Virus record (IMG/VR): IMGVR_UViG_3300032282_003876
Span: 1 to 32,670 of that record
Direction: 5' to 3' (one strand)
DNA: 32,670 nucleotides
DNA from: a virus
How positions within the stretch are numbered: the stretch's first letter is position 1; the number at the start of each line of letters is the position of its first letter. The position numbers and the translations under genes were made by a program. The notes under the pieces were generated by a model. The model saw only the letters and a program-made list of their open reading frames with translations. It had not been told where the DNA came from and ran no database searches. This document shows, piece by piece, positions 1-32,670 of the stretch.

Positions 1-465
1 AGCGTTGCAGATGTAGCACATTATATTCTCAAAAATGGTGTTGTAACACATAATACTGGAATTTATTATTCAGCAAATACAATCTGGATAATTGGTCGAC
101 AACAAGATAAGGATGATAAGGAACTAAAAGGATATCATTTTATTATTAATGTTGAAAAGTCTCGTGATGTTAAGGAAAAATCTAAGATTCCTATTACAGT
201 TAACTATAACTCTGGTATTAATAAATGGTCTGGTTTGCTTGATCTAGCAATTGAGTCTGGTCATATTGTTAAACCAAAAGTTGGTTGGTATGCTGTGGTT
301 GATAAAGAAACTGGCGAACTTGGAAAGAATATGAGAGCAGCTGAAATTGTTGATAATAAAGATATTTGGACTCATATTTTAGAAAATACTGATTTTCCAA
401 CATGGATTCAGAATAAGTATACACTATCAAATGGTGAACTTATACATGAGGATATAGATGACTAA
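1..465 (+). CDS. uvsX: UvsX recombinase, C-terminal part (5' end outside window)
   Basis: This is the C-terminal 154 residues of the RecA-like strand-exchange protein of T4-like phages, which pairs single-stranded DNA with homologous duplex during recombination-dependent replication and repair. The reading frame is open from the first base. It carries the late RecA-core segment with INVEKSRDVKEKSKIPITV followed by the glycine and tryptophan of NSGINKWSG, which is close to T4 UvsX from memory. The Walker A part lies upstream of the window. An acidic tail (HEDIDD) ends the protein, as is usual for UvsX. The stop overlaps the next start by eight bases, and the gp41 helicase follows, which matches the T4 order uvsX-40-41. 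Confidence 0.92.
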   Translation, partial: SVADVAHYILKNGVVTHNTGIYYSANTIWIIGRQQDKDDKELKGYHFIINVEKSRDVKEKSKIPITVNYNSGINKWSGLLDLAIESGHIVKPKVGWYAVVDKETGELGKNMRAAEIVDNKDIWTHILENTDFPTWIQNKYTLSNGELIHEDIDD

Positions 466-709
466 TGAAATAGACACTTATTATAGTAAGGATGGAAGAA
501 AACATGCAGTAGTAAATGCTACCGCATCTTTTATCTATGTTGAATTCTACCATGATGAAATACTGGTTGGTGGTTTAGAAGTTGCTAATAATAGCATCTA
601 CTATGCTCAATCAATTGCAGAAAATTATTGTAATGATATTATTCAGTTAAAGCCTTGGAGGTCCAATGAAATTCTCGAACGTAATCTTCACGAACCTGGT
701 ACAGAATGA
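458..709 (+). CDS. small conserved-position phage protein between uvsX and helicase
   Basis: This gene encodes an 83-residue protein I do not recognise. It starts at an ATG with a GAGGA ribosome site 5 bases upstream (448-452), overlaps the uvsX stop, and runs 44 bases into the helicase gene, so the three genes are probably translated together. It occupies the place of T4 gene 40 (a head-vertex assembly factor), but I see no similarity that would justify that name. The protein is soluble-looking, with a beta-rich middle (FIYVEFYHDEILVGGLEVANN) and no membrane segment or cysteine cluster. The tail that overlaps the helicase start is the least certain part of the product. Confidence 0.7.
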   Translation: MTNEIDTYYSKDGRKHAVVNATASFIYVEFYHDEILVGGLEVANNSIYYAQSIAENYCNDIIQLKPWRSNEILERNLHEPGTE

Positions 710-2057
710 AGAATACGGAAGGAAAGTAGTACCATACCTTAAAGAAGAATATTTTGAAGCATTATCAGATAGAGTAATTTATAAACTAATTAATGACTAT
801 GTAACAAAATATAATAAGTTTCCAACACAACAAGCACTTAAAATTGATCTAGATAATGCAGGTCTAAATCAACAAGTCTATGATGAATGTGAAACAACTA
901 TTGTAGAATTAAATCATATTGGTGATGTAGATCAGGAATGGTTGTTAGATAAAACAGAAAAGTTTTGTCAAGAACGTGCTGTTTATAATGCTATCATGGA
1001 TAGTATTCAAATCCTTGATAATAAAGATAAACTAAGAACCAAAGGTTCTATTCCTCAAATTTTATCTGAAGCTTTGGCTATTAGTTTTGATACCAATATT
1101 GGTCATGATTGGTTAGAAGATGCTGATGCTCGTTATGAATATTATCATCGTACTGAGGATCGAGTTCCATTCCGTCTGGAATACTTAAATCGTATTACCA
1201 ATGGTGGTTTACCCAAAAAGACTTTTAATGTGATTTTGGCAGGTACACATGTTGGCAAAAGTCTATTCATGTGCTCTACTGCTGCTACAAATTTACTTGA
1301 TGGTAAAAATGTTCTCTATATTACAATGGAAATGGCTGAAGAGGAAATTGCTCGGCGTATTGATGCAAATATTCTTGATATACCCATTGGTGAACTAAAT
1401 ATTATTGATAAAGCATCATTTGATAAAAAAGTTGCTAAAGTTAAAGGTAAAACCGCCGGTAAGATTGTTATTAAGGAATATCCTACATCATCTGCTGGTT
1501 CTGCCAATTTTAGACATCTACTGCAAGAATTGAAACTAAAAAAGAACTTTATTCCAGATATCATTTATATTGACTATTTGAATATCTGTGCATCATCAAG
1601 ACTTAAAATGAATGGTAATATCAATAGTTATACATATGTAAAAGCTATTGCAGAAGAACTTCGTGGTCTTGCTGTAGAGTTTAATGTCCCAATTGTTTCT
1701 GCTACTCAAACTACACGCTCTGGTTATAGTAATAGTGACGTTGATGTAACTGATACATCAGAATCTTTTGCTCTTCCAGCTACAGCAGACTTTATGCTTG
1801 CTCTTGTTACTTCTGAGGAACTTGAATCTCTAGGTCAAATTATGGCTAAACAGTTGAAAAACCGATATACTGATTTAGGTAAATGCAGACGCTTTGTTCT
1901 AGGTATTGATCGAGTAAAAATGAAACTATATGACGTTGAAGAAGATGCGCAAGATTTAATGGAAGATAAACCGATTATGGATAAATCGGAATTTGGTCAA
2001 CGTGATTCTACTAAAAAGAAAAAGTTTGGTCTAAATGAATTTGAAGGATTTAAATAA
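666..2057 (+). CDS. 41: replicative DNA helicase, T4 gp41 / DnaB family
   Basis: This is a hexameric 5'-3' helicase that unwinds the replication fork and works with the gp61 primase encoded later in the window. Its 463 residues match the usual gp41 length. The N-terminal domain (about 1-165) is followed by a RecA-type motor: Walker A AGTHVGKS at 192-199, the sensor segment YITMEMAEEEIARRIDAN near 218-235, Walker B with IDYLNI ending at Asp303, and a PATADFML segment as in T4 gp41. A charged, lysine-rich tail follows. The start is fixed by TGGAGG at 656-661. The stop overlaps the next start (TAATG). Confidence 0.96.
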   Translation: MKFSNVIFTNLVQNEEYGRKVVPYLKEEYFEALSDRVIYKLINDYVTKYNKFPTQQALKIDLDNAGLNQQVYDECETTIVELNHIGDVDQEWLLDKTEKFCQERAVYNAIMDSIQILDNKDKLRTKGSIPQILSEALAISFDTNIGHDWLEDADARYEYYHRTEDRVPFRLEYLNRITNGGLPKKTFNVILAGTHVGKSLFMCSTAATNLLDGKNVLYITMEMAEEEIARRIDANILDIPIGELNIIDKASFDKKVAKVKGKTAGKIVIKEYPTSSAGSANFRHLLQELKLKKNFIPDIIYIDYLNICASSRLKMNGNINSYTYVKAIAEELRGLAVEFNVPIVSATQTTRSGYSNSDVDVTDTSESFALPATADFMLALVTSEELESLGQIMAKQLKNRYTDLGKCRRFVLGIDRVKMKLYDVEEDAQDLMEDKPIMDKSEFGQRDSTKKKKFGLNEFEGFK

Positions 2058-2230
2058 TGGCTAATTACTTTGTAAAACAAAATAGTGGAATGTTTCAAAT
2101 TATTGAACGTGATACTGAACAAACAATTAAAATTATCAGCAATTATTGCAAAGCAAGGAAGTTTTGTGATTGGTTGAATAATGGTGGTGGTTTTGATGGC
2201 TGGACACCATCTTTTATTATTAAAATTTAG
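2057..2230 (+). CDS. 57-residue hypothetical protein downstream of helicase
   Basis: This short gene has its ATG sharing one base with the helicase stop codon (TAATG), the usual sign of translational coupling. The product is 57 residues, starting MANYFVKQNSGMFQIIERD and ending FIIKI. It is mostly polar with two cysteines and a GGGFDGW loop. The first part looks like a small beta-sheet domain, but I recognise no family. It is the last gene before a noncoding stretch with a terminator, so it probably ends the replication operon. The coupling and the clean frame support it being real; the function is unknown. Confidence 0.6.
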   Translation: MANYFVKQNSGMFQIIERDTEQTIKIISNYCKARKFCDWLNNGGGFDGWTPSFIIKI

Positions 2231-2249
2231 TAATATATGTTTAAGTAAT

Positions 2250-2257
2250 GATAAATA
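2250..2257 (+). promoter_or_regulatory. possible variant late promoter (GATAAATA)
   Basis: GATAAATA differs by one base from the T4 late box TATAAATA. If used with normal late geometry, transcription would begin about six bases downstream, near 2263, just before the first arm of the possible structured RNA at 2265. The same variant occurs at 18713-18720, so it could simply be chance in AT-rich DNA. Confidence 0.35.
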
Positions 2258-2262
2258 GAATA

Positions 2263-2401
2263 CTGCAGCATTATACGTCAAAGAGCGTAAAGTGGCAAGA
2301 AGTAATAAGAAAAAAGGAATAGCTGAGGCTCACGGTTGGGGTTCCGCTCAGCAATGCTGCTAACTAATGAAGAGTCAGATCGAAAGGTCTGACTCTTTTT
2401 T
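2263..2401 (+). ncRNA. candidate structured small RNA ending in an intrinsic terminator
   Basis: The stretch between the helicase operon and the next gene folds into a closed multi-branch shape. GCAGCATT (2265-2272) pairs perfectly with AATGCTGC (2353-2360). Inside are TACG/CGTA (2274-2277 with 2286-2289) and GCTGAG/CTCAGC (2322-2327 with 2347-2352), the second topped by CGG/CCG (2333-2335 with 2344-2346). The 3' arm of the inner helix directly abuts the closing helix, so the two can stack. A strong terminator follows ten bases later. I match no known RNA family. The alternative is a 23-residue GTG-started ORF at 2292-2363, which has no ribosome site. Confidence 0.45.
2371..2401 (+). terminator. 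rho-independent terminator
   Basis: AGAGTCAGATC and GGTCTGACTCT form an 11-bp stem (one T-G pair) with a GAAA tetraloop, followed by six or more T residues. It separates the helicase operon and candidate RNA from the late block. Confidence 0.9.
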
Positions 2402-2403
2402 AT

Positions 2404-2411
2404 TATAAATA
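2404..2411 (+). promoter_or_regulatory. T4-type late promoter
   Basis: TATAAATA is an exact match to the T4 late promoter box recognised by gp55 with gp33/gp45. It lies just after the terminator and 28 bases before the ATG at 2440, so it should start the late transcript covering the head-protein genes. Confidence 0.8.
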
Positions 2412-2439
2412 TACAATCTAATAGTTTTAGGGTTGAGAA

Positions 2440-3201
2440 ATGGCAATAAGTAGCAAGCAAATGAATGAATTTGCGCAGCGAGTTACAAATACCAAAACGG
2501 TATCTGCTTATAATTTTCTGGCTTCTGATTTTCAGACTCTTGATTACAAGGACGTCATCAGAGAATTATTTGAAATGCATATAGGTAAGATACAGTATTC
2601 AGATAGTATAAATTCTTCCACTGTGGCAAGTTTAAATAGACAGATAGACTCAATGAAATCTCGAGATACAACCGAGTTCTTTAAACTCTTTAACTTACTC
2701 AAAGAAAAAAGTATAGGTCCGGGAGAGATCCTATTGTTTCATTTAATTACTGACTTGAAACTAAGCACTACTGGTGCGCCATACGATGCTCAGAGCGGTA
2801 GCGACAAGATAGAGATGAAGTCAGTAAAGATAAGACAAAGCACAAACGACCTCTATGGATTTAAGCTTGGCTCTTCACAGGAGACCAAAGATACTCTTGG
2901 AGTAATGCTAGGTTTGATAGACATGGCAAGAGATAAAAAGATTATAGGTAAAACTGACAGAGACGTCTCTACAAACAAGTTAGCCGAATTAAAAAGAATT
3001 GATTCCAAAAAGTTTGAAAGCCTCAGAAAAACGTTTGCAAAAATTGTCGTGTCATATCTCAATGAAAAGACGCTTGTGTCTTTTAATAATCAAACCGGAA
3101 ATATACTTTTGCTAGGGGATAAGATCAAAGAATCAGACGTAGGATTTCATGAAATAACCCAGGGAACACTTAAGCCCACCATAAAATACGGAATAAGATA
3201 A
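2440..3201 (+). CDS. late protein of unknown function, possible PD-(D/E)XK nuclease fold
   Basis: This 253-residue protein is the first gene after a terminator and late promoter. I do not recognise a close family. Residues 90-130 hold GPGEILLFHL (Glu96), then Asp116 and Asp122, then EMK at 125-127, each followed by hydrophobic strands. This spacing (Glu, Asp, Glu-x-Lys) is that of PD-(D/E)XK nucleases, many of which act on DNA ends or as restriction enzymes. The C-terminal half is helical and lysine-rich, then ends in a small beta segment. The start lies 28 bases after the late promoter. The stop overlaps the next start. The nuclease idea is inference from the motif layout only. Confidence 0.75.
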   Translation: MAISSKQMNEFAQRVTNTKTVSAYNFLASDFQTLDYKDVIRELFEMHIGKIQYSDSINSSTVASLNRQIDSMKSRDTTEFFKLFNLLKEKSIGPGEILLFHLITDLKLSTTGAPYDAQSGSDKIEMKSVKIRQSTNDLYGFKLGSSQETKDTLGVMLGLIDMARDKKIIGKTDRDVSTNKLAELKRIDSKKFESLRKTFAKIVVSYLNEKTLVSFNNQTGNILLLGDKIKESDVGFHEITQGTLKPTIKYGIR

Positions 3202-3404
3202 TGATTGGATTTTCTCAATACTTAATTGAAAGTTTAGATATAGACAAATTGCGCCACCTTGAACATGCGGAAGATCATATCATTCATGATGGAGAAGAAA
3301 GTCTAAAACATGTTACTGATAATCTTCACGATCTTCATTCTTTTCTTACTGGTAGTAAGTCTAAATTAAAAATAATTAGGAATAATAAACATGCTATCAT
3401 TTAA
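3201..3404 (+). CDS. short capsid-targeted protein, possibly a truncated ligase-family paralogue
   Basis: The 67-residue product begins MIGFSQYLIES, which resembles the T4 capsid-targeting sequence (IPIII: MKTYQEFIAEA) with a possible prohead-protease site after LIE. The body, HLEHAEDHIIHDGEES, resembles the N-terminal domain of larger marine-phage proteins that continue into a lysine-x-Asp-Gly nucleotidyltransferase motif (from memory). Here the frame stops where that motif would come, so the gene may be a truncated paralogue of the ligase-like gene that follows. The start shares one base with the previous stop and the end overlaps the next gene by 14 bases. Confidence 0.65.
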   Translation: MIGFSQYLIESLDIDKLRHLEHAEDHIIHDGEESLKHVTDNLHDLHSFLTGSKSKLKIIRNNKHAII

Positions 3405-4338
3405 ACATTTTTTTATCTTGACTGAAGGTATTAGACAAGGTCTGCCTCATATTTCAACTATGGATCATGACCAGTTTAAGAATCTGATTGCAGATAAAAA
3501 AGTTCATATTGCTCATGCTACAGAAAAGACCGATGGTTCTACGCATGTATTTGGTCATGATCAACATGGATTTTATTCCCAAAGTTCTGGTTCAGGTAAT
3601 GAAAGAATGCGCTCTAGTAAAGATTATGAAGATAGAGCAATTAGACGTTCAAAAGAAACTGGTAAACCATTAGATTTAACAGCCGCTCATTCGTTTGGTC
3701 ATGTTCATGATATTCTTCAAAAAAATAAAAAATTACAAGATCATTTAAAGTCTGCTGCTGAAAAAGCTGGTGGTGAAACATCGGTTCGTGGTGAATTATT
3801 TCATAAAGGCTTAGCAAGACCATCAGATACAAAGCACGGTGAAGTCAAATTTGTAGGCACATCATATGATCCTTCTCATATGGGTCATGTAGGTAAAATA
3901 GTTATACATTCAAAATTACCTGAAAATCAGCAACATGACACTGAACATTTTAAACATAACTTATCAGATAAAAATATAAATTTTGATGATGATAAAATTG
4001 AGCATAAACCTGCGCATGTTGATGTAAGTGATGAGCATAAGGATTTTCATGCTCTAAATCATGAACTTCTTAAAGCTAGAACTACAAAACAAAATAAAGC
4101 AGATAAAGAAAATGAGCATGCTAAGTTTGATGCTATCAAACAACGAGTTTCTGCTAAAGTAGATCATCATGTTAGTAAAATGGGTATTTCTCCTAAATGG
4201 GGTTCAGGAACTGAAGGGCTTGTTGTGCATCCAAAGGAAGGTTCCAGTGCACCAAGATTTAAAGTAACATCAGCTGCATTTAGAGAATATAAAGCTGATC
4301 CTGAAAATAAAGAAAAATTTAAATTGAGGAACAAATAA
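3391..4338 (+). CDS. polynucleotide ligase-like nucleotidyltransferase with capsid-targeting N-terminus
   Basis: This 315-residue protein carries the signature motifs of ATP-dependent DNA/RNA ligases. Motif I is EKTDGS, with candidate AMP-accepting Lys46. RGELF at 133-137 is a motif III-like acidic site, EGLVV at 275-279 is motif IV, and RFKV at 289-292 is motif V. The N-terminus, MLSFKHFFILTEG, looks like a capsid-targeting peptide with a cleavage site after LTE. No C-terminal OB or RNA-ligase domain is evident, and the segment at 180-265 is rich in histidine, lysine and aspartate. The substrate (DNA, RNA, tRNA) cannot be told. It sits between two other proteins with similar N-termini, which suggests it is packaged in the head. 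Confidence 0.82.
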   Translation: MLSFKHFFILTEGIRQGLPHISTMDHDQFKNLIADKKVHIAHATEKTDGSTHVFGHDQHGFYSQSSGSGNERMRSSKDYEDRAIRRSKETGKPLDLTAAHSFGHVHDILQKNKKLQDHLKSAAEKAGGETSVRGELFHKGLARPSDTKHGEVKFVGTSYDPSHMGHVGKIVIHSKLPENQQHDTEHFKHNLSDKNINFDDDKIEHKPAHVDVSDEHKDFHALNHELLKARTTKQNKADKENEHAKFDAIKQRVSAKVDHHVSKMGISPKWGSGTEGLVVHPKEGSSAPRFKVTSAAFREYKADPENKEKFKLRNK

Positions 4339-4339
4339 T

Positions 4340-5818
4340 ATGCTCAGATTTATTGGATTTATTAGTCTTTTATCTGAAGGTGGCAATATCAAAGTAAAAA
4401 CAAGTGACGGGCATGAGGTATCAGCGGCACCATTTAAAATAAAGGATCGTGGTAAGCAAACAAAAGATATTCACGATGCTTTAAAATCTATACATGATTC
4501 ATACCATCAAGCTACTGGTTCTCATTTATTTGGTAAAAATACAAAAGCTCTTGAAACAGGTTCTGCTTTTGCAGGATCAACCAAACATTTAATGAATGGT
4601 CATATATCAGATCAAGAGTTTAAAAAACACAAACCATCCGTTGGTGATATTGATGCTCAAATACCAATGGAACATAAAGATGCATTAGCAAAACATTTAA
4701 AGGCTGGTGATAGACACGGATCGTATACTGTGGTTGGTGTTAAAAAGCATGGAACAGAAGCATCAGCAGTAATGAAACATGATAATGGTGAACATCATCA
4801 ATTTGACTTTGAAGGAACTCATTATGATGGTAATGAACCACATAAAAATGAAAGTTTTCTTCATAGTGCTGATTGGAATGATGCAAAAGCAGGAATTAGT
4901 GGTGCTCATCACAAAATATTATTAAATGCAGTTGGACTAGGAAAACACAAATTCTCCATTACTCATGGACTTAGATCAAGAACTGATGAAACTGATCCTG
5001 GTACAAAAGATCCTAAAGAAATATCAAAAAAATTATTTGGTAATCATGCAGATCATGATAGTATTCATTCATTTCAAGGTGTAACACATTTAATAAAAAA
5101 TCATATTCATCCTTCACAACATCAAGAAATATATAATAAGTTTAAAGAAGGTGTTGATAGACTTAAAAAAGATAATAGTGGTGCTTTAAATCATTTACGT
5201 AAGAATTTAAATGTAAGTGATTCTATTAAAGAATCTGTTGAAGAAACCCATCATACGTCTGTAATTCCAATGGTTGGTTTTAGTCCTATTTCACATATGG
5301 GGCATGCTCAAGATTTAGGCGGTGCATTAAAAAAATTACCTGGCACTAAACATGTTGGCATTAGTAAAAAAGCAGATGCATTTGAACCAGAAGAACGTAA
5401 ACATATTATGAATCGTCAATGGGGTGATGTTGGGCATACTACACATGTAGTTAGTGGTGCAGGTGAAACTATCAGACATGCATATGATTCACTACCAAAA
5501 CATGGTAAAAAAGTTCTTCATATTTTACTTGGTGGTGATAGACAAGAAATGGCTAAGGGTCTAAAAGACTCATTAGAATCTGGTAAAATTAAAGAAATGG
5601 AAGGACACAAGTTTGATTCCATTCATATTCATGCGCCGTCTGATTCTGATAGAAGTCATGGTATGAGCGGAACAAAAATGAGACAAGCTGCAGCTGACAA
5701 TAATGAATCAGAATTTCATAAACATATTGGACCAATGTTCTCCAAAAAAGAATCAAATGGTATAATGAATAAAGTAAAAAGCAGTTTAGAAAGTGGAAAA
5801 ATTAAAGTTAAAAGATAA
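4340..5818 (+). CDS. dual nucleotidyltransferase-like protein with capsid-targeting N-terminus
   Basis: This 492-residue protein appears to join two nucleotidyl-transfer domains. The N-terminal half has GSAFAG (74-79) and GDID (102-105), the layout of Pol-beta-type nucleotidyltransferases. The C-terminal domain (about 308-465) has GFSPISHMGH at 313-322, a HxGH motif, and MSGTKMRQA at 442-450, the second signature of the cytidylyltransferase/NMNAT family. The first 14 residues, ending LLSEG, resemble a T4 capsid-targeting peptide with a prohead-protease site. The protein is very rich in His, Lys and Asp. SLESGKIK occurs twice (411-418 and 482-489). Packaging and injection into the host is inference, and substrates are unknown. 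Confidence 0.8.
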   Translation: MLRFIGFISLLSEGGNIKVKTSDGHEVSAAPFKIKDRGKQTKDIHDALKSIHDSYHQATGSHLFGKNTKALETGSAFAGSTKHLMNGHISDQEFKKHKPSVGDIDAQIPMEHKDALAKHLKAGDRHGSYTVVGVKKHGTEASAVMKHDNGEHHQFDFEGTHYDGNEPHKNESFLHSADWNDAKAGISGAHHKILLNAVGLGKHKFSITHGLRSRTDETDPGTKDPKEISKKLFGNHADHDSIHSFQGVTHLIKNHIHPSQHQEIYNKFKEGVDRLKKDNSGALNHLRKNLNVSDSIKESVEETHHTSVIPMVGFSPISHMGHAQDLGGALKKLPGTKHVGISKKADAFEPEERKHIMNRQWGDVGHTTHVVSGAGETIRHAYDSLPKHGKKVLHILLGGDRQEMAKGLKDSLESGKIKEMEGHKFDSIHIHAPSDSDRSHGMSGTKMRQAAADNNESEFHKHIGPMFSKKESNGIMNKVKSSLESGKIKVKR

Positions 5819-5822
5819 AAAA

Positions 5823-6032
5823 ATGAAATATAAGCTTTTAAAATTCAGAACTTTTAATGAGGAAATGACTACAGCAGATGTAAGAGGTTTAGGATATGTT
5901 TCTGGGGCGCCAGCTGGTTCAATAAGTAACTATGCATCAGATAATATAGCATCAGCCGATACAATGAATGATGTATTAAAGAAATTTATAAACGTGTGGC
6001 ATAATAATCTACACAATAGGAAAACAAAATAA
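5823..6032 (+). CDS. small virion-associated protein with capsid-targeting-like N-terminus
   Basis: This gene encodes a 69-residue protein that starts MKYKLLKFRTFNEEM, again an aromatic-rich peptide ending in Glu-Glu. I chose the ATG at 5823 because an upstream in-frame start at 5793 would lie inside the previous gene and would hide this N-terminal pattern. The middle, DVRGLGYVSGAPAGS, is glycine-rich, and the tail, KKFINVWHNNLHNRK, is an amphipathic basic helix. It lies one base before a structural protein gene and is probably part of the same late transcript. The function is unknown. Confidence 0.65.
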   Translation: MKYKLLKFRTFNEEMTTADVRGLGYVSGAPAGSISNYASDNIASADTMNDVLKKFINVWHNNLHNRKTK

Positions 6033-6033
6033 T

Positions 6034-7347
6034 ATGGCACAGTTTCGTAAGGATACACATCAATTTTTACCAGCAGAAAAAACTTTATTTGAAGTAGTTA
6101 TGCTTGCTGATCAGTATGGTAGTCTAGTTGGTCCAGCAAATCCTTCTGGAGTTGCTGTCGATGCATTTGGTCGAGCAAGAATGTCGACACCATTAACACT
6201 ATTTGATTCTTCTCATCGTTATAAAGATAATGGTTTATGGTCTACATCTAATACAGCTGGTACTACATATGCTCATAATGCAAATGCTGGTATTATTGAA
6301 TTAACCTTACCTACAACTGCAAATGCTGAAATTGTTCGTGAGACATCAAAAGTTTTTTCTTATCAGCCAGGTAAATCTTTACAATCGTTGAATACATTCG
6401 TATTTAATACATCTAAAACAAATCTACGTCAACGTGTTGGATACTTTGGTGCTCAGAATGGTATTTACTTAGAACTTGACGGAACAACTCTCAATTTTGT
6501 TGAACGTTCATATGTAAGTGGAGCTGTTTCTGAAACACGTGTATCACAAGCAGATTGGAATATAGATACTCTATTAGGTGATGTTGCTTCAAGTCCCTCA
6601 CAAGTTACTTTAGATATTACAAAAGCTCAAATTATGTTTATTGATGTTGAATGGCTAGGGCTTGGTACTGTTAGATGTGGATTTGTTATTGATGGGAAGC
6701 TGATTCATTGTCATTCGTTCCATCATGCAAATAAAATTCAATCAACATATATGACAACAGCATCGCTTCCATTGCGCTATGAAATTAAAAATACAGGTGC
6801 AACTGCAAGTTCAAGCACTATGAAACAAGTGTGCTCTACTGTTATTAGTGAGGGTGGATATGAGCTTAGAGGTGAACAGAGATCTATCGGCACTCCAGTA
6901 CAAACACCAAAAAATTTAACAACGGCTGGTACTTACTACCCCATTGTTTCTATTCAGTTAAAATCAGCTTATCTTGATGCTATTGCTATCTTAACAGCAC
7001 TTTCAATATTAGGCATTAACTCTAACTCTTGCAGTGTTGCCTGGAGAGTTATAAGAGGTGCAACATTAACATCACCTTCTTGGACAGCCGGAAGTGCTGA
7101 TAGTGCTGTTGAATATGATACATCAGCTACAGGTTTGAGTGGAGGTAATGTATTGACACAAGGATATATTGGTATTACAAACCAAGCATCACAGACAATT
7201 GATGTGCTAAAAGAAGCATTATTCAAGTTTCAGCTACAAAGAAACAGTCTAACAAGTACACAAGAACCATTGACAATTGCTATGTCAGCTTCTGTTAATA
7301 CTGTTTCTTGTCTTGCTTCAATGGACTGGGAAGAGATTACTAGATAA
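6034..7347 (+). CDS. virion structural protein
   Basis: This 437-residue protein has the profile of a phage structural protein: rich in Ser, Thr, Ala and Asn, with alternating beta strands and few charged residues. The N-terminal part (VAVDAFGRARMSTPLTLFDSSHRY) matches a pattern I associate with structural proteins of marine T4-like phages. The middle (150-290) looks like a jelly-roll or lectin-like sandwich. There is no signal or membrane segment. It follows the head-targeted genes and precedes another late promoter. It could be a head-decoration, neck or tail-associated protein, and the sequence does not decide which. Confidence 0.8.
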   Translation: MAQFRKDTHQFLPAEKTLFEVVMLADQYGSLVGPANPSGVAVDAFGRARMSTPLTLFDSSHRYKDNGLWSTSNTAGTTYAHNANAGIIELTLPTTANAEIVRETSKVFSYQPGKSLQSLNTFVFNTSKTNLRQRVGYFGAQNGIYLELDGTTLNFVERSYVSGAVSETRVSQADWNIDTLLGDVASSPSQVTLDITKAQIMFIDVEWLGLGTVRCGFVIDGKLIHCHSFHHANKIQSTYMTTASLPLRYEIKNTGATASSSTMKQVCSTVISEGGYELRGEQRSIGTPVQTPKNLTTAGTYYPIVSIQLKSAYLDAIAILTALSILGINSNSCSVAWRVIRGATLTSPSWTAGSADSAVEYDTSATGLSGGNVLTQGYIGITNQASQTIDVLKEALFKFQLQRNSLTSTQEPLTIAMSASVNTVSCLASMDWEEITR

Positions 7348-7355
7348 TCTTTATT

Positions 7356-7363
7356 TATAAATA
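7356..7363 (+). promoter_or_regulatory. T4-type late promoter
   Basis: This is an exact TATAAATA box in the short gap after the structural gene, 20 bases upstream of the ATG at 7384. It would give the next group of virion genes its own late transcript. Confidence 0.8.
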
Positions 7364-7383
7364 TAGTAAAATTGGAGTGCTCC

Positions 7384-7974
7384 ATGTCTGATATACAAGA
7401 AAAAACTGGTTTATGGGATAACATTCATGCTAAGCGTGAACGTATTAAGCATGGTTCTGGTGAACGTATGCGTAAGCCTGGATCAAAAGGAGCACCTACT
7501 GCAGCAGATTTTAAATCAGCAAGCGAAGAAATAAAATACGAAAAACATACAACAGATCCTAAAAAATCATCATCTAGATTTGATGCTTCTAATGAACTTG
7601 TTAATATCTATAAAAATGATACACCAGGTCAATCAAAAACACTAAAAGTAATAAAAAAAGTGGTTGAAGAAGCACTATATGAATGTAATGGTAACTGCAC
7701 TTGCGGTAAGAAACCGCCTGTTACGGAAGCAGAATATCAAGGACGTAATGTACCGCTTGGTAAACCAATGAAGGGTGATGTAAAAAAGTCAAAAGTTTAC
7801 GTTAAGAATGAAAAAGGTAATGTAGTAAAAGTTAATTTTGGTGATAAGAACCTTAGCATTAAAAAAAATAATCCTGCTCGTAAACGTTCTTATTGTGCTC
7901 GTTCAAGTGGGCAAGGTAACCTAACCAAAAAAACTTCTGCTAATTATTGGTCTAGACGTGCTTGGAATTGTTAA
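7384..7974 (+). CDS. conserved marine T4-like phage protein, probably virion or prohead related
   Basis: The product is 196 residues. The ATG at 7384 has GGAG at 7374-7377 at the right distance, so it is preferred over an in-frame TTG at 7372. The N-terminal module GLWDNIHAKRERI, followed by GSGERMRKPGSKGAPT, is one I have seen in many T4-like marine phages. A CNGNCTCG cluster in the middle could bind metal. The C-terminus, with GDKNLSIKKNNPARKRSYC and a final YWSRRAWNC, matches a second widespread phage module, usually written SFRARH in relatives. It follows a late promoter, which points to a virion or assembly role. No enzymatic motif is visible. Confidence 0.75.
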   Translation: MSDIQEKTGLWDNIHAKRERIKHGSGERMRKPGSKGAPTAADFKSASEEIKYEKHTTDPKKSSSRFDASNELVNIYKNDTPGQSKTLKVIKKVVEEALYECNGNCTCGKKPPVTEAEYQGRNVPLGKPMKGDVKKSKVYVKNEKGNVVKVNFGDKNLSIKKNNPARKRSYCARSSGQGNLTKKTSANYWSRRAWNC

Positions 7975-7982
7975 AAACTATA

Positions 7983-8153
7983 ATGAAAAAGTTTAAAGAT
8001 TTTATAAAAGAACTTTCAGTACCACAAGGCACCACAGGCAAAAGAAAAGAAGTTTCTACTCCAATGGTTGCTATAAGAATGGCATCAGGTAAAATAGAAA
8101 AACATCCGCCAGGTAAAAGCGGTAGTTCTGGCGGTGGTGGTAATGGAAATTAA
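7983..8153 (+). CDS. 56-residue protein with capsid-targeting-like N-terminus and Gly tail
   Basis: The ATG at 7983 gives MKKFKDFIKELSVPQGTTGK, followed by a basic linker and a Gly/Ser-rich tail (SGSSGGGGNGN). An upstream TTG at 7962 would overlap the previous gene and is less likely. The first ten residues share the pattern of T4 internal proteins (MKTYQEFIAEA), although the residue after FIKE is Leu rather than Ala, Gly or Ser, so cleavage there is doubtful. It sits between a conserved late protein and Dps. Small size and late context suggest a packaged internal protein. Confidence 0.6.
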   Translation: MKKFKDFIKELSVPQGTTGKRKEVSTPMVAIRMASGKIEKHPPGKSGSSGGGGNGN

Positions 8154-8180
8154 AACAGTAATTAATAGAAAGAACTGATA

Positions 8181-8618
8181 ATGGAACAACTATTACAACA
8201 AATGAAGGTAGTGCTTGCAAGCACTTTTGCCTTTTATCTCAAGGCTCATAACTTTCATTGGAATGTTGAAGGACCTGATTTTGCACAATATCATGAATTT
8301 CTTGGCAATTTATATGAAGAAGCATTTGGTGCTGTAGATCCTATTGCTGAGCATATTAGAGCACTTAATTCATATGCTCCAGGTAGTTTAACCAGATTTG
8401 CACAACTTTCAGTTATTGATGATCAGATTAATATTCCAAATGCTTTAAAAATGATTAAAGAATTGGAAATGGATAATAATAAATTGAAAGATGAACTTAC
8501 TAAAGCTTATAAACTAGCAGAAACAGCGAATGAAGCTGGTTTATCTAACTTTTTACAAGATCGTATTGATATCCATGCCAAGCACGGTTGGATGTTAAGA
8601 TCTATTGGTAAAGTTTAA
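8181..8618 (+). CDS. dps: Dps-family ferritin (DNA-protecting ferroxidase)
   Basis: Dps proteins form 12-subunit shells that oxidise and store iron, and many bind DNA. This 145-residue protein has the Dps helix with AHNFHWNVEG and all ferroxidase ligands at exact family spacing: His26, His38, Asp53 and Glu57 correspond to E. coli Dps His51, His63, Asp78 and Glu82. Its C-terminal helix ends HAKHGWMLRSIGKV. It lacks a long lysine-rich DNA-binding tail. It lies among late virion-type genes, so it may protect phage DNA or be carried in the particle, although expression in the host to limit oxidative damage is equally possible. Confidence 0.9.
   Translation: MEQLLQQMKVVLASTFAFYLKAHNFHWNVEGPDFAQYHEFLGNLYEEAFGAVDPIAEHIRALNSYAPGSLTRFAQLSVIDDQINIPNALKMIKELEMDNNKLKDELTKAYKLAETANEAGLSNFLQDRIDIHAKHGWMLRSIGKV
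8210..8225. repeat. 16-bp perfect palindrome inside dps
   Basis: AGTGCTTG and CAAGCACT meet without a spacer, ten codons into dps, and are followed by TTTT. It could form a small hairpin with weak attenuation or be an operator-like site. It also codes for protein (VVLAST), so it may be coincidental. Confidence 0.5.
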
Positions 8619-8619
8619 T

Positions 8620-10224
8620 ATGACATATAGAATTGGTAGAGTTATTGGATCACACGGAGCATCATTTAGAGCTCATTCTACATCTAAACCAGATGAATTG
8701 AGAGATAAAAGTGGTATTGATGTAGGTGCTAGACGAAATAATGATCATGAACAAGATGCTGTTAAAAAAGCAGAAGATGATAAAAAGAAACGTGAGGATC
8801 TAATTAAACAGCGAAATCAAGAGGCACAACGTAGAATGAAAGATACCATGAGAGAAGAAATGGATTCTAAAGGTACTGAAGCTCGTGTAAAGATCAAGAA
8901 CGTTTCAAGACCAGATGACGCTAAACCAACTTCTGTTGATTCAAAGTTAAGTAAAACCGGACAAATTAAAACAAAAATTATAGACGAGGAAAAACCGCTC
9001 ATGAGCGATAAGACATTAGGCTTACCAGGCGGTTTGATTGCCGCTGCACGTGCTGTTATGGAAAAGAAACAGGATACAGATGATACTGATGCTAGAAAGT
9101 TAACTAGTGGTAAGACCAAAGTTGATCTTGAACCAGAAACTGATGATGATCTTAGAGATGATTCTGAAAAGAAAATGAAAAAGAATATGAAAGAAGCAAC
9201 CCATCCAAAGACTGATAAGGAAAAGAAACTAGCTGCTCTTGCTCACCCAAAAGACAAGATCACACACAAGGATGTACTTGTTGGTCGTGGTGTTATTGCT
9301 AAAGAGGAACTAGAACTAGAATCTCTTACTGAGGAAGATCTTGAAGAAGTACTAAATAAGTCACAACCTGCTGGTGAATGGATCAAAGACTTTGTGGATT
9401 CCAAAGATCCAAAGTTTGCCGGCAAGTCAAAGAAGAAGCGTATGCAAATGGCTCTCGGTGCATACTATGCTAAGCAACGCAATGAAGAAGCAGAGATTGA
9501 GGAAGCCACCAAATCCGCAACATATAATGCATTAATGGCAGACCCAATGAAAAACAGACTAGAAAGACTAAAGCAAAAAGAAAAGTCCATGCCACCAGGT
9601 ATTTCAGCTGATAGAAAAAAACTTGCTATTGAAAAAGATAAAATTCAAAAACAATTAGCAAATAAACAACGCAATGAAGAAGCAGAGATTGAGGAAGCAG
9701 CCGGTTCTGTGCCATCAACAAAAAAGAAAACCAGTTCTGCTCCAGTAGTTACAAAAAAGATTGACTTTGATAAAGTAAAACAAGTTAGAGATGCTAGAAA
9801 AGCCGCTAAACAAGCCAGACATACAGACACATCACACCTACCAACAGGTTGGAAAACTACCTGGACCAGAAATGAGGAAATAGACATGGATCTAACTGAT
9901 GAAGAAATTAAACGCCTAAATGAAATTGCCGCTCAACTAGATGAAGCAAAGCGTGGTCGCCCACGTAAGAATCCAGCACCAGATCAAGCACCTGGTGAAG
10001 AAGATGAACATGAACATGTTATTATGCAACTTCGTAAAGTTGTATCAACTCATGGCGCTCTCCCAGTCAAGCATCTTGATGGTAAATCAACCAAAATGAC
10101 ACCACAACTTGCACAACATGCACTAAATAAGCATAATGCTATGAAAACTGCCGCCGAAAAACAAGACTTTGAACATAAGTTACACAAAAGTCATGACTCC
10201 ATGAAAACAGCCTTGGGTGGTTGA
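8620..10224 (+). CDS. large charged scaffold-like phage protein
   Basis: This is a 534-residue, highly charged, low-complexity protein with long Lys/Glu helices, no cysteine-rich sites and no membrane segment. I chose the ATG at 8620 rather than a TTG at 8605 that lies inside dps. The segment AGEWIKDFVDSKDPKFAGKS (about 247-266), then KKKRMQMALGAYY, is a module I associate with prohead or scaffold-type proteins of marine T4-like phages. QRNEEAEIEEA occurs twice. The tail (about 465-534) with HALNKHNAMKTAAEKQDFEH and KSHDSM resembles another recurrent phage module. A scaffold or internal head role is inferred from composition and context. Confidence 0.75.
   Translation: MTYRIGRVIGSHGASFRAHSTSKPDELRDKSGIDVGARRNNDHEQDAVKKAEDDKKKREDLIKQRNQEAQRRMKDTMREEMDSKGTEARVKIKNVSRPDDAKPTSVDSKLSKTGQIKTKIIDEEKPLMSDKTLGLPGGLIAAARAVMEKKQDTDDTDARKLTSGKTKVDLEPETDDDLRDDSEKKMKKNMKEATHPKTDKEKKLAALAHPKDKITHKDVLVGRGVIAKEELELESLTEEDLEEVLNKSQPAGEWIKDFVDSKDPKFAGKSKKKRMQMALGAYYAKQRNEEAEIEEATKSATYNALMADPMKNRLERLKQKEKSMPPGISADRKKLAIEKDKIQKQLANKQRNEEAEIEEAAGSVPSTKKKTSSAPVVTKKIDFDKVKQVRDARKAAKQARHTDTSHLPTGWKTTWTRNEEIDMDLTDEEIKRLNEIAAQLDEAKRGRPRKNPAPDQAPGEEDEHEHVIMQLRKVVSTHGALPVKHLDGKSTKMTPQLAQHALNKHNAMKTAAEKQDFEHKLHKSHDSMKTALGG
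9475..9698 (+). repeat. direct repeat pair, 32 bp, within the scaffold-like gene
   Basis: The same 32 bases occur at 9475-9506 and 9667-9698, both encoding QRNEEAEIEEA in frame. The exact nucleotide identity suggests a recent internal duplication of a module of about 190 bp. Confidence 0.85.
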
Positions 10225-10227
10225 TTA

Positions 10228-10235
10228 TATAAATA
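10228..10235 (+). promoter_or_regulatory. T4-type late promoter
   Basis: This is an exact TATAAATA box three bases after the scaffold-like gene and 34 bases before the ATG at 10270. The next gene also has a strong AAGGAG ribosome site, as expected for an abundant virion protein. Confidence 0.8.
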
Positions 10236-10269
10236 ATACAACTCAAACTATCTTTTAAGGAGAATAAAA

Positions 10270-11001
10270 ATGGCAGGCTGGGGAAGAAATGATCAGGCTG
10301 TAACAGCCAATTCAACCACTACAGTAGAGAGTTCCAATGGTGCACCTATTGGGACTTGGGCTTTGGTGAAGGGCGATGCAGTTGGTCGTACTTCAGGTGC
10401 TAATGCTAACTTTGGTAATACTTCACCAATGTCACGTGCTAACGTAGATGTTCGTATGTTTAATAACACAACACCCGGTGCATTTATGACAGGCGTAGCT
10501 GTTGGTGTATTTGGTGCTGATGCAACTGAAACAGCAGTAAGCAATAACAGTAAAGGTATTGCACATGCTGGTTGGTTACTTCGTACTGCAGGCACAGGTT
10601 CACTAGTATCATTTACTATTAATGCTTCTGCAACAGCTACAGCTTATAATAATGCCGATATTATTAATGTAAAATCACAACAAGCTGGCGGAAATGCAAC
10701 AATTACATTCACCACTAATTCAACTGGTGGTAATCTTGTATTTACTATTGCTACTAAAGGCGCCGGTTTTACTGATGTTACTGTTCCTACATCAAATATT
10801 TCAGTGACTAATGCAACTGGTGGTACTGCAGCTGGTAATACAACTGTAACAAGCTTTATTGCAACTGCTGGTGGTAGAGCAGGACGTGTTCATTTTGAAA
10901 CATTAGTTGCTATGGGAAGTCTTGGTGCTCAAACTGCACCATATGGCATCCCAGCACTTGTTGCTGATGCTTCTGATGATGCTATTCTTCCTGATTCCTA
11001 A
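10270..11001 (+). CDS. abundant virion structural protein
   Basis: This 243-residue protein is dominated by Ala, Gly, Thr, Asn and Val, with almost no long helices, typical of phage surface or tail proteins. It begins MAGWGRNDQAVTANSTTTVE and has a His-Ala-Gly-Trp segment (IAHAGWLLR) near residue 99 that I have seen in structural proteins of marine T4-like phages. Residues 110-200 are a Gly/Thr-rich beta region (NATITFTTNSTGGNLVFTI) that looks like an Ig-like or fibre-type insert. The gene has its own late promoter and a strong Shine-Dalgarno sequence (AAGGAG). The exact place in the virion is unknown. Confidence 0.8.
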   Translation: MAGWGRNDQAVTANSTTTVESSNGAPIGTWALVKGDAVGRTSGANANFGNTSPMSRANVDVRMFNNTTPGAFMTGVAVGVFGADATETAVSNNSKGIAHAGWLLRTAGTGSLVSFTINASATATAYNNADIINVKSQQAGGNATITFTTNSTGGNLVFTIATKGAGFTDVTVPTSNISVTNATGGTAAGNTTVTSFIATAGGRAGRVHFETLVAMGSLGAQTAPYGIPALVADASDDAILPDS

Positions 11002-11017
11002 TAGTTGATATATTGTA

Positions 11018-11302
11018 ATGGCAAACGAAGCTAAGAAAATATCTGAGCTTTCCGTAGCAACTACCCTGTCTGCAAATGATAGGGTAGTTGTATTGGTGAA
11101 TCCAGCATCTACTGCTAATGTAAAGACTATTACAACTTCAAATTTTGCAAATAGTGTTGCAGCCAAATTTATTAGTAATACCGTTCCTACAAGCAATACA
11201 TCGAATGGTTCACCAGGACAAATAGCATATAGTAATACTCATGTATACATATGTGTAGCTAATAATACTTGGGGAAGGTCAACTCTTACACTTTCTTGGT
11301 AA
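11018..11302 (+). CDS. small structural-type protein
   Basis: This is a 94-residue protein beginning MANEAKKISELSVATTLSAN, then DRVVVLVNPAST. KISEL plus a short beta segment resembles the N-terminal attachment part of phage fibre or structural proteins. The C-terminal part (IAYSNTHVYICVANNTWGRS) looks like the short repeat seen in fibre-tip proteins, where a text-like GQIAYSNTHVYICV strand precedes a tryptophan. The gene follows the abundant virion protein by 16 bases and its stop overlaps the next start (TAATG). The role in fibre or baseplate is inference. Confidence 0.7.
   Translation: MANEAKKISELSVATTLSANDRVVVLVNPASTANVKTITTSNFANSVAAKFISNTVPTSNTSNGSPGQIAYSNTHVYICVANNTWGRSTLTLSW
11058..11090 (+). 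repeat. 10-bp perfect inverted repeat (mRNA hairpin) in a coding region
   Basis: CAACTACCCT (11058-11067) and AGGGTAGTTG (11081-11090) flank a 13-base loop. The hairpin begins about 40 bases after the start codon. It has no T-run, so it is not a terminator. It could slow ribosomes or protect the mRNA. Confidence 0.6.
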
Positions 11303-11706
11303 TGATACATGAAAAGATAACTGATGATAATTTTTTAGTATATTGTGCTAAAGTCTATGATAATCCTCAAATGACTAAATCTGATGAGTTTTTAGAAGAT
11401 CTTGATCGCATTAAATATATTAAAAAATTATTGACACGATATGAAGATACCGGTGAATTAAAAGAACGGTTGATACTAAATCATATAATTACACTACATA
11501 ATTGTTTTAATCTCCATCTTTCAAGAATTTTATTTTTAAAGATGGAAAAACAATTTAAATATGTTAAACCATTTTTGATTATGATTAATGCATTACCTGA
11601 TGTTCTATATAATGTAAGTCATTACGATAAAGTATATACAGATACAATATTAATGGATGATGGAATCATCCAAGCATTAAGGAAGATCGGGCTTGAAACT
11701 CAATGA
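11302..11706 (+). CDS. conserved T4-like phage protein (DUF7207-like)
   Basis: The product is 134 residues starting MIHEKITDDNFLVYCAKVYDN. The ATG shares a base with the previous stop, which makes it a better start than the GTG/TTG options upstream. The pattern EFLEDLDRIKYIKKLLTRYE, GELKERLILNHIITLHN and then a block ending ALRKIGLETQ matches a small protein conserved next to structural genes in many marine T4-like phages. I recall it as DUF7207, but the number is from memory. It is helical and soluble, with no catalytic signature. Its stop overlaps the next small gene. Confidence 0.8.
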   Translation: MIHEKITDDNFLVYCAKVYDNPQMTKSDEFLEDLDRIKYIKKLLTRYEDTGELKERLILNHIITLHNCFNLHLSRILFLKMEKQFKYVKPFLIMINALPDVLYNVSHYDKVYTDTILMDDGIIQALRKIGLETQ

Positions 11707-11866
11707 AGATATGACCTCTGCTGTTCCTGCTAATGCTGCTGGTTCTGGTGGTATTGAAGGTATTGGTGTTGGTTCAAAAGGCGAGCCCGGTGTATATCCA
11801 AAGAAAAAGAAACTACGTCAAATTGTCATGAATAAAGTGCCTTTAAAAAGACTACTTCCAAAGTAA
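11693..11866 (+). CDS. small phage protein with TTG start
   Basis: This 57-residue protein overlaps the end of the preceding gene. I prefer the TTG at 11693 because AAGGAAG at 11679-11685 lies eight bases upstream. The in-frame ATG at 11711 has no ribosome site. The sequence reads MKLNEDMTSAVPANAAGSGG, then a Gly-rich stretch, then a basic tail (KKKKLRQIVMNKVPLKR). Short proteins of this type (NEDxTSAVPANxxGSGxI followed by a basic end) recur in T4-like phages from memory. The function is unknown. Confidence 0.7.
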   Translation: MKLNEDMTSAVPANAAGSGGIEGIGVGSKGEPGVYPKKKKLRQIVMNKVPLKRLLPK

Positions 11867-11878
11867 GGTAATTTACTC

Positions 11879-12274
11879 ATGCCTCCTAATATAGACGAAA
11901 TACGATTCAATAAGCTAGAAGAAGTTATTTCAAAGATGTCAGATGTTGCTTCTGACATGTCTAAGATGTTAGCTGTGCATGAGCAACGAATTCAGCAACA
12001 GGAAAAATTATCAGATTCGATCGGAACCAAATTGGAAAAAAGAAACGACGAAGTTGATAAAAAATTTGACCAAGTCTATGATGCTATTAGACAAGGTGAT
12101 AATTCAATTATTGCTGAAATGAAAAAAATTGCAGAAATTCGTGAAAATCAATTTGCAGACTTAAATGAAAAAATTACAAAACTAGAAAAATGGCGCTGGA
12201 TGGTTGTTGGTGGTGCTATGGCAGCAGGTTACGGTCTTTCTTTATTTTTTAATTTGGTAAAATATATTCACTAG
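11879..12274 (+). CDS. coiled-coil protein with C-terminal membrane anchor, possible XhlA-like lysis factor
   Basis: The 131-residue product has a long heptad-rich coiled coil (about 8-105, with repeated Lys/Glu and Gln) and a single hydrophobic segment at the C-terminus (WMVVGGAMAAGYGLSLFFNL, near 107-126). KWRW just before the membrane segment and the overall layout recall XhlA-type phage proteins, which anchor to the inner membrane and assist holin lysis. A tail- or membrane-tethering role is equally possible. No separate holin is seen in the window. The start has AAGG about ten bases upstream. Confidence 0.7.
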   Translation: MPPNIDEIRFNKLEEVISKMSDVASDMSKMLAVHEQRIQQQEKLSDSIGTKLEKRNDEVDKKFDQVYDAIRQGDNSIIAEMKKIAEIRENQFADLNEKITKLEKWRWMVVGGAMAAGYGLSLFFNLVKYIH

Positions 12275-12289
12275 ACCTTCAGTTTCCTA

Positions 12290-12317
12290 TTTACAAGTCC
12301 TGAGATGTGTATATAAT
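12290..12317 (+). promoter_or_regulatory. sigma70-type promoter upstream of primase
   Basis: TTTACA (12290-12295) and TATAAT (12312-12317) are spaced by 16 bases. This would let host RNA polymerase transcribe the replication and nucleotide genes that follow. The inverted repeat TCCTGA (12298-12303) / TCAGGA (12317-12322) straddles the -10 box and could be an operator or chance. Confidence 0.75.
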
Positions 12318-12353
12318 CAGGATTGAGGAAAAAAGGATAATGGTGAATATATT

Positions 12354-13379
12354 ATGCATTGGTTGGAACAAAAGTATATTGGTTTACTATCCAATAGACT
12401 AAGGAATTACCGAAGGAAATCATCAGGTTTATATAATTTCTCCTGTCCTATTTGTCTTGATTCTGATAAGGATCGGACTAAGGCTAGAGGATATATGTAT
12501 TCAAAACAAGGTAAAACTTTATATCATTGTCATAATTGTACCGTGACAATGGGATTTGAAAAATTCTTTAAAACTATTGATGAAGCACTGTATCGTGAAT
12601 ATACACTTGAAAAACTAAAAGATTCAAAGACACCACAGTTGGTTGAACTTGAAGAGTTTGTCAACAAGATGAAGAAACCAGTATTCATGTTGACAGAACC
12701 ATTCAAAGGTTTGAAAAAAGTAAGTCAACTAGATCCAGATGATTCTGTTAAAGTATTAGTATCATCACGCAAAATTCCAAATCCATATCACAGTAAGATG
12801 TTTAAATGTCCTAAGTTCTTTTCTTGGGTCAATGCATTAGTGCCTGATAAATTTGATGAAGCATCATTAAAATATGATGAAACTCGACTTCTCATTCCTT
12901 TTTTAACTAAGGATAAGAAGATGCATGCTTTTCAGGGTAGGTCTCTTGATCCTAAGTCTAAAACAAAATATATCACTATTGTTCTGGATGAAACTGTTCC
13001 TAAAGTCTATGGTTTGGATCAACTCGATGAAACTAAAAAGATTTACGTAACAGAAGGTCCACTAGATTCTATGTTTCTACCTAATGCAATTGCAACTGCA
13101 GGCGGTGATTTGACTTCGGCTGTTGTTGACTTCCCTAAAGATAAGATGATTATCGTTTATGACAACGAGCCGAGAAGTAAAGATACCAAGAATAAGATTG
13201 ACAAAGCCATTATTAATGGATATAATGTCTGTATATGGCCTTCCAATCTAGAACATAAAGATATCAATGACTGTATCAAGGCAGGTCTAAGTCCTGAATT
13301 TGTGCAGCATATCATTGATACTAATACTCATAGAGACTTGAGAGCTAAAATGGCTCTAAATGCCTGGACTAAAGTTTGA
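12354..13379 (+). CDS. 61: DNA primase, T4 gp61 type
   Basis: This enzyme makes RNA primers on the lagging strand in complex with the gp41 helicase. Its 341 residues match the gp61 length. An N-terminal zinc-binding module has CPIC (31-34) and CHNC (59-62). A TOPRIM-type catalytic region follows, with VTEGPLDS (Glu234) and IVYDNEPRS (Asp270, Glu272). Start choice: the ATG at 12354 gives the MHWLE N-terminus I know from marine relatives, but its closest ribosome site (AAGGA near 12333) is about 17 bases away. A short overlapping ORF (ATG at 12340, 20 codons) sits nearer to it. Transcription probably starts at the sigma70 promoter just upstream. Confidence 0.92.
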   Translation: MHWLEQKYIGLLSNRLRNYRRKSSGLYNFSCPICLDSDKDRTKARGYMYSKQGKTLYHCHNCTVTMGFEKFFKTIDEALYREYTLEKLKDSKTPQLVELEEFVNKMKKPVFMLTEPFKGLKKVSQLDPDDSVKVLVSSRKIPNPYHSKMFKCPKFFSWVNALVPDKFDEASLKYDETRLLIPFLTKDKKMHAFQGRSLDPKSKTKYITIVLDETVPKVYGLDQLDETKKIYVTEGPLDSMFLPNAIATAGGDLTSAVVDFPKDKMIIVYDNEPRSKDTKNKIDKAIINGYNVCIWPSNLEHKDINDCIKAGLSPEFVQHIIDTNTHRDLRAKMALNAWTKV

Positions 13380-13414
13380 TATATAGAGAACCACCACTTC
13401 ATTGAAGGTAAAAG

Positions 13415-13741
13415 ATGAGTCTAGAACAATTCTTTACTGAAGAAAATATGTATAGTGATATTGTCAATACTGAGACTAAAAATAGGATTAAGGTTGCTGT
13501 TGCAGCATATGCTTATGAAGTATTAAATCAACCTATTATAACTGATGATGAGTTTGATGCTTTAGCCAAAAAGATTGATCTATCAGTTAATACTCGTCGA
13601 CCAGATTTAGATAAATGGTTTAGAGAGAATTTTTCACCAAGTACTGGTATGTGGGTATTAAATCATCCAGATCGGCGTATACTTGATACTCTAGCAACAA
13701 ATATTCTCTCTGCTAAATCTTATAAAATGAACTTTTCTTGA
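13415..13741 (+). CDS. conserved phage protein resembling the ligase Ia-type N-terminal segment
   Basis: This 108-residue protein has a ribosome site (GAAGGTAAAAG) before the ATG. The central segment YEVLNQPIITDDEFDALAKK (about 34-53) is strikingly like the Ia domain of NAD-dependent DNA ligases (YxxxxxPxISDxEYDxL), but no nucleotidyltransferase domain follows, so it cannot itself be a ligase. The C-terminal part (DKWFRENFSPSTGMWVLNHP) is a pattern I recall in marine T4-like phages. It sits between primase and ThyX. The function is unknown; a nucleotide-binding or protein-protein role is possible. Confidence 0.75.
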   Translation: MSLEQFFTEENMYSDIVNTETKNRIKVAVAAYAYEVLNQPIITDDEFDALAKKIDLSVNTRRPDLDKWFRENFSPSTGMWVLNHPDRRILDTLATNILSAKSYKMNFS

Positions 13742-13754
13742 GGTTATAACTAAA

Positions 13755-14405
13755 ATGAATACAGCTAAGATTATTGCAGTTACCAATCCAATACTTGAAG
13801 GTATCAATACAGCAGAGGATTTTATTTCATATACTGCACGTGTAAGTAATCCATCTAATCAAATGAATACAGAAACATCAGAACGACTACTTAAATATTG
13901 TATTCGGAACAAGCATTGGTCTATTTTTGAAATGGTTAGTGTAGTGATAGAAATTGATACTACCAGGGATATTGCTCGACAAATTCTTCGCCATCGTTCT
14001 TTTTCATTCCAAGAATTTTCACAACGTTATGCTGATCCAACCAAAGATCTTGGATTTGTGACTCGAGAAGCTAGACTTCAGGACACTAAGAATCGACAGA
14101 ATAGTGTCGAGATTGATGATCCAAAACTTATTATGGAATGGGAAGCTCGTCAACAGCACCTTATTGCAGCTGTAAAAGAACATTATCAATGGGCAATTGA
14201 AAACGGTATAGCCAAAGAACAAGCAAGAGCAGTTTTACCCGAAGGGCTGACAGTTTCCCGCATGTATATGAACGGAACTCTTCGTTCCTGGATTCACTTC
14301 TGTGAACTTAGAATGGGTAATGGAACTCAAAAAGAACATCGTGAAGTTGCAACATCTGCTTGGAATGAACTTGCAAAATATTTTAAATTTTTAACTAGTC
14401 AATAA
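13755..14405 (+). CDS. thyX: flavin-dependent thymidylate synthase ThyX
   Basis: ThyX makes dTMP from dUMP using FAD, NADPH and methylene-tetrahydrofolate, which supplies thymidine for phage DNA. The 216-residue protein carries the ThyX signature RHRSFSFQEFSQRY (Arg79-His80-Arg81 to Tyr92), close to the family motif RHRxxSxxxxSxRY. The C-terminal half holds RAVLPEGLTVSRMYMNGTLR, including the family's LP and NxR elements. It lies directly upstream of nrdA, so dNTP supply genes are grouped. Confidence 0.95.
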   Translation: MNTAKIIAVTNPILEGINTAEDFISYTARVSNPSNQMNTETSERLLKYCIRNKHWSIFEMVSVVIEIDTTRDIARQILRHRSFSFQEFSQRYADPTKDLGFVTREARLQDTKNRQNSVEIDDPKLIMEWEARQQHLIAAVKEHYQWAIENGIAKEQARAVLPEGLTVSRMYMNGTLRSWIHFCELRMGNGTQKEHREVATSAWNELAKYFKFLTSQ

Positions 14406-14416
14406 AGAGGTAGTCT

Positions 14417-16705
14417 ATGAGTATTAACGTAACTAAGAGAGACGGATCGACCGAACCACTCAACTTAGAAAAATTTCACCGAGTTGTTGCATGGGCGTGT
14501 GAAGGTCTCTCTAATGTGTCAGAAAGTGCCGTAGAACTAAAATCACAAATCCAGTTTTATGATGGTATCAAGACATACGATATTCAGGAAACACTCATTA
14601 AAGCTGCATCAGAACTTATTACTGAAGATACACCAAACTATCAATATGTTGCTTCACGTCTAATCAATTATCATCTACGCAAGCAAGTCTATGGTGGTCC
14701 AAATCCATATAATCTATTTACTCATGTAGTTAATGTAGTATCTGATGGTTATTATGATCGTGAACTATTAAATTGGTATACTGATGATGATTATAAAGAA
14801 CTAGACTCTTATCTAGTACATGATCGTGACTTTAATGTTCCTTATGCTGGTATGGAACAGTTTCGTGGTAAGTATCTTATTCGAAACCGTGTTACAAATA
14901 AATACTATGAGACACCACAGATGGTCTATATGCTCATCCCTATGGTTCTCTTTCGTAACTATTCAAAAACAGAACGTCTAAAGTGGATTAAGGATTTTTA
15001 TGATGCTACCTCTACGTTTGAAATCTCTTTACCGACTCCTATCATGGGCGGTCTACGCAGTCCACAAAAGCAATTTAGTAGTTGTGTGCTGGTTGATGCC
15101 GGTGATTCGCTAGATTCTATTAATGCAACTACTTCTGCAATTGTAAAATACGTTTCACAACGAGCTGGCATTGGTATCAATGGCGGTCGTATTCGTGCTA
15201 TTGGTTCTGCTATTCGGAATGGTGATGCAACACACACTGGTGTTATTCCATTTTACAAGATGTTTCAGGCAGCAGTAAGATCTTGCTCACAGGGCGGAAT
15301 CCGGAATGGAGCTGCAACACTTTATTATCCAGCATGGCATTATGAAGTAGAAGATATTCTTGTATTAAAGAATAATAAGGGTACTGAAGATAATCGTATT
15401 CGCCACATGGATTATGCTATTCAGTTTAATAAATTGATGTATGAACGTCTACTTAGTGGTGGTAATATTACACTATTTTCACCATCTGATGTTCCTGGTC
15501 TTTATGAAGCATTCTTTGTTGATTATGAAAAATTTAAAACATTATATGAGTCTGCCGAACAAAATCCTAATATTCGTAAAAAGACTATTTCTGCTCTGAC
15601 ACTTTTTTCATCATTTTTGCAGGAACGTAAGGATACTGGTCGCATTTATCTAATGAATGTAGATCATGCAAATGATCATGGGTCTTTCATTAAAGAAGAA
15701 GCTACTGTTTATCAAAGTAATCTTTGTTGCGAGATAGCACTTCCAGTTAAACCATTAACTAATATTTTTGATGAAACAGCCGAAATTGCACTGTGCACTC
15801 TTGCAGCAATCAATTGGGGAAAAGTTCGTGCTACTTCTGACTTTGAGCGTCTTGCTCGACTTATTGTTCGGGCTCTTGATGAGCTTCTTGATTATCAAGA
15901 TTACCCTGTCCTGGCAGCAAAAAACTCAACTATGGCACGCCGCCCTCTTGGCGTCGGTATTATTAATTTTGCTTACTGGCTCGCTAAAAATGATCTCACT
16001 TATTCAACTATTGATGTAGATGGTTTGAAAAAGATTCATGAATATACTGAAGCATGGTCATATTATTTAATTAAAGCTTCTGCTGATCTAGCAGTTGAGA
16101 AAGGTGCATGCCCAAAATCACATGAAACAAAGTATTCAATGGGAATGCTACCAATCGATACATATAAGAAAAATGTTGACAGTTTGGCAGATCCGGTTTA
16201 TAAAATGGATTGGAATGCTCTTCGCATCCAACTAACAGAAACTGGTATTCGTAACTCTACACTAATGGCTTTAATGCCAGCAGAAACATCGGCGCAAATA
16301 AGCAACTCAACTAATGGTATTGAGCCAGTTAGATCATTGATTTCAATTAAACAAAGTAAGGATGGTGTACTTAAACAAGTAGTACCAGAGATTCGTAAAT
16401 TGAAGAATAAGTATGATCTACTCTGGGAACAAAAGTCGCCCGAAGGTTATTTAAAAATTTGTGCAGTATTACAAAAATTTATTGACCAAGCTATTTCTGT
16501 AAATACATCTTACAATCCAAAAAACTATCCAGATGAACAAATACCAATGTCAGTCCTGATTCGTGATGTTGTTCAATTCTATCAAATGGGAGGAAAAAAT
16601 CTATATTACTTCAACGTATTTGATGGCGCAGGTGAACTTGAAGTATTACCAGAACTAGAACAATCTAAAGTAGAAGATGCTGATTGTGATAGTTGCAAAA
16701 TATGA
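14417..16705 (+). CDS. nrdA: ribonucleotide reductase class Ia, large subunit
   Basis: This is the catalytic subunit that reduces ribonucleoside diphosphates to the deoxy forms, paired with the NrdB encoded 190 bases later. The 762 residues cover an N-terminal ATP-cone (INVTKRDGSTEPLNLEKFHR, first 90 residues), the first redox cysteine in FSSCVLVDAGD (Cys223), the radical-site loop NLCCEIALP, the second redox cysteine in EIALCTLAAINWG, and NSTLMALMPAETSAQISN. The tail ends DCDSCKI, a pair of cysteines that accepts electrons from glutaredoxin, which is also encoded here. The extra Cys after the radical-site Cys (E. coli NLCLEI) is unusual. An SD (AAAGAGGT) precedes the ATG. Confidence 0.97.
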   Translation: MSINVTKRDGSTEPLNLEKFHRVVAWACEGLSNVSESAVELKSQIQFYDGIKTYDIQETLIKAASELITEDTPNYQYVASRLINYHLRKQVYGGPNPYNLFTHVVNVVSDGYYDRELLNWYTDDDYKELDSYLVHDRDFNVPYAGMEQFRGKYLIRNRVTNKYYETPQMVYMLIPMVLFRNYSKTERLKWIKDFYDATSTFEISLPTPIMGGLRSPQKQFSSCVLVDAGDSLDSINATTSAIVKYVSQRAGIGINGGRIRAIGSAIRNGDATHTGVIPFYKMFQAAVRSCSQGGIRNGAATLYYPAWHYEVEDILVLKNNKGTEDNRIRHMDYAIQFNKLMYERLLSGGNITLFSPSDVPGLYEAFFVDYEKFKTLYESAEQNPNIRKKTISALTLFSSFLQERKDTGRIYLMNVDHANDHGSFIKEEATVYQSNLCCEIALPVKPLTNIFDETAEIALCTLAAINWGKVRATSDFERLARLIVRALDELLDYQDYPVLAAKNSTMARRPLGVGIINFAYWLAKNDLTYSTIDVDGLKKIHEYTEAWSYYLIKASADLAVEKGACPKSHETKYSMGMLPIDTYKKNVDSLADPVYKMDWNALRIQLTETGIRNSTLMALMPAETSAQISNSTNGIEPVRSLISIKQSKDGVLKQVVPEIRKLKNKYDLLWEQKSPEGYLKICAVLQKFIDQAISVNTSYNPKNYPDEQIPMSVLIRDVVQFYQMGGKNLYYFNVFDGAGELEVLPELEQSKVEDADCDSCKI

Positions 16706-16893
16706 TGCTTAGATTGGATCCTCCTTTACCTTTGGATACACCTAAAGGTAAAGCTTTAGCACATATATTGATAGATTATGGTGTTGAATATGATTTATTA
16801 TGGGTGTGTTTTCAAGATGAAACTAGAGAATGTTGGACTTGGTCCAATAAAGAAATAAAAATACAATCAAATATTTCATTAGGAAGGCAATAA
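16702..16893 (+). CDS. small conserved phage protein between nrdA and nrdB
   Basis: This 63-residue protein overlaps the nrdA stop by four bases and ends at the nrdB start. It begins MMLRLDPPLPLDTPKGKALA and contains IDYGVEYDLLWVCFQDETRE and CWTWSNKEIKIQ. This pattern (PxTPxGKAxAHxLIDYGxExDLxWVC, then CWTW) is one I recall as widely conserved next to nrd genes in T4-like marine phages. There is no catalytic motif. The tryptophan-rich beta end suggests a small regulatory or adapter protein for the reductase, which is speculative. The first of two consecutive ATGs was taken as the start. Confidence 0.85.
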   Translation: MMLRLDPPLPLDTPKGKALAHILIDYGVEYDLLWVCFQDETRECWTWSNKEIKIQSNISLGRQ

Positions 16894-17993
16894 TGACCTA
16901 CAGTGTCTTTGACTCCACTAATAAAAAAGATCATTTAAAGACTAGACTATTCTTTGACGATGCACCTACAATTGCTAGATTTGATAAACAGAAATATCCA
17001 TTTCTAGAAAAACTAACAAGATCTTCTATGGGATTTTTCTGGACACCAGAAGAAGTTGAACTCATGAAGGACTCAAAAGACTTTCGTGATCTTAATTCTC
17101 ATGAACAACATATCTTTACTAGCAATCTAAAGCGGCAAATTTTGCTCGATTCAGTACAAGGTCGAGCGCCTACTGTTGCTTTTGGTCCTATTTGTTCATT
17201 ACCTGAACTAGAGAATTGGATTGTAGCATGGACATTTAGTGAATCAATTCATTCACGTTCATATACTCACATTATTCGTAATGTTTATTCTGATCCATCA
17301 AAAGTACTTGATGAAATTCTTGATCTTCAAGAGATTGTTGACTGTGCCAAAGATATAAGTCTTTATTATGATAATTTAATTGATTGGAATAATTGTTCAC
17401 TTGTTAATAATTTAACTGAATCTGATAAGTATGAACATAAAAAATCTCTTTGGTTAGCATTAATGTCAGTTAATATTCTTGAAGGTGTTCGCTTCTATGT
17501 TAGCTTTGCTTGTTCTTGGGCATTTGCTGAACTTAAGAAAATGGAAGGTAATGCCAAAATTATCAAGTTAATCTGTCGTGATGAAAACCTTCATCTAGCA
17601 GGTACACAACAACTATTAAAAATACTACCTCAAGACGATCCAGATTTTATAAAAATCAAAGAAGAAACCAAAGACGAATGTATCAAGATGTTTATTGATG
17701 CAGCAAATCAAGAAAAGGCATGGGCAAAATATTTATTTAAAGACGGGTCAATGATTGGTCTAAATGAGACTCTATTGAATGAATATGTAGAATGGATTAC
17801 CAATAGACGACTTATCAGTGTAGGTTTACCAAGTCAGTATAAGACTGGATCAAATCCATTACCATGGACAACTAAATGGATTTCAGGATCAGAAGTACAA
17901 GTTGCGCCTCAAGAAACTCAAATTTCTTCATATATTCTTGGTGGAGTAAAAAACGATGCATCAACAGAAACATTTAAAGGTTTAACTTTATAG
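16893..17993 (+). CDS. nrdB: ribonucleotide reductase class Ia, small (radical) subunit
   Basis: This di-iron, tyrosyl-radical subunit of ribonucleotide reductase has 366 residues. All key residues are visible: Asp86 (LLDSVQG), Glu117 and His120 (FSESIHSRSYTH), radical Tyr124, the glutamate in LEGVRFY, and the Glu/His pair in RDENLHLAG. Numbering is two above E. coli NrdB through this region. The hydrophobic C-terminus (TFKGLTL) fits the tail that docks on NrdA. Its ATG overlaps the preceding small gene's stop (TAATG), so expression is coupled to the nrdA transcript. Confidence 0.97.
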   Translation: MTYSVFDSTNKKDHLKTRLFFDDAPTIARFDKQKYPFLEKLTRSSMGFFWTPEEVELMKDSKDFRDLNSHEQHIFTSNLKRQILLDSVQGRAPTVAFGPICSLPELENWIVAWTFSESIHSRSYTHIIRNVYSDPSKVLDEILDLQEIVDCAKDISLYYDNLIDWNNCSLVNNLTESDKYEHKKSLWLALMSVNILEGVRFYVSFACSWAFAELKKMEGNAKIIKLICRDENLHLAGTQQLLKILPQDDPDFIKIKEETKDECIKMFIDAANQEKAWAKYLFKDGSMIGLNETLLNEYVEWITNRRLISVGLPSQYKTGSNPLPWTTKWISGSEVQVAPQETQISSYILGGVKNDASTETFKGLTL

Positions 17994-18003
17994 GAGAAAA
18001 TAA

Positions 18004-18267
18004 ATGGCTTGGAGTACTGGAACAGAACTATTTGAAGAATTAGTTACAACTATTGAACGTCATGTGCATGATGAACAAATTAAGACTAATATGTATTATG
18101 AAATTATTTCAACATTTGAAGATTATGATGCTGATGATCTTGACAGTCTAATAGGCATATCTGATACACTTGATAAAGTACTTATTGATGTATATGGTAT
18201 TGAAGATCAATTACCAGACGATGAAGATGAAATCTGGGATGAAGGTGGGCGGGAAAATTTCGGCTAA
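18004..18267 (+). CDS. small acidic conserved phage protein
   Basis: This 87-residue, strongly acidic protein starts MAWSTGTELFEELVTTIERH and has a Shine-Dalgarno (AGGAG) before its ATG, 10 bases after nrdB. The N-terminus and the FEDYDADDLDSL segment match a short protein I recall in many T4-like marine phages near nrd genes. It ends in an Asp/Glu-rich tail. There are no domains of known activity. The acidic, DNA-mimic-like composition could fit an inhibitor of a host DNA-binding protein, but nothing proves that. Confidence 0.75.
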   Translation: MAWSTGTELFEELVTTIERHVHDEQIKTNMYYEIISTFEDYDADDLDSLIGISDTLDKVLIDVYGIEDQLPDDEDEIWDEGGRENFG

Positions 18268-18281
18268 ACATATCTGATAAG

Positions 18282-18307
18282 TATAGGGGAAAGGAGACTC
18301 CCCTATA
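18282..18307 (+). promoter_or_regulatory. hairpin with the ribosome site in its loop, at the nuclease start codon
   Basis: TATAGGGGA (18282-18290) and TCCCCTATA (18299-18307) form a perfect 9-bp stem. The 8-base loop AAGGAGAC holds the Shine-Dalgarno AAGGAG, and the last base of the stem is the A of the start ATG. Such a fold would hamper 30S binding, much as T4 intron endonuclease genes hide their start in late-sized hairpins. There is no T-run, so it is not a terminator. Confidence 0.8.
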
Positions 18308-18717
18308 TGATATGGTCTTATGAAAATAATAATATACCTGCTGATTTGAGTGAATATATCGGCTTTGTTTATCTCATTACTAACTTACAAACTAATAGAA
18401 AATATATTGGTAAAAAGTTATTAAAATTTAAGAAAGTCAAGACAATCAAAGGTAAGAAAAAGAAAATATTGGTTGAGTCTGATTGGAGAACATACTGGGG
18501 CTCTAATGATGAACTCAAGAACGATGTAAAAGAACTCGGTGAAATTAATTTCAAACGAGAAGTTTTGATATTTTGTAAATCAAAAGGTGAACTTAGTTAT
18601 TTTGAGCTAAAAGAACAAATAGTACAAGGGGCATTGGAATCAGATGAGTATTATAACTCATGGATTATGGCTCGTGTAAGGAAAGACCATCTAAAAAAGG
18701 TTGACTTTTCTAGATAA
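18307..18717 (+). CDS. GIY-YIG family endonuclease (Seg-like)
   Basis: The 136-residue protein begins with a GIY-YIG-like core: IGFVYLIT (18-25), then RKYIGKK (31-37), a basic stretch, and the WRTYWGSN loop (about 57-64). This is the family of Seg homing endonucleases and of the smaller nuclease subunits of T4. The canonical GIY is replaced by FVY and YIG is kept. Conserved arginine and glutamate candidates (Arg58, Glu99) are present in helical segments, but I cannot confirm catalytic competence. The hairpin over its start suggests tight translational control. It may be mobile or a packaged nuclease. Confidence 0.8.
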   Translation: MIWSYENNNIPADLSEYIGFVYLITNLQTNRKYIGKKLLKFKKVKTIKGKKKKILVESDWRTYWGSNDELKNDVKELGEINFKREVLIFCKSKGELSYFELKEQIVQGALESDEYYNSWIMARVRKDHLKKVDFSR

Positions 18718-18729
18718 ATATTGTATAAT
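18701..18729 (+). promoter_or_regulatory. strong sigma70-type promoter
   Basis: TTGACT (18701-18706), a 17-base spacer and TATAAT (18724-18729) make a near-consensus promoter inside the end of the nuclease gene. It lies 24 bases upstream of the 29-residue basic peptide. The spacer also contains GATAAATA, a one-mismatch late box. Confidence 0.85.
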
Positions 18730-18752
18730 GACTTGACAACAGGAGATATATC

Positions 18753-18842
18753 ATGCCTTGGGCACATAAAAATAGTGGTAAAGGTCGTCGTAAAATTGGT
18801 TCTAGTAAGCGTAAAAAGCGCCGTTTAAATAGAAAGAAGTAG
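18753..18842 (+). CDS. 29-residue hyperbasic micro-protein
   Basis: This very short gene has a strong AGGAG site (18741-18745) seven bases before its ATG and a near-consensus sigma70 promoter. The product, starting MPWAHKNSGKGRRKIGSSKR and ending KKRRLNRKK, has about half its residues as Lys or Arg and no acidic residue. Such peptides may bind nucleic acids, RNA polymerase or the ribosome. No homologue is recognised. The promoter plus ribosome site makes it more credible than a random short ORF. It ends four bases before the next gene. Confidence 0.65.
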   Translation: MPWAHKNSGKGRRKIGSSKRKKRRLNRKK

Positions 18843-18846
18843 TATC

Positions 18847-19317
18847 ATGATTAAATTTGATCTAGATGAAGTAAAAAAGTTTATTTCTGATTCTTCATCT
18901 ACTTCAAAAATTTACATTGGTGCTGATTCTGAACGATTTAATAATAATGGAATTTGGTATGCTGATTATTGTGTAGCCGTGATTATTCATAAAGATGGTA
19001 AACATGGCTGCAAAGTTTTTGGAGAAGTATCTCGTAAAAAAGATTTTGATGTTAAGATAAATAGACCATCACTTAGATTAATGAACGAAGTGTACTTAGT
19101 ACATGAAATGTATGTGAAACTTGAATCTTCTATTGGGAGCAAGTATTGTGAACTACATTTGGATGTAAATCCATCTGAACGATATGGGTCATCATGCGTA
19201 GTCAATCAAGCAATTGGTTATATTCGAGGTGCATGTAATATGACACCAATGGTTAAACCAAAGGCTTTTGCGGCTTCTATCTGTGCAGACAGATTAAAAG
19301 ATATTATAGCCGCCTAA
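18847..19317 (+). CDS. RNase H-like fold protein (YkuK/DUF458 type)
   Basis: This 156-residue protein starts four bases after the basic peptide. Residues 22-31 (IYIGADSERF) match the first strand and acidic site of DUF458/YkuK ribonuclease H-like proteins. CELHLDVNPSERYGSSCVV (101-119) and KPKAFAASICADRLKD (138-153) supply two more acidic elements. The layout of Asp27, Asp106 and Asp149 could form a metal site. The fold assignment is from pattern recognition. A role in phage RNA or DNA processing is possible. A few T4-like phages carry such a gene, from memory. Confidence 0.75.
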   Translation: MIKFDLDEVKKFISDSSSTSKIYIGADSERFNNNGIWYADYCVAVIIHKDGKHGCKVFGEVSRKKDFDVKINRPSLRLMNEVYLVHEMYVKLESSIGSKYCELHLDVNPSERYGSSCVVNQAIGYIRGACNMTPMVKPKAFAASICADRLKDIIAA

Positions 19318-19342
19318 GGTAAACAAAAGAGGAGTAAACACG

Positions 19343-19732
19343 GTGAAGAAGCGCCTGTATTGTGCGCTTGTGGTATTTTTGTCTCTACTTTCACCCGAGA
19401 CAAATGCTCATGAGCGTACGACCGACGCTATCAAGATCGTAAAGACTTATGAAGCAAAAGTATCTTGGTACAAACACGGTCTAAAGACAGCTAATGGTGA
19501 AAGGTTTAATCCAAGCCTTTATACTGTAGCCCATAGAACATTACCATTTGGTACATGGGTTAGATTTACAAATCCAGAAACAAATAAAAAAGTTACAGCA
19601 AGAGTAAATGATCGAGGTCCTTTTATTGGTGGCAGACAGTTTGATTTGAGTTGGGGCTCTGCTAAAAAATTAGGTATACTTGAAAAGGGTGTAACTAGAC
19701 TTAAAGTTGAGATTATTAAATATAAAACATGA
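19343..19732 (+). CDS. secreted RlpA-like double-psi beta-barrel protein
   Basis: This 129-residue protein has a GTG start (19343) with GAGGAG at 19329-19334. An N-terminal signal peptide (MKKRLYCALVVFLSLLSPET, cut probably after NAHE or TNA) precedes a RlpA domain: AKVSWYKHGLKTANGERFNP, HRTLPFGTWVRFTN, RVNDRGPFI and FDLSWGSAKKLG. RlpA in bacteria is a lytic transglycosylase that trims glycan strands lacking peptide stems. The essential aspartate-rich barrel strand (RVNDRGPF) is present. It is likely exported to the periplasm and could weaken the wall late in infection or act as an exclusion factor. No SPOR domain follows. Confidence 0.85.
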   Translation: MKKRLYCALVVFLSLLSPETNAHERTTDAIKIVKTYEAKVSWYKHGLKTANGERFNPSLYTVAHRTLPFGTWVRFTNPETNKKVTARVNDRGPFIGGRQFDLSWGSAKKLGILEKGVTRLKVEIIKYKT

Positions 19733-19761
19733 ATATACTTGAAATAATGAAAGGATATATA

Positions 19762-20187
19762 ATGGGTCGTCCTCCTGGTGCTAAAAACAAAAAGAATATG
19801 GAAACTGTTATGAATGAAGAAACAAAAGTATTTAATTATGAAGATGAACTACAAAATCAAGGAATGGCTCCTGCTTGGCGTGAAGTAAATGTAGCAAATG
19901 AACCTGTTAATAATGTTTCACAAACAGTACCAGCATCATATTTTAATAATGATGATGTAAATACAGGCGCAAATATGCAATCAAATCTTTTTCTAGTTGA
20001 AGGTCTGGTACAACTTCGACCACTACAACCTGGTCGTCAACCAGTACAAGCAGAGCAAAATCGTATTGTATATGCAAACGATATTGATCATGCAATTCAA
20101 AAGTATAATCAATACTTTGCAAGTCTAAGTAATGGTCTTGAAATGTATGTTGTACTTCGTGCGTCTGCTTCAGAAGCAATTATGTAA
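19762..20187 (+). CDS. phage protein with AT-hook-like N-terminus
   Basis: This 141-residue product starts at the ATG at 19762, which has AAGGA at 19750-19754. Upstream in-frame starts lie in the previous gene. It begins MGRPPGAKNKKNMETVMNEE. GRPxGxKNKK is the AT-hook-like pattern of minor-groove binders and ribosomal-associated motifs. The middle is a Gln/Asn-rich, low-complexity linker. The C-terminal part (IVYANDIDHAIQKYNQYFAS, then LEMYVVLRAS) is a small helical/beta unit. The function is unknown; binding AT-rich DNA is a plausible guess. The stop overlaps the next small gene. Confidence 0.7.
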   Translation: MGRPPGAKNKKNMETVMNEETKVFNYEDELQNQGMAPAWREVNVANEPVNNVSQTVPASYFNNDDVNTGANMQSNLFLVEGLVQLRPLQPGRQPVQAEQNRIVYANDIDHAIQKYNQYFASLSNGLEMYVVLRASASEAIM

Positions 20188-20339
20188 TGGTCAATCGTAT
20201 CTATAGTAATTTTGAACGTATAATTATTGATGAAATGATTGATATGGGCTTAAATCCTACTGATCAAAATGACGTAATGAAGTATTGGGAAAATAAATTA
20301 CCTGAGGTTGAGAAAGATGTATGTAGAAATCTACACTAA
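20187..20339 (+). CDS. 50-residue hypothetical protein
   Basis: This small gene's ATG shares a base with the previous stop (TAATG) and its end overlaps glutaredoxin by about 23 bases. The sequence starts MVNRIYSNFERIIIDEMIDM and ends EVEKDVCRNLH. It is mostly helical and acidic/polar, with no motif I recognise. Coupled start and clean end support it, although the product may be minor. Confidence 0.55.
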   Translation: MVNRIYSNFERIIIDEMIDMGLNPTDQNDVMKYWENKLPEVEKDVCRNLH

Positions 20340-20571
20340 AGATGAGTGTGATTATTGTATCAGAACCAAAAAACTTTTAGAATCACGCAAGATTTCTTAT
20401 AAAGAATATCATCTTGATCGTGATTTTACAAAAGAATTACTGACAGAAAAATATGCTTCTGCACGTACATATCCTGTAGTAGTGGTTGACGGATTCTTTA
20501 TTGGTGGTTATAATGAACTTACTACCAAACTATTAGAATCCGATATGCAATCAAGTTTTCTAACAGAATAA
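20317..20571 (+). CDS. nrdC: glutaredoxin
   Basis: This 84-residue thiol-redox protein reduces the class Ia ribonucleotide reductase. It has a CDYC active site (Cys11-Cys14) in YTKDECDYCIRTKKLL, a cis-Pro region (ARTYPVVVVDG) and IGGYNEL, all standard glutaredoxin elements. I took the ATG at 20317 rather than the TTG at 20308 because it starts right before the beta strand VEIYT. It works with NrdA/NrdB in this window, as NrdC does in T4. Confidence 0.9.
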   Translation: MYVEIYTKDECDYCIRTKKLLESRKISYKEYHLDRDFTKELLTEKYASARTYPVVVVDGFFIGGYNELTTKLLESDMQSSFLTE

Positions 20572-20586
20572 AAGGATAACTATATT

Positions 20587-20853
20587 ATGTATCAACGTGA
20601 CACACTTCTAAAAGAACTACGCTCAAATGTTGTTGAAGTTCACTTTACCAAGGTAAATGGTGAATCTAGAGTTATGCGAGCAACCCTAATGGAAAAATTT
20701 CTACCTGAGTCATATCGTAATGAAAAACCAGAAGAAAATGACTTTCATCAAAAGAATCCTAATATTATTGCTTGTTGGGATATTACCTCTGGCGGTTGGC
20801 GGTCTTTTAGAATTGATTCTGTGACTTATTGTCAGGGTGTGGAAACTTTCTAA
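20587..20853 (+). CDS. conserved phage protein, WYL/DUF2693-like
   Basis: This 88-residue protein carries the pattern RSNVVEVHFTKVNGESRVMR, ATLMEKFLPES and WDITSGGWRSFRIDSV. This fits the short beta-barrel family DUF2693 (from memory), often found in T4-like phages. It is an SH3-like fold that may bind nucleic acid or a partner protein. It follows glutaredoxin by 15 bases and ends exactly where the next gene starts (TAATG). The specific role is unknown. Confidence 0.8.
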   Translation: MYQRDTLLKELRSNVVEVHFTKVNGESRVMRATLMEKFLPESYRNEKPEENDFHQKNPNIIACWDITSGGWRSFRIDSVTYCQGVETF

Positions 20854-21128
20854 TGCCAAAACTTGTATTAATTGAGACTATTTCTCAATTTAAACATCAG
20901 TATGTGGTAGAAATTGGTGATGATGAACCAATCTCTAACGCTATTGATCATTGGGCACTGTATCATGATACAACTGATTTTGAAGAACTATCACAACAAC
21001 ATCTAGGTGAAATGGATATTACTAGACGTGTAGTGACTATGGATGAATTAAAAATGATTTGTAAAGATAATGAAGAGAATGGTATCTTAACAAATAATAT
21101 TGCAAGTATTATTCAAAGAAGGAAATAA
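20853..21128 (+). CDS. conserved small T4-like phage protein
   Basis: The ATG at 20853 shares a base with the previous stop, which fixes the start (an upstream frame extension is rejected). The 91-residue protein reads MPKLVLIETISQFKHQYVVE and contains HYDTTDFEELSQQHLGEMDI-type residues, the latter a pattern (FxELSQxxLGE) recurrent in marine T4-like phages from memory. It is acidic, a mixed alpha/beta protein with no catalytic motif. It lies immediately upstream of SpeD. The function is unknown. Confidence 0.75.
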   Translation: MPKLVLIETISQFKHQYVVEIGDDEPISNAIDHWALYHDTTDFEELSQQHLGEMDITRRVVTMDELKMICKDNEENGILTNNIASIIQRRK

Positions 21129-21134
21129 TTAAAT

Positions 21135-21500
21135 ATGTCAACTAGTTGGGGATATCATCTTGCTCTAGATTGTTCTGGTTGTGATCATGGTATGATCACT
21201 GATTCAACAATCATTTACACTTTTGCAAAACAGCTTGTAAAAGATATTGATATGATTGCATATGGCGAACCACAAATTGTTAAATTTGGTTCTGATGATA
21301 AAGCTGGTTTCACCCTTGTGCAGTTAATTGAAACCAGTAACATTTGTGCTCATTTTGTTGATGAAAATGATACCATGTACCTTGATGTATTTTCTTGTAA
21401 GCCATATAATACTGAAGTTGTTATTAAGCTTGTCAAGCAATATTTTGGTGCTAAAGAAATTAATCAAAACTATTTTGAGCGTCAAGCACCTTCTCTTTAA
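21135..21500 (+). CDS. speD: S-adenosylmethionine decarboxylase proenzyme (SpeD)
   Basis: SpeD is a self-cleaving pyruvoyl enzyme that makes decarboxylated SAM for spermidine synthesis; polyamines neutralise packaged DNA. The 121-residue protein has the class I core WGYHLALDCSGC and LIETSNICAHFVDE. Relative to Thermotoga SpeD (Ser63, His68, Cys83), this gene keeps the exact spacing with Ser68, His73 and Cys88 (DVFSCK), so self-processing to a pyruvoyl at Ser68 is likely. The usual ES-H is ETS-N here. It sits directly upstream of the sugar operon with its own AAGGAA ribosome site. Confidence 0.88.
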   Translation: MSTSWGYHLALDCSGCDHGMITDSTIIYTFAKQLVKDIDMIAYGEPQIVKFGSDDKAGFTLVQLIETSNICAHFVDENDTMYLDVFSCKPYNTEVVIKLVKQYFGAKEINQNYFERQAPSL

Positions 21501-21515
21501 AAGAACATATATATT

Positions 21516-21932
21516 ATGAATGAAGTAATTGGGTTTACCTGTGGTGCATTTGACTTATTGCACCCAGGACACATACACTTTCTAAATGAGTGTAGTAAAC
21601 ATTGTGAGGAATTAATTGTAGGTTTACATTCTAATCCACAACTAGATCGAGATTGGAAGAATAAACCTATTCAAAGTATGTATGAACGATATGTTCAACT
21701 TGATGGGCTAAGATTTATAGATCAAATTATTCCATACGATACAGAATATGATCTATTAAATATGATGGGTACATTAACTATCAATAAACGATTTGTCGGA
21801 ACCGAGTATAAAGATCAAGAACTTACGGGTCAACATATTTGTGATCTATTAAATATTGAAATCATATATATTCCAAGATATCATCAATATAGTTCAACAG
21901 AACTAAGAAATAGACTTAAAGGTATTACATAA
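21516..21932 (+). CDS. cytidylyltransferase-like nucleotidyltransferase
   Basis: This 138-residue protein of the TagD/HldE-C family transfers a nucleotide to a sugar phosphate. GFTCGAFDLLHPGHIHFL holds the HxGH motif (His16, His19) and YSSTELRNRL is the closing SSTxLR motif. Its size matches a single-domain enzyme. In the operon of heptose genes, the most likely substrate is a heptose 1-phosphate (as HldE C-domain or HddC make ADP- or GDP-heptose), but glycerol-3-phosphate or another polyol is possible. Its stop overlaps the methyltransferase start. Confidence 0.85.
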   Translation: MNEVIGFTCGAFDLLHPGHIHFLNECSKHCEELIVGLHSNPQLDRDWKNKPIQSMYERYVQLDGLRFIDQIIPYDTEYDLLNMMGTLTINKRFVGTEYKDQELTGQHICDLLNIEIIYIPRYHQYSSTELRNRLKGIT

Positions 21933-22627
21933 TGGGCATTATTAGATTTAGTGACGAAGAAGTATTCAGCACTGATAGTCAAGAATATGATATTCTGCAA
22001 CGTGCAGTACTACAATGCAAAGGTGTTCCAGGTGCTGTAGTTGAAATTGGGACTCGCCGTGGTGGTTCAGCCAAAATTATTATTGATAGCTTAGCTATGA
22101 ATCAAGATACAGATCGTTCAATGTTCTGTATTGATCCATACGGTAATATTGAAATTGAATGCACCAATATGAATATCACTCATCATGTGCCAGGCGTAGC
22201 TACTGAGGGTGATCCAATGTCAAAAGAGATTACCAAACCGCTTAGGTTTGATTATGATAATAGCATGCGAAATCGAATCATTCCTTCACTTTATTATTAT
22301 GCTTATAATAAAGGACTAAATTTTGCATTCTTCTGCATGGAAGATTCAGAGTTCTTTAATCGGTTTGCAGATGGAGTTCCGGTATATAATAATTTCAAGA
22401 AGTATGAAAATACTTATGCGTTTGTATTCTTTGATGGACCACATCATAATGAAGCAGTGGATCTTGAAACAAAATTCTTTCTAGATCGTTCAACTATTGG
22501 TACCGTATTTGTTGCAGATGATATCTGGATGTATGATCATGAGCGATTTGAAACCATGATTTATGCGCAAGGTTTTAAAGTCCTTGAAAAAGGGCAAGTA
22601 AAAGCTTCATATGTAAAGGTTTCATAA
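21932..22627 (+). CDS. class I SAM-dependent methyltransferase
   Basis: This 231-residue protein has the glycine-rich motif I VVEIGTRRGGSAKIIIDS (about 36-53), an acidic motif (FCIDPYG), and VFFDGPHHNEAVDLE, which resembles the TylF/macrocin-O-methyltransferase group. It lies between the nucleotidyltransferase and the GmhA-like isomerase with TAATG couplings on both sides, so it is probably part of the same pathway. O-methylation of the phage-made sugar is the simplest reading; O-methylation of lipid or DNA-linked sugar is possible. Confidence 0.8.
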   Translation: MGIIRFSDEEVFSTDSQEYDILQRAVLQCKGVPGAVVEIGTRRGGSAKIIIDSLAMNQDTDRSMFCIDPYGNIEIECTNMNITHHVPGVATEGDPMSKEITKPLRFDYDNSMRNRIIPSLYYYAYNKGLNFAFFCMEDSEFFNRFADGVPVYNNFKKYENTYAFVFFDGPHHNEAVDLETKFFLDRSTIGTVFVADDIWMYDHERFETMIYAQGFKVLEKGQVKASYVKVS

Positions 22628-23211
22628 TGTCATTTATTGAACATTATCTTAGTGAAGTAACTTTTACAACCAATAGTCTTTCAAGTGAAGATATTGAAAC
22701 AATTGTAAATTATCTAAAACAAGTAAGAGATAATGATGGTCGAGTCTTTGTTTTAGGTGTTGGTGGTTCGGCTGCAAATGCCTCACATATGGTAAATGAT
22801 CTACGAAAACTATGTGATATTGAAGCATATAGTCCAGTTGATAATGTATCAGAACTTACGGCTCGAGTAAATGATGAAGGATGGGAATATTTCTTTGAGC
22901 GTTGGCTCAAAACATCAAAGTTAACTGAATTTGATTGTATCTTTGTATTATCAGTAGGTGGTGGTAGTCAAGAACGAAATATTTCAGTTAATCTGATTAG
23001 AGCAATTGATCTAGCACATGATGTTGGTGCAGCAGTTGTAAGTATTGTTGGTAAACCTGATGGTTATGCAGCATTACATAGTGATGCATGTTGTGTCATT
23101 CCTGTATCAGATCAGACATTATTAACGCCAATTAGCGAAGCATTTCAAGCAATTGTTTGGCATGGTATTGTTTCTCATCCTGAACTTCAGCTAGCAAAGA
23201 CAACGTGGTAA
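22627..23211 (+). CDS. gmhA: phosphoheptose isomerase-like SIS protein
   Basis: GmhA converts sedoheptulose 7-phosphate to D-glycero-D-manno-heptose 7-phosphate. This 194-residue protein carries the SIS domain: VLGVGGSAANASHMVNDLRK (from residue 42), VLSVGGGSQERN near 114-125, the Thr/Glu element TPISEAFQAIVWH (about 172-184), and DNVSELTARVND in the middle, all typical of GmhA. The start overlaps the previous stop by one base and its end overlaps the GmhB gene by seven bases. Context and sequence agree on the heptose pathway. Confidence 0.85.
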   Translation: MSFIEHYLSEVTFTTNSLSSEDIETIVNYLKQVRDNDGRVFVLGVGGSAANASHMVNDLRKLCDIEAYSPVDNVSELTARVNDEGWEYFFERWLKTSKLTEFDCIFVLSVGGGSQERNISVNLIRAIDLAHDVGAAVVSIVGKPDGYAALHSDACCVIPVSDQTLLTPISEAFQAIVWHGIVSHPELQLAKTTW

Positions 23212-23732
23212 AGACAGTATTTCTAGATAGGGATGGAGTTATTAATCATCTTGTCAATCATAATGGCAAGATGACTGCTCCCTGGAAAGTTGAAGAATTT
23301 ATATTCATGTCTGGTGCTGTTCAATGTATTCGTAGATTCAAGAATTTTGGCAAAAGAGTAATAGTAATTACCAATCAACCAGACGTTCTTGATGGTAAAA
23401 TGACTCGTGAAACATTTGACATATTCAAAGATATGTTATATTATCTAAAGGTTGATGATGTATTCTGTGCAGAGCAGCGTGGAACAGAATTCTATAAACC
23501 AAATAATGGTATGCTCGAGCACTATATACAAAAATACGAGTTAAATAGAAATCATTGTGTATTGATTGGTGACACCTGGAAAGATATTGTAGCTGGGTAT
23601 AAAAGTAATATCACAACAATATATAGTTCATATGAGACATATACATCTCCTAAGGAATGGTCTCATATAAAACCGGCTCATACTGTAAAAAATATAACAG
23701 AAGCAACTAAATTAATTGAGGATATATTATGA
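23205..23732 (+). CDS. gmhB: HAD phosphatase, heptose-bisphosphate phosphatase-like
   Basis: GmhB removes the 7-phosphate from heptose 1,7-bisphosphate. The 175-residue protein starts at a GTG that overlaps the previous stop and begins MVKTVFLDRDGVIN, with the HAD nucleophile Asp8 and acid Asp10. ITNQPDVLDG supplies the motif II Thr, FYKPNNGML the motif III Lys, and LIGDTWKDI the motif IV acidic pair. Bacterial GmhB binds zinc through cysteines; here only scattered cysteines are visible and no clear CxH cluster, so zinc may be absent. Confidence 0.83.
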   Translation: MVKTVFLDRDGVINHLVNHNGKMTAPWKVEEFIFMSGAVQCIRRFKNFGKRVIVITNQPDVLDGKMTRETFDIFKDMLYYLKVDDVFCAEQRGTEFYKPNNGMLEHYIQKYELNRNHCVLIGDTWKDIVAGYKSNITTIYSSYETYTSPKEWSHIKPAHTVKNITEATKLIEDIL

Positions 23733-24472
23733 TTGATATCTATGCAGACGGCGCAGCAATGGATGGTATCGTTGAAGCATCAAAAAATAATAAGATCAAA
23801 GGATTTACAACAAATCCATCACTCATGAAAGCAGCAGGCATTAAAGATTATATGGGGTTTTGTGATAATGTTATTGCGTATTTAAAAGAATATCGACCAG
23901 ACACCAATATTAGTCTGGAAGTATTCTCGGATGATGAAACTGAAATGCTTGAACAAGCACTGAAGTTAAATCAAGTCGGACTCAATCATGATTATCCAGT
24001 CTATGTAAAGATTCCTGTTACATATACAAATGGTGAATTTACTATTAATGTTATTCAAAAGTTGCTTGAAAAGAATGTAAGAGTAAATGTTACAGCCGTC
24101 TTTACTCCATATCAAACAATGCATGTACTTGATGCTATTGGAACAAGTAAAGTACCAAGTATTATTTCAATTTTTGCTGGTAGAATTGCCGATGCTGGTA
24201 AAAATGCAGGATTGATTGTTTCAGAATGTGTAAAACTAAATAAGTTTCTTACGTCTGGTCTATCACGAAATCCTAATATTAAGTTTCTTTGGGCATCTAC
24301 ACGACAAGTTTATAACTATGTTGAAGCACAACTAGCAGGTTGTCATGTTATTACAATGACACCAGATGTTATTAAAAAATTATCTAATCTTGATAAAAAT
24401 TTGACCGAGTATTCACTTGAGACAGTCAAGATGTTTAGAGATGATGCCATTAAGTCAGGATATACAATCTAA
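23729..24472 (+). CDS. tal: transaldolase (TalC-type)
   Basis: This 247-residue enzyme moves a dihydroxyacetone unit, and can form sedoheptulose 7-phosphate. It has GFTTNPSLM (25-33), the Schiff-base lysine in YVKIP (Lys94), VTAVFTPYQTM, and SIFAGRIADAG, all of the transaldolase/fructose-6-phosphate aldolase family. Related cyanophage genes are usually linked to host carbon metabolism. Here the gene is set between GmhB and a glycosyltransferase with ATGA/TAATG overlaps, which suggests it supplies the S7P substrate for the heptose enzymes. Confidence 0.9.
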   Translation: MIDIYADGAAMDGIVEASKNNKIKGFTTNPSLMKAAGIKDYMGFCDNVIAYLKEYRPDTNISLEVFSDDETEMLEQALKLNQVGLNHDYPVYVKIPVTYTNGEFTINVIQKLLEKNVRVNVTAVFTPYQTMHVLDAIGTSKVPSIISIFAGRIADAGKNAGLIVSECVKLNKFLTSGLSRNPNIKFLWASTRQVYNYVEAQLAGCHVITMTPDVIKKLSNLDKNLTEYSLETVKMFRDDAIKSGYTI

Positions 24473-25464
24473 TGAGTATGTTTGAAGAAAATGAAGTTTC
24501 AAAGAATGCCTTTGGTGGTACTGAACTAGCAAAGAGAAAACTAGCAGCCATTCTTGATCCAAGTCTACTAAATGACTTTCAGGTAGTTTGTTCCAGACCA
24601 AGAGACTTGGATGAATCAAAGATTAGAATTTTCTTTGCCAACGACCTGGCTACCGATCCAGAGTCTGCCAAGTTTCGTGAAGAATCATTCCGAGATAAAT
24701 TTCATAAGTTTGTCTTTATTTCTAATTGGCAAATGAGCCAATATCAACTAGTACATGGTATTCCATATGATACCAAGAGTATTGTACTAGAATCTGGTAT
24801 TGATATTGCACCCGAGACTGTCAAAAGTAAGGATAAAATTCGTCTGGTCTATACATCAACACCACAACGTGGTCTTGATATTCTTGTTCCAGTCTTTAAA
24901 CATCTAGCAGAAAAATATCCCGATATTCATCTTGATGTATTTTCTAGTTTCAAGATTTATGGTTGGGATGATGCCGATAAGCAATTTGAACCATTATATG
25001 ATGAAATCCGTAATCATCCACAAATGACTTATCACGGCTTTGTGCCTAATGATACACTTCGTTCAACATTAAATGATTGTCATATCTTTGCTTATCCATC
25101 TACATGGGTTGAGACTAGTTGCCGAGCAATGCTAGAAGCAATGACTGCTGGTCTAGTTTGTGTGCATCCAAATCTTGGTGCATTGCCAGATACATCTGGT
25201 TCACTCAATGTAATGTATCAAGGCTCAATGGATAAAAATGAACATGCTAATATCTTTAATGCTCATTTAGAAGCAGCAATTAATTTTGTTAAGAATGATG
25301 CACATGTAAGTATGGTTCAATTTAATAAGACTTATATTGATAGTCGGTTTGGTATTGATAGAATCAAGCGACAATGGGAAACGATGCTCAAGGATCTACT
25401 TAATAGATACCCTACAGAAGAGAGTCGTAGTTTTCCCAAACAACAATTTGTATATCGTACATGA
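24472..25464 (+). CDS. GT4-like glycosyltransferase
   Basis: This 330-residue GT-B-type enzyme has TPQRGLDILVPVFKHLAEKY and FVPNDTLRSTLNDC in its C-terminal nucleotide-sugar domain, and ETSCRAMLEAMTAGLVCVHP, which gives the Glu-x7-Glu motif of GT4 enzymes. The N-terminal Gly-rich acceptor loop (NAFGGTELAKRKL) is present. No membrane segment is seen. It probably transfers the activated sugar made by the neighbouring enzymes; the acceptor (LPS, a protein or DNA) is unknown. The ends overlap both neighbours. Confidence 0.85.
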   Translation: MSMFEENEVSKNAFGGTELAKRKLAAILDPSLLNDFQVVCSRPRDLDESKIRIFFANDLATDPESAKFREESFRDKFHKFVFISNWQMSQYQLVHGIPYDTKSIVLESGIDIAPETVKSKDKIRLVYTSTPQRGLDILVPVFKHLAEKYPDIHLDVFSSFKIYGWDDADKQFEPLYDEIRNHPQMTYHGFVPNDTLRSTLNDCHIFAYPSTWVETSCRAMLEAMTAGLVCVHPNLGALPDTSGSLNVMYQGSMDKNEHANIFNAHLEAAINFVKNDAHVSMVQFNKTYIDSRFGIDRIKRQWETMLKDLLNRYPTEESRSFPKQQFVYRT

Positions 25465-26444
25465 TTATTTCTAAAACCCCATTAAGAATTAGTTTCTTTT
25501 CTGGTGGCAGTGACTTACCGGCTTTCTATAGGAGAGCCGAGGGTGCTGCCCTTTCAGTTACTATTGACAAATACATATATGTTATGGCTCATAGTAAATC
25601 ACGAGGTAACTATGTAACTGCATTTGATGGTATTAATGATTATGATACATTGGACTCAATGACCCATGATATTACTCGTGAAACATTAAAAGAATATAGA
25701 ATCAAGAATAAAGTCCATGTAGCATCTATTTCAGATATCCCAGGTAAAGGCTCTGGTCTTGGTAGTTCTTCATCGTTTACAGTTGGTTTAATTAATGCTT
25801 TAAAAGAATGTTATGAACCAGTTTCATTGGCAGAACAAGCTTGTAATATTGAAATGAATCGTTGTGAATATCCAGTTGGTAAACAAGATCAATATGCTGC
25901 AGCAGTTGGTGGTCTAAATTTATTCAAGTTTTCAAGTGATCGTGTTGCATCATCACTCTTAAATATCTCTAAAGAGACTATCGCTAAACTACATGATAAT
26001 TTACTATTAGTTTATACAGGTATTTCACGATCTGCCAATAAAATTCTATCAGAACAATCTAAGTCTATGACTGATGATGATAAATTCAATCTTGTCATGA
26101 ATGGTCGTAATAAGGCTATCTTTGCCGCAGACTTACTAGAGCGTGGTGATCTAGATACATTTGGTGATTTGTTACATCAAGCATGGTTAGATAAAAAGAA
26201 TGTGGCATCTGGCATTACTAGTGAAGCAATTGATCACATTTATGATGTAGCTATGTTAAATGGTGCTCTTGGTGGTAAGATTTTAGGTGCTGGTGGTGGC
26301 GGTTTTATGATCTTCTACTGTGAATCTAATAAGAAAGAAGAATTATCTTCTATTCTAGGTAAAAAAACTAGAGCTGTTACATATGATTTTAACTTTACAA
26401 GAGAAGGATCAAAAGTTGTATATGCAGATGAGATCCTATCATAA
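25461..26444 (+). CDS. hddA: GHMP kinase, heptose 7-phosphate kinase-like (HddA)
   Basis: This 327-residue GHMP kinase begins MIISKTPLRISFFSGGSDLP, the typical start of HddA-type sugar kinases. IPGKGSGLGSSSSFTVGLIN (94-113) is the ATP loop, YPVGKQDQYAAAVGG gives the Asp and substrate loop, and KILGAGGGGFMIFY is motif 3. HddA adds the 1-phosphate to D-glycero-D-manno-heptose 7-phosphate. With GmhA, GmhB, transaldolase and a nucleotidyltransferase encoded just upstream, the family call is well supported. The stop precedes a strong promoter. Confidence 0.88.
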   Translation: MIISKTPLRISFFSGGSDLPAFYRRAEGAALSVTIDKYIYVMAHSKSRGNYVTAFDGINDYDTLDSMTHDITRETLKEYRIKNKVHVASISDIPGKGSGLGSSSSFTVGLINALKECYEPVSLAEQACNIEMNRCEYPVGKQDQYAAAVGGLNLFKFSSDRVASSLLNISKETIAKLHDNLLLVYTGISRSANKILSEQSKSMTDDDKFNLVMNGRNKAIFAADLLERGDLDTFGDLLHQAWLDKKNVASGITSEAIDHIYDVAMLNGALGGKILGAGGGGFMIFYCESNKKEELSSILGKKTRAVTYDFNFTREGSKVVYADEILS

Positions 26445-26448
26445 TGGT

Positions 26449-26477
26449 TGACAACTTATCTTTACCATGGTATATTA
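26449..26477 (+). promoter_or_regulatory. sigma70-type promoter
   Basis: Consensus TTGACA (26449-26454), a 17-base spacer and TATATT (26472-26477) lie just after the hddA stop and before the ATG at 26482. It would start the transcript of the RNase H-PhoH block and leave the heptose operon on an upstream transcript. Confidence 0.85.
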
Positions 26478-26481
26478 AACT

Positions 26482-26865
26482 ATGACTAATGCTAATAATG
26501 TTATTATCTTTCCAACCAAACACACCAAGTATAATGGACCAACTTCTTTTGAAGAAATTGATGAAACTATGGATATGGTCAAACAATTTCATATTCAAGA
26601 GACAATTGAGACCATTATACCTACATTGTTCGATCAGTTGACTGTGGCTGGTTTTGCACCAGACGAAGATGATGATGAAGTGATGAAGCATTCTGCAATG
26701 GTTGTTGAGTCTATTAGATCATTACTTTGTTTGATTAGAGGTATTGACCATCCACTACAAATGATTGCTGATAACTTATTTGTACATACTGATGATGGTC
26801 TGGAAGTATCAGACAAAGTAAAAATCATTATTACACCCAAAGATAATAAATCAGACAAGGAGTAA
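26482..26865 (+). CDS. conserved phage protein upstream of RNase H
   Basis: This 127-residue acidic protein begins MTNANNVIIFPTKHTKYNGP. The VIIFP-type beta start and a following helical region (ETIETIIPTLFDQL, VVESIRSLLC) resemble a small protein I recall in many T4-like marine phages. DDLEVSDKVKII-like ends are typical. It has no enzymatic motif. The leader is only four bases after the -10 box, so the mRNA may be nearly leaderless. Its stop overlaps the ribosome site of RNase H. Confidence 0.7.
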   Translation: MTNANNVIIFPTKHTKYNGPTSFEEIDETMDMVKQFHIQETIETIIPTLFDQLTVAGFAPDEDDDEVMKHSAMVVESIRSLLCLIRGIDHPLQMIADNLFVHTDDGLEVSDKVKIIITPKDNKSDKE

Positions 26866-26870
26866 GTGTT

Positions 26871-27731
26871 ATTCTTATTATGGATTATTCCCAGGTGATG
26901 CTGTCTAATATTATGGTGCAACTGGGCAACCATACAAATGCACAAGTTGATGAAAATATGTGCCGACATATGGTATTAAATTCTATCCGTATGTATAAGA
27001 CTAAGTTTGGCGCCGAATATGGTAAGATGGTTATTGCTTGTGATTCAACCAATTATTGGCGCCGTCAACTATTCCCATATTATAAGGCTAACCGTAAGAA
27101 GTCACAGGCTGCATCAGAACTTGATTGGAAAGCAATCTTTGAATGCCTCAATAAGATTCGTGATGAAATTACAGAATATTTTCCCTATACAACAATTCGT
27201 ACTGACACAGCAGAAGCAGATGATGTGATTGCTACTCTTTGTCGTGAGTATGGTAATACAAATGAAAAGATCCTTATTCTAAGTGGTGATAAGGATTTCC
27301 AGCAGCTTCAACGCTTTATGAATGTCAAGCAGTATAATCCAGTCATGAAGAAGTTTGTGACATGTAATGATCCTGATAAGTTTCTAAAGGAACATATTAT
27401 CAAGGGTGATTCTGGTGATGGTATTCCAAATTTTCTATCGGATGATAATTGTCTAGTTACTGGTGTTCGTCAAAAGCCAATCACACAAAAGAAACTAGAC
27501 TCTTGGGTAAATAAAAACCCCGAAGAATTTTGTGATTCACTTACACAACTTAGGAACTATAAGCGGAATCAACAGCTTATTGACCTAAATATGATTCCTG
27601 ATGTTGTTTATAAGCAAATCATTGACAGTTACACAGCACAGCAGGATAAGAAGACTAATCCAAATCTAATGAACTATTTTATCAGCAACCGACTCAAGAA
27701 CCTCATGGAGAATATGAATGAGTTTGTCTAA
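26871..27731 (+). CDS. rnh: RNase H / 5'-3' exonuclease (T4 rnh type)
   Basis: T4 RNase H removes RNA primers and flaps from Okazaki fragments. The family needs an Asp at the end of strand 1; here that is DYSQVMLSN. The first ATG (26880) is placed inside this strand, just before the Asp. AAGGAG at 26857-26862 lies eight bases before an in-frame ATT at 26871, which would give the full strand (IleLeuIleMetAsp, matching MIIID-type starts of relatives), so I propose an ATT start. Other motifs are DSTNYWRRQLFP, AEADDVIATL, ILSGDKDFQQL and KGDSGDGIPN. Translation from ATG 26880 cannot be excluded. Confidence 0.9.
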   Translation: MLIMDYSQVMLSNIMVQLGNHTNAQVDENMCRHMVLNSIRMYKTKFGAEYGKMVIACDSTNYWRRQLFPYYKANRKKSQAASELDWKAIFECLNKIRDEITEYFPYTTIRTDTAEADDVIATLCREYGNTNEKILILSGDKDFQQLQRFMNVKQYNPVMKKFVTCNDPDKFLKEHIIKGDSGDGIPNFLSDDNCLVTGVRQKPITQKKLDSWVNKNPEEFCDSLTQLRNYKRNQQLIDLNMIPDVVYKQIIDSYTAQQDKKTNPNLMNYFISNRLKNLMENMNEFV

Positions 27732-27743
27732 CGGAGTCTTTAT

Positions 27744-28154
27744 ATGAGACTCGGTGTAGCAGAAGTACTAGAGCGTACTTCAGGCATGACTAGTAGAGCA
27801 GATCGTATCAGAATGTTACAAGAGAATGATTCACCTGCGCTTCGAGCCATTTTACAGGGTGCTTTTGATCCCAATATTGTATGGCTATTACCCGAGGGTG
27901 AACCGCCATATAAACCAAATGATCTACCTGATCAGCATAATGCATTACTTCGAGAGTTTAGAAAGTTTTATCTATTTGTTGAGGGTGGTAATCCTAATCT
28001 AAAGCAGACCAGACGAGAGTTTCTCTTTATTGAATTGTTAGAGACTCTTGATCCAAAAGATGCTAAGCTACTAGCATCCGTTAAAGACAAACATATTCCA
28101 TATCCAGGCGTCACATCCGACGTTGTATTAGAGGCATTTCCAGGTCTATATTGA
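27744..28154 (+). CDS. conserved phage protein (DUF6433-like)
   Basis: This 136-residue helical protein contains SPALRAILQGAFDPNIVWLL, EGEPPYKPND, FYLFVEGGNPNLKQTRREFL and VVLEAFPGLY, the signature blocks of a protein widespread in T4-like marine phages, recalled as DUF6433. It is linked to RNase H by a short gap and overlaps the next gene. No catalytic site is seen. A structural or replication-linked role is possible but unproven. Confidence 0.85.
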   Translation: MRLGVAEVLERTSGMTSRADRIRMLQENDSPALRAILQGAFDPNIVWLLPEGEPPYKPNDLPDQHNALLREFRKFYLFVEGGNPNLKQTRREFLFIELLETLDPKDAKLLASVKDKHIPYPGVTSDVVLEAFPGLY

Positions 28155-28327
28155 TGAGCAAGTCAAAACCCAAAAAGAATGGTCGTAGCTGGTACGATGA
28201 AGAAGACAATGAAGATTATGGGACTGATTATAAATCAAATCAAGAACGTCGTAAAGAAAAGAAATTAAAGAATCTAATTCGATCAAAGAATATAGATCAG
28301 TTATTAAACATGGATGAGGAAGAATAA
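28154..28327 (+). CDS. 57-residue basic/acidic small phage protein
   Basis: This gene starts at an ATG (28154) near the DUF6433-type gene's end and ends exactly where the next ATG begins (TAATG). The protein, MSKSKPKKNGRSWYDEEDNE and so on, has a basic start, an acidic middle and a basic helical end (NQERRKEKKLKNLIRSKN). The RSWYD block recurs in small proteins of related phages from memory. The function is unknown. Confidence 0.65.
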   Translation: MSKSKPKKNGRSWYDEEDNEDYGTDYKSNQERRKEKKLKNLIRSKNIDQLLNMDEEE

Positions 28328-28575
28328 TGCCTACTTATTTGTTTAAAGACCTAAATACTGGTGAAGAGCAAGAGCTCTTTATGTCAATAACAGAGAGGGG
28401 CAAGTATCTAGAAGATAATCCACACATGACTCAACTTGTCCATGGTGCTCCTGCTCTGGGTGATTCTATTAGACTGGGTTTAAAAAAGCCTGATGATGCT
28501 TTTCGAGATAGACTAAAAGAAATCAAGAAACATCATTCTCGTGGAATGACTAAGAGTAGTGTAAATACTTTTTAA
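28327..28575 (+). CDS. FmdB-like small phage protein without zinc cysteines
   Basis: This 82-residue protein begins MPTYLFKDLNTGEEQELFMS, as FmdB-type zinc-ribbon proteins do, but no CxxC pairs follow, so a zinc ribbon is absent. LEDNPHMTQLVHGAPALGD and KKPDDAFRDRLKEIKK match a protein recalled from marine T4-like phages. The ATG shares a base with the previous stop. The role is unknown. Confidence 0.75.
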   Translation: MPTYLFKDLNTGEEQELFMSITERGKYLEDNPHMTQLVHGAPALGDSIRLGLKKPDDAFRDRLKEIKKHHSRGMTKSSVNTF

Positions 28576-28611
28576 GTAGTGCCTGGACATATAACAAAAT
28601 AAAGGTTATAC

Positions 28612-29355
28612 ATGTCAGCACCACCTAAAAAAAGACCATCACGTAAAGAGAGAAGACTACAAAAACAGAATGGAGAGGGAGTTGCAGAGAAATTAAACTT
28701 TACTCTCCGTGAAGTTATACCTCTGACAGAAAACCAAAAACTTACATTTGAAGCTTATAGAAATAATAAAAATCTAATGCTGCATGGTATAGCTGGTACT
28801 GGCAAATCATATATTTCGTTATATCTAGCGCTCAATCAAATATTAAATTCTGAGACAGAATATAAAAAAATATATATTGTTCGTTCCATTGTGCCTGTGA
28901 GGGACGTAGGATTTTTACCTGGGACTAATAAGGAAAAGGCTAAAGTCTATGAAGCACCTTATTATGCAATTTGTTCAGAGTTATTTGGTCGTAGCGATGC
29001 TTATGAATATCTAAAAAGTAAAAATATGATTGAGTTCATGTCAACATCATTTATTCGTGGTACTACATTAAATGATTGTATAGTCATTATGGACGAATGC
29101 CAGAATGCAACATTACATGAATTGGATTCAGTTGTTACTCGAGTAGGAAAAAATTGTAAAATTATATTCTCGGGTGATTTTACTCAGTCAGACTTTACTA
29201 ATGATAAAGATAGATATGGTGTTACTCAATTTATTAAAATTATTAGAAATATAAAATCATTTAGATTTATTGAATTTAACAAGAATGATATTTTAAGAAG
29301 TGATTTGGTTCGTGATTATATTATTGAAAAAGATAGGTTAGGTATATCAACGTGA
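28612..29355 (+). CDS. phoH: PhoH-like ATPase
   Basis: PhoH proteins are P-loop ATPases of the phosphate-starvation regulon in many bacteria and are common in marine phages; their exact role in infection is unsettled (an RNA-associated helicase is one idea). The 247-residue product has a basic N-terminus, Walker A GIAGTGKS (59-66), PVRDVGFLPG, Walker B IVIMDECQN, and the IIFSGDFTQSD sensor. Its nearby lipid-remodelling genes fit a phosphate-stress theme, though PhoH alone does not prove it. Its stop overlaps the GTG of the next gene. Confidence 0.9.
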   Translation: MSAPPKKRPSRKERRLQKQNGEGVAEKLNFTLREVIPLTENQKLTFEAYRNNKNLMLHGIAGTGKSYISLYLALNQILNSETEYKKIYIVRSIVPVRDVGFLPGTNKEKAKVYEAPYYAICSELFGRSDAYEYLKSKNMIEFMSTSFIRGTTLNDCIVIMDECQNATLHELDSVVTRVGKNCKIIFSGDFTQSDFTNDKDRYGVTQFIKIIRNIKSFRFIEFNKNDILRSDLVRDYIIEKDRLGIST

Positions 29356-30041
29356 ACTTTGCAAGTCTAAAATCTAAACAAGCTAAACGTGGGCGGTACT
29401 TCCGCCCACAACTATTAGAACTACCGTCCATTGAGGCAACTACAACATCAGAAGGTAGATACTATCATACACCCGAAGGTGATCTACCGTCGGTTACTAC
29501 AGTACTTGGTCGTAAATTAGATAAGTCTGGATTAGAAATATGGAGAGCTCGTGTTGGTGAAGAAGAAGCTAATAGAATATCTACTATAGCAACTCGTCGT
29601 GGTTCCGCCATACATGATTTAGCCGAAAAGTATTTACTAGATAGAGATGACTATACAACTGGTGCAATGCCAGTTAATATTGCTACATTTGAGACACTTA
29701 GACCAATACTTGATTCTAGAGTCACTGATGTAAAATGTATTGAAGGTGCACTATGGTCCAACACGTTAAACACTGCTGGTCGAGTTGATCTTATTGCTTC
29801 ATTTGATGCTATACCATCTATTATTGACTTTAAGACTTCCAAGCGTATCAAGACCGATAGTGATATATTATCATATTTCCTACAAGCCACATGTTATTCA
29901 ATGATGCTTGAGGAACGGACCGGCATTATTACACCAAATATTGTCATACTTATGGCAGTAGATCATGATGATCCATTAGTTTTTATTAAGTCAAGAGAAC
30001 AATATATGCAACAGATGAAAGATATATTTACATGCCAGTAG
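29352..30041 (+). CDS. RecB/Cas4-type PD-(D/E)XK exonuclease
   Basis: This 229-residue nuclease has the layout of the RecB/Cas4 family: RRGSAIHDLAE (His88), EGALWS (Glu131), AGRVDLIA (Asp146), IIDFKTSK (Asp159, Lys161) and FLQATCYSMM (Gln178). It should degrade or process DNA ends during recombination or host-DNA breakdown. It starts at a GTG that overlaps the phoH stop. It has no visible iron-sulphur cysteine set, so it is unlike full Cas4. Confidence 0.85.
   Translation: MNFASLKSKQAKRGRYFRPQLLELPSIEATTTSEGRYYHTPEGDLPSVTTVLGRKLDKSGLEIWRARVGEEEANRISTIATRRGSAIHDLAEKYLLDRDDYTTGAMPVNIATFETLRPILDSRVTDVKCIEGALWSNTLNTAGRVDLIASFDAIPSIIDFKTSKRIKTDSDILSYFLQATCYSMMLEERTGIITPNIVILMAVDHDDPLVFIKSREQYMQQMKDIFTCQ
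29389..29409 (+). repeat. GC-rich 8-bp perfect hairpin near the exonuclease start
   Basis: GTGGGCGG (29389-29396), a TACTT loop and CCGCCCAC (29402-29409) lie 37 bases after the GTG start. The stem is exceptionally GC-rich for this genome. It has no T-run, so it is not a terminator. It could limit translation or mRNA decay. Confidence 0.65.
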
Positions 30042-30053
30042 TGATAAGATATT

Positions 30054-30842
30054 ATGTTAAATAATAAATATAGAAGCATTTTTATCAGTGATATACACCT
30101 TGGTAGTAGAGCATGTCAGGCAGATTTATTAACACAATTTTTAAAAGTAAATACTTGTCAAAATTTATATTTGGTAGGTGATATATTTGATTTATGGAAA
30201 CTTAAAGATAGTAGATATTGGCCACAATCCCATAGTAATGTAATAAGAAGATTTCTTACTTCATCTAAAAGAGGTACAAAAATATACTATATCTTAGGCA
30301 ATCATGATGAATATTTTAGGACCTGGATATCAGATATGAATATATTTGGAAATATAATTGTGGCAAATAGTTTTGATCATTACACAGTTAATAACCAAAG
30401 ATTCCTTGTTACACATGGGGACATGTTTGATGGTATTGTTCGACATCATAAATGGTTAAGTCATTTGGGTGATAAAGCACATACATTTGTGTTATGGTTA
30501 AACACCGGTTTAAATAATTTACGCCGAATACTTGGTAAAGATTATTGGAGTTTTAGTAGTTTTTTAAAAACAAATACTAAACAAGCAATGGCGTTTATAA
30601 TAAATTATGAATATAATTTAATAAAATATGCTCGAGATGAAGCATATCATGGTGTAATATGTGGTCATATACATACTCCAACAATAAAGATTGATGAAGA
30701 TGGATTTGTATATTTTAATACAGGTGATTGGTGTGAGACTATTAGCGCTTTAGTTGAAAATCATGATGGTACATGGGAATTATTAGTATGGGATACTAAT
30801 ATTAATGATATGAAGGTAACATCAACATGGGGCATCAAATGA
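30054..30842 (+). CDS. plcP: metallophosphoesterase, PlcP/LpxH-like phospholipase candidate
   Basis: This 262-residue enzyme has a complete calcineurin-type metal site: SDIHLG (Asp13, His15), LVGDIFD (Asp43), LGNHDE (Asn83, His84), VTHGDMFD (His121) and ICGHIHTP (His205, His207). The strands YWPQSH and KYARDEAYHGVICGH match the PlcP subset of the LpxH superfamily, which in marine alphaproteobacteria removes phosphate headgroups from phospholipids, better than E. coli LpxH, from memory. The next gene, a GT4 glycosyltransferase, completes the PlcP-Agt arrangement. UDP-diacylglucosamine hydrolysis (true LpxH) is the alternative. There is no membrane segment, which fits a peripheral enzyme. Confidence 0.85.
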   Translation: MLNNKYRSIFISDIHLGSRACQADLLTQFLKVNTCQNLYLVGDIFDLWKLKDSRYWPQSHSNVIRRFLTSSKRGTKIYYILGNHDEYFRTWISDMNIFGNIIVANSFDHYTVNNQRFLVTHGDMFDGIVRHHKWLSHLGDKAHTFVLWLNTGLNNLRRILGKDYWSFSSFLKTNTKQAMAFIINYEYNLIKYARDEAYHGVICGHIHTPTIKIDEDGFVYFNTGDWCETISALVENHDGTWELLVWDTNINDMKVTSTWGIK

Positions 30843-31834
30843 GATTGATTATAATAGATGATAATATGCCAAATCAGGTAAATGGTGTAGTAACAACTTT
30901 CAATTATCTTAAAAATGAATTATTTTCACGTGACAATATAAATGTAAATCACATTACACCTTATCAATTTTATAATATACCTGCTATGGTTTATCCTGGA
31001 GCAAGACTACCTATTAATTTATGGAAACTTGAAAATTATATAAAATCATATAATCCAACACACTTACATATTTGCACAGAAGGTTTGCTTGGACTAACTG
31101 CCAGATCCATATTCAGGAAACATGGATGGAATTATACAACGAGTTCTCACACTCGTTGGGATGAATACTTGGCAAAAACACTAAAAATAAAGCCAAATAT
31201 TGGTATGAAATATATGAAATGGTTTCATAAATATAGCTATTCAGTATTGGTAAATACAAAATCTATTGCAACTGAATTAGAATTAAAAGGGTGGAAAAAT
31301 TTAAAAATATGGACCCGTGGTACTGATAAAGATCTTTTTTCCTTCAATGATCATACACTAACTGATAAACCTACACTTCTAACAGTTGGTAGAATCAGTA
31401 AGGAAAAAAATATAGATGCTTTTTGCAACTTATCAAAAACAAACCAATATAAGTTAATATGTGTAGGTGATGGACCAGAATTAAATCGACTGAGAAAACA
31501 ATATCCTGATGTTATTTTTTTAGGTGAATTAAAAGGAAAAGAACTAGCGGAACAGTATAAAATGGCTGATTGTTTTGTCTTTACTAGTATTACCGATACA
31601 TTTGGTATGGTTATGATTGAAAGTATGTCAACAGGTACACCAATAGCAGCTTATCCAGTTCAAGCACCTAAGGATATTATAGAGCAGGGTATTACCGGAT
31701 TTTTACATAATGATCTTAATATTGCTATTGATAATTGTTTATCTATACCAAGAAAAACAGTACATGATGGTAGTAAAAAATGGTGTTGGAAAAAAACCAC
31801 AGATATATTTTTAAATTCATTAATAGAAAAATAA
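30839..31834 (+). CDS. agt: GT4 glycosyltransferase, Agt/SqdX-like glycolipid synthase candidate
   Basis: This 331-residue GT-B enzyme starts at the ATG overlapping the plcP stop (ATGA). An in-frame ATG at 30827 lies upstream. NQVNGVVTTFNYL, HICTEGLLGLTARSIFRKHG and TSSHTRWDEY are typical of GT4 enzymes that act on diacylglycerol (Agt, SqdX). The nucleotide-sugar half has LLTVGRISKEKNIDAF, VGDGPELNRL and the Glu-x7-Glu type block DTFGMVMIESMSTGTPIAAY. With PlcP this would make glucosyl- or glucuronosyl-diacylglycerol. A role in LPS or teichoic-type glycosylation is the alternative. Confidence 0.85.
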   Translation: MRLIIIDDNMPNQVNGVVTTFNYLKNELFSRDNINVNHITPYQFYNIPAMVYPGARLPINLWKLENYIKSYNPTHLHICTEGLLGLTARSIFRKHGWNYTTSSHTRWDEYLAKTLKIKPNIGMKYMKWFHKYSYSVLVNTKSIATELELKGWKNLKIWTRGTDKDLFSFNDHTLTDKPTLLTVGRISKEKNIDAFCNLSKTNQYKLICVGDGPELNRLRKQYPDVIFLGELKGKELAEQYKMADCFVFTSITDTFGMVMIESMSTGTPIAAYPVQAPKDIIEQGITGFLHNDLNIAIDNCLSIPRKTVHDGSKKWCWKKTTDIFLNSLIEK

Positions 31835-31836
31835 GT

Positions 31837-31870
31837 AAAAAGCCCTGGAATAAACCAGGGCTTTATTTTT
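31837..31870. terminator. bidirectional rho-independent terminator
   Basis: AAAGCCCTGG and CCAGGGCTTT pair around an AATAAA loop, with T-runs on both sides (A-rich left side, ATTTTT right). It lies between the convergent agt and the - strand gene, so it can stop transcripts from both directions. Confidence 0.9.
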
Positions 31871-32177
31871 ATCCATAGGATCCATATTCTGTTTTAATTA
31901 CTTTGTAATATCCACATATTGAACATGTATCAATATATTCAGTCATGGATTTATCCAGATAACCACCAGGATAGTATTCTTCTTTTCTGACTAAATGAAC
32001 ACAGGAGCCATTACAGACTTCCTTTAGCTTTGCTTTATCCATTGCTAGTAGTGCTTTAGCTCGATCAATAAGTCGTTCTGCTTCCTCAAGCTTACTAATC
32101 TTATCCTTGATATCTGTAATCAACTTATCTTTTTCATTAGTCACTGGAGCAATACATCCTCTATCTCTACAATCCAT
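31869..32177 (-). CDS. coiled-coil protein with C-terminal cysteine cluster
   Basis: This - strand gene encodes 102 residues: a Cys-containing start (MDCRDRGCIAPVTNEKDKLI), a coiled coil (about 15-52) and a C-terminal cluster CNGSCVHLV with CSICGYYKV. C-H-C-C spacing suggests a small zinc site. It has a codon-use style like its neighbours, and I see no strong ribosome site. It converges with agt at the bidirectional terminator. The function is unknown. Confidence 0.65.
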   Translation of the reverse strand: MDCRDRGCIAPVTNEKDKLITDIKDKISKLEEAERLIDRAKALLAMDKAKLKEVCNGSCVHLVRKEEYYPGGYLDKSMTEYIDTCSICGYYKVIKTEYGSYG

Positions 32178-32191
32178 TCTAGTACAATCTT

Positions 32192-32287
32192 TTACACTCG
32201 TTCATATAGTTTCCAATACATATTTCTTACAAGTTCATATACCATATCATCATTTTCTCTATAGATATAATCTTTAATTTTCTTCAT
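32192..32287 (-). CDS. 31-residue ORF on - strand
   Basis: This short ORF (MKKIKDYIYRENDDMVYELV, then RNMYWKLYERV) overlaps the next upstream - strand ORF by 14 bases in a staggered way and precedes the cysteine-cluster gene. It lacks a clear ribosome site. It may be a real micro-protein, given the dense packing, or chance. Confidence 0.35.
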   Translation of the reverse strand: MKKIKDYIYRENDDMVYELVRNMYWKLYERV

Positions 32288-32453
32288 GACTTTTATAAAA
32301 AACTTCAAGTTTTATAAGCGTCACATATTCATTTATATTTTGATATGTATGAGTTGTAATTATATTCTGATATTTTGCATTTACAAGCTTATCAACTTGT
32401 CTGGAACACTCTATACTGGGTTTAAATTTTAGAGTTTTAATTATTGATTTCAT
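32274..32453 (-). CDS. 59-residue hypothetical protein on - strand
   Basis: This ORF (MKSIIKTLKFKPSIECSRQV and so on, ending FYKSHEEN) lies between the repeat-protein gene and the 31-residue ORF, with its start 17 bases inside the end of the repeat gene. It fills what would otherwise be a gap. It has a mixed alpha/beta look and one cysteine. No family or strong ribosome site is seen. Confidence 0.45.
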   Translation of the reverse strand: MKSIIKTLKFKPSIECSRQVDKLVNAKYQNIITTHTYQNINEYVTLIKLEVFYKSHEEN

Positions 32454-32634
32454 TTGTGCTCATATCTACTATTGCTTCTGAGCTTTTATTGACTTGTTGC
32501 CAGACTTGATCCAAGACTTGATCCAAGACTTGAATCCTGACTTGATCCCAGACTTGATTCTCGACTTGAATCCTGACTTGATCCCAGACTTGACTATAGA
32601 CTTGATACTTGACTTGAGTCCTGGCTTGCTTCAT
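32437..32634 (-). CDS. tetrapeptide (x-Q-V-x) repeat protein
   Basis: This 65-residue protein begins MKQARTQVKYQVYSQVWDQV and continues with Gln-Val every four residues for about 12 units, then a short acidic tail (DMSTNEINN). AAGGA lies eight bases before the ATG, a good ribosome site. The regular hydrophobic-polar pattern suggests an amphipathic helix or a repeat solenoid. Each unit is 12 bp with invariant CAA-GTC codons. An upstream similar ORF overlaps the start by four bases, so it is one of at least two repeat genes. No family is recognised. Confidence 0.7.
   Translation of the reverse strand: MKQARTQVKYQVYSQVWDQVRIQVENQVWDQVRIQVLDQVLDQVWQQVNKSSEAIVDMSTNEINN
32491..32628. repeat. 12-bp tandem repeat, 12 units (11 exact GACTTG cores)
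   Basis: On the + strand GACTTG recurs at 32491, 32503, 32515 and every 12 bases to 32611, with a GGCTTG variant at 32623. The six spacer bases vary. On the - strand this is CAAGTC in frame, giving Gln-Val. Further copies at 32652 and 32664 are in a different phase. Confidence 0.92.
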
Positions 32635-32670
32635 GCTTCCAATCCTTCATAGACTTGATCCCTGACTTGA
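32631..32670 (-). CDS. end of a second QV-repeat protein (start outside window)
   Basis: The - strand is open from the window's edge: QVRDQVYEGLEA then TGA, with the stop sharing bases with the next gene's ATG (GCATGA). It has the same CAAGTC codons as the neighbouring repeat gene, so the two look like tandem paralogues. Confidence 0.6.
   Translation of the reverse strand, partial: QVRDQVYEGLEA

Follow-up and report, generated by a model that had tools for sequence, protein, structure and literature searches.

The stretch of DNA analysed here (the window) is a 32.7-kb piece of a T4-like phage. A DnaB-like helicase is encoded at 666 and a DNA primase at 12354, and apparent ribonucleotide reductase genes, judging from a reading of the sequence, follow from 14417. 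Between the helicase and the primase lie five genes, here called A to E, whose N-termini had been singled out in the initial annotation; all five were found in the window translations where it had placed them. They are all on the forward strand: gene A (3201..3404, 67 aa), gene B (3391..4338, 315 aa), gene C (4340..5818, 492 aa), gene D (5823..6032, 69 aa) and gene E (7983..8153, 56 aa), the last encoding a small protein with a Gly/Ser end. The start of gene E is the ATG at 7983; the ORF tool had placed it at a TTG 21 nt upstream. The same cassette encodes a virion structural protein (phrog_1645; 6034..7347, forward strand). Genes at the same locus in the cyanophages S-SM1 and P-SSM4, the pelagiphage HTVC008M, the Methylophilales phage Melnitz and S-CRM01 include homologues of these families.

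The internal protein IPIII of T4 begins with MKTYQEFIAE followed by A (NC_000866), as the initial annotation had stated. Residues 4 and 7 of this leader act in targeting and residues 8 and 10 in processing, and the protease gp21 cuts after L/I-x-E (PMC9026906). Two leaders in the window reproduce the IPIII register exactly: MIGFSQYLIE, then S, in gene A (3201..3230, forward strand), with F4, Y7, L8 and E10, and MKKFKDFIKE, then L, in gene E, with aromatics at 4 and 7, L/I at 8 and E at 10. The leaders of gene B (MLSFKHFFILTE, then G; 3391..3426, forward strand) and gene C (MLRFIGFISLLSE, abutting a conserved GGN; 4340..4378, forward strand) also have aromatics at 4 and 7, with an insert of 2-3 residues before LTE and LSE, respectively. 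The shared aromatic peptide ending in Glu that had been described for all five genes is present in A, B, C and E, while the leader of D (MKYKLLKFRTFNEE, then M) is degenerate, lacking the aromatics at 4 and 7 as well as (L/I)xE. At least three leaders carry a gp21 site before a small residue, as had been claimed (LIE/S in A, LTE/G in B and LSE/G in C). The leader of gene E ends in IKE, with a P1' residue, Leu, that is not small. Homologues of gene D are canonical (MKNFKSWLAE/T, MKTFKAWLSE/D, MKTFCQWIKE/S), and those of gene E are tagged as well (MKTLKQFMSE/I, MKTFAEFKEE/L). In the structure models of B and C, the bodies fold well (whole-model mean pLDDT 86.7 and 88.2) and the leaders are low-confidence in both, with pLDDT below 50 over residues 1-16 of gene B and over the gene C leader.

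A relaxed form of the motif occurs in 4 of the 14 cassette genes (those at 3201, 3391, 4340 and 7983), where 0.04 were expected. None of 1000 shuffles of residues 2-31, which kept the composition, matched this count, and the motif is found in none of the 35 window genes outside the cassette. The corresponding locus is likewise enriched for it in Melnitz (3/13), P-SSM4 (3/12) and S-CRM01 (2/11), and 0 of 72 genes outside the locus carry it in S-SM1, for which 49 kb were examined. Tags at the locus in these relatives include MKKFSAFLNE/A (S-SM1 GC190), MLSFKAYLAE/K (P-SSM4), MQGFKTFLSE/A and MINFSKYITE/D (Melnitz), and MISFDQFLSE/K and MKLFNQFFKE/A (S-CRM01). The regular expressions lack full specificity, as in T4 the relaxed motif also picks up gene e, and the aromatic-pair motif 57B. 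A SIS isomerase at 22627 in the window (MSFIEHYLSE) was considered as a tagged protein and rejected, as it is a metabolic enzyme outside the cassette.

The T4-type late promoter motif TATAAATA is found on the forward strand at 2404..2411, 7356..7363 and 10228..10235, respectively 36, 28 and 42 nt before the genes at 2440, 7384 and 10270. This places it in 3/5 cassette gaps, compared with 0/9 other gaps; three gaps were reached in 6 of 5000 shuffles of the gaps. Counted over the whole window, the motif is not above chance (4 vs 6.1 expected), and only its position in the cassette gaps is unusual. It also precedes the cassette in Melnitz and at the related loci L004, L146 and L155. We propose that genes A to E lie in a late-expressed head-cargo cassette, with the gp41 helicase on one side and the gp61 primase on the other.

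Homologues reveal that the leader is separable from the body that follows it. We compared 24 lineages of the gene C family, sharing less than 80% identity with each other. Glu stands directly before GG(N/D) in 21 of them, with L/I at residue -3 in 20 and V in one; examples are MLRFKSFITE, MKTFKGYILE, MKSFKFFLNE, MLRFKDYLKE and MITFKEFLIRE. The other three (IMG/VR loci L096, L099 and L107) start with a bare M and then GGN, as do the annotated Vibrio Va1 and Xanthomonas X1 proteins. Of the 14 sequences in the gene B family, 12 carry a leader that ends in Glu immediately before the conserved start (MFTLKQFILTE/GIRQG, MKSFRQFIVE/SVRQG, MLSFTQYLSE/ASIRQG); in another, a longer linker follows the leader, and the last (L055) begins at the body. 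Kinase-like proteins show differing leaders before a single joint (MIPFILKE/GLYDP, MKFKEFLLQE/GVYDP and MKKTLDSVRQYINE/GVYDP). In the gene A family, DUF6267, the body starts at HLEHxED. Its 53 lineages comprise 23 leaders with (L/I/V)xE, 11 proteins that start at the body with a few residues only, a clade of 17 with MFSFKGF(x)TK..., which keeps the aromatic pair and has no (L/I)xE, and 2 others. Because of this clade, cleavage is not expected to be universal. Many cyanophage DUF6267 proteins are leaderless, and across the families homologues begin exactly at the body (M/GGN; M-KNT-HLEH; M-ADILRKG).

The same joints recur inside larger proteins. In one relative (L036/L058), B, C and further domains are fused in one frame of 2202 residues, with SLLRE, then GGN, at the B-C joint and YDLNE, then GINDP, ahead of a P-loop kinase. 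This second joint aligns with the start of the separate, tagged HTVC008M kinase (MIPFILKE/GLYDP). In its layout, the fusion resembles a protease-processed polyprotein. On these alignments, the best explanation appears to be that the leader is a module, such that the same body may occur with it, without it, or joined to the next protein through a cut site.

We also used 36 environmental leaders with E at residue 10, none of them from T4, S-SM1 or the window, to build a position profile, which was scored on 184 proteins. In T4 (n=52), IPIII (10.9) and IPI (9.4) rank first and second, and the next protein scores 0.8. In S-SM1 (n=83), GC190 ranks first with 14.3, ahead of the next at 2.9. In the window, E, A, C and B rank first, and gene E is the top of all 184, although this ranking is not independent because relatives of these families are in the training set. 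Mass spectrometry of S-SM1 virions has revealed the tagged GC190 cytidyltransferase, which was reported as present, not as cleaved (PMC3037559). Neither gp21 nor gp23 is found in the 32.7-kb fragment, so the co-occurrence of the protease rests on relatives: PF03420 (gp21) was found in 8/8 related records holding PF07068 (gp23), and in none without gp23. In most of these relatives, the N-terminal part of gp23 itself contains (L/I)xE before T, S or G (TLNE/T, ALHE/T, ALFE/T, INE/G).

The bodies behind the leaders are mainly predicted nucleic-acid end-joining or end-modifying enzymes. Gene A matches PF19782 (8.8e-5) and aligns with seven DUF6267 proteins, but the match covers only some 41 N-terminal positions (22.5 bits vs a Pfam cut-off of 27). 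It holds the first ~50 residues of DUF6267 (T4-GC71) before a premature end, and is probably a truncated remnant. The body of gene B has the motifs of a KxDG nucleotidyltransferase, and its fold may be RNA-ligase-like. E45-K46-T47-D48-G49, E275-G276-x-V278 and K291 are invariant in 14 homologues, corresponding to the KxDG motif I, the EGxV motif IV and the motif V lysine. The top 35 VIA-align matches to its model are all RNA or DNA ligases, at a Z of 9.0, which is near the noise level of the tool (rmsd 3.8 over 183), and the Foldseek match to ligases is weak (E 8.9e-3). The nearest solved folds are the Naegleria RNA ligase, T4 Rnl1 and Rnl2 and other RNA ligases, all with modest scores. No close relatives of gene B were found in annotated phages. 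The gene B product resembles an RNA-ligase-like covalent nucleotidyltransferase, a prediction with weaker fold support than that for the C-terminal half of gene C.

Gene C appears to combine two activities. Its N-terminal half carries a Pol-beta signature (GS...GDIDxxI...DF), in which G79-S80, G102-D103-x-D105 and D156 (the GS, the DxD and the third Asp) are invariant in 19 homologues; a fold search with this half was barely informative. The C-terminal half has ISHMGHA (HxGH) and SGTKMR ((S)xTxxR), and its modelled fold matches PPAT (Z 12.5, rmsd 3.0 over 150) and NMNAT (Z 11.6). By motifs and model, gene C resembles a Pol-beta-like nucleotidyltransferase joined to a HIGH-type adenylyltransferase. 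In relatives, the set also includes a PNK/zeta-type kinase and a HAD protein that resembles the polynucleotide kinase phosphatase. Searches of B and C with PADLOC gave only weak, meaningless matches, and profiles of B, C and DUF6267 found no credible match in a sequence search of the PDB. Comparison of the DUF6267 and B profiles gave no homology support beyond the KxDG region, and a ligase reading of DUF6267 hence stays at the level of motifs.

As for what this cargo might do, RlaP, a Pol-beta nucleotidyltransferase that accompanies RNA ligases in jumbo phages, is predicted to put back bases lost from RNA ends (PMC7824862). Given this precedent and the motifs and folds of B, C, the kinase and the phosphatase, RNA repair would be the favoured role, while DNA end repair or NAD-type chemistry may also be possible.

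The initial annotation had read the N-termini as a T4-type capsid-targeting tag carried by unrelated cargo, and this is still the best reading in light of the joints, the cut rule, the profile, the pLDDT pattern, GC190 and the late promoters. From the sequence evidence, we consider it very probable that the leaders are capsid-targeting sequences of the IPIII type. The aromatics at 4 and 7 would dock the cargo on the prohead core. As the head matures, cleavage by gp21 after (L/I)xE would yield the mature enzyme, which would stay inside alongside the DNA. The cargo could then accompany the genome into the host and repair RNA or DNA cut by host defences. Tentatively, we suggest that heads are preloaded with modular, protease-released end-healing and end-joining enzymes, sometimes made as a polyprotein, so that breaks could be mended from injection on. 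This suggestion, quite possible in our view though short of probable, takes in the ligase, the Pol-beta nucleotidyltransferase, the adenylyltransferase, the kinase and the phosphatase, with DUF6267 as one more head-delivered enzyme. It would apply to very common aquatic T4-like phages, namely marine cyanophages, pelagiphages, methylophages and freshwater relatives.

An alternative concerns delivery into the host. The leaders may bring proteins into the prohead core, where they are perhaps trimmed, and the proteins may then act in assembly or on packaged DNA, for instance as scaffold components or in sealing nicks, and not be injected. T4 core proteins also have gp21 sites, IPIII affects head morphogenesis (PMC9026906), and a virion structural protein gene lies inside the cassette. 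A fixed scaffold role, however, is a poor fit to cargo that varies between phages, is enzyme-like with intact active-site motifs and also exists as leaderless bodies, and we regard this alternative as unlikely.

The link to gp21 may also be questioned. If the leaders were amphipathic anchors or docking peptides for a membrane, a replication complex or a scaffold, one could understand why the DUF6267 MFSFKGF clade keeps the aromatic pair without (L/I)xE, and why the sites of D and E in the window are imperfect. Such anchors are hard to reconcile with a Glu at the exact joint in 21/21 tagged gene C lineages, with (L/I)xE/G kept at internal fusion joints, with a profile that recovers T4 IPIII and IPI, or with a tagged cassette protein in virions (GC190; PMC3037559), which makes this reading improbable. 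Finally, the likeness could be due to chance or N-terminal composition, as AT-rich gene starts favour F, K and I, and isolated look-alikes do exist (T4 e, T4 57B and the isomerase at 22627). The composition-keeping shuffles, with 0.04 expected against four observed, and the leader-or-nothing joints on homologous bodies contradict this account, leaving it barely credible.

If the capsid-targeting reading is right, the range of the T4 leader grows from a handful of internal proteins in coliphages to a large number of aquatic phages. A sequence rule would then be available to predict head entry and the cut position for hypothetical proteins, and widespread orphan families (DUF6267/phrog_455 and the gene B and gene C families) would gain probable enzyme classes and a route of delivery. 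Should the cargo be injected, antidefence repair would begin before any phage gene expression. This type of leader is known, but in the literature searched we found no description of aquatic phages using it broadly on enzyme cargo, with on/off and fusion joints, nor of GC190 or GC71 as carriers of a capsid-targeting sequence. The cyanophage T4-GC190 and T4-GC71 (DUF6267, phrog_455) genes occupy the same locus, from gp41 to gp61, and have homologous bodies; marine cyanophage GC71 is mostly untagged, whereas the copy in the window is tagged but truncated.

Several known systems share parts of this arrangement. T4 IPI, IPII and IPIII likewise have a leader of about 10 residues with aromatics at 4 and 7 and an (L/I)xE end, varied bodies behind one leader type, and gp21, found here in relatives. 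They are small basic proteins, IPI being an inhibitor of a restriction enzyme, whereas the larger bodies here appear to be multi-domain enzymes; unlike in the T4 proteins, the leaders here differ in length and some lie inside fusion proteins. T4 Alt, a head-packaged ADP-ribosyltransferase whose propeptides are cut by gp21 (PMC9026906), is a precedent for an enzyme packaged in the head, as proposed for the cargo here, though of a different class. In phage P1, an N-terminal signal sends the antirestriction protein DarB into the head (PMC9024508). This too is an N-terminal head-entry signal, but the Dar proteins have no common consensus and their signal is not of the (L/I)xE type. The T4 Pnkp and Rnl1/Rnl2 set and the sets of RlaP with an RNA ligase (PMC7824862) resemble the neighbourhood of a ligase-like protein and a Pol-beta nucleotidyltransferase seen here, which in relatives also includes kinase and 3'-phosphatase-like proteins, as in phage RNA-repair sets. 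While no head-entry leader has been described for those sets, the genes here have both leaders and late-promoter motifs.

In the relative L036, the families of the ligase-like gene B and of gene C (Pol-beta-like plus HIGH adenylyltransferase) are fused in a single open frame of 2202 aa (L036:6001-12606, contig 3300032318_000487). Two of its joints carry the prohead protease site (L/I)xE followed by G, and the sequence is consistent with a possible polyprotein processed in the prohead. The same frame also holds a stretch that resembles a metalloprotease (HELVHH), together with a zeta/PNK-type kinase and DUF6321.

Gene A (window 3201-3404) looks like a DUF6267 gene whose ligase-like domain has been lost. 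A search for its counterpart in the relative L003 found no match; gene B of L003 is 94% identical to that of the window. Elsewhere in DUF6267, a clade of 17 lineages (L143-L179) has lost (L/I)xE and retained the aromatic pair (MFSFKGF). Other genes of one genome from this clade, L146, bear normal tags, and the clade's proteins may be targeted without being trimmed.

The late-promoter cassette opens with a gene for a 253-aa protein (window 2440-3201) that has no family match, in which SGSDKIEMKSV looks like a PD-(D/E)xK nuclease core. A Dps/ferritin-like protein (window 8181-8618; PF00210, phrog_3636) lies within this head-cargo cassette and lacks the tag.

Genes for a cytidylyltransferase-like protein, an SIS isomerase, a HAD phosphatase, a transaldolase, a glycosyltransferase and a GHMP kinase form a cluster (window 21516-26444) that resembles a phage-borne heptose-nucleotide pathway. 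At window 30054-31834, a calcineurin-like phosphoesterase adjoins a group 1 glycosyltransferase, a pair that could possibly modify the host envelope. Finally, a small minus-strand ORF (65 aa, window 32437-32634) consists of repeated WDQVRIQV/LDQVLDQV units with strong periodicity.

Follow-up and report, generated by a model that had tools for sequence, protein, structure and literature searches.

Control by a hairpin over the ribosome binding site (RBS) that is missing from late transcripts is used, or thought to be used, at I-TevI, I-TevII, I-TevIII, segB, e, soc and 49 of phage T4 and at mobE of phage Aeh1, according to the sections of PMC2988022 and PMC3014915 drawn on here. For I-TevI, the GIY-YIG enzyme of the T4 td intron, the relevant section of PMC2988022 describes a start hairpin in the long RNA and a late promoter that yields RNA without the fold. 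The free-standing T4 GIY-YIG gene segB, with the octamer CATAAATA and a start hairpin, is implicated in the same sections of both papers, which also give mobE, a free-standing nuclease at a ribonucleotide reductase (RNR) gene, an RBS hairpin and a late promoter. The T4 late promoter is an 8-bp box about one helical turn before the transcription start, with its first base at -13; the octamer is TATAAATA in T4 and NATAAATA in cyanophage S-PM2, and the Aeh1 late promoter has a or g and then C at -13/-12 (from the parts of PMC2988020 and PMC2984593 that treat these promoters).

Here we analysed a 32,670-nt stretch of DNA from an uncultured T4-like phage (IMG/VR record IMGVR_UViG_3300032282_003876, positions 1 to 32,670; hereafter the window) that encodes a GIY-YIG nuclease downstream of nrdB. 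On every feature that can be tested in sequence, the element at the start of this gene resembles the T4 late-timing cases. The features of the locus are as follows.

16893-17993, plus strand: nrdB, upstream of the nuclease gene and the likely origin of read-through early/middle RNA
18004-18267, plus strand: 87-aa ORF with no family match, between nrdB and the nuclease gene
18276-18283, plus strand: late-promoter-like octamer GATAAGTA, sharing two bases with the beginning of the 5′ arm
18282-18290, plus strand: 5′ arm of the hairpin, TATAGGGGA (exact sequence match, fold prediction)
18289, plus strand: predicted late transcription start, placed from the octamer at -13 to -6 by the geometry given in the promoter section of PMC2988020
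18291-18298, plus strand: 8-base loop AAGGAGAC, containing the Shine-Dalgarno AAGGAG at 18291-18296
18299-18307, plus strand: 3′ arm of the hairpin, TCCCCTATA, whose final base is the A of the start codon
18307-18717, plus strand: GIY-YIG nuclease of 136 aa (PF19835 SegE_GIY-YIG, phrog_447; family profiles, predicted fold)

Each of the described systems matches this locus in part. Unlike I-TevI, the window gene is free-standing, encodes a single domain of 136 aa, has its ribosome site mostly in the loop, and lies beside nrdB rather than in an intron. segB belongs to another GIY-YIG family, has its Shine-Dalgarno partly in the stem and is located in a tRNA region, whereas mobE differs in being an HNH nuclease embedded in the Aeh1 RNR gene. 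The T4 genes e and 49 share the promoter-in-hairpin geometry and both pass the joint test described below, but they encode lysozyme and endonuclease VII and not GIY-YIG enzymes. In e and segB the Shine-Dalgarno is wholly or partly paired with the 5′ arm, whereas in the present family it lies mostly in the loop, so the common family form is a variant in detail. The mechanism is already known; novelty lies in the nuclease family that carries it, in how widely it occurs and in a layout that places most of the ribosome site within the loop. No description of a hairpin/late-promoter switch on the PF19835 family was found in the open literature that we searched.

The hairpin itself is confirmed. The initial annotation had described a 9-bp helix enclosing an 8-base loop with AAGGAG and ending on the A of the ATG, and the sequence agrees exactly, with a perfect 9-bp stem and the ATG at 18307-18309. 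RNAfold on a 35-nt piece adds an outer G-U pair to give 10 bp at -14.5 kcal/mol (z -3.37; none of 200 shuffles was as stable), and the hairpin is also predicted within 120-nt and 165-nt contexts. The whole window contains six perfect hairpins (at least 9 bp, loops of 3-12) against 0-5 in ten whole-window shuffles, and among its 41 gene starts that of the nuclease alone has its ribosome site covered by a stable stem (-6 kcal/mol or better). Rfam gave no matches in the window at gathering thresholds and only tRNAs in ten relatives.

The octamer in the 5′-arm position had been missed by the initial annotation. It differs from the T4 consensus at two of eight bases and was found with a loose pattern; close relatives have TATAAGTA at the equivalent position. 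Because the octamer abuts the 5′ arm, a late transcript from about 18289 would lose that arm; by fold prediction, an RNA from 18289 retains two 5′-arm bases and cannot form the hairpin, whereas the longer RNA folds. Weak alternative pairs are predicted in the shortened RNA (MFE -9.6), partly covering the Shine-Dalgarno. Starting instead at a hypothetical 18286 would retain five stem pairs, so the exact late start matters. Octamers lie 15-60 bases before called ORFs seven times in the window (1.9 expected) and 28 times in one relative (3.0 expected). The late sigma factor gp55 (phrog_234) was found in 3 of 8 relatives' records, exactly those above 140 kb, which are near-full; the other five are shorter and may be fragments, and the window is itself a 32.7-kb fragment.

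The order nrdA, nrdB, 87-aa ORF, nuclease lies on one strand, and no terminator-like site was found within 16700-19400, an arrangement that fits early/middle RNA entering the hairpin. Two further regions of the window deserve a brief record. The end of the nuclease gene carries an 11-of-12 sigma-70-like promoter (18701-18729) and the octamer GATAAATA (18713-18720), followed at 18753-18842 by a basic 29-aa ORF, MPWAHKNSGKGRRKIGSSKRKKRRLNRKK, whose identity in several relatives is 88-93%; the nuclease gene end may therefore contain promoters that serve genes further downstream. The noncoding segment 2231-2440 has GATAAATA at 2250, a strong hairpin with a T run at 2370-2397 and then TATAAATA at 2404, which could possibly represent a small RNA with its terminator followed by a late promoter.

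Taken together, the arrangement probably represents a free-standing GIY-YIG nuclease gene under a late-timing switch of the T4 type, and judging from sequence we put the probability of this reading at roughly 0.8. Read-through RNA from the nrdA-nrdB side would carry the complete hairpin; with a tight loop confining the ribosome site and with both the spacer and the first start-codon base paired, translation would be blocked, as the predicted fold and the precedents suggest. After replication, a gp55-type late RNA polymerase would start from the octamer, at about base 18289. Such late RNA would be missing seven of the nine 5′-arm bases, so that no hairpin could form and the nuclease would be made. 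The initial annotation had proposed a timing control similar to the one on the T4 endonucleases, and this part is supported by the conserved and compensated fold, by the octamer in 49 of 124 leaders (see below) and by the T4 precedents. Its statement that the T4 genes are silenced in early or late transcripts was wrong; in the precedent, as set out in the sections of PMC2988022 and PMC3014915 cited above, early/middle read-through RNA is silenced and late RNA is released.

The PF19835 profile spans residues 3-120 with 115.4 bits (curated cut-off 25), and the structure model is of high confidence (pLDDT 91.9). Among solved structures it is closest to the catalytic domain of I-TevI, which it matches at Z 9.5 (84 residues) and Z 9.0 (84-87 residues over the two matches); Foldseek gave a modest score against the same domain (E 0.19), and a PDB sequence search returned chance matches only. 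No further folded domain is predicted beyond PF19835 in the 136 aa, and no separate DNA-binding domain. The motif tyrosines, like E100 and N117, do not vary across 15 aligned rows, and their correspondence to I-TevI is by order only; of the superfamily's catalytic Arg, Glu and Asn, putative counterparts were placed for Glu and Asn. The altered motif (FVY/YIG) to which the initial annotation drew attention is real, as GFVY/YIG, but it is not unusual: FVY is the family norm, found in 13 of the 15 rows, with FIY and FTY once each. T4 endonuclease II is another 136-aa GIY-YIG enzyme; it was not among the matches of the fold search, an absence that proves nothing. The label NAD synthetase, which PHROGs and many phage records attach to phrog_447, is contradicted by the GIY-YIG domain and the fold, and this common label for the family is now corrected.

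In order to see how far the layout recurs, relatives were collected in four viral scans, of which three used the nuclease as query and the fourth the RNaseH-like gene next to it. Together they gave 321 sequences and 254 nuclease loci, of which 253 have a start; there were 127 distinct leaders, 124 of them with the full 60 nt. A stable stem over the ribosome site is present in 57 of these 124. We then applied a joint test, which asks that the ribosome site be covered by a stem of at least 6 bp with an energy of -6 kcal/mol or better, and that the octamer-predicted start fall within the hairpin. It was passed by 49/124 nuclease leaders, 1/2480 dinucleotide-shuffled leaders and 3/709 other ORF starts of the same loci, counts that express specificity and carry no formal probability, since the thresholds were set after examples had been seen and the leaders are mutually related. 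The three passes outside the family belong to a 239-aa GIY-YIG homing endonuclease in nrdA (locus L011), a 162-aa HNH endonuclease (L078) and a 252-aa protein of unknown function (L123), the first two being nucleases of the homing type. On 65 T4 starts the strict rule flagged e and 49, both published cases; for I-TevII it found the hairpin only, and segB was missed, so the rule under-counts. Among the relatives, L357 and L385 have, by eye, near-perfect stems with a bulge, which the contiguous-stem rule scores as misses.

Across the 49 passing leaders, the predicted late RNAs keep a median of two of nine stem base pairs, the mean MFE rises from -13.1 kcal/mol in the long RNA to -2.7 in the late RNA, and 47 late RNAs are weaker than -6 kcal/mol. 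The loop holds the whole Shine-Dalgarno in 10 leaders and most of it in 24; in 7 an arm holds most of it, and in 8 none is recognisable. That 34 of the 49 hold it wholly or mostly in the loop would suit an alternative in which the loop presents the ribosome site and helps or tunes translation, the octamer being merely the gene's own late promoter, and helper structures are described at T4 genes 38 and 25 in the section of PMC3014915 on such elements. However, the stem takes in all or part of the start codon in 38 of the 49, and late RNAs predicted to lose most of the stem would leave the main message without its helper. We regard this alternative as improbable.

Conservation of the fold, which the initial annotation had left to be checked, was assessed on 15 leaders of identical, gap-free geometry, chosen for equal length from the 127 distinct leaders, with that of the window excluded. 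The covariation rests on these 15 because a MAFFT alignment of 16 leaders from the wider clade around the window (A4) had too many gaps for pairs to be counted. All 135 cells pair (100%). Changes on both sides occur in 20 cells (shuffled mean 5.2; 0/500 shuffles equal), and the covariation score is 0.449 against 0.115 for shuffled and at most 0.236 for slid alignments. Four of the nine pairs vary and all four are compensated; counted as pairs with any double change, four is not above shuffles (mean 3.3; 231/500). The window's close kin supply a further case, read from sequence, in which the A-U pair 18285/18304 becomes G-C in L162. The fold is kept, with compensatory changes.

The freedom of the arms bears on a second alternative, that the inverted repeat is a DNA operator through which the nuclease represses its own late promoter, the RNA fold being secondary. 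I-TevI does bind an operator overlapping its late promoter, as reported in the part of PMC2988022 devoted to it, and the window element overlaps the octamer. The arms nevertheless vary freely with compensation, which would not be expected of a fixed binding site: among the 184 distinct proteins of a quick tree, 71 have the switch, with 49 distinct 5′ arms between them, and 113 lack it. An operator in place of the RNA switch is very unlikely on these figures, although operator and RNA-fold control could act together.

It might also be argued that the hairpin reflects chance or sequence constraint, an octamer and a start codon that happen to pair. The outer three pairs (TAT-ATG) do follow from the octamer and the start codon, and they are invariant in the 15-leader set. 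The inner pairs covary, however, and so few of the shuffled leaders and other starts pass the joint test that we hold this explanation to be highly implausible. Finally, the loop GGAG could be the cut site of a RegB-like RNase inactivating early mRNA, given that T4 RegB cuts GGAG (T4 record note) and the window loop contains AAGGAG, but the odds of this are extremely small, as it leaves the compensated stem and octamer placement unexplained and no match to the RegB family (phrog_1323) was found in three near-full relatives, a weak point in that the control was silent too.

The late-timing switch is unevenly distributed. On the tree its label changes 23 times, against a mean of 56.5 for shuffled labels, and starred branches force at least 6 of these changes; the switch has therefore been gained or lost repeatedly. 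In the starred clade containing the window, 9/9 rows pass. A second large group (L005 type), in which the nuclease neighbours an NrdB with just 22-24% identity to that of the window, has no switch, and its nuclease start codon overlaps the upstream stop. By eye, in L339, L342 and L343 the nuclease gene begins where the upstream frame ends or overlaps that end. Among cultured phages (19 records sampled from 460 matching), 3 of 16 pass the strict test, namely S-SCSM1, SynMITS9220M01 and ACG-2014d. Two other named phages have related layouts of their own: in Variovorax phage V45v66 (L327) a 10-bp stem encloses the nuclease start with TAAATA at the 5′ arm, its octamer failing the strict pattern, and in Acidovorax phage ACP17 (L326) CATAAATA stands five bases before the ATG and would give a leaderless late message.

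The initial annotation had further suggested homing into nrd-region DNA, and this is unproven. The nuclease is encoded at 31 of 80 NrdB loci, 19 of 30 nuclease leaders in this set passing the joint test; of the 22 loci whose NrdB has at least 72% identity, 20 encode it, the exceptions being L353 and L355. The gene is thus stable beside nrdB in its clade, and its product has no C-terminal DNA-binding domain. With a catalytic domain alone and a near-constant gene, the protein is filed here as a GIY-YIG nuclease and not as a proven homing endonuclease. In L005, L063 and the like, a nuclease about 59% identical lies beside class I NrdA/NrdB that are just 22-25% identical to the window's, so the place by the RNR genes is kept despite their divergence.

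Nucleases of other kinds were also seen at these loci. In L011 (575-1294), as in L335, the ORF of the 239-aa GIY-YIG homing endonuclease interrupts nrdA, with its own TATAAATA and a -18.8 kcal/mol hairpin; Rfam on two interrupted nrd regions, including that of L011, found no group I intron and one chance-level miRNA match. In L247 (1681-3139) a 459-aa ORF with a below-cut-off LEM-3 GIY-YIG match follows an intact nrdB, and is itself followed by a partial copy, 27 codons long, of the 3′ end of nrdB; the layout looks like the insertion of a nuclease at the end of nrdB.

Control known from T4 thus appears widespread among related phages, as far as sequence comparison can tell. A broader proposal, which we offer tentatively and consider rather doubtful as a whole, is that environmental T4-like phages have repeatedly gained or lost the late-timing hairpin, that its preferred position is on nuclease genes, from more than one family, near the ribonucleotide reductase locus and in the ribosome-site-in-loop form, and that the GIY-YIG gene of the window is perhaps not selfish but encodes a resident late nuclease that does not home. 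What had been a handful of T4-group cases becomes a set of dozens of distinct hairpins that can be compared, natural compensatory changes included. Three records of named cyanophages belong to it, and across the set octamer-to-arm spacing, stem strength and a Shine-Dalgarno in the loop are apparently conserved. If the timing holds, late-only nuclease expression would be a general rule in the T4-like phage group.

Follow-up and report, generated by a model that had tools for sequence, protein, structure and literature searches.

Can a phage carry its own route to an activated heptose, and on which acceptor would the sugar then be placed? These questions are raised by the IMG/VR virus record IMGVR_UViG_3300032282_003876, of which positions 1 to 32,670 were analysed as one stretch of 32,670 nucleotides (hereafter the window). 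The original prediction placed seven genes at 21516-26444, with overlapping junctions from 21932 on, and both statements were borne out: seven open reading frames with agreeing family matches were found, and all six internal junctions overlap by 1-7 nt (1, 1, 7, 4, 1 and 4 nt, in gene order). The genes are:

21516..21932, + strand: RfaE-II/TagD-type nucleotidyltransferase, NT (PF01467, CTP_transf_like, 51.5 bits; TIGR02199, 66.5 bits, equivalog cut-off 181.5)
21932..22627, + strand: methyltransferase, accessory (Methyltransf_24, 31.1 bits)
22627..23211, + strand: GmhA-like SIS isomerase with non-canonical catalytic residues (SIS_2, 32.2 bits; fold)
23205..23732, + strand: GmhB-like HAD-IIIA phosphatase (Hydrolase_like, 40.5 bits; GTG start)
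23729..24472, + strand: transaldolase (TAL_FSA, 138.8 bits; TIGR02134, 243.5 bits, equivalog cut-off 281.95)
24472..25464, + strand: GT4 retaining GT-B glycosyltransferase (Glycos_transf_1, 45.4 bits; fold; EX7E motif)
25461..26444, + strand: HddA-like GHMP sugar kinase, heptose 7-phosphate kinase type (GHMP_kinases N/C, 43.5/41 bits; NF049969, 166.7 bits, equivalog cut-off 600)

All seven proteins exceed the Pfam gathering score for at least one family. The best NCBIfam matches are heptose enzymes for the NT, isomerase, phosphatase and kinase, and TIGR02134 for the transaldolase, all five calls being under the NCBIfam equivalog cut-offs. Upstream, a gap of 15 nt separates speD (21135-21500) from the NT gene, and downstream the next open reading frame begins at 26482, after a gap of 37 nt; the cassette is surrounded by nucleotide-metabolism and replication genes.

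The isomerase, C1 kinase, C7 phosphatase and nucleotidyltransferase classes are thus all four encoded together, as judged by Pfam/NCBIfam matches and synteny, and we consider it probable that this phage cassette encodes a self-contained pathway for making and using a nucleotide-activated heptose, its reactions being inferred. This reading is based on the genes, their order and conservation, two protein folds, most catalytic motifs and a matching bacterial operon. Starting with fructose 6-phosphate and erythrose 4-phosphate, the transaldolase would form sedoheptulose 7-phosphate, which the GmhA-like isomerase would convert to an aldoheptose 7-phosphate; the HddA-like kinase would phosphorylate C1, the GmhB-like phosphatase would remove the C7 phosphate, the NT would activate the heptose 1-phosphate and the GT4 enzyme would move the heptose onto an acceptor.

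The related loci were gathered through matches to either the isomerase or the kinase, and all frequencies are therefore conditional on the presence of one of them. After deduplication, 47 viral loci extended far enough to either side to be compared, and the six-gene order NT, GmhA-like, GmhB-like, transaldolase, GT4 and HddA-like is kept in 35 of them; some relatives are without the NT, or without the kinase, phosphatase and transaldolase. Whether related phages keep the genes together had been raised with the original prediction, and no split was found in close relatives. Comparison of the window with relative L006 (78-94% protein identity) gave dN values of 0.03-0.13, while dS was either saturated or exceeded 2. 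Since the six-gene order recurs and dN is low, the cassette is not a chance assembly, and its genes are under strong purifying selection. A DNA-level search of isolated phages gave no match beyond the RNase H region of cyanophages, so this collection contains no close isolate, and the isomerase has almost no match among isolated phages. The carriers are a family of T4-like phages, mostly metagenomic, in which the gene set is compact and long-conserved.

The methyltransferase, proposed as a member of the heptose gene set, does not belong to its core: it lies inside the cassette in 5 of the 47 loci (only in the window's lineage and that of L066), upstream in 13, and is absent from the locus in 29. 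Tailoring genes differ from phage to phage, and methyltransferases or a pair of SDR and Gfo/Idh genes may perform lineage-specific tailoring of the heptose.

The fold of the isomerase is nearest to phosphoheptose isomerases (GmhA; TM 0.74-0.76, top of the fold list). The predicted GmhA likeness therefore holds for the fold but not for the catalytic residues, since, in alignments with solved structures, Asn51 and Asp58, invariant within the phage family, take the places of the canonical catalytic Asp and Glu; with these missing, the name GmhA refers to fold and gene context. In the phosphatase, the HAD motifs (DxD, Lys and GDxxxD) are present and conserved in relatives. The kinase has the GHMP kinase motifs, and its nearest solved relatives are WcbL and HddA, both heptokinases, WcbL being the proven heptokinase nearest to it. 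Solved relatives of the kinase, isomerase and phosphatase are heptose enzymes.

The motifs HxGH and SSTxLR are conserved in the NT across phage relatives, and the NT is inferred to activate heptose 1-phosphate. Its naming as a cytidylyltransferase agrees with CTP_transf_like as a superfamily name only, heptose-1-phosphate adenylyltransferase being the top-ranked NCBIfam match. The (F/L)XXGRSTT motif (STTR5 type), tied to NTP promiscuity of heptose nucleotidyltransferases (PMC11573728), is absent from the NT, in which the window reads RYHQYSSTELR at that place. The NT family is present in 132 phage records, nearly all of them without HddA. The beta anomer is the substrate of RfaE-II-type enzymes. 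For HddA-type kinases, specificity for the alpha anomer has been described (PMC4691232), so the kinase and the NT are no obvious match. HddC gave no matches in the phage loci, and the combination of an RfaE-II/TagD-type NT with an HddA-type kinase is a hybrid that was not seen in the related bacterial operons.

The identity of the predicted heptose, its anomer and its nucleotide is thus to be read within the limits of the sub-cut-off scores and of Asn51 and Asp58. It is conceivable, if improbable, that the enzymes act on another phosphosugar, heptose-like and of other configuration or chain length, instead of D-glycero-D-manno-heptose, as the replaced catalytic residues of the isomerase, the missed equivalog cut-offs and the hybrid of kinase and NT types would allow; however, the transaldolase active site is retained, the kinase is nearest to WcbL and the isomerase fold to GmhA.

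The isomerase also links the cassette to bacteria, since the same enzyme was found in hundreds of them. In the 80 bacterial loci that we read, it usually occurs with HddA, HddC, GmhB and a transaldolase, often together with SDR and Gfo/Idh genes. This operon (SDR-Gfo/Idh-HddA-HddC-GmhA-GmhB-transaldolase) shares the isomerase subfamily, kinase, phosphatase and transaldolase with the phages, whereas the bacteria use HddC and have neither the NT nor the GT4 of the phages. The predicted course from sedoheptulose 7-phosphate through an activated heptose to its attachment is accordingly upheld in its gene set, kept together with a glycosyltransferase and matched by a bacterial operon, but is weakened at the isomerase catalytic residues.

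The transaldolase, the putative source of sedoheptulose 7-phosphate, has the Schiff-base Lys, Glu and Phe of solved transaldolases, conserved in phages. Since bacterial loci with the same isomerase usually include a transaldolase too (near the isomerase in 65 of the 80), we regard it as part of the pathway. Cyanophages often carry a transaldolase, and the gene might have been a stray carbon-flux gene of the TalC kind, with only the other genes making a sugar; yet the cassette enzyme shares only about 30% identity with cyanophage TalC and lies between GmhB and GT4 in the 35 viral loci. With its place fixed in both phage and bacterial operons, this highly improbable reading was rejected.

Compared with known systems, the cassette shares the isomerase, HddA-type kinase and GmhB-type phosphatase classes with the GDP-D-glycero-alpha-D-manno-heptose route (GmhA, HddA, GmhB, HddC), as in the Burkholderia capsule with heptokinase WcbL (PMC4691232), but it has an RfaE-II/TagD-type NT in place of HddC, a dedicated transaldolase, a GT4 enzyme and different isomerase catalytic residues. 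With the ADP-heptose route (GmhA, HldE, GmhB) and viral heptose nucleotidyltransferases (PMC11573728) it shares the RfaE-II-type NT, whereas its kinase is HddA-type instead of an HldE kinase domain and its NT is without (F/L)XXGRSTT. An HddA-type kinase and a GmhA-type isomerase also occur in the T4-like Caulobacter phage Cr30 and cyanophage SynMITS9220M01 (PMC7378029). In Cr30 the same GT4 is their neighbour and a relative of the NT lies elsewhere in the genome, but no GmhB-like and transaldolase genes are alongside and the isomerase is of another subfamily. Cr30 and contig G012 present a second pairing of the GT4 with an HddA-type kinase and another GmhA-type isomerase, which favours the heptose pathway. 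DNA-arabinosylating Mosigvirus phages such as RB69 and NP (PMC13390438), also T4-like, have a predicted isomerase, kinase, NTP transferase and glycosyltransferase together; here, in contrast, the enzymes are heptose-type and DNA is only a candidate acceptor.

The GT4 enzyme has a GT-B fold (model pLDDT 92) and an invariant EX7E motif. Its sequence gave no match against solved structures; in the fold search the model aligned with GT4 structures (Z 23-27, rmsd 2.4-4.3, 265-300 aligned), the nearest of which have polysaccharides, lipids, proteins or small molecules as substrates. The matches listed included no DNA transferase, which excludes nothing. The isoelectric point (mean 6.0), considered as a hint of DNA binding, was judged uninformative.

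We tentatively place a host cell-surface glycan first among the acceptors, ranked above phage DNA: the infected cell would have its LPS, capsule or O-antigen decorated with the heptose or a tailored derivative, excluding competing phages. The gene set most similar to the cassette is a bacterial operon of the polysaccharide-sugar type, the substrates of the nearest GT4 structures fit, tailoring genes vary among phages, and the GT4 is found in phages without base-modifying enzymes; against this, the window showed neither a flippase or polymerase nor an O-antigen module, and the neighbouring genes serve nucleotide metabolism and replication. A virion protein or other acceptor is rather unlikely.

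Since several relatives have hydroxymethylase or TET genes, heptosylated DNA is kept as a possible, though doubtful, outcome, in which the GT4 would heptosylate 5-hydroxymethylcytosine (or a further modified base) and so protect the phage genome, much as T4 does with glucose and RB69-type phages do with arabinose. Base-hydroxylating enzymes occur in cassette relatives at one syntenic place, outside the window: a T4-type dCMP hydroxymethylase in G001, and Tet_JBP in G002, G003, the G010 lineage and G035. G003 and G035 also have TAGT or ADDT, and G006 has only TAGT. The lack of modification genes in contigs G004, G005 and G009, which stop short of the clamp loader, was not counted as evidence. 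The GT4 is also found in hydroxymethylase contigs (G011-G014) and in the TET phages Cr30 and DLP6, and phage-encoded sugar pathways serving DNA are already known (PMC13390438, PMC12838424). Nevertheless, G008 spans the syntenic place and has no hydroxylating enzyme there, phages phiM12, RHph_I1_18 and OC have the GT4 with no TET and with ordinary or no thymidylate synthase, the modification blocks carry candidate transferases of their own, and the link to hydroxylating enzymes is confounded by shared descent. The more specific proposal of heptosyl-hydroxymethylcytosine in phage DNA, supplied by a phage pathway starting at the phage transaldolase, is unlikely; this base was not found in the literature searched, a 5-hydroxycytosine viral-DNA study cited by PMC13390438 being outside its scope.

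Heptose enzymes have already been reported in viruses, with their role unknown (PMC11573728). In the literature on pelagimyophages, Lake Baikal and cave viromes we found single heptose or rfaE genes but not the cassette, and our search did not find the combination of hddA, hddC and transaldolase. Phages are known for one or few sugar genes, whereas here an old phage lineage has fixed what would be a whole route, beginning with metabolites of central carbon metabolism and ending in transfer, with a kinase/NT pairing not seen in the similar bacterial operons. The cassette predicts an activated heptose, its anomer and nucleotide unsettled, and would give a phage transaldolase a specific job other than carbon-flux control. 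What phages use heptose for can thereby be tested, in part with Caulobacter phage Cr30, which can be cultivated.

The 32,670-base IMG/VR virus record originates from a T4-like phage, with genes including those for a gp41-like helicase, a primase, ThyX, NrdA, NrdB, glutaredoxin, RNase H and PhoH. The seven ORFs originally predicted at 21516-26444 were all reproduced at their positions, and their overlapping junctions were measured as 1, 1, 7, 4, 1 and 4 nt, in gene order. Searches of Pfam, NCBIfam and PHROGs assigned them to an RfaE-II/TagD-type nucleotidyltransferase (NT), a methyltransferase, a SIS isomerase, a HAD-IIIA phosphatase, a transaldolase, a GT4 transferase and an HddA-type GHMP kinase. 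The NT (21516-21932, family phrog_7878) has relatives in 132 records of isolated phages, almost none of which encodes an HddA-type kinase. An S-adenosylmethionine decarboxylase gene (21135-21500) is kept immediately 5' of the cassette in most relatives. The window also encodes a ferritin-like (Dps-type) protein (8181-8618), an RlpA-like DPBB protein (19343-19732) and, at 30054-31834, an LpxH-like metallophosphoesterase and then a second group-1 glycosyltransferase, with lipids or envelope glycans as possible substrates.

The pathway interpretation receives partial support. Protein families, predicted folds and the make-up of the operons argue strongly for the proposed activated-heptose chemistry, but none of the seven proteins reached an NCBIfam equivalog cut-off, and the catalytic Asp and Glu of phosphoheptose isomerases are replaced, in the alignment, by Asn51 and Asp58 of the isomerase. 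The isomerase model (pLDDT 88.7) has phosphoheptose isomerases as its nearest folds (TM 0.74-0.76). In the transaldolase, Lys, Glu and Phe positions agree with those of solved transaldolases; the phosphatase retains the HAD motifs, and the nearest solved relatives of the kinase are HddA and WcbL, a studied heptokinase. The GT4 model (pLDDT 92), with an invariant EX7E motif, aligns with GT4 structures over 265-300 residues (Z 23-27, rmsd 2.4-4.3). The NT carries HxGH and SSTxLR motifs, and RfaE-II-type enzymes use the beta anomer. The alpha anomer is the described substrate form of HddA-type kinases (PMC4691232), so that kinase and NT form an unusual hybrid and the anomer of the product is unpredictable. 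The (F/L)XXGRSTT motif, a mark of NTP-promiscuous heptose nucleotidyltransferases (PMC11573728), is absent from the NT.

The isomerase alignment, run once against bacterial and archaeal genomes, gave at least 574 relatives, the best 80 of which (50-56% identity) were read. Among these 80 loci, we identified transaldolase in 65, GmhB in 61, HddA in 55 and HddC, an NTP_transferase protein, in 64 (immediately 5' of the isomerase in 51), together with Gfo/Idh in 50 and SDR in 30. This widespread bacterial operon, HddA-HddC-GmhA-GmhB-transaldolase (L134-L213), often with SDR and Gfo/Idh (as in L141: SDR, Gfo/Idh, HddA, HddC, GmhA, GmhB, transaldolase), has an isomerase without the canonical GmhA residues; our literature search found no publication uniting hddA, hddC and transaldolase. 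Whereas the bacterial operon has HddC, the phage cassette has a phage-type NT, and no phage locus contained HddC; SDR and Gfo/Idh are retained in six. In quick trees, phage HddA and phage transaldolase each form one clade separate from bacteria, and the isomerase requires two changes. We infer that a bacterial sugar cassette was acquired long ago and that a phage-type NT took the place of its HddC; the transaldolase would then be a pathway member.

The same GT4 family lies between glutaredoxin and RNase H in other T4-like phages, among them Caulobacter Cr30, Sinorhizobium phiM12 and Rhizobium RHph_I1_18; in Stenotrophomonas DLP6 it adjoins glutaredoxin. Heptose genes adjoining it are absent in most isolates; in Cr30 and contig G012 the genes after it encode an HddA-type kinase and a GmhA-type isomerase distinct from that of the cassette. 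GT4 is the constant element, and the sugar-making genes around it are changeable.

The heptose acceptor may be DNA, although this is less likely than not. Related phages carry interchangeable DNA-modification blocks at one genomic place, between gp46/47-like genes and the clamp loader:

DNA-modification blocks in related viral contigs
G001, L214:80-2599, T4-type dCMP hydroxymethylase
G002, L229:12879-15600, TET alone (Tet_JBP dioxygenase, 65 bits)
G003, L348:5272-7364, TET and TAGT
G035, L358:6004-11412, TET, ADDT and P-loop kinase
G006, L356:5583-6533, TAGT alone

G001, a 167-kb relative, encodes at 96,615-97,292 a thymidylate-synthase-like protein that shares ~60% identity with the dCMP hydroxymethylases of T4-type phages, and its gene adjoins DUF1599 and dCMP deaminase. 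The G010 lineage also carries TET, and no DNA-modification gene was seen at this place in G008; the lack of such genes in G004, G005 and G009 carries no weight, because these contigs stop short of the clamp loader. G011-G014 have hydroxymethylase and GT4 on the contig and no cassette-type isomerase, and their modification blocks contain other candidate transferases or sugar genes. The dCMP hydroxymethylase block of G014 (L289:10004-14483), with epimerase, UDP-galactopyranose mutase and an unassigned 369-aa protein, suggests galactofuranose on phage DNA. In phiM12, RHph_I1_18 and OC, GT4 is present and neither TET nor a hydroxymethylase-like match was found. The co-occurrence of GT4 or cassette with base-modifying genes is confounded by common ancestry and has exceptions.

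Viral contigs searched with the kinase gave 57 loci and with the isomerase 80. In a deduplicated set of 47 loci with enough flanking sequence on either side, whose frequencies are conditional on having been picked by kinase or isomerase, the order NT-GmhA-GmhB-transaldolase-GT4-HddA occurs in 35, the same order without NT in five, and shorter or rearranged variants in seven. Six of the genes stay together in most of these loci; the methyltransferase lies inside the cassette in five loci, has moved upstream in 13 and is missing from 29. The flanks are syntenic too (speD and glutaredoxin upstream, RNase H and PhoH downstream). Between the window and the related locus L006, dN is 0.03-0.13 and dS is saturated or >2. 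Reduced cassettes occur in L066 and L067 (NT-methyltransferase-GmhA-GT4, without kinase, phosphatase and transaldolase) and in L050 and L056 (NT-GT4-HddA, without isomerase), and these four loci are natural tests for which steps are essential.

Follow-up and report, generated by a model that had tools for sequence, protein, structure and literature searches.

Two overlapping genes near the end of a viral contig raise the question of whether a bacteriophage can carry the enzymes with which bacteria remodel their membrane lipids and, if so, what it would gain from them. The contig, 32,670 bases long and recorded in IMG/VR as a virus fragment, is referred to in full as the window. A first-pass annotation had proposed that the genes encode a metallophosphoesterase of the PlcP/LpxH type and a GT4 glycosyltransferase acting on diacylglycerol. 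In SAR11 bacteria, PlcP and Agt have been experimentally tied to a lipid-remodeling pathway (PMC4796936, PMC8231724). Sequence comparisons give strong support to the identity of the window pair as PlcP and Agt types, and it is likely that they form a phage-borne lipid-remodeling cassette of the bacterial PlcP-Agt type, with the corresponding biochemical function.

Layout of the locus and identity of its two products

The features of the locus are as follows:

28612..29355, + strand: PhoH-like ATPase gene (context); PF02562 3.2e-46, phrog_170 274 bits
29352..30041, + strand: phage exonuclease (context); phrog_298 1.5e-62; 12 nt before plcP
30054..30842, + strand: metallophosphoesterase of the PlcP type (predicted lipid-remodeling phospholipase C); 262 aa; Pfam Metallophos 3.6e-11
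30839..31834, + strand: Agt-type GT4 (predicted diacylglycerol glycosyltransferase); 331 aa; Glycos_transf_1 3.2e-23, Glyco_transf_4 1.2e-9
31839..31864, both strands: terminator-like hairpin; 10-pair stem, 6-nt loop, T-rich tail; consensus match only

Both open reading frames are intact at these coordinates, and the reported overlap of the agt start with the plcP stop (ATGA) was confirmed; agt encodes 331 aa when translated from the start codon inside the ATGA, and an alternative start at 30827 would yield 335 aa. The hairpin directly behind agt closes the plcP-agt unit, while the spacing of the upstream genes indicates that the exonuclease and plcP are probably carried on one transcript. PhoH, described earlier as lying just upstream, is indeed encoded there but is not adjacent, as the exonuclease gene lies between. 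PhoH is widespread in phages and therefore constitutes weak evidence for phosphate physiology. The GC content of the pair (0.29), slightly below the window mean (0.34), decides nothing on recent acquisition.

Strong matches to phage families were obtained in the window for a T4-type DnaB helicase, a primase, NrdA, PhoH and the exonuclease, and NrdB, ThyX and RNase H are also encoded. The same phage occurs in a second assembly (L004), where its PlcP differs by one residue. Nothing was found in the window phage pointing to the marine origin or the alphaproteobacterial host evoked by the first reading. The contig end (32474-32670) is occupied by at least 11 tandem copies of a 12-nt unit (GACTTGATCC-like), which read on the minus strand as a small, repetitive ORF.

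The plcP product displays all seven metal ligands (D13, H15, D43, N83, H121, H205 and H207), in agreement with the earlier reading, and a catalytic-type His84 within a GNHD motif; in an alignment, these residues are invariant across 31 homologues. A competing reading holds that the locus modifies lipopolysaccharide (LPS), with PlcP as an LpxH-like lipid A enzyme and the GT4 as an LPS core or O-antigen transferase, as proposed for the glycosyltransferases of pelagimyophages. This reading draws on database names that say LpxH, on the many LPS-type transferases in pelagimyophages (PMC7029224), and on structure, since LpxH folds are the nearest solved structures to the AF2 model of the window PlcP (pLDDT 85, ~19% identity), a proximity expected of a sister family. 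The window PlcP shares with LpxH, the UDP-2,3-diacylglucosamine hydrolase, the metallophosphoesterase fold with its helical insertion and the metal ligands. However, LpxH alone among these enzymes replaces His by Arg in the GN(H/R)D motif, where it grips the phosphate of lipid X (PMC5016852). This LpxH-specific Arg is missing from the window PlcP, which carries GNHD like 64 phage and 57 cellular homologues, whereas GNRD is present in 6/6 LpxHs, a set comprising the E. coli enzyme and those of other genomes, some of which also encode a PlcP.

Similarity scores point in the same direction. The window PlcP is 40% identical to SAR11 PlcP (209 bits), against ~23% identity and at most 47 bits for true LpxHs, and LpxH models gave it 55 and 42 bits, far under their curated cut-offs of 134 and 190. 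In a quick tree (SH-aLRT only), in which the window protein groups with bacterial PlcP and named PlcPs such as MED193 are not included, the six true LpxHs were split from the PlcPs with 100% support. The same tree placed phage PlcPs in a phage-only clade of 25 rows (98%), with the window inside a group of four phage rows (100%). Among bacterial precedents, the PlcP-like paralogue LpxH2 of P. aeruginosa failed to substitute for the LpxH of E. coli (PMC3087551). A placement of the window protein with true LpxH was looked for and is absent; motif, sub-cut-off scores and tree together lead to the rejection of that identity.

For the second enzyme, comparison was made with GTcp of SAR11 HTCC7211, which was mutated at fifteen residues; among them, H104/D256, R163 and W320 are essential for activity and line the docked diacylglycerol (PMC8231724). 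The window GT4 retains 15/15 of these residues, including the H104/D256 dyad and the diacylglycerol-pocket residues R163 and W320, together with the UDP-sugar motifs (numbering mapped by way of a SAR11 relative, with a motif check). On average, phage Agts keep 14.5 of the 15, cellular Agts 13.9, and other GT4s 7.1 (range 3-11), the last being 18 proteins from the same bacterial genomes as the cellular Agts. A 99% split separates the Agt group from these 18 in a tree in which the other GT4s form long branches and SqdX is not included. The AF2 model (pLDDT 94) adopts a GT-B fold with BshA, MshA and PimB' as neighbors. Overall identity of the window pair to characterized-type enzymes is 37-40%. 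The proposal of a GT4 of the diacylglycerol-acting type is thus upheld at the level of residues and tree, and the same two lines lead to the rejection of an LPS-type GT4, whose company in the tree was looked for and not seen. With the pairing also conserved as in bacterial plcP-agt, modification of LPS appears a highly improbable role for the locus.

Conservation of the pair and its partner enzymes in phages

A single-sequence scan for PlcP relatives retrieved only the same phage in the other assembly; profile scans retrieved hundreds. A profile search of viral contigs with Agt only yielded at least 558 related stretches, the best 80 of which represent 72 distinct loci. In 69/69 of the distinct loci with upstream room, plcP lies directly upstream of agt on the same strand, at a spacing of at most 150 nt in 62 and with overlapping genes in 27; no Agt without PlcP was seen among these 69, drawn from the best 80 of at least 558. 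The count includes L062 after inspection, where the ORF calls overlap and the tblastn matches overlap by 4 nt. Since these loci were selected by Agt, the constant presence of PlcP upstream argues that the pairing is not due to chance, and a conserved pairing is likewise found in bacterial plcP-agt. Dozens of other phages carry the predicted pair, in some cases preceded by putative phosphate-starvation switches.

Selection by PlcP offers a complementary view. This profile search returned 73 distinct loci: Agt follows plcP in 42 and is absent there from 27, and the remaining 4 are cut off. In 19 of the PlcP-selected viral loci, a GT2 occupies the Agt slot behind plcP, and none of these also carries Agt. 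The GT2 is a 236-aa protein with weak GT21 similarity (L308:3749-4456, L256:3922-4629 and 17 further viral loci). That Agt was not seen without PlcP in these loci, while PlcP is followed by either of two unrelated transferases and never by both, would be expected if PlcP makes the acceptor on which both transferases act.

This variation of the partner between GT4 and GT2 can also be cited for another proposal, namely that the products form a glycolipid with a different acceptor or product, for example a heptosyl lipid from the phage's own cassette, serving a phage-specific surface coat. Phage PlcPs and Agts fall largely in their own clades, and a gene run at 21516-26444 of the window resembles nucleotide-heptose synthesis, with cytidylyltransferase-like, methyltransferase, SIS (GmhA-like), HAD phosphatase (GmhB-like), transaldolase, second GT4 and GHMP kinase genes. 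Nevertheless, all GTcp donor and diacylglycerol residues are kept in the window Agt, and the heptose-like cassette lies 3.6 kb away with a GT4 of its own, so a different glycolipid seems unlikely. The heptose-like cassette itself may serve surface or DNA glycosylation.

The phage character of the pair-bearing records was assessed by marker proteins. Of 33 records, nearly all of them pair-bearing, 11 gave a Gp23 capsid match over the cut-off, one of the 11 being the bacterial-labeled assembly behind L097; terminase matches were found in 21/47. Terminase matches in G032, G037, G042, G048, G049, G055 and G059 (behind L032-L090) cross one in-frame TAG/TAA, perhaps reflecting an intron, recoding or merely alignment overrun. 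One GenBank record, MT836169.1 (L003), a human-faecal 'Bacteriophage sp.', was left out as its neighboring genes look bacterial, with ORFs that by eye resemble rnpA, tyrosyl-tRNA synthetase, polyphosphate kinase and Ppx.

The nearest large relative is a 328-kb contig with Gp23, terminase and PstS, whose NrdA is 58% identical to that of the window. In this contig and in L014 the pair occupies a different place, with DNA polymerase B in the vicinity, and GTP cyclohydrolase is a neighbor in L018; since the surroundings differ and the pair is kept, the two genes travel together.

Several further genes were observed around phage plcP and agt. In the nearest relatives, a gene of ~170 aa ends 2 nt before plcP (L014:4686-5213, L018:4710-5213) and has no Pfam match; its reading in L018 as a CYTH triphosphatase found no Pfam support. 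At L010:5999-6475, the agt end is overlapped by a gene whose 158-aa product seems to carry a signal peptide and has no Pfam match. A BPL_N/glutamine-amidotransferase-like gene recurs near phage plcP (L308:2352-2996, L276:2366-2998 and L219), and in L219 it is preceded at 116 nt by an exact PHO-box-like match.

Related proteins also occur in isolates. Pelagibacter phage Mosig EXVC030M (MT647606) encodes a PlcP-like protein 46% identical to that of the window, annotated as a putative UDP-2,3-diacylglucosamine hydrolase and located beside a divergent phosphate-transporter gene, and cyanophage S-SRM01 holds a more distant PlcP copy (33%). Unlike the window, neither Mosig nor S-SRM01 has an Agt adjoining the plcP-like gene.

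Evidence on a possible link to phosphorus

The first-pass annotation had also suggested that the pair serves phosphorus supply, an idea that relatives of the window phage support and that its own upstream region does not. Near the window plcP start, no PHO box clearly better than shuffled sequences was detected; the nearest kin likewise lack one, and none before Mosig plcP was convincing. The strict CTGTCAT consensus clearly matched only in the bacterial control HTCC5015, and phages needed a degenerate model; with a tandem half-site, the PHO-box model recovered the expected kind of site in that control. In phages, a PHO-box-like element lies 21-34 nt upstream of 14/52 non-redundant plcP genes, as opposed to 7/606 other ORFs, and 23/104 phage plcP genes are preceded by such elements, versus 2 with the reversed motif. 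After loci more than 80% identical were collapsed, 5/48 remained against 0/48 for the reversed motif (p = 0.056), so that independent cases are few.

Exact matches were searched for in 31 phage records and numbered 16, compared with 4 for the reversed pattern. Nine of the 16 sites are no more than 60 nt away from plcP or pstS, and one more is 366 nt before plcP; several of these belong to near-identical phages, of which about four are distinct. In two of the groups, the box of plcP is separated from that of pstS by 2 and 3.5 kb. PstS was detected over the cut-off in 7/45 phage records, including the nearest large relative; most records are fragments, and most have no detected pstS. In cyanophages, earlier predictions of PHO boxes did not hold up (PMC10976474).

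Taken together, PHO-box-like elements and pstS make a use in phosphorus acquisition probable for the relatives that carry them, and a similar role may extend to the window phage, which has no PHO box. This lack of a box, along with the position of the window pair among genes resembling a sugar-nucleotide cassette, leaves some room for the view that the enzymes act as predicted and that the benefit resides in an altered membrane charge or curvature, leading to exclusion of rival phages, resistance to defense or control of lysis timing. Lipid remodeling has been reported, from unpublished data, to affect phage adsorption in P. aeruginosa (PMC9804370). The elements in relatives point instead to phosphorus, and a membrane benefit standing in its place is possible but rather doubtful; the two benefits are mutually compatible.

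Proposed role and relation to known systems

For the preferred reading, lipid remodeling in the service of phosphorus supply, we infer what each enzyme does, which sugar donor is used, that the two genes are co-expressed and how the phage benefits. PlcP would cleave the phosphate-bearing headgroup off phosphatidylglycerol (PG) and phosphatidylethanolamine (PE) of the host, yielding diacylglycerol and a phospho-alcohol. Agt would glycosylate this diacylglycerol, with UDP-glucose, UDP-galactose or UDP-glucuronate as the sugar donor, so that the bilayer survives and the membrane keeps its integrity until the latent period is over. The initial suggestion of a direct release of phosphate by PlcP has to be amended, as its product would be a phospho-headgroup and not free phosphate, and another step is therefore needed before the phosphorus reaches DNA. 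After further hydrolysis by other enzymes, lipid phosphorus could feed nucleotides and DNA in phosphorus-poor cells.

The closest known counterpart is the bacterial PlcP-Agt system (SAR11 HTCC7211; P. aeruginosa PA3219/PA3218; PMC4796936, PMC8231724, PMC8528852), which the window pair resembles in gene order, in close or overlapping genes, in the PlcP motif and in 15/15 Agt residues. PHO-box-like elements, a possible further likeness, appear in a subset of phages, the window itself having none. The phage copies differ in being carried by phages, in their largely separate clades and in the replacement of Agt by GT2 in some. Cyanophages carry the phosphate-stress genes pstS, phoA and phoH (PMC10976474, PMC3037559), which are similarly phosphorus genes of T4-like phages and partly under host PhoB, but act on uptake or nucleotide recycling, whereas plcP-agt would act on membrane lipids. 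Glycosyltransferases are also known from the marine T4-like pelagimyophages; these are mainly GT8, are ascribed to LPS, and have no reported PlcP pairing (PMC7029224).

Phosphorus genes in phages and the bacterial PlcP-Agt pathway are already known. No description was found of plcP and agt combined in phages, of how far this combination extends, of GT2 as the alternative partner or of the link to pstS. A literature search with preprints and most subscription papers outside its scope found no paper on a phage plcP-agt cassette, only host-side lipid remodeling, and, within the same scope, none combining plcP with the term 'auxiliary metabolic gene'. In two virome surveys, lpxH is entered among the LPS genes (PMC9611531, PMC10653327); our guess is that these entries are PlcPs, and a re-reading of such gene lists is suggested. 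Mosig and its isolation host HTCC1062, reported to lack plcP (PMC4796936), provide a cultured system for the PlcP half.

In a broader perspective, the odds slightly favor the view that a phosphate-starvation module of PstS, PlcP and a GT4 or GT2 lipid glycosyltransferase, in some cases switched by host PhoB, is widespread in T4-like and jumbo phages infecting aquatic bacteria, that it turns host phospholipids into glycolipids during infection and that it has stayed hidden under the LPS gene name 'lpxH'. The spread of the pair, with PHO-box-like elements in a subset of phages, suggests that under phosphorus shortage viruses remodel the membrane of their host. The phosphorus genes known so far from phages concern only uptake or nucleotide recycling; the mining of phospholipid phosphorus with a glycolipid refill would, if true, represent a new rewiring of host metabolism, with a bearing on the source of viral DNA phosphorus in phosphorus-poor waters.

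Follow-up and report, generated by a model that had tools for sequence, protein, structure and literature searches.

QV genes at the end of the window

The window is the whole of the IMG/VR virus record IMGVR_UViG_3300032282_003876, 32,670 nucleotides in length. At its right-hand end we identified a stand-alone gene on the minus strand whose product consists mostly of tetrapeptide units, together with the 3' end of a second such gene and a 102-aa gene on the downstream side (Table 1). The ATG of the complete gene is at 32634-32632, its stop codon ends at 32437, and the 65-aa protein begins MKQARTQVKYQVYSQVWDQVRIQVENQVWDQVRIQVLDQVLDQVWQQVNKSS... Residues 3-48 are made up of 12 units with a period of four, one Gln-Ala (QA) and then 11 Gln-Val (QV), which bears out an earlier, sequence-only reading of this DNA in which Gln-Val recurred every four residues for about 12 units. 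Tandem Repeats Finder detects the array independently. The same reading had another gene of this kind ending just upstream; that gene is real, and it is joined to the first by an ATGA overlap.

Table 1. Positions of the QV genes, the repeat array and the neighbouring gene in the window
Feature	Position	Strand	Remarks
Stand-alone QV gene	32437..32634	(-)	65 aa; short head (MK), then 12 units of four residues and a 17-residue tail outside the repeat
Repeat array with the 12-bp unit CAA-GTC-NNG-NNT (Gln-Val followed by a dipeptide that varies)	32491..32628	(-)	Tandem Repeats Finder, codons
Upstream QV gene, 3' end only, reading QVRDQVYEGLEA*, cut by the contig end	32631..32670	(-)	TGA at 32631-32633
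ATGA stop-start overlap joining the two window QV genes	32631..32634	(-)	likewise in 33 of 78 neighbouring QV pairs elsewhere
102-aa gene downstream of the array	31869..32177	(-)	counterpart at 6963-7301 of the related phage L053, adjoining its QV array

The units had been described as always CAA-GTC. Glutamine is CAA in 12/12 units and valine is GTC in 11/11, and the description holds for units 2-12; the first unit, however, is CAA-GCC and encodes alanine. The codons had also been said to run against expectation, which is true of GTC but not of CAA. In the 24 other window genes GTC accounts for 43 of 438 Val codons (9.8%; P = 8e-12 for 11/11), whereas the use of CAA alone is unremarkable because this codon already makes up 75% of their Gln codons (P = 0.03 for 12/12). 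Position 9 of the unit is G in 10 of the 12 window units, compared with 11% G at the third bases of window genes, and the spacers of the array have a pN of 0.60 and a pS of 0.06.

The window gene has the make-up by which we define the stand-alone QV family, namely Q[V/I/A]xx units at a period of four forming most of a 50-120-aa protein, and the window also has the family's arrangement of tandem genes on the same strand with a short stop-start overlap. Its product gave no match above cut-off among the Pfam, PHROG, NCBIfam and PADLOC models, and the 102-aa gene gave no significant Pfam or PHROG match. The DUF6745 domain (PF20530), which figures prominently below, had no match in the window QV protein or anywhere in the 32.7-kb record.

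An assembly artefact at the contig end, which the sequence-only reading had allowed for, is excluded by a contig, L001, from another IMG/VR metagenome record. This contig contains the window's 65-aa gene at 100% identity together with 52 aa of the upstream gene, and because 3 mismatches separate it from the window in 5,231 bp, a fault of one assembly does not account for the array. Each of the two contigs stops within the array, a common effect of repeats on contigs. Among the family contigs, 21 of 57 have an array no more than 60 bp from the contig end, where random placement would give 2.7. Arrays regularly break phage assemblies, and array size is underestimated.

Judged from its open reading frames, we read the window genome as T4-like in gene content, and the presence of a PhoH gene was confirmed. 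The closest isolated relatives found were Synechococcus phages, with about 70% identity across a few hundred bases of an RNase H gene and the P-starvation gene. The contig L053 and its twin L062 share about 4-6 kb with the window at 77% identity. In L053 the QV genes stand beyond the counterpart of the window's 102-aa gene, in the same layout as in the window, and the position of the array is syntenic between the two since that counterpart adjoins the QV array in L053.

Elsewhere in the window, a run of plus-strand genes at 21516-26444 has Pfam matches to cytidylyltransferase-like, SIS-domain, HAD phosphatase, transaldolase, glycosyltransferase and GHMP kinase proteins. The run looks like a phage-borne nucleotide-heptose pathway of the GmhA, HddA, GmhB and HddC type. 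Further glycosyltransferase and metallophosphoesterase genes lie downstream of it. A gene for a ferritin-like (Dps-type) protein (PF00210, E = 7e-21) is at 8181-8618 on the plus strand.

Tandem arrays, frozen codons and variable spacers

A peptide-pattern search of IMG/VR returned seven loci, every one with several QV genes; the tandem QV genes of L002-L007 were retrieved by peptide patterns and not by DNA patterns. A DNA scan of IMG/VR for three CAAGTC units at a period of 12 found at least 119 stretches, and a first filter placed the family in 70 of 128 sequences among the matches listed. About 45 CAAGTC(N6)x3 stretches were set aside after reading as unrelated QV- or PSP-rich sequence with no QV array, and three loci that had passed the first filter (L045, L082 and L122) are unrelated low-complexity repeats. 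A stricter filter, applied with all later loci included, left 85; by length, 61 of these were classed as stand-alone and 24 as long proteins with an internal array. Metagenomes had been suggested as a place to look for xQVx arrays, and IMG/VR does contain many tandem arrays of QV genes.

We counted 135 QV genes across 45 non-redundant loci of the stand-alone type. The typical gene opens with a short head (MKSVxNQV, MNSVKxQV or MTLxNKV), continues through 10-18 units in most cases and closes with a tail, also short, such as DDIK, NDLTK or EDIENE, and the QV genes of one phage have common heads and tails with differing bodies. Overlaps occur in 51 of 78 neighbouring pairs on the same strand: 33 are of the ATGA type, 10 are of 17 bases, 6 of 8 bases, and one each of 14 and 11 bases. 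Going by their sequences, the QV genes are arranged like translated genes, with the array coding and not isolated. The antisense (DL) and shifted (KS) frames of the arrays are open in places; either of them as the true gene is disfavoured by the coupling, by the fusion with DUF6745 and by the pattern of change.

The family seems almost absent from isolated phages. A blastn search with an array gave no match in 50,697 phage and 72,556 plasmid records, at a threshold that 62 of 64 local family loci would pass. The window protein is a poor tblastn query, by which only 4 of 63 family loci would pass, and its null result carries little weight. L011, a better query, led to three records, one of them significant, the fused prophage gene of prophiGD102-1. 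A codon-degenerate scan of bacterial genomes returned mostly other QV-rich low-complexity sequence, and one genome locus (L241) passed. We also considered whether the arrays are targets of a diversity-generating retroelement; this identity was rejected, as RVT_1 was found in 0 of 17 QV contigs, the window included and many of them fragmentary, with positive results in the control genomes.

In the sequence-only reading, the exact nucleotide conservation pointed either to recent expansion or to a function at the DNA or RNA level, such as recombination or binding. The 24 loci from codon-degenerate searches, which exclude those already found as CAAGTC, have seven modal hexamers, and the modal hexamer has a median share of 98%. 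The hexamers of other lineages are CAGGTC, CAAGTG, CAAGTA, CAGGTA, CAAGTT and CAGGTG, with Gln-Val retained. Hexamer changes are commonest at the third base of the Val codon, in a count that presupposed Q and is informative at positions 4-6 only. Arrays of other dipeptides are frozen equally (AV as GCGGTG in 57/57 and QL as CAGCTC in 46/46), and so is the AA array of gp54 of mycobacteriophage Tweety (Tweety gp54), discussed below (GCCGCA in 49/49, with spacers of G/W/Q plus S/Y). Because the hexamer differs by lineage and the freezing extends to AV, QL and AA arrays, a single conserved DNA motif is unlikely, and a DNA-binding or recombination motif was rejected given the variation across lineages. 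Fold prediction set the window array (z = -3.7) apart from the three others of the four arrays, for which z was between -0.3 and +0.3. A structured RNA was rejected, since only one array in four folds better than shuffles and Rfam gave no match for the arrays. Function at the DNA or RNA level is thus not supported, and the frozen codons fit local homogenisation by slippage, unequal exchange or gene conversion.

The other half of that suggestion, recent expansion, is supported by near-identical phages that differ by whole 12-bp or 24-bp array units, the pairs being metagenome assemblies in which a chimeric join is possible for any single pair. Along 9,593 bp, the sole difference between L049 and L054 is the loss of 12 bp within an array. 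For L032, the array difference is 24 bp relative to L072, L075, L093 and L115, and two 12-bp losses relative to L043. In L052 and L103, which have only 16 mismatches where they align, neighbouring QV genes are recombined by changes of 146 bp and 100 bp. Comparison of copy number among strains reveals whole-unit differences between several near-identical pairs, whereas others have no array difference, for example L006/L007, L080/L118, and L001 and the window, which are identical over the array.

Within the unit, positions 7, 8, 10 and 11 are the most variable and outvary positions 9 and 12, so that the spacer amino acids change more than the synonymous sites. In a comparison of paralogous units within one locus, and not of orthologues, pN at the spacer codons was higher than pS for 61 of 67 non-redundant loci (medians of 0.43 and 0.14, respectively; Wilcoxon P = 3e-11). 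This count leaves out near-identical contigs (16 ids) and any locus of fewer than 8 units. The result was again 61 of 67 when each distinct spacer was counted once, and an earlier count with duplicates included gave 60 of 67. The loci without an excess of pN are L002, L006, L009, L023, L114 and L289, and they count against the split system proposed below. The simplest reading of these sequences is diversifying selection on the spacer dipeptide that counteracts homogenisation. Among 2,243 units the preferred spacer residues are W, R, G, S and E at the third place and D, N, S, A and G at the fourth.

Association with DUF6745

DUF6745, a domain of proteins with such tetrapeptide repeats, is linked with the arrays in two ways. 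In fused proteins, the array is preceded by an N-terminal part and followed by the DUF6745 domain. PF20530 scored above its cut-off in four of six long array proteins (L077, L113, L126 and L017) and just below it in L055; there was no match in L042. The matches to fused forms have E-values of 1e-36 for L077, 4e-56 for L113, 3e-15 for L017 and 6e-29 for gene 38 of prophiGD102-1, whose fused array belongs to a prophage of M. abscessus. Other repeats also occur in the fused form, with QL in gene 38 of prophiGD102-1, AV or QL in L344, L346 and L347, and SL in cta39025. Among sampled bacterial genomes, DUF6745 is present in 8 of 296 from actinobacteria and in 17 of 194 from cyanobacteria, the groups being named after seed-genome titles. 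The three actinobacterial array loci all (3/3) sit among phage genes, including those for terminase, portal, integrase and a RecE-like exonuclease.

The second link is one of co-occurrence. A DUF6745 gene is present on 24 of 48 stand-alone QV contigs and on 0 of 38 control contigs (P = 2.6e-8), the controls being virus contigs of the same scan, unmatched for size and habitat, whose CAAGTC match is not a QV family array. The count was built from 10 of 15 and 16 of 35 contigs (26/50), from which L024 and L107 were dropped because, by coordinates, DUF6745 shares a reading frame with the array in these two (the fused form). With near-duplicates removed by hand, the non-redundant figure is about 20 of 40. 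The remaining 24 of the 48 contigs, the window's included and many of them fragments, are without a DUF6745 gene, which is evidence against a split system; the gene is absent from the 32.7-kb window fragment and from L001, and present in the related phage L053.

Among the 17 loci L371-L387, 13 were readable, no DUF6745 frame having been found by motif in L381, L382, L385 and L387. A QV gene starts 0-109 bp downstream of the DUF6745 gene on the same strand in 11 of these 13 loci (seven lineages), and an internal array was found in 0 of 13. At L371 and at L378, which is L053, about 1.2 kb to each side of the DUF6745 gene is free of QV genes, and this too speaks against a split system. In L052/L103 and in L026 the DUF6745 gene is inside the run of QV genes. 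Fusion in some phages and adjacency as separate genes in others point to proteins that work together. Among the PADLOC and NCBIfam models there is none that fits the QV protein or the split DUF6745 protein, and the fused proteins have weak matches that lie on the repeat.

Helix formation had been raised in the sequence-only reading. With 51 family members as input, AlphaFold models the QV protein as one helix over residues 2-64 (mean pLDDT 92.8, pTM 0.48). In the model of a fused protein the array is again a helix, but at a pLDDT of about 27-48, which counts against the split system. On a helix, a strict period of four drifts by about 40 degrees per unit and leaves no constant face, so that the predicted helical fold of the QV protein is tentative. 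A Foldseek search of the PDB with the DUF6745 model, itself weak (mean pLDDT 62), gave nothing at E<=0.001, and phmmer against PDB sequences found nothing for DUF6745 and nothing for the QV protein.

Comparison with known systems and possible roles

Tweety gp54 resembles the window array in design. According to one paper, its gene has a 12-bp unit in which the first six bases and positions 9 and 12 are invariant and positions 7, 8, 10 and 11 vary, and the number of units across Tweety gp54, Che8 gp57 and PMC gp51 is 48, 26 and 15 (PMC2884959). The window array likewise has 12-bp units, an invariant first hexamer (the first unit excepted) and frozen third positions in the spacers, and in other members of the QV family the number of units varies between close relatives, L001 and the window being identical. 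In two reviews, Tweety gp54 is reported as a counter-defence protein that is tuned through its number of repeats, with escape mutants that have more or fewer units (PMC9262239, PMC8549241), and one of the two calls its mechanism obscure. Unlike the QV genes, Tweety gp54 is a single gene whose N- and C-terminal parts are unique, its dipeptide is AA and not QV, and the published descriptions, in the portions available, are without tandem stand-alone genes. The window protein, for its part, has almost no non-repeat part to compare with the Tweety gp54 termini. Comparison of Tweety gp54 with the DUF6745 array proteins gave no PF20530 match and no homology beyond repeat composition, and its candidacy as a DUF6745 relative was rejected, a weak BLASTP match lying on the repeats. 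Since Tweety gp54 is not a DUF6745 protein, the comparison is one of likeness of design and not of membership.

Many DUF6745 proteins resemble the window array in carrying internal tetrapeptide arrays (QV, QL, AV or SL) with frozen codons, but the window protein is the array alone, with no DUF6745 domain. In bbp36 of Bordetella phage BMP-1, variable region 2 is reported to be a coding 24-bp repeat that varies in copy number by isolate and is non-essential (PMC2884959). Unlike the window array, bbp36 is a single gene with a different repeat. The glycine-repeat segment of FliH is helical. Its repeats, AxxxG(xxxG)mxxxA, have a period of four and vary in number (PMC2674601). FliH differs from the QV proteins in being a flagellar export protein with other residues in its repeats, and the resemblance is of design only. 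Tweety gp54 resembles FliH models below their cut-off. In the open-access literature searched, the name DUF6745 and six repeat strings were absent. Tetrapeptide arrays with frozen codons are already known; repeat-only tandem families beside DUF6745 were not found described in that literature.

The sequences show tandem coupled genes, recombination of units and of genes, homogenised codons, an excess of amino-acid change in the spacers, and a strong co-occurrence and adjacency with DUF6745. On this basis, and by analogy, we tentatively favour a split DUF6745-QV system in which recombination shuffles the repeat parts, acting as a recombination-tuned recognition or counter-defence module, and we would put its chance somewhat short of even. 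The window gene would be a member of a tandem family encoding stand-alone copies of the tetrapeptide-repeat module. These genes would represent the split form, consisting of a repeat-free conserved DUF6745 protein and QV proteins from neighbouring genes. The QV proteins, predicted to be long helices, would bind the DUF6745 protein in trans where the array sits in the fused form, and each variant would present a different surface. The target may, with less certainty, be a fast-changing factor of the host or of a rival phage. The assignment to recognition or counter-defence is by analogy with the repeat array of Tweety gp54, from which we infer that the QV array is probably a tunable binding module in conflict. 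We regard as less likely than not the further proposal of an immune-like phage repertoire, in which one conserved DUF6745 scaffold and a tandem set of interchangeable QV proteins supplied in trans would be retuned in specificity by 12-bp shuffling, against changing defences of the host or of rival phages, with fused one-gene versions in other phages and in prophages.

The DNA design of the Tweety type recurs in many uncultivated phages, where it is either internal to DUF6745 proteins or forms gene families of its own beside DUF6745. The association would supply DUF6745 with a partner and the arrays with a scaffold. QV genes are small, repetitive, assembly-breaking and without a family model, and are therefore easily overlooked in annotation.

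The observed features could also be caused by a structural role, in which the DUF6745 and QV proteins would form an oligomer or filament and the diversity of the spacers would set the pairing of paralogues. The predicted continuous helix would suit such a role, as would heads and tails that are alike within a phage while the bodies differ, and the variable-number period-4 repeats of FliH (PMC2674601) offer a parallel to which the sub-threshold resemblance of Tweety gp54 to FliH models can be added. However, pairing alone poorly explains the turnover between near-identical strains and the excess of pN over pS, and Gln-Val at each fourth residue gives no fixed hydrophobic helix face. We consider a structural role unlikely.

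It is improbable, in our estimation, that the QV proteins are decoys or dominant-negative inhibitors that poison the DUF6745-array proteins of a host, prophage or rival phage by replacing the internal array. Possible victims are suggested by the fused arrays in the M. abscessus prophage and among phage genes at the 3/3 actinobacterial loci, and the stand-alone proteins are little more than an array. Against this, the stand-alone genes mostly adjoin the phage's own DUF6745 gene, which suggests cooperation, and no host DUF6745 target is known for the phages with QV genes.

The arrays could, alternatively, be a selfish or neutral repeat, a stop-free 12-bp unit spreading by slippage with open frames as a by-product. 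Homogeneous codons are what recent slippage leaves, and the KS forward frame and the DL antisense frame are often open too. Such a repeat would not be expected to retain Gln-Val where the codons have diverged (L005 and L006), to have ATGA-coupled starts in many phages and spacers with pN>pS, or to lie in frame inside DUF6745 and be associated with that domain non-randomly; this origin seems to us quite improbable. An incidentally translated recombination site, protein-binding site or structured RNA is very improbable, for although CAAGTC is frozen in many phages even against their own codon bias and the window array folds well as RNA, there are at least seven hexamers across lineages, the AV, QL and AA arrays are equally frozen, the other three of the four arrays do not fold unusually, and Rfam gave no match.

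Some further observations concern individual DUF6745 genes. The domain is multi-copy in some cyanobacteria, with 4, 7 and 8 matches in three cyanobacterial genomes (G339, G429 and G472, respectively). The DUF6745 protein of one cyanobacterial genome (L352) has a decayed QL-type linker, LRSQFETKLRSELEKQLRSYLRGQLESELQNQLQTQL, which suggests that an array is able to erode. On plasmid 3 of Nocardia farcinica (L389, 570-1932), the QV array of a DUF6745 gene crosses a frame change and only the C-terminal part is annotated; this could be a pseudogene or the result of repeat-driven phase variation. In L372, a hairpin-forming repeat, GTCCGGAC-CTAAAAA-GTCCGGAC, lies at 2119-2141 across the DUF6745 stop codon and just before the first QV gene, where it could cause attenuation or govern how much of each product is made relative to the other.
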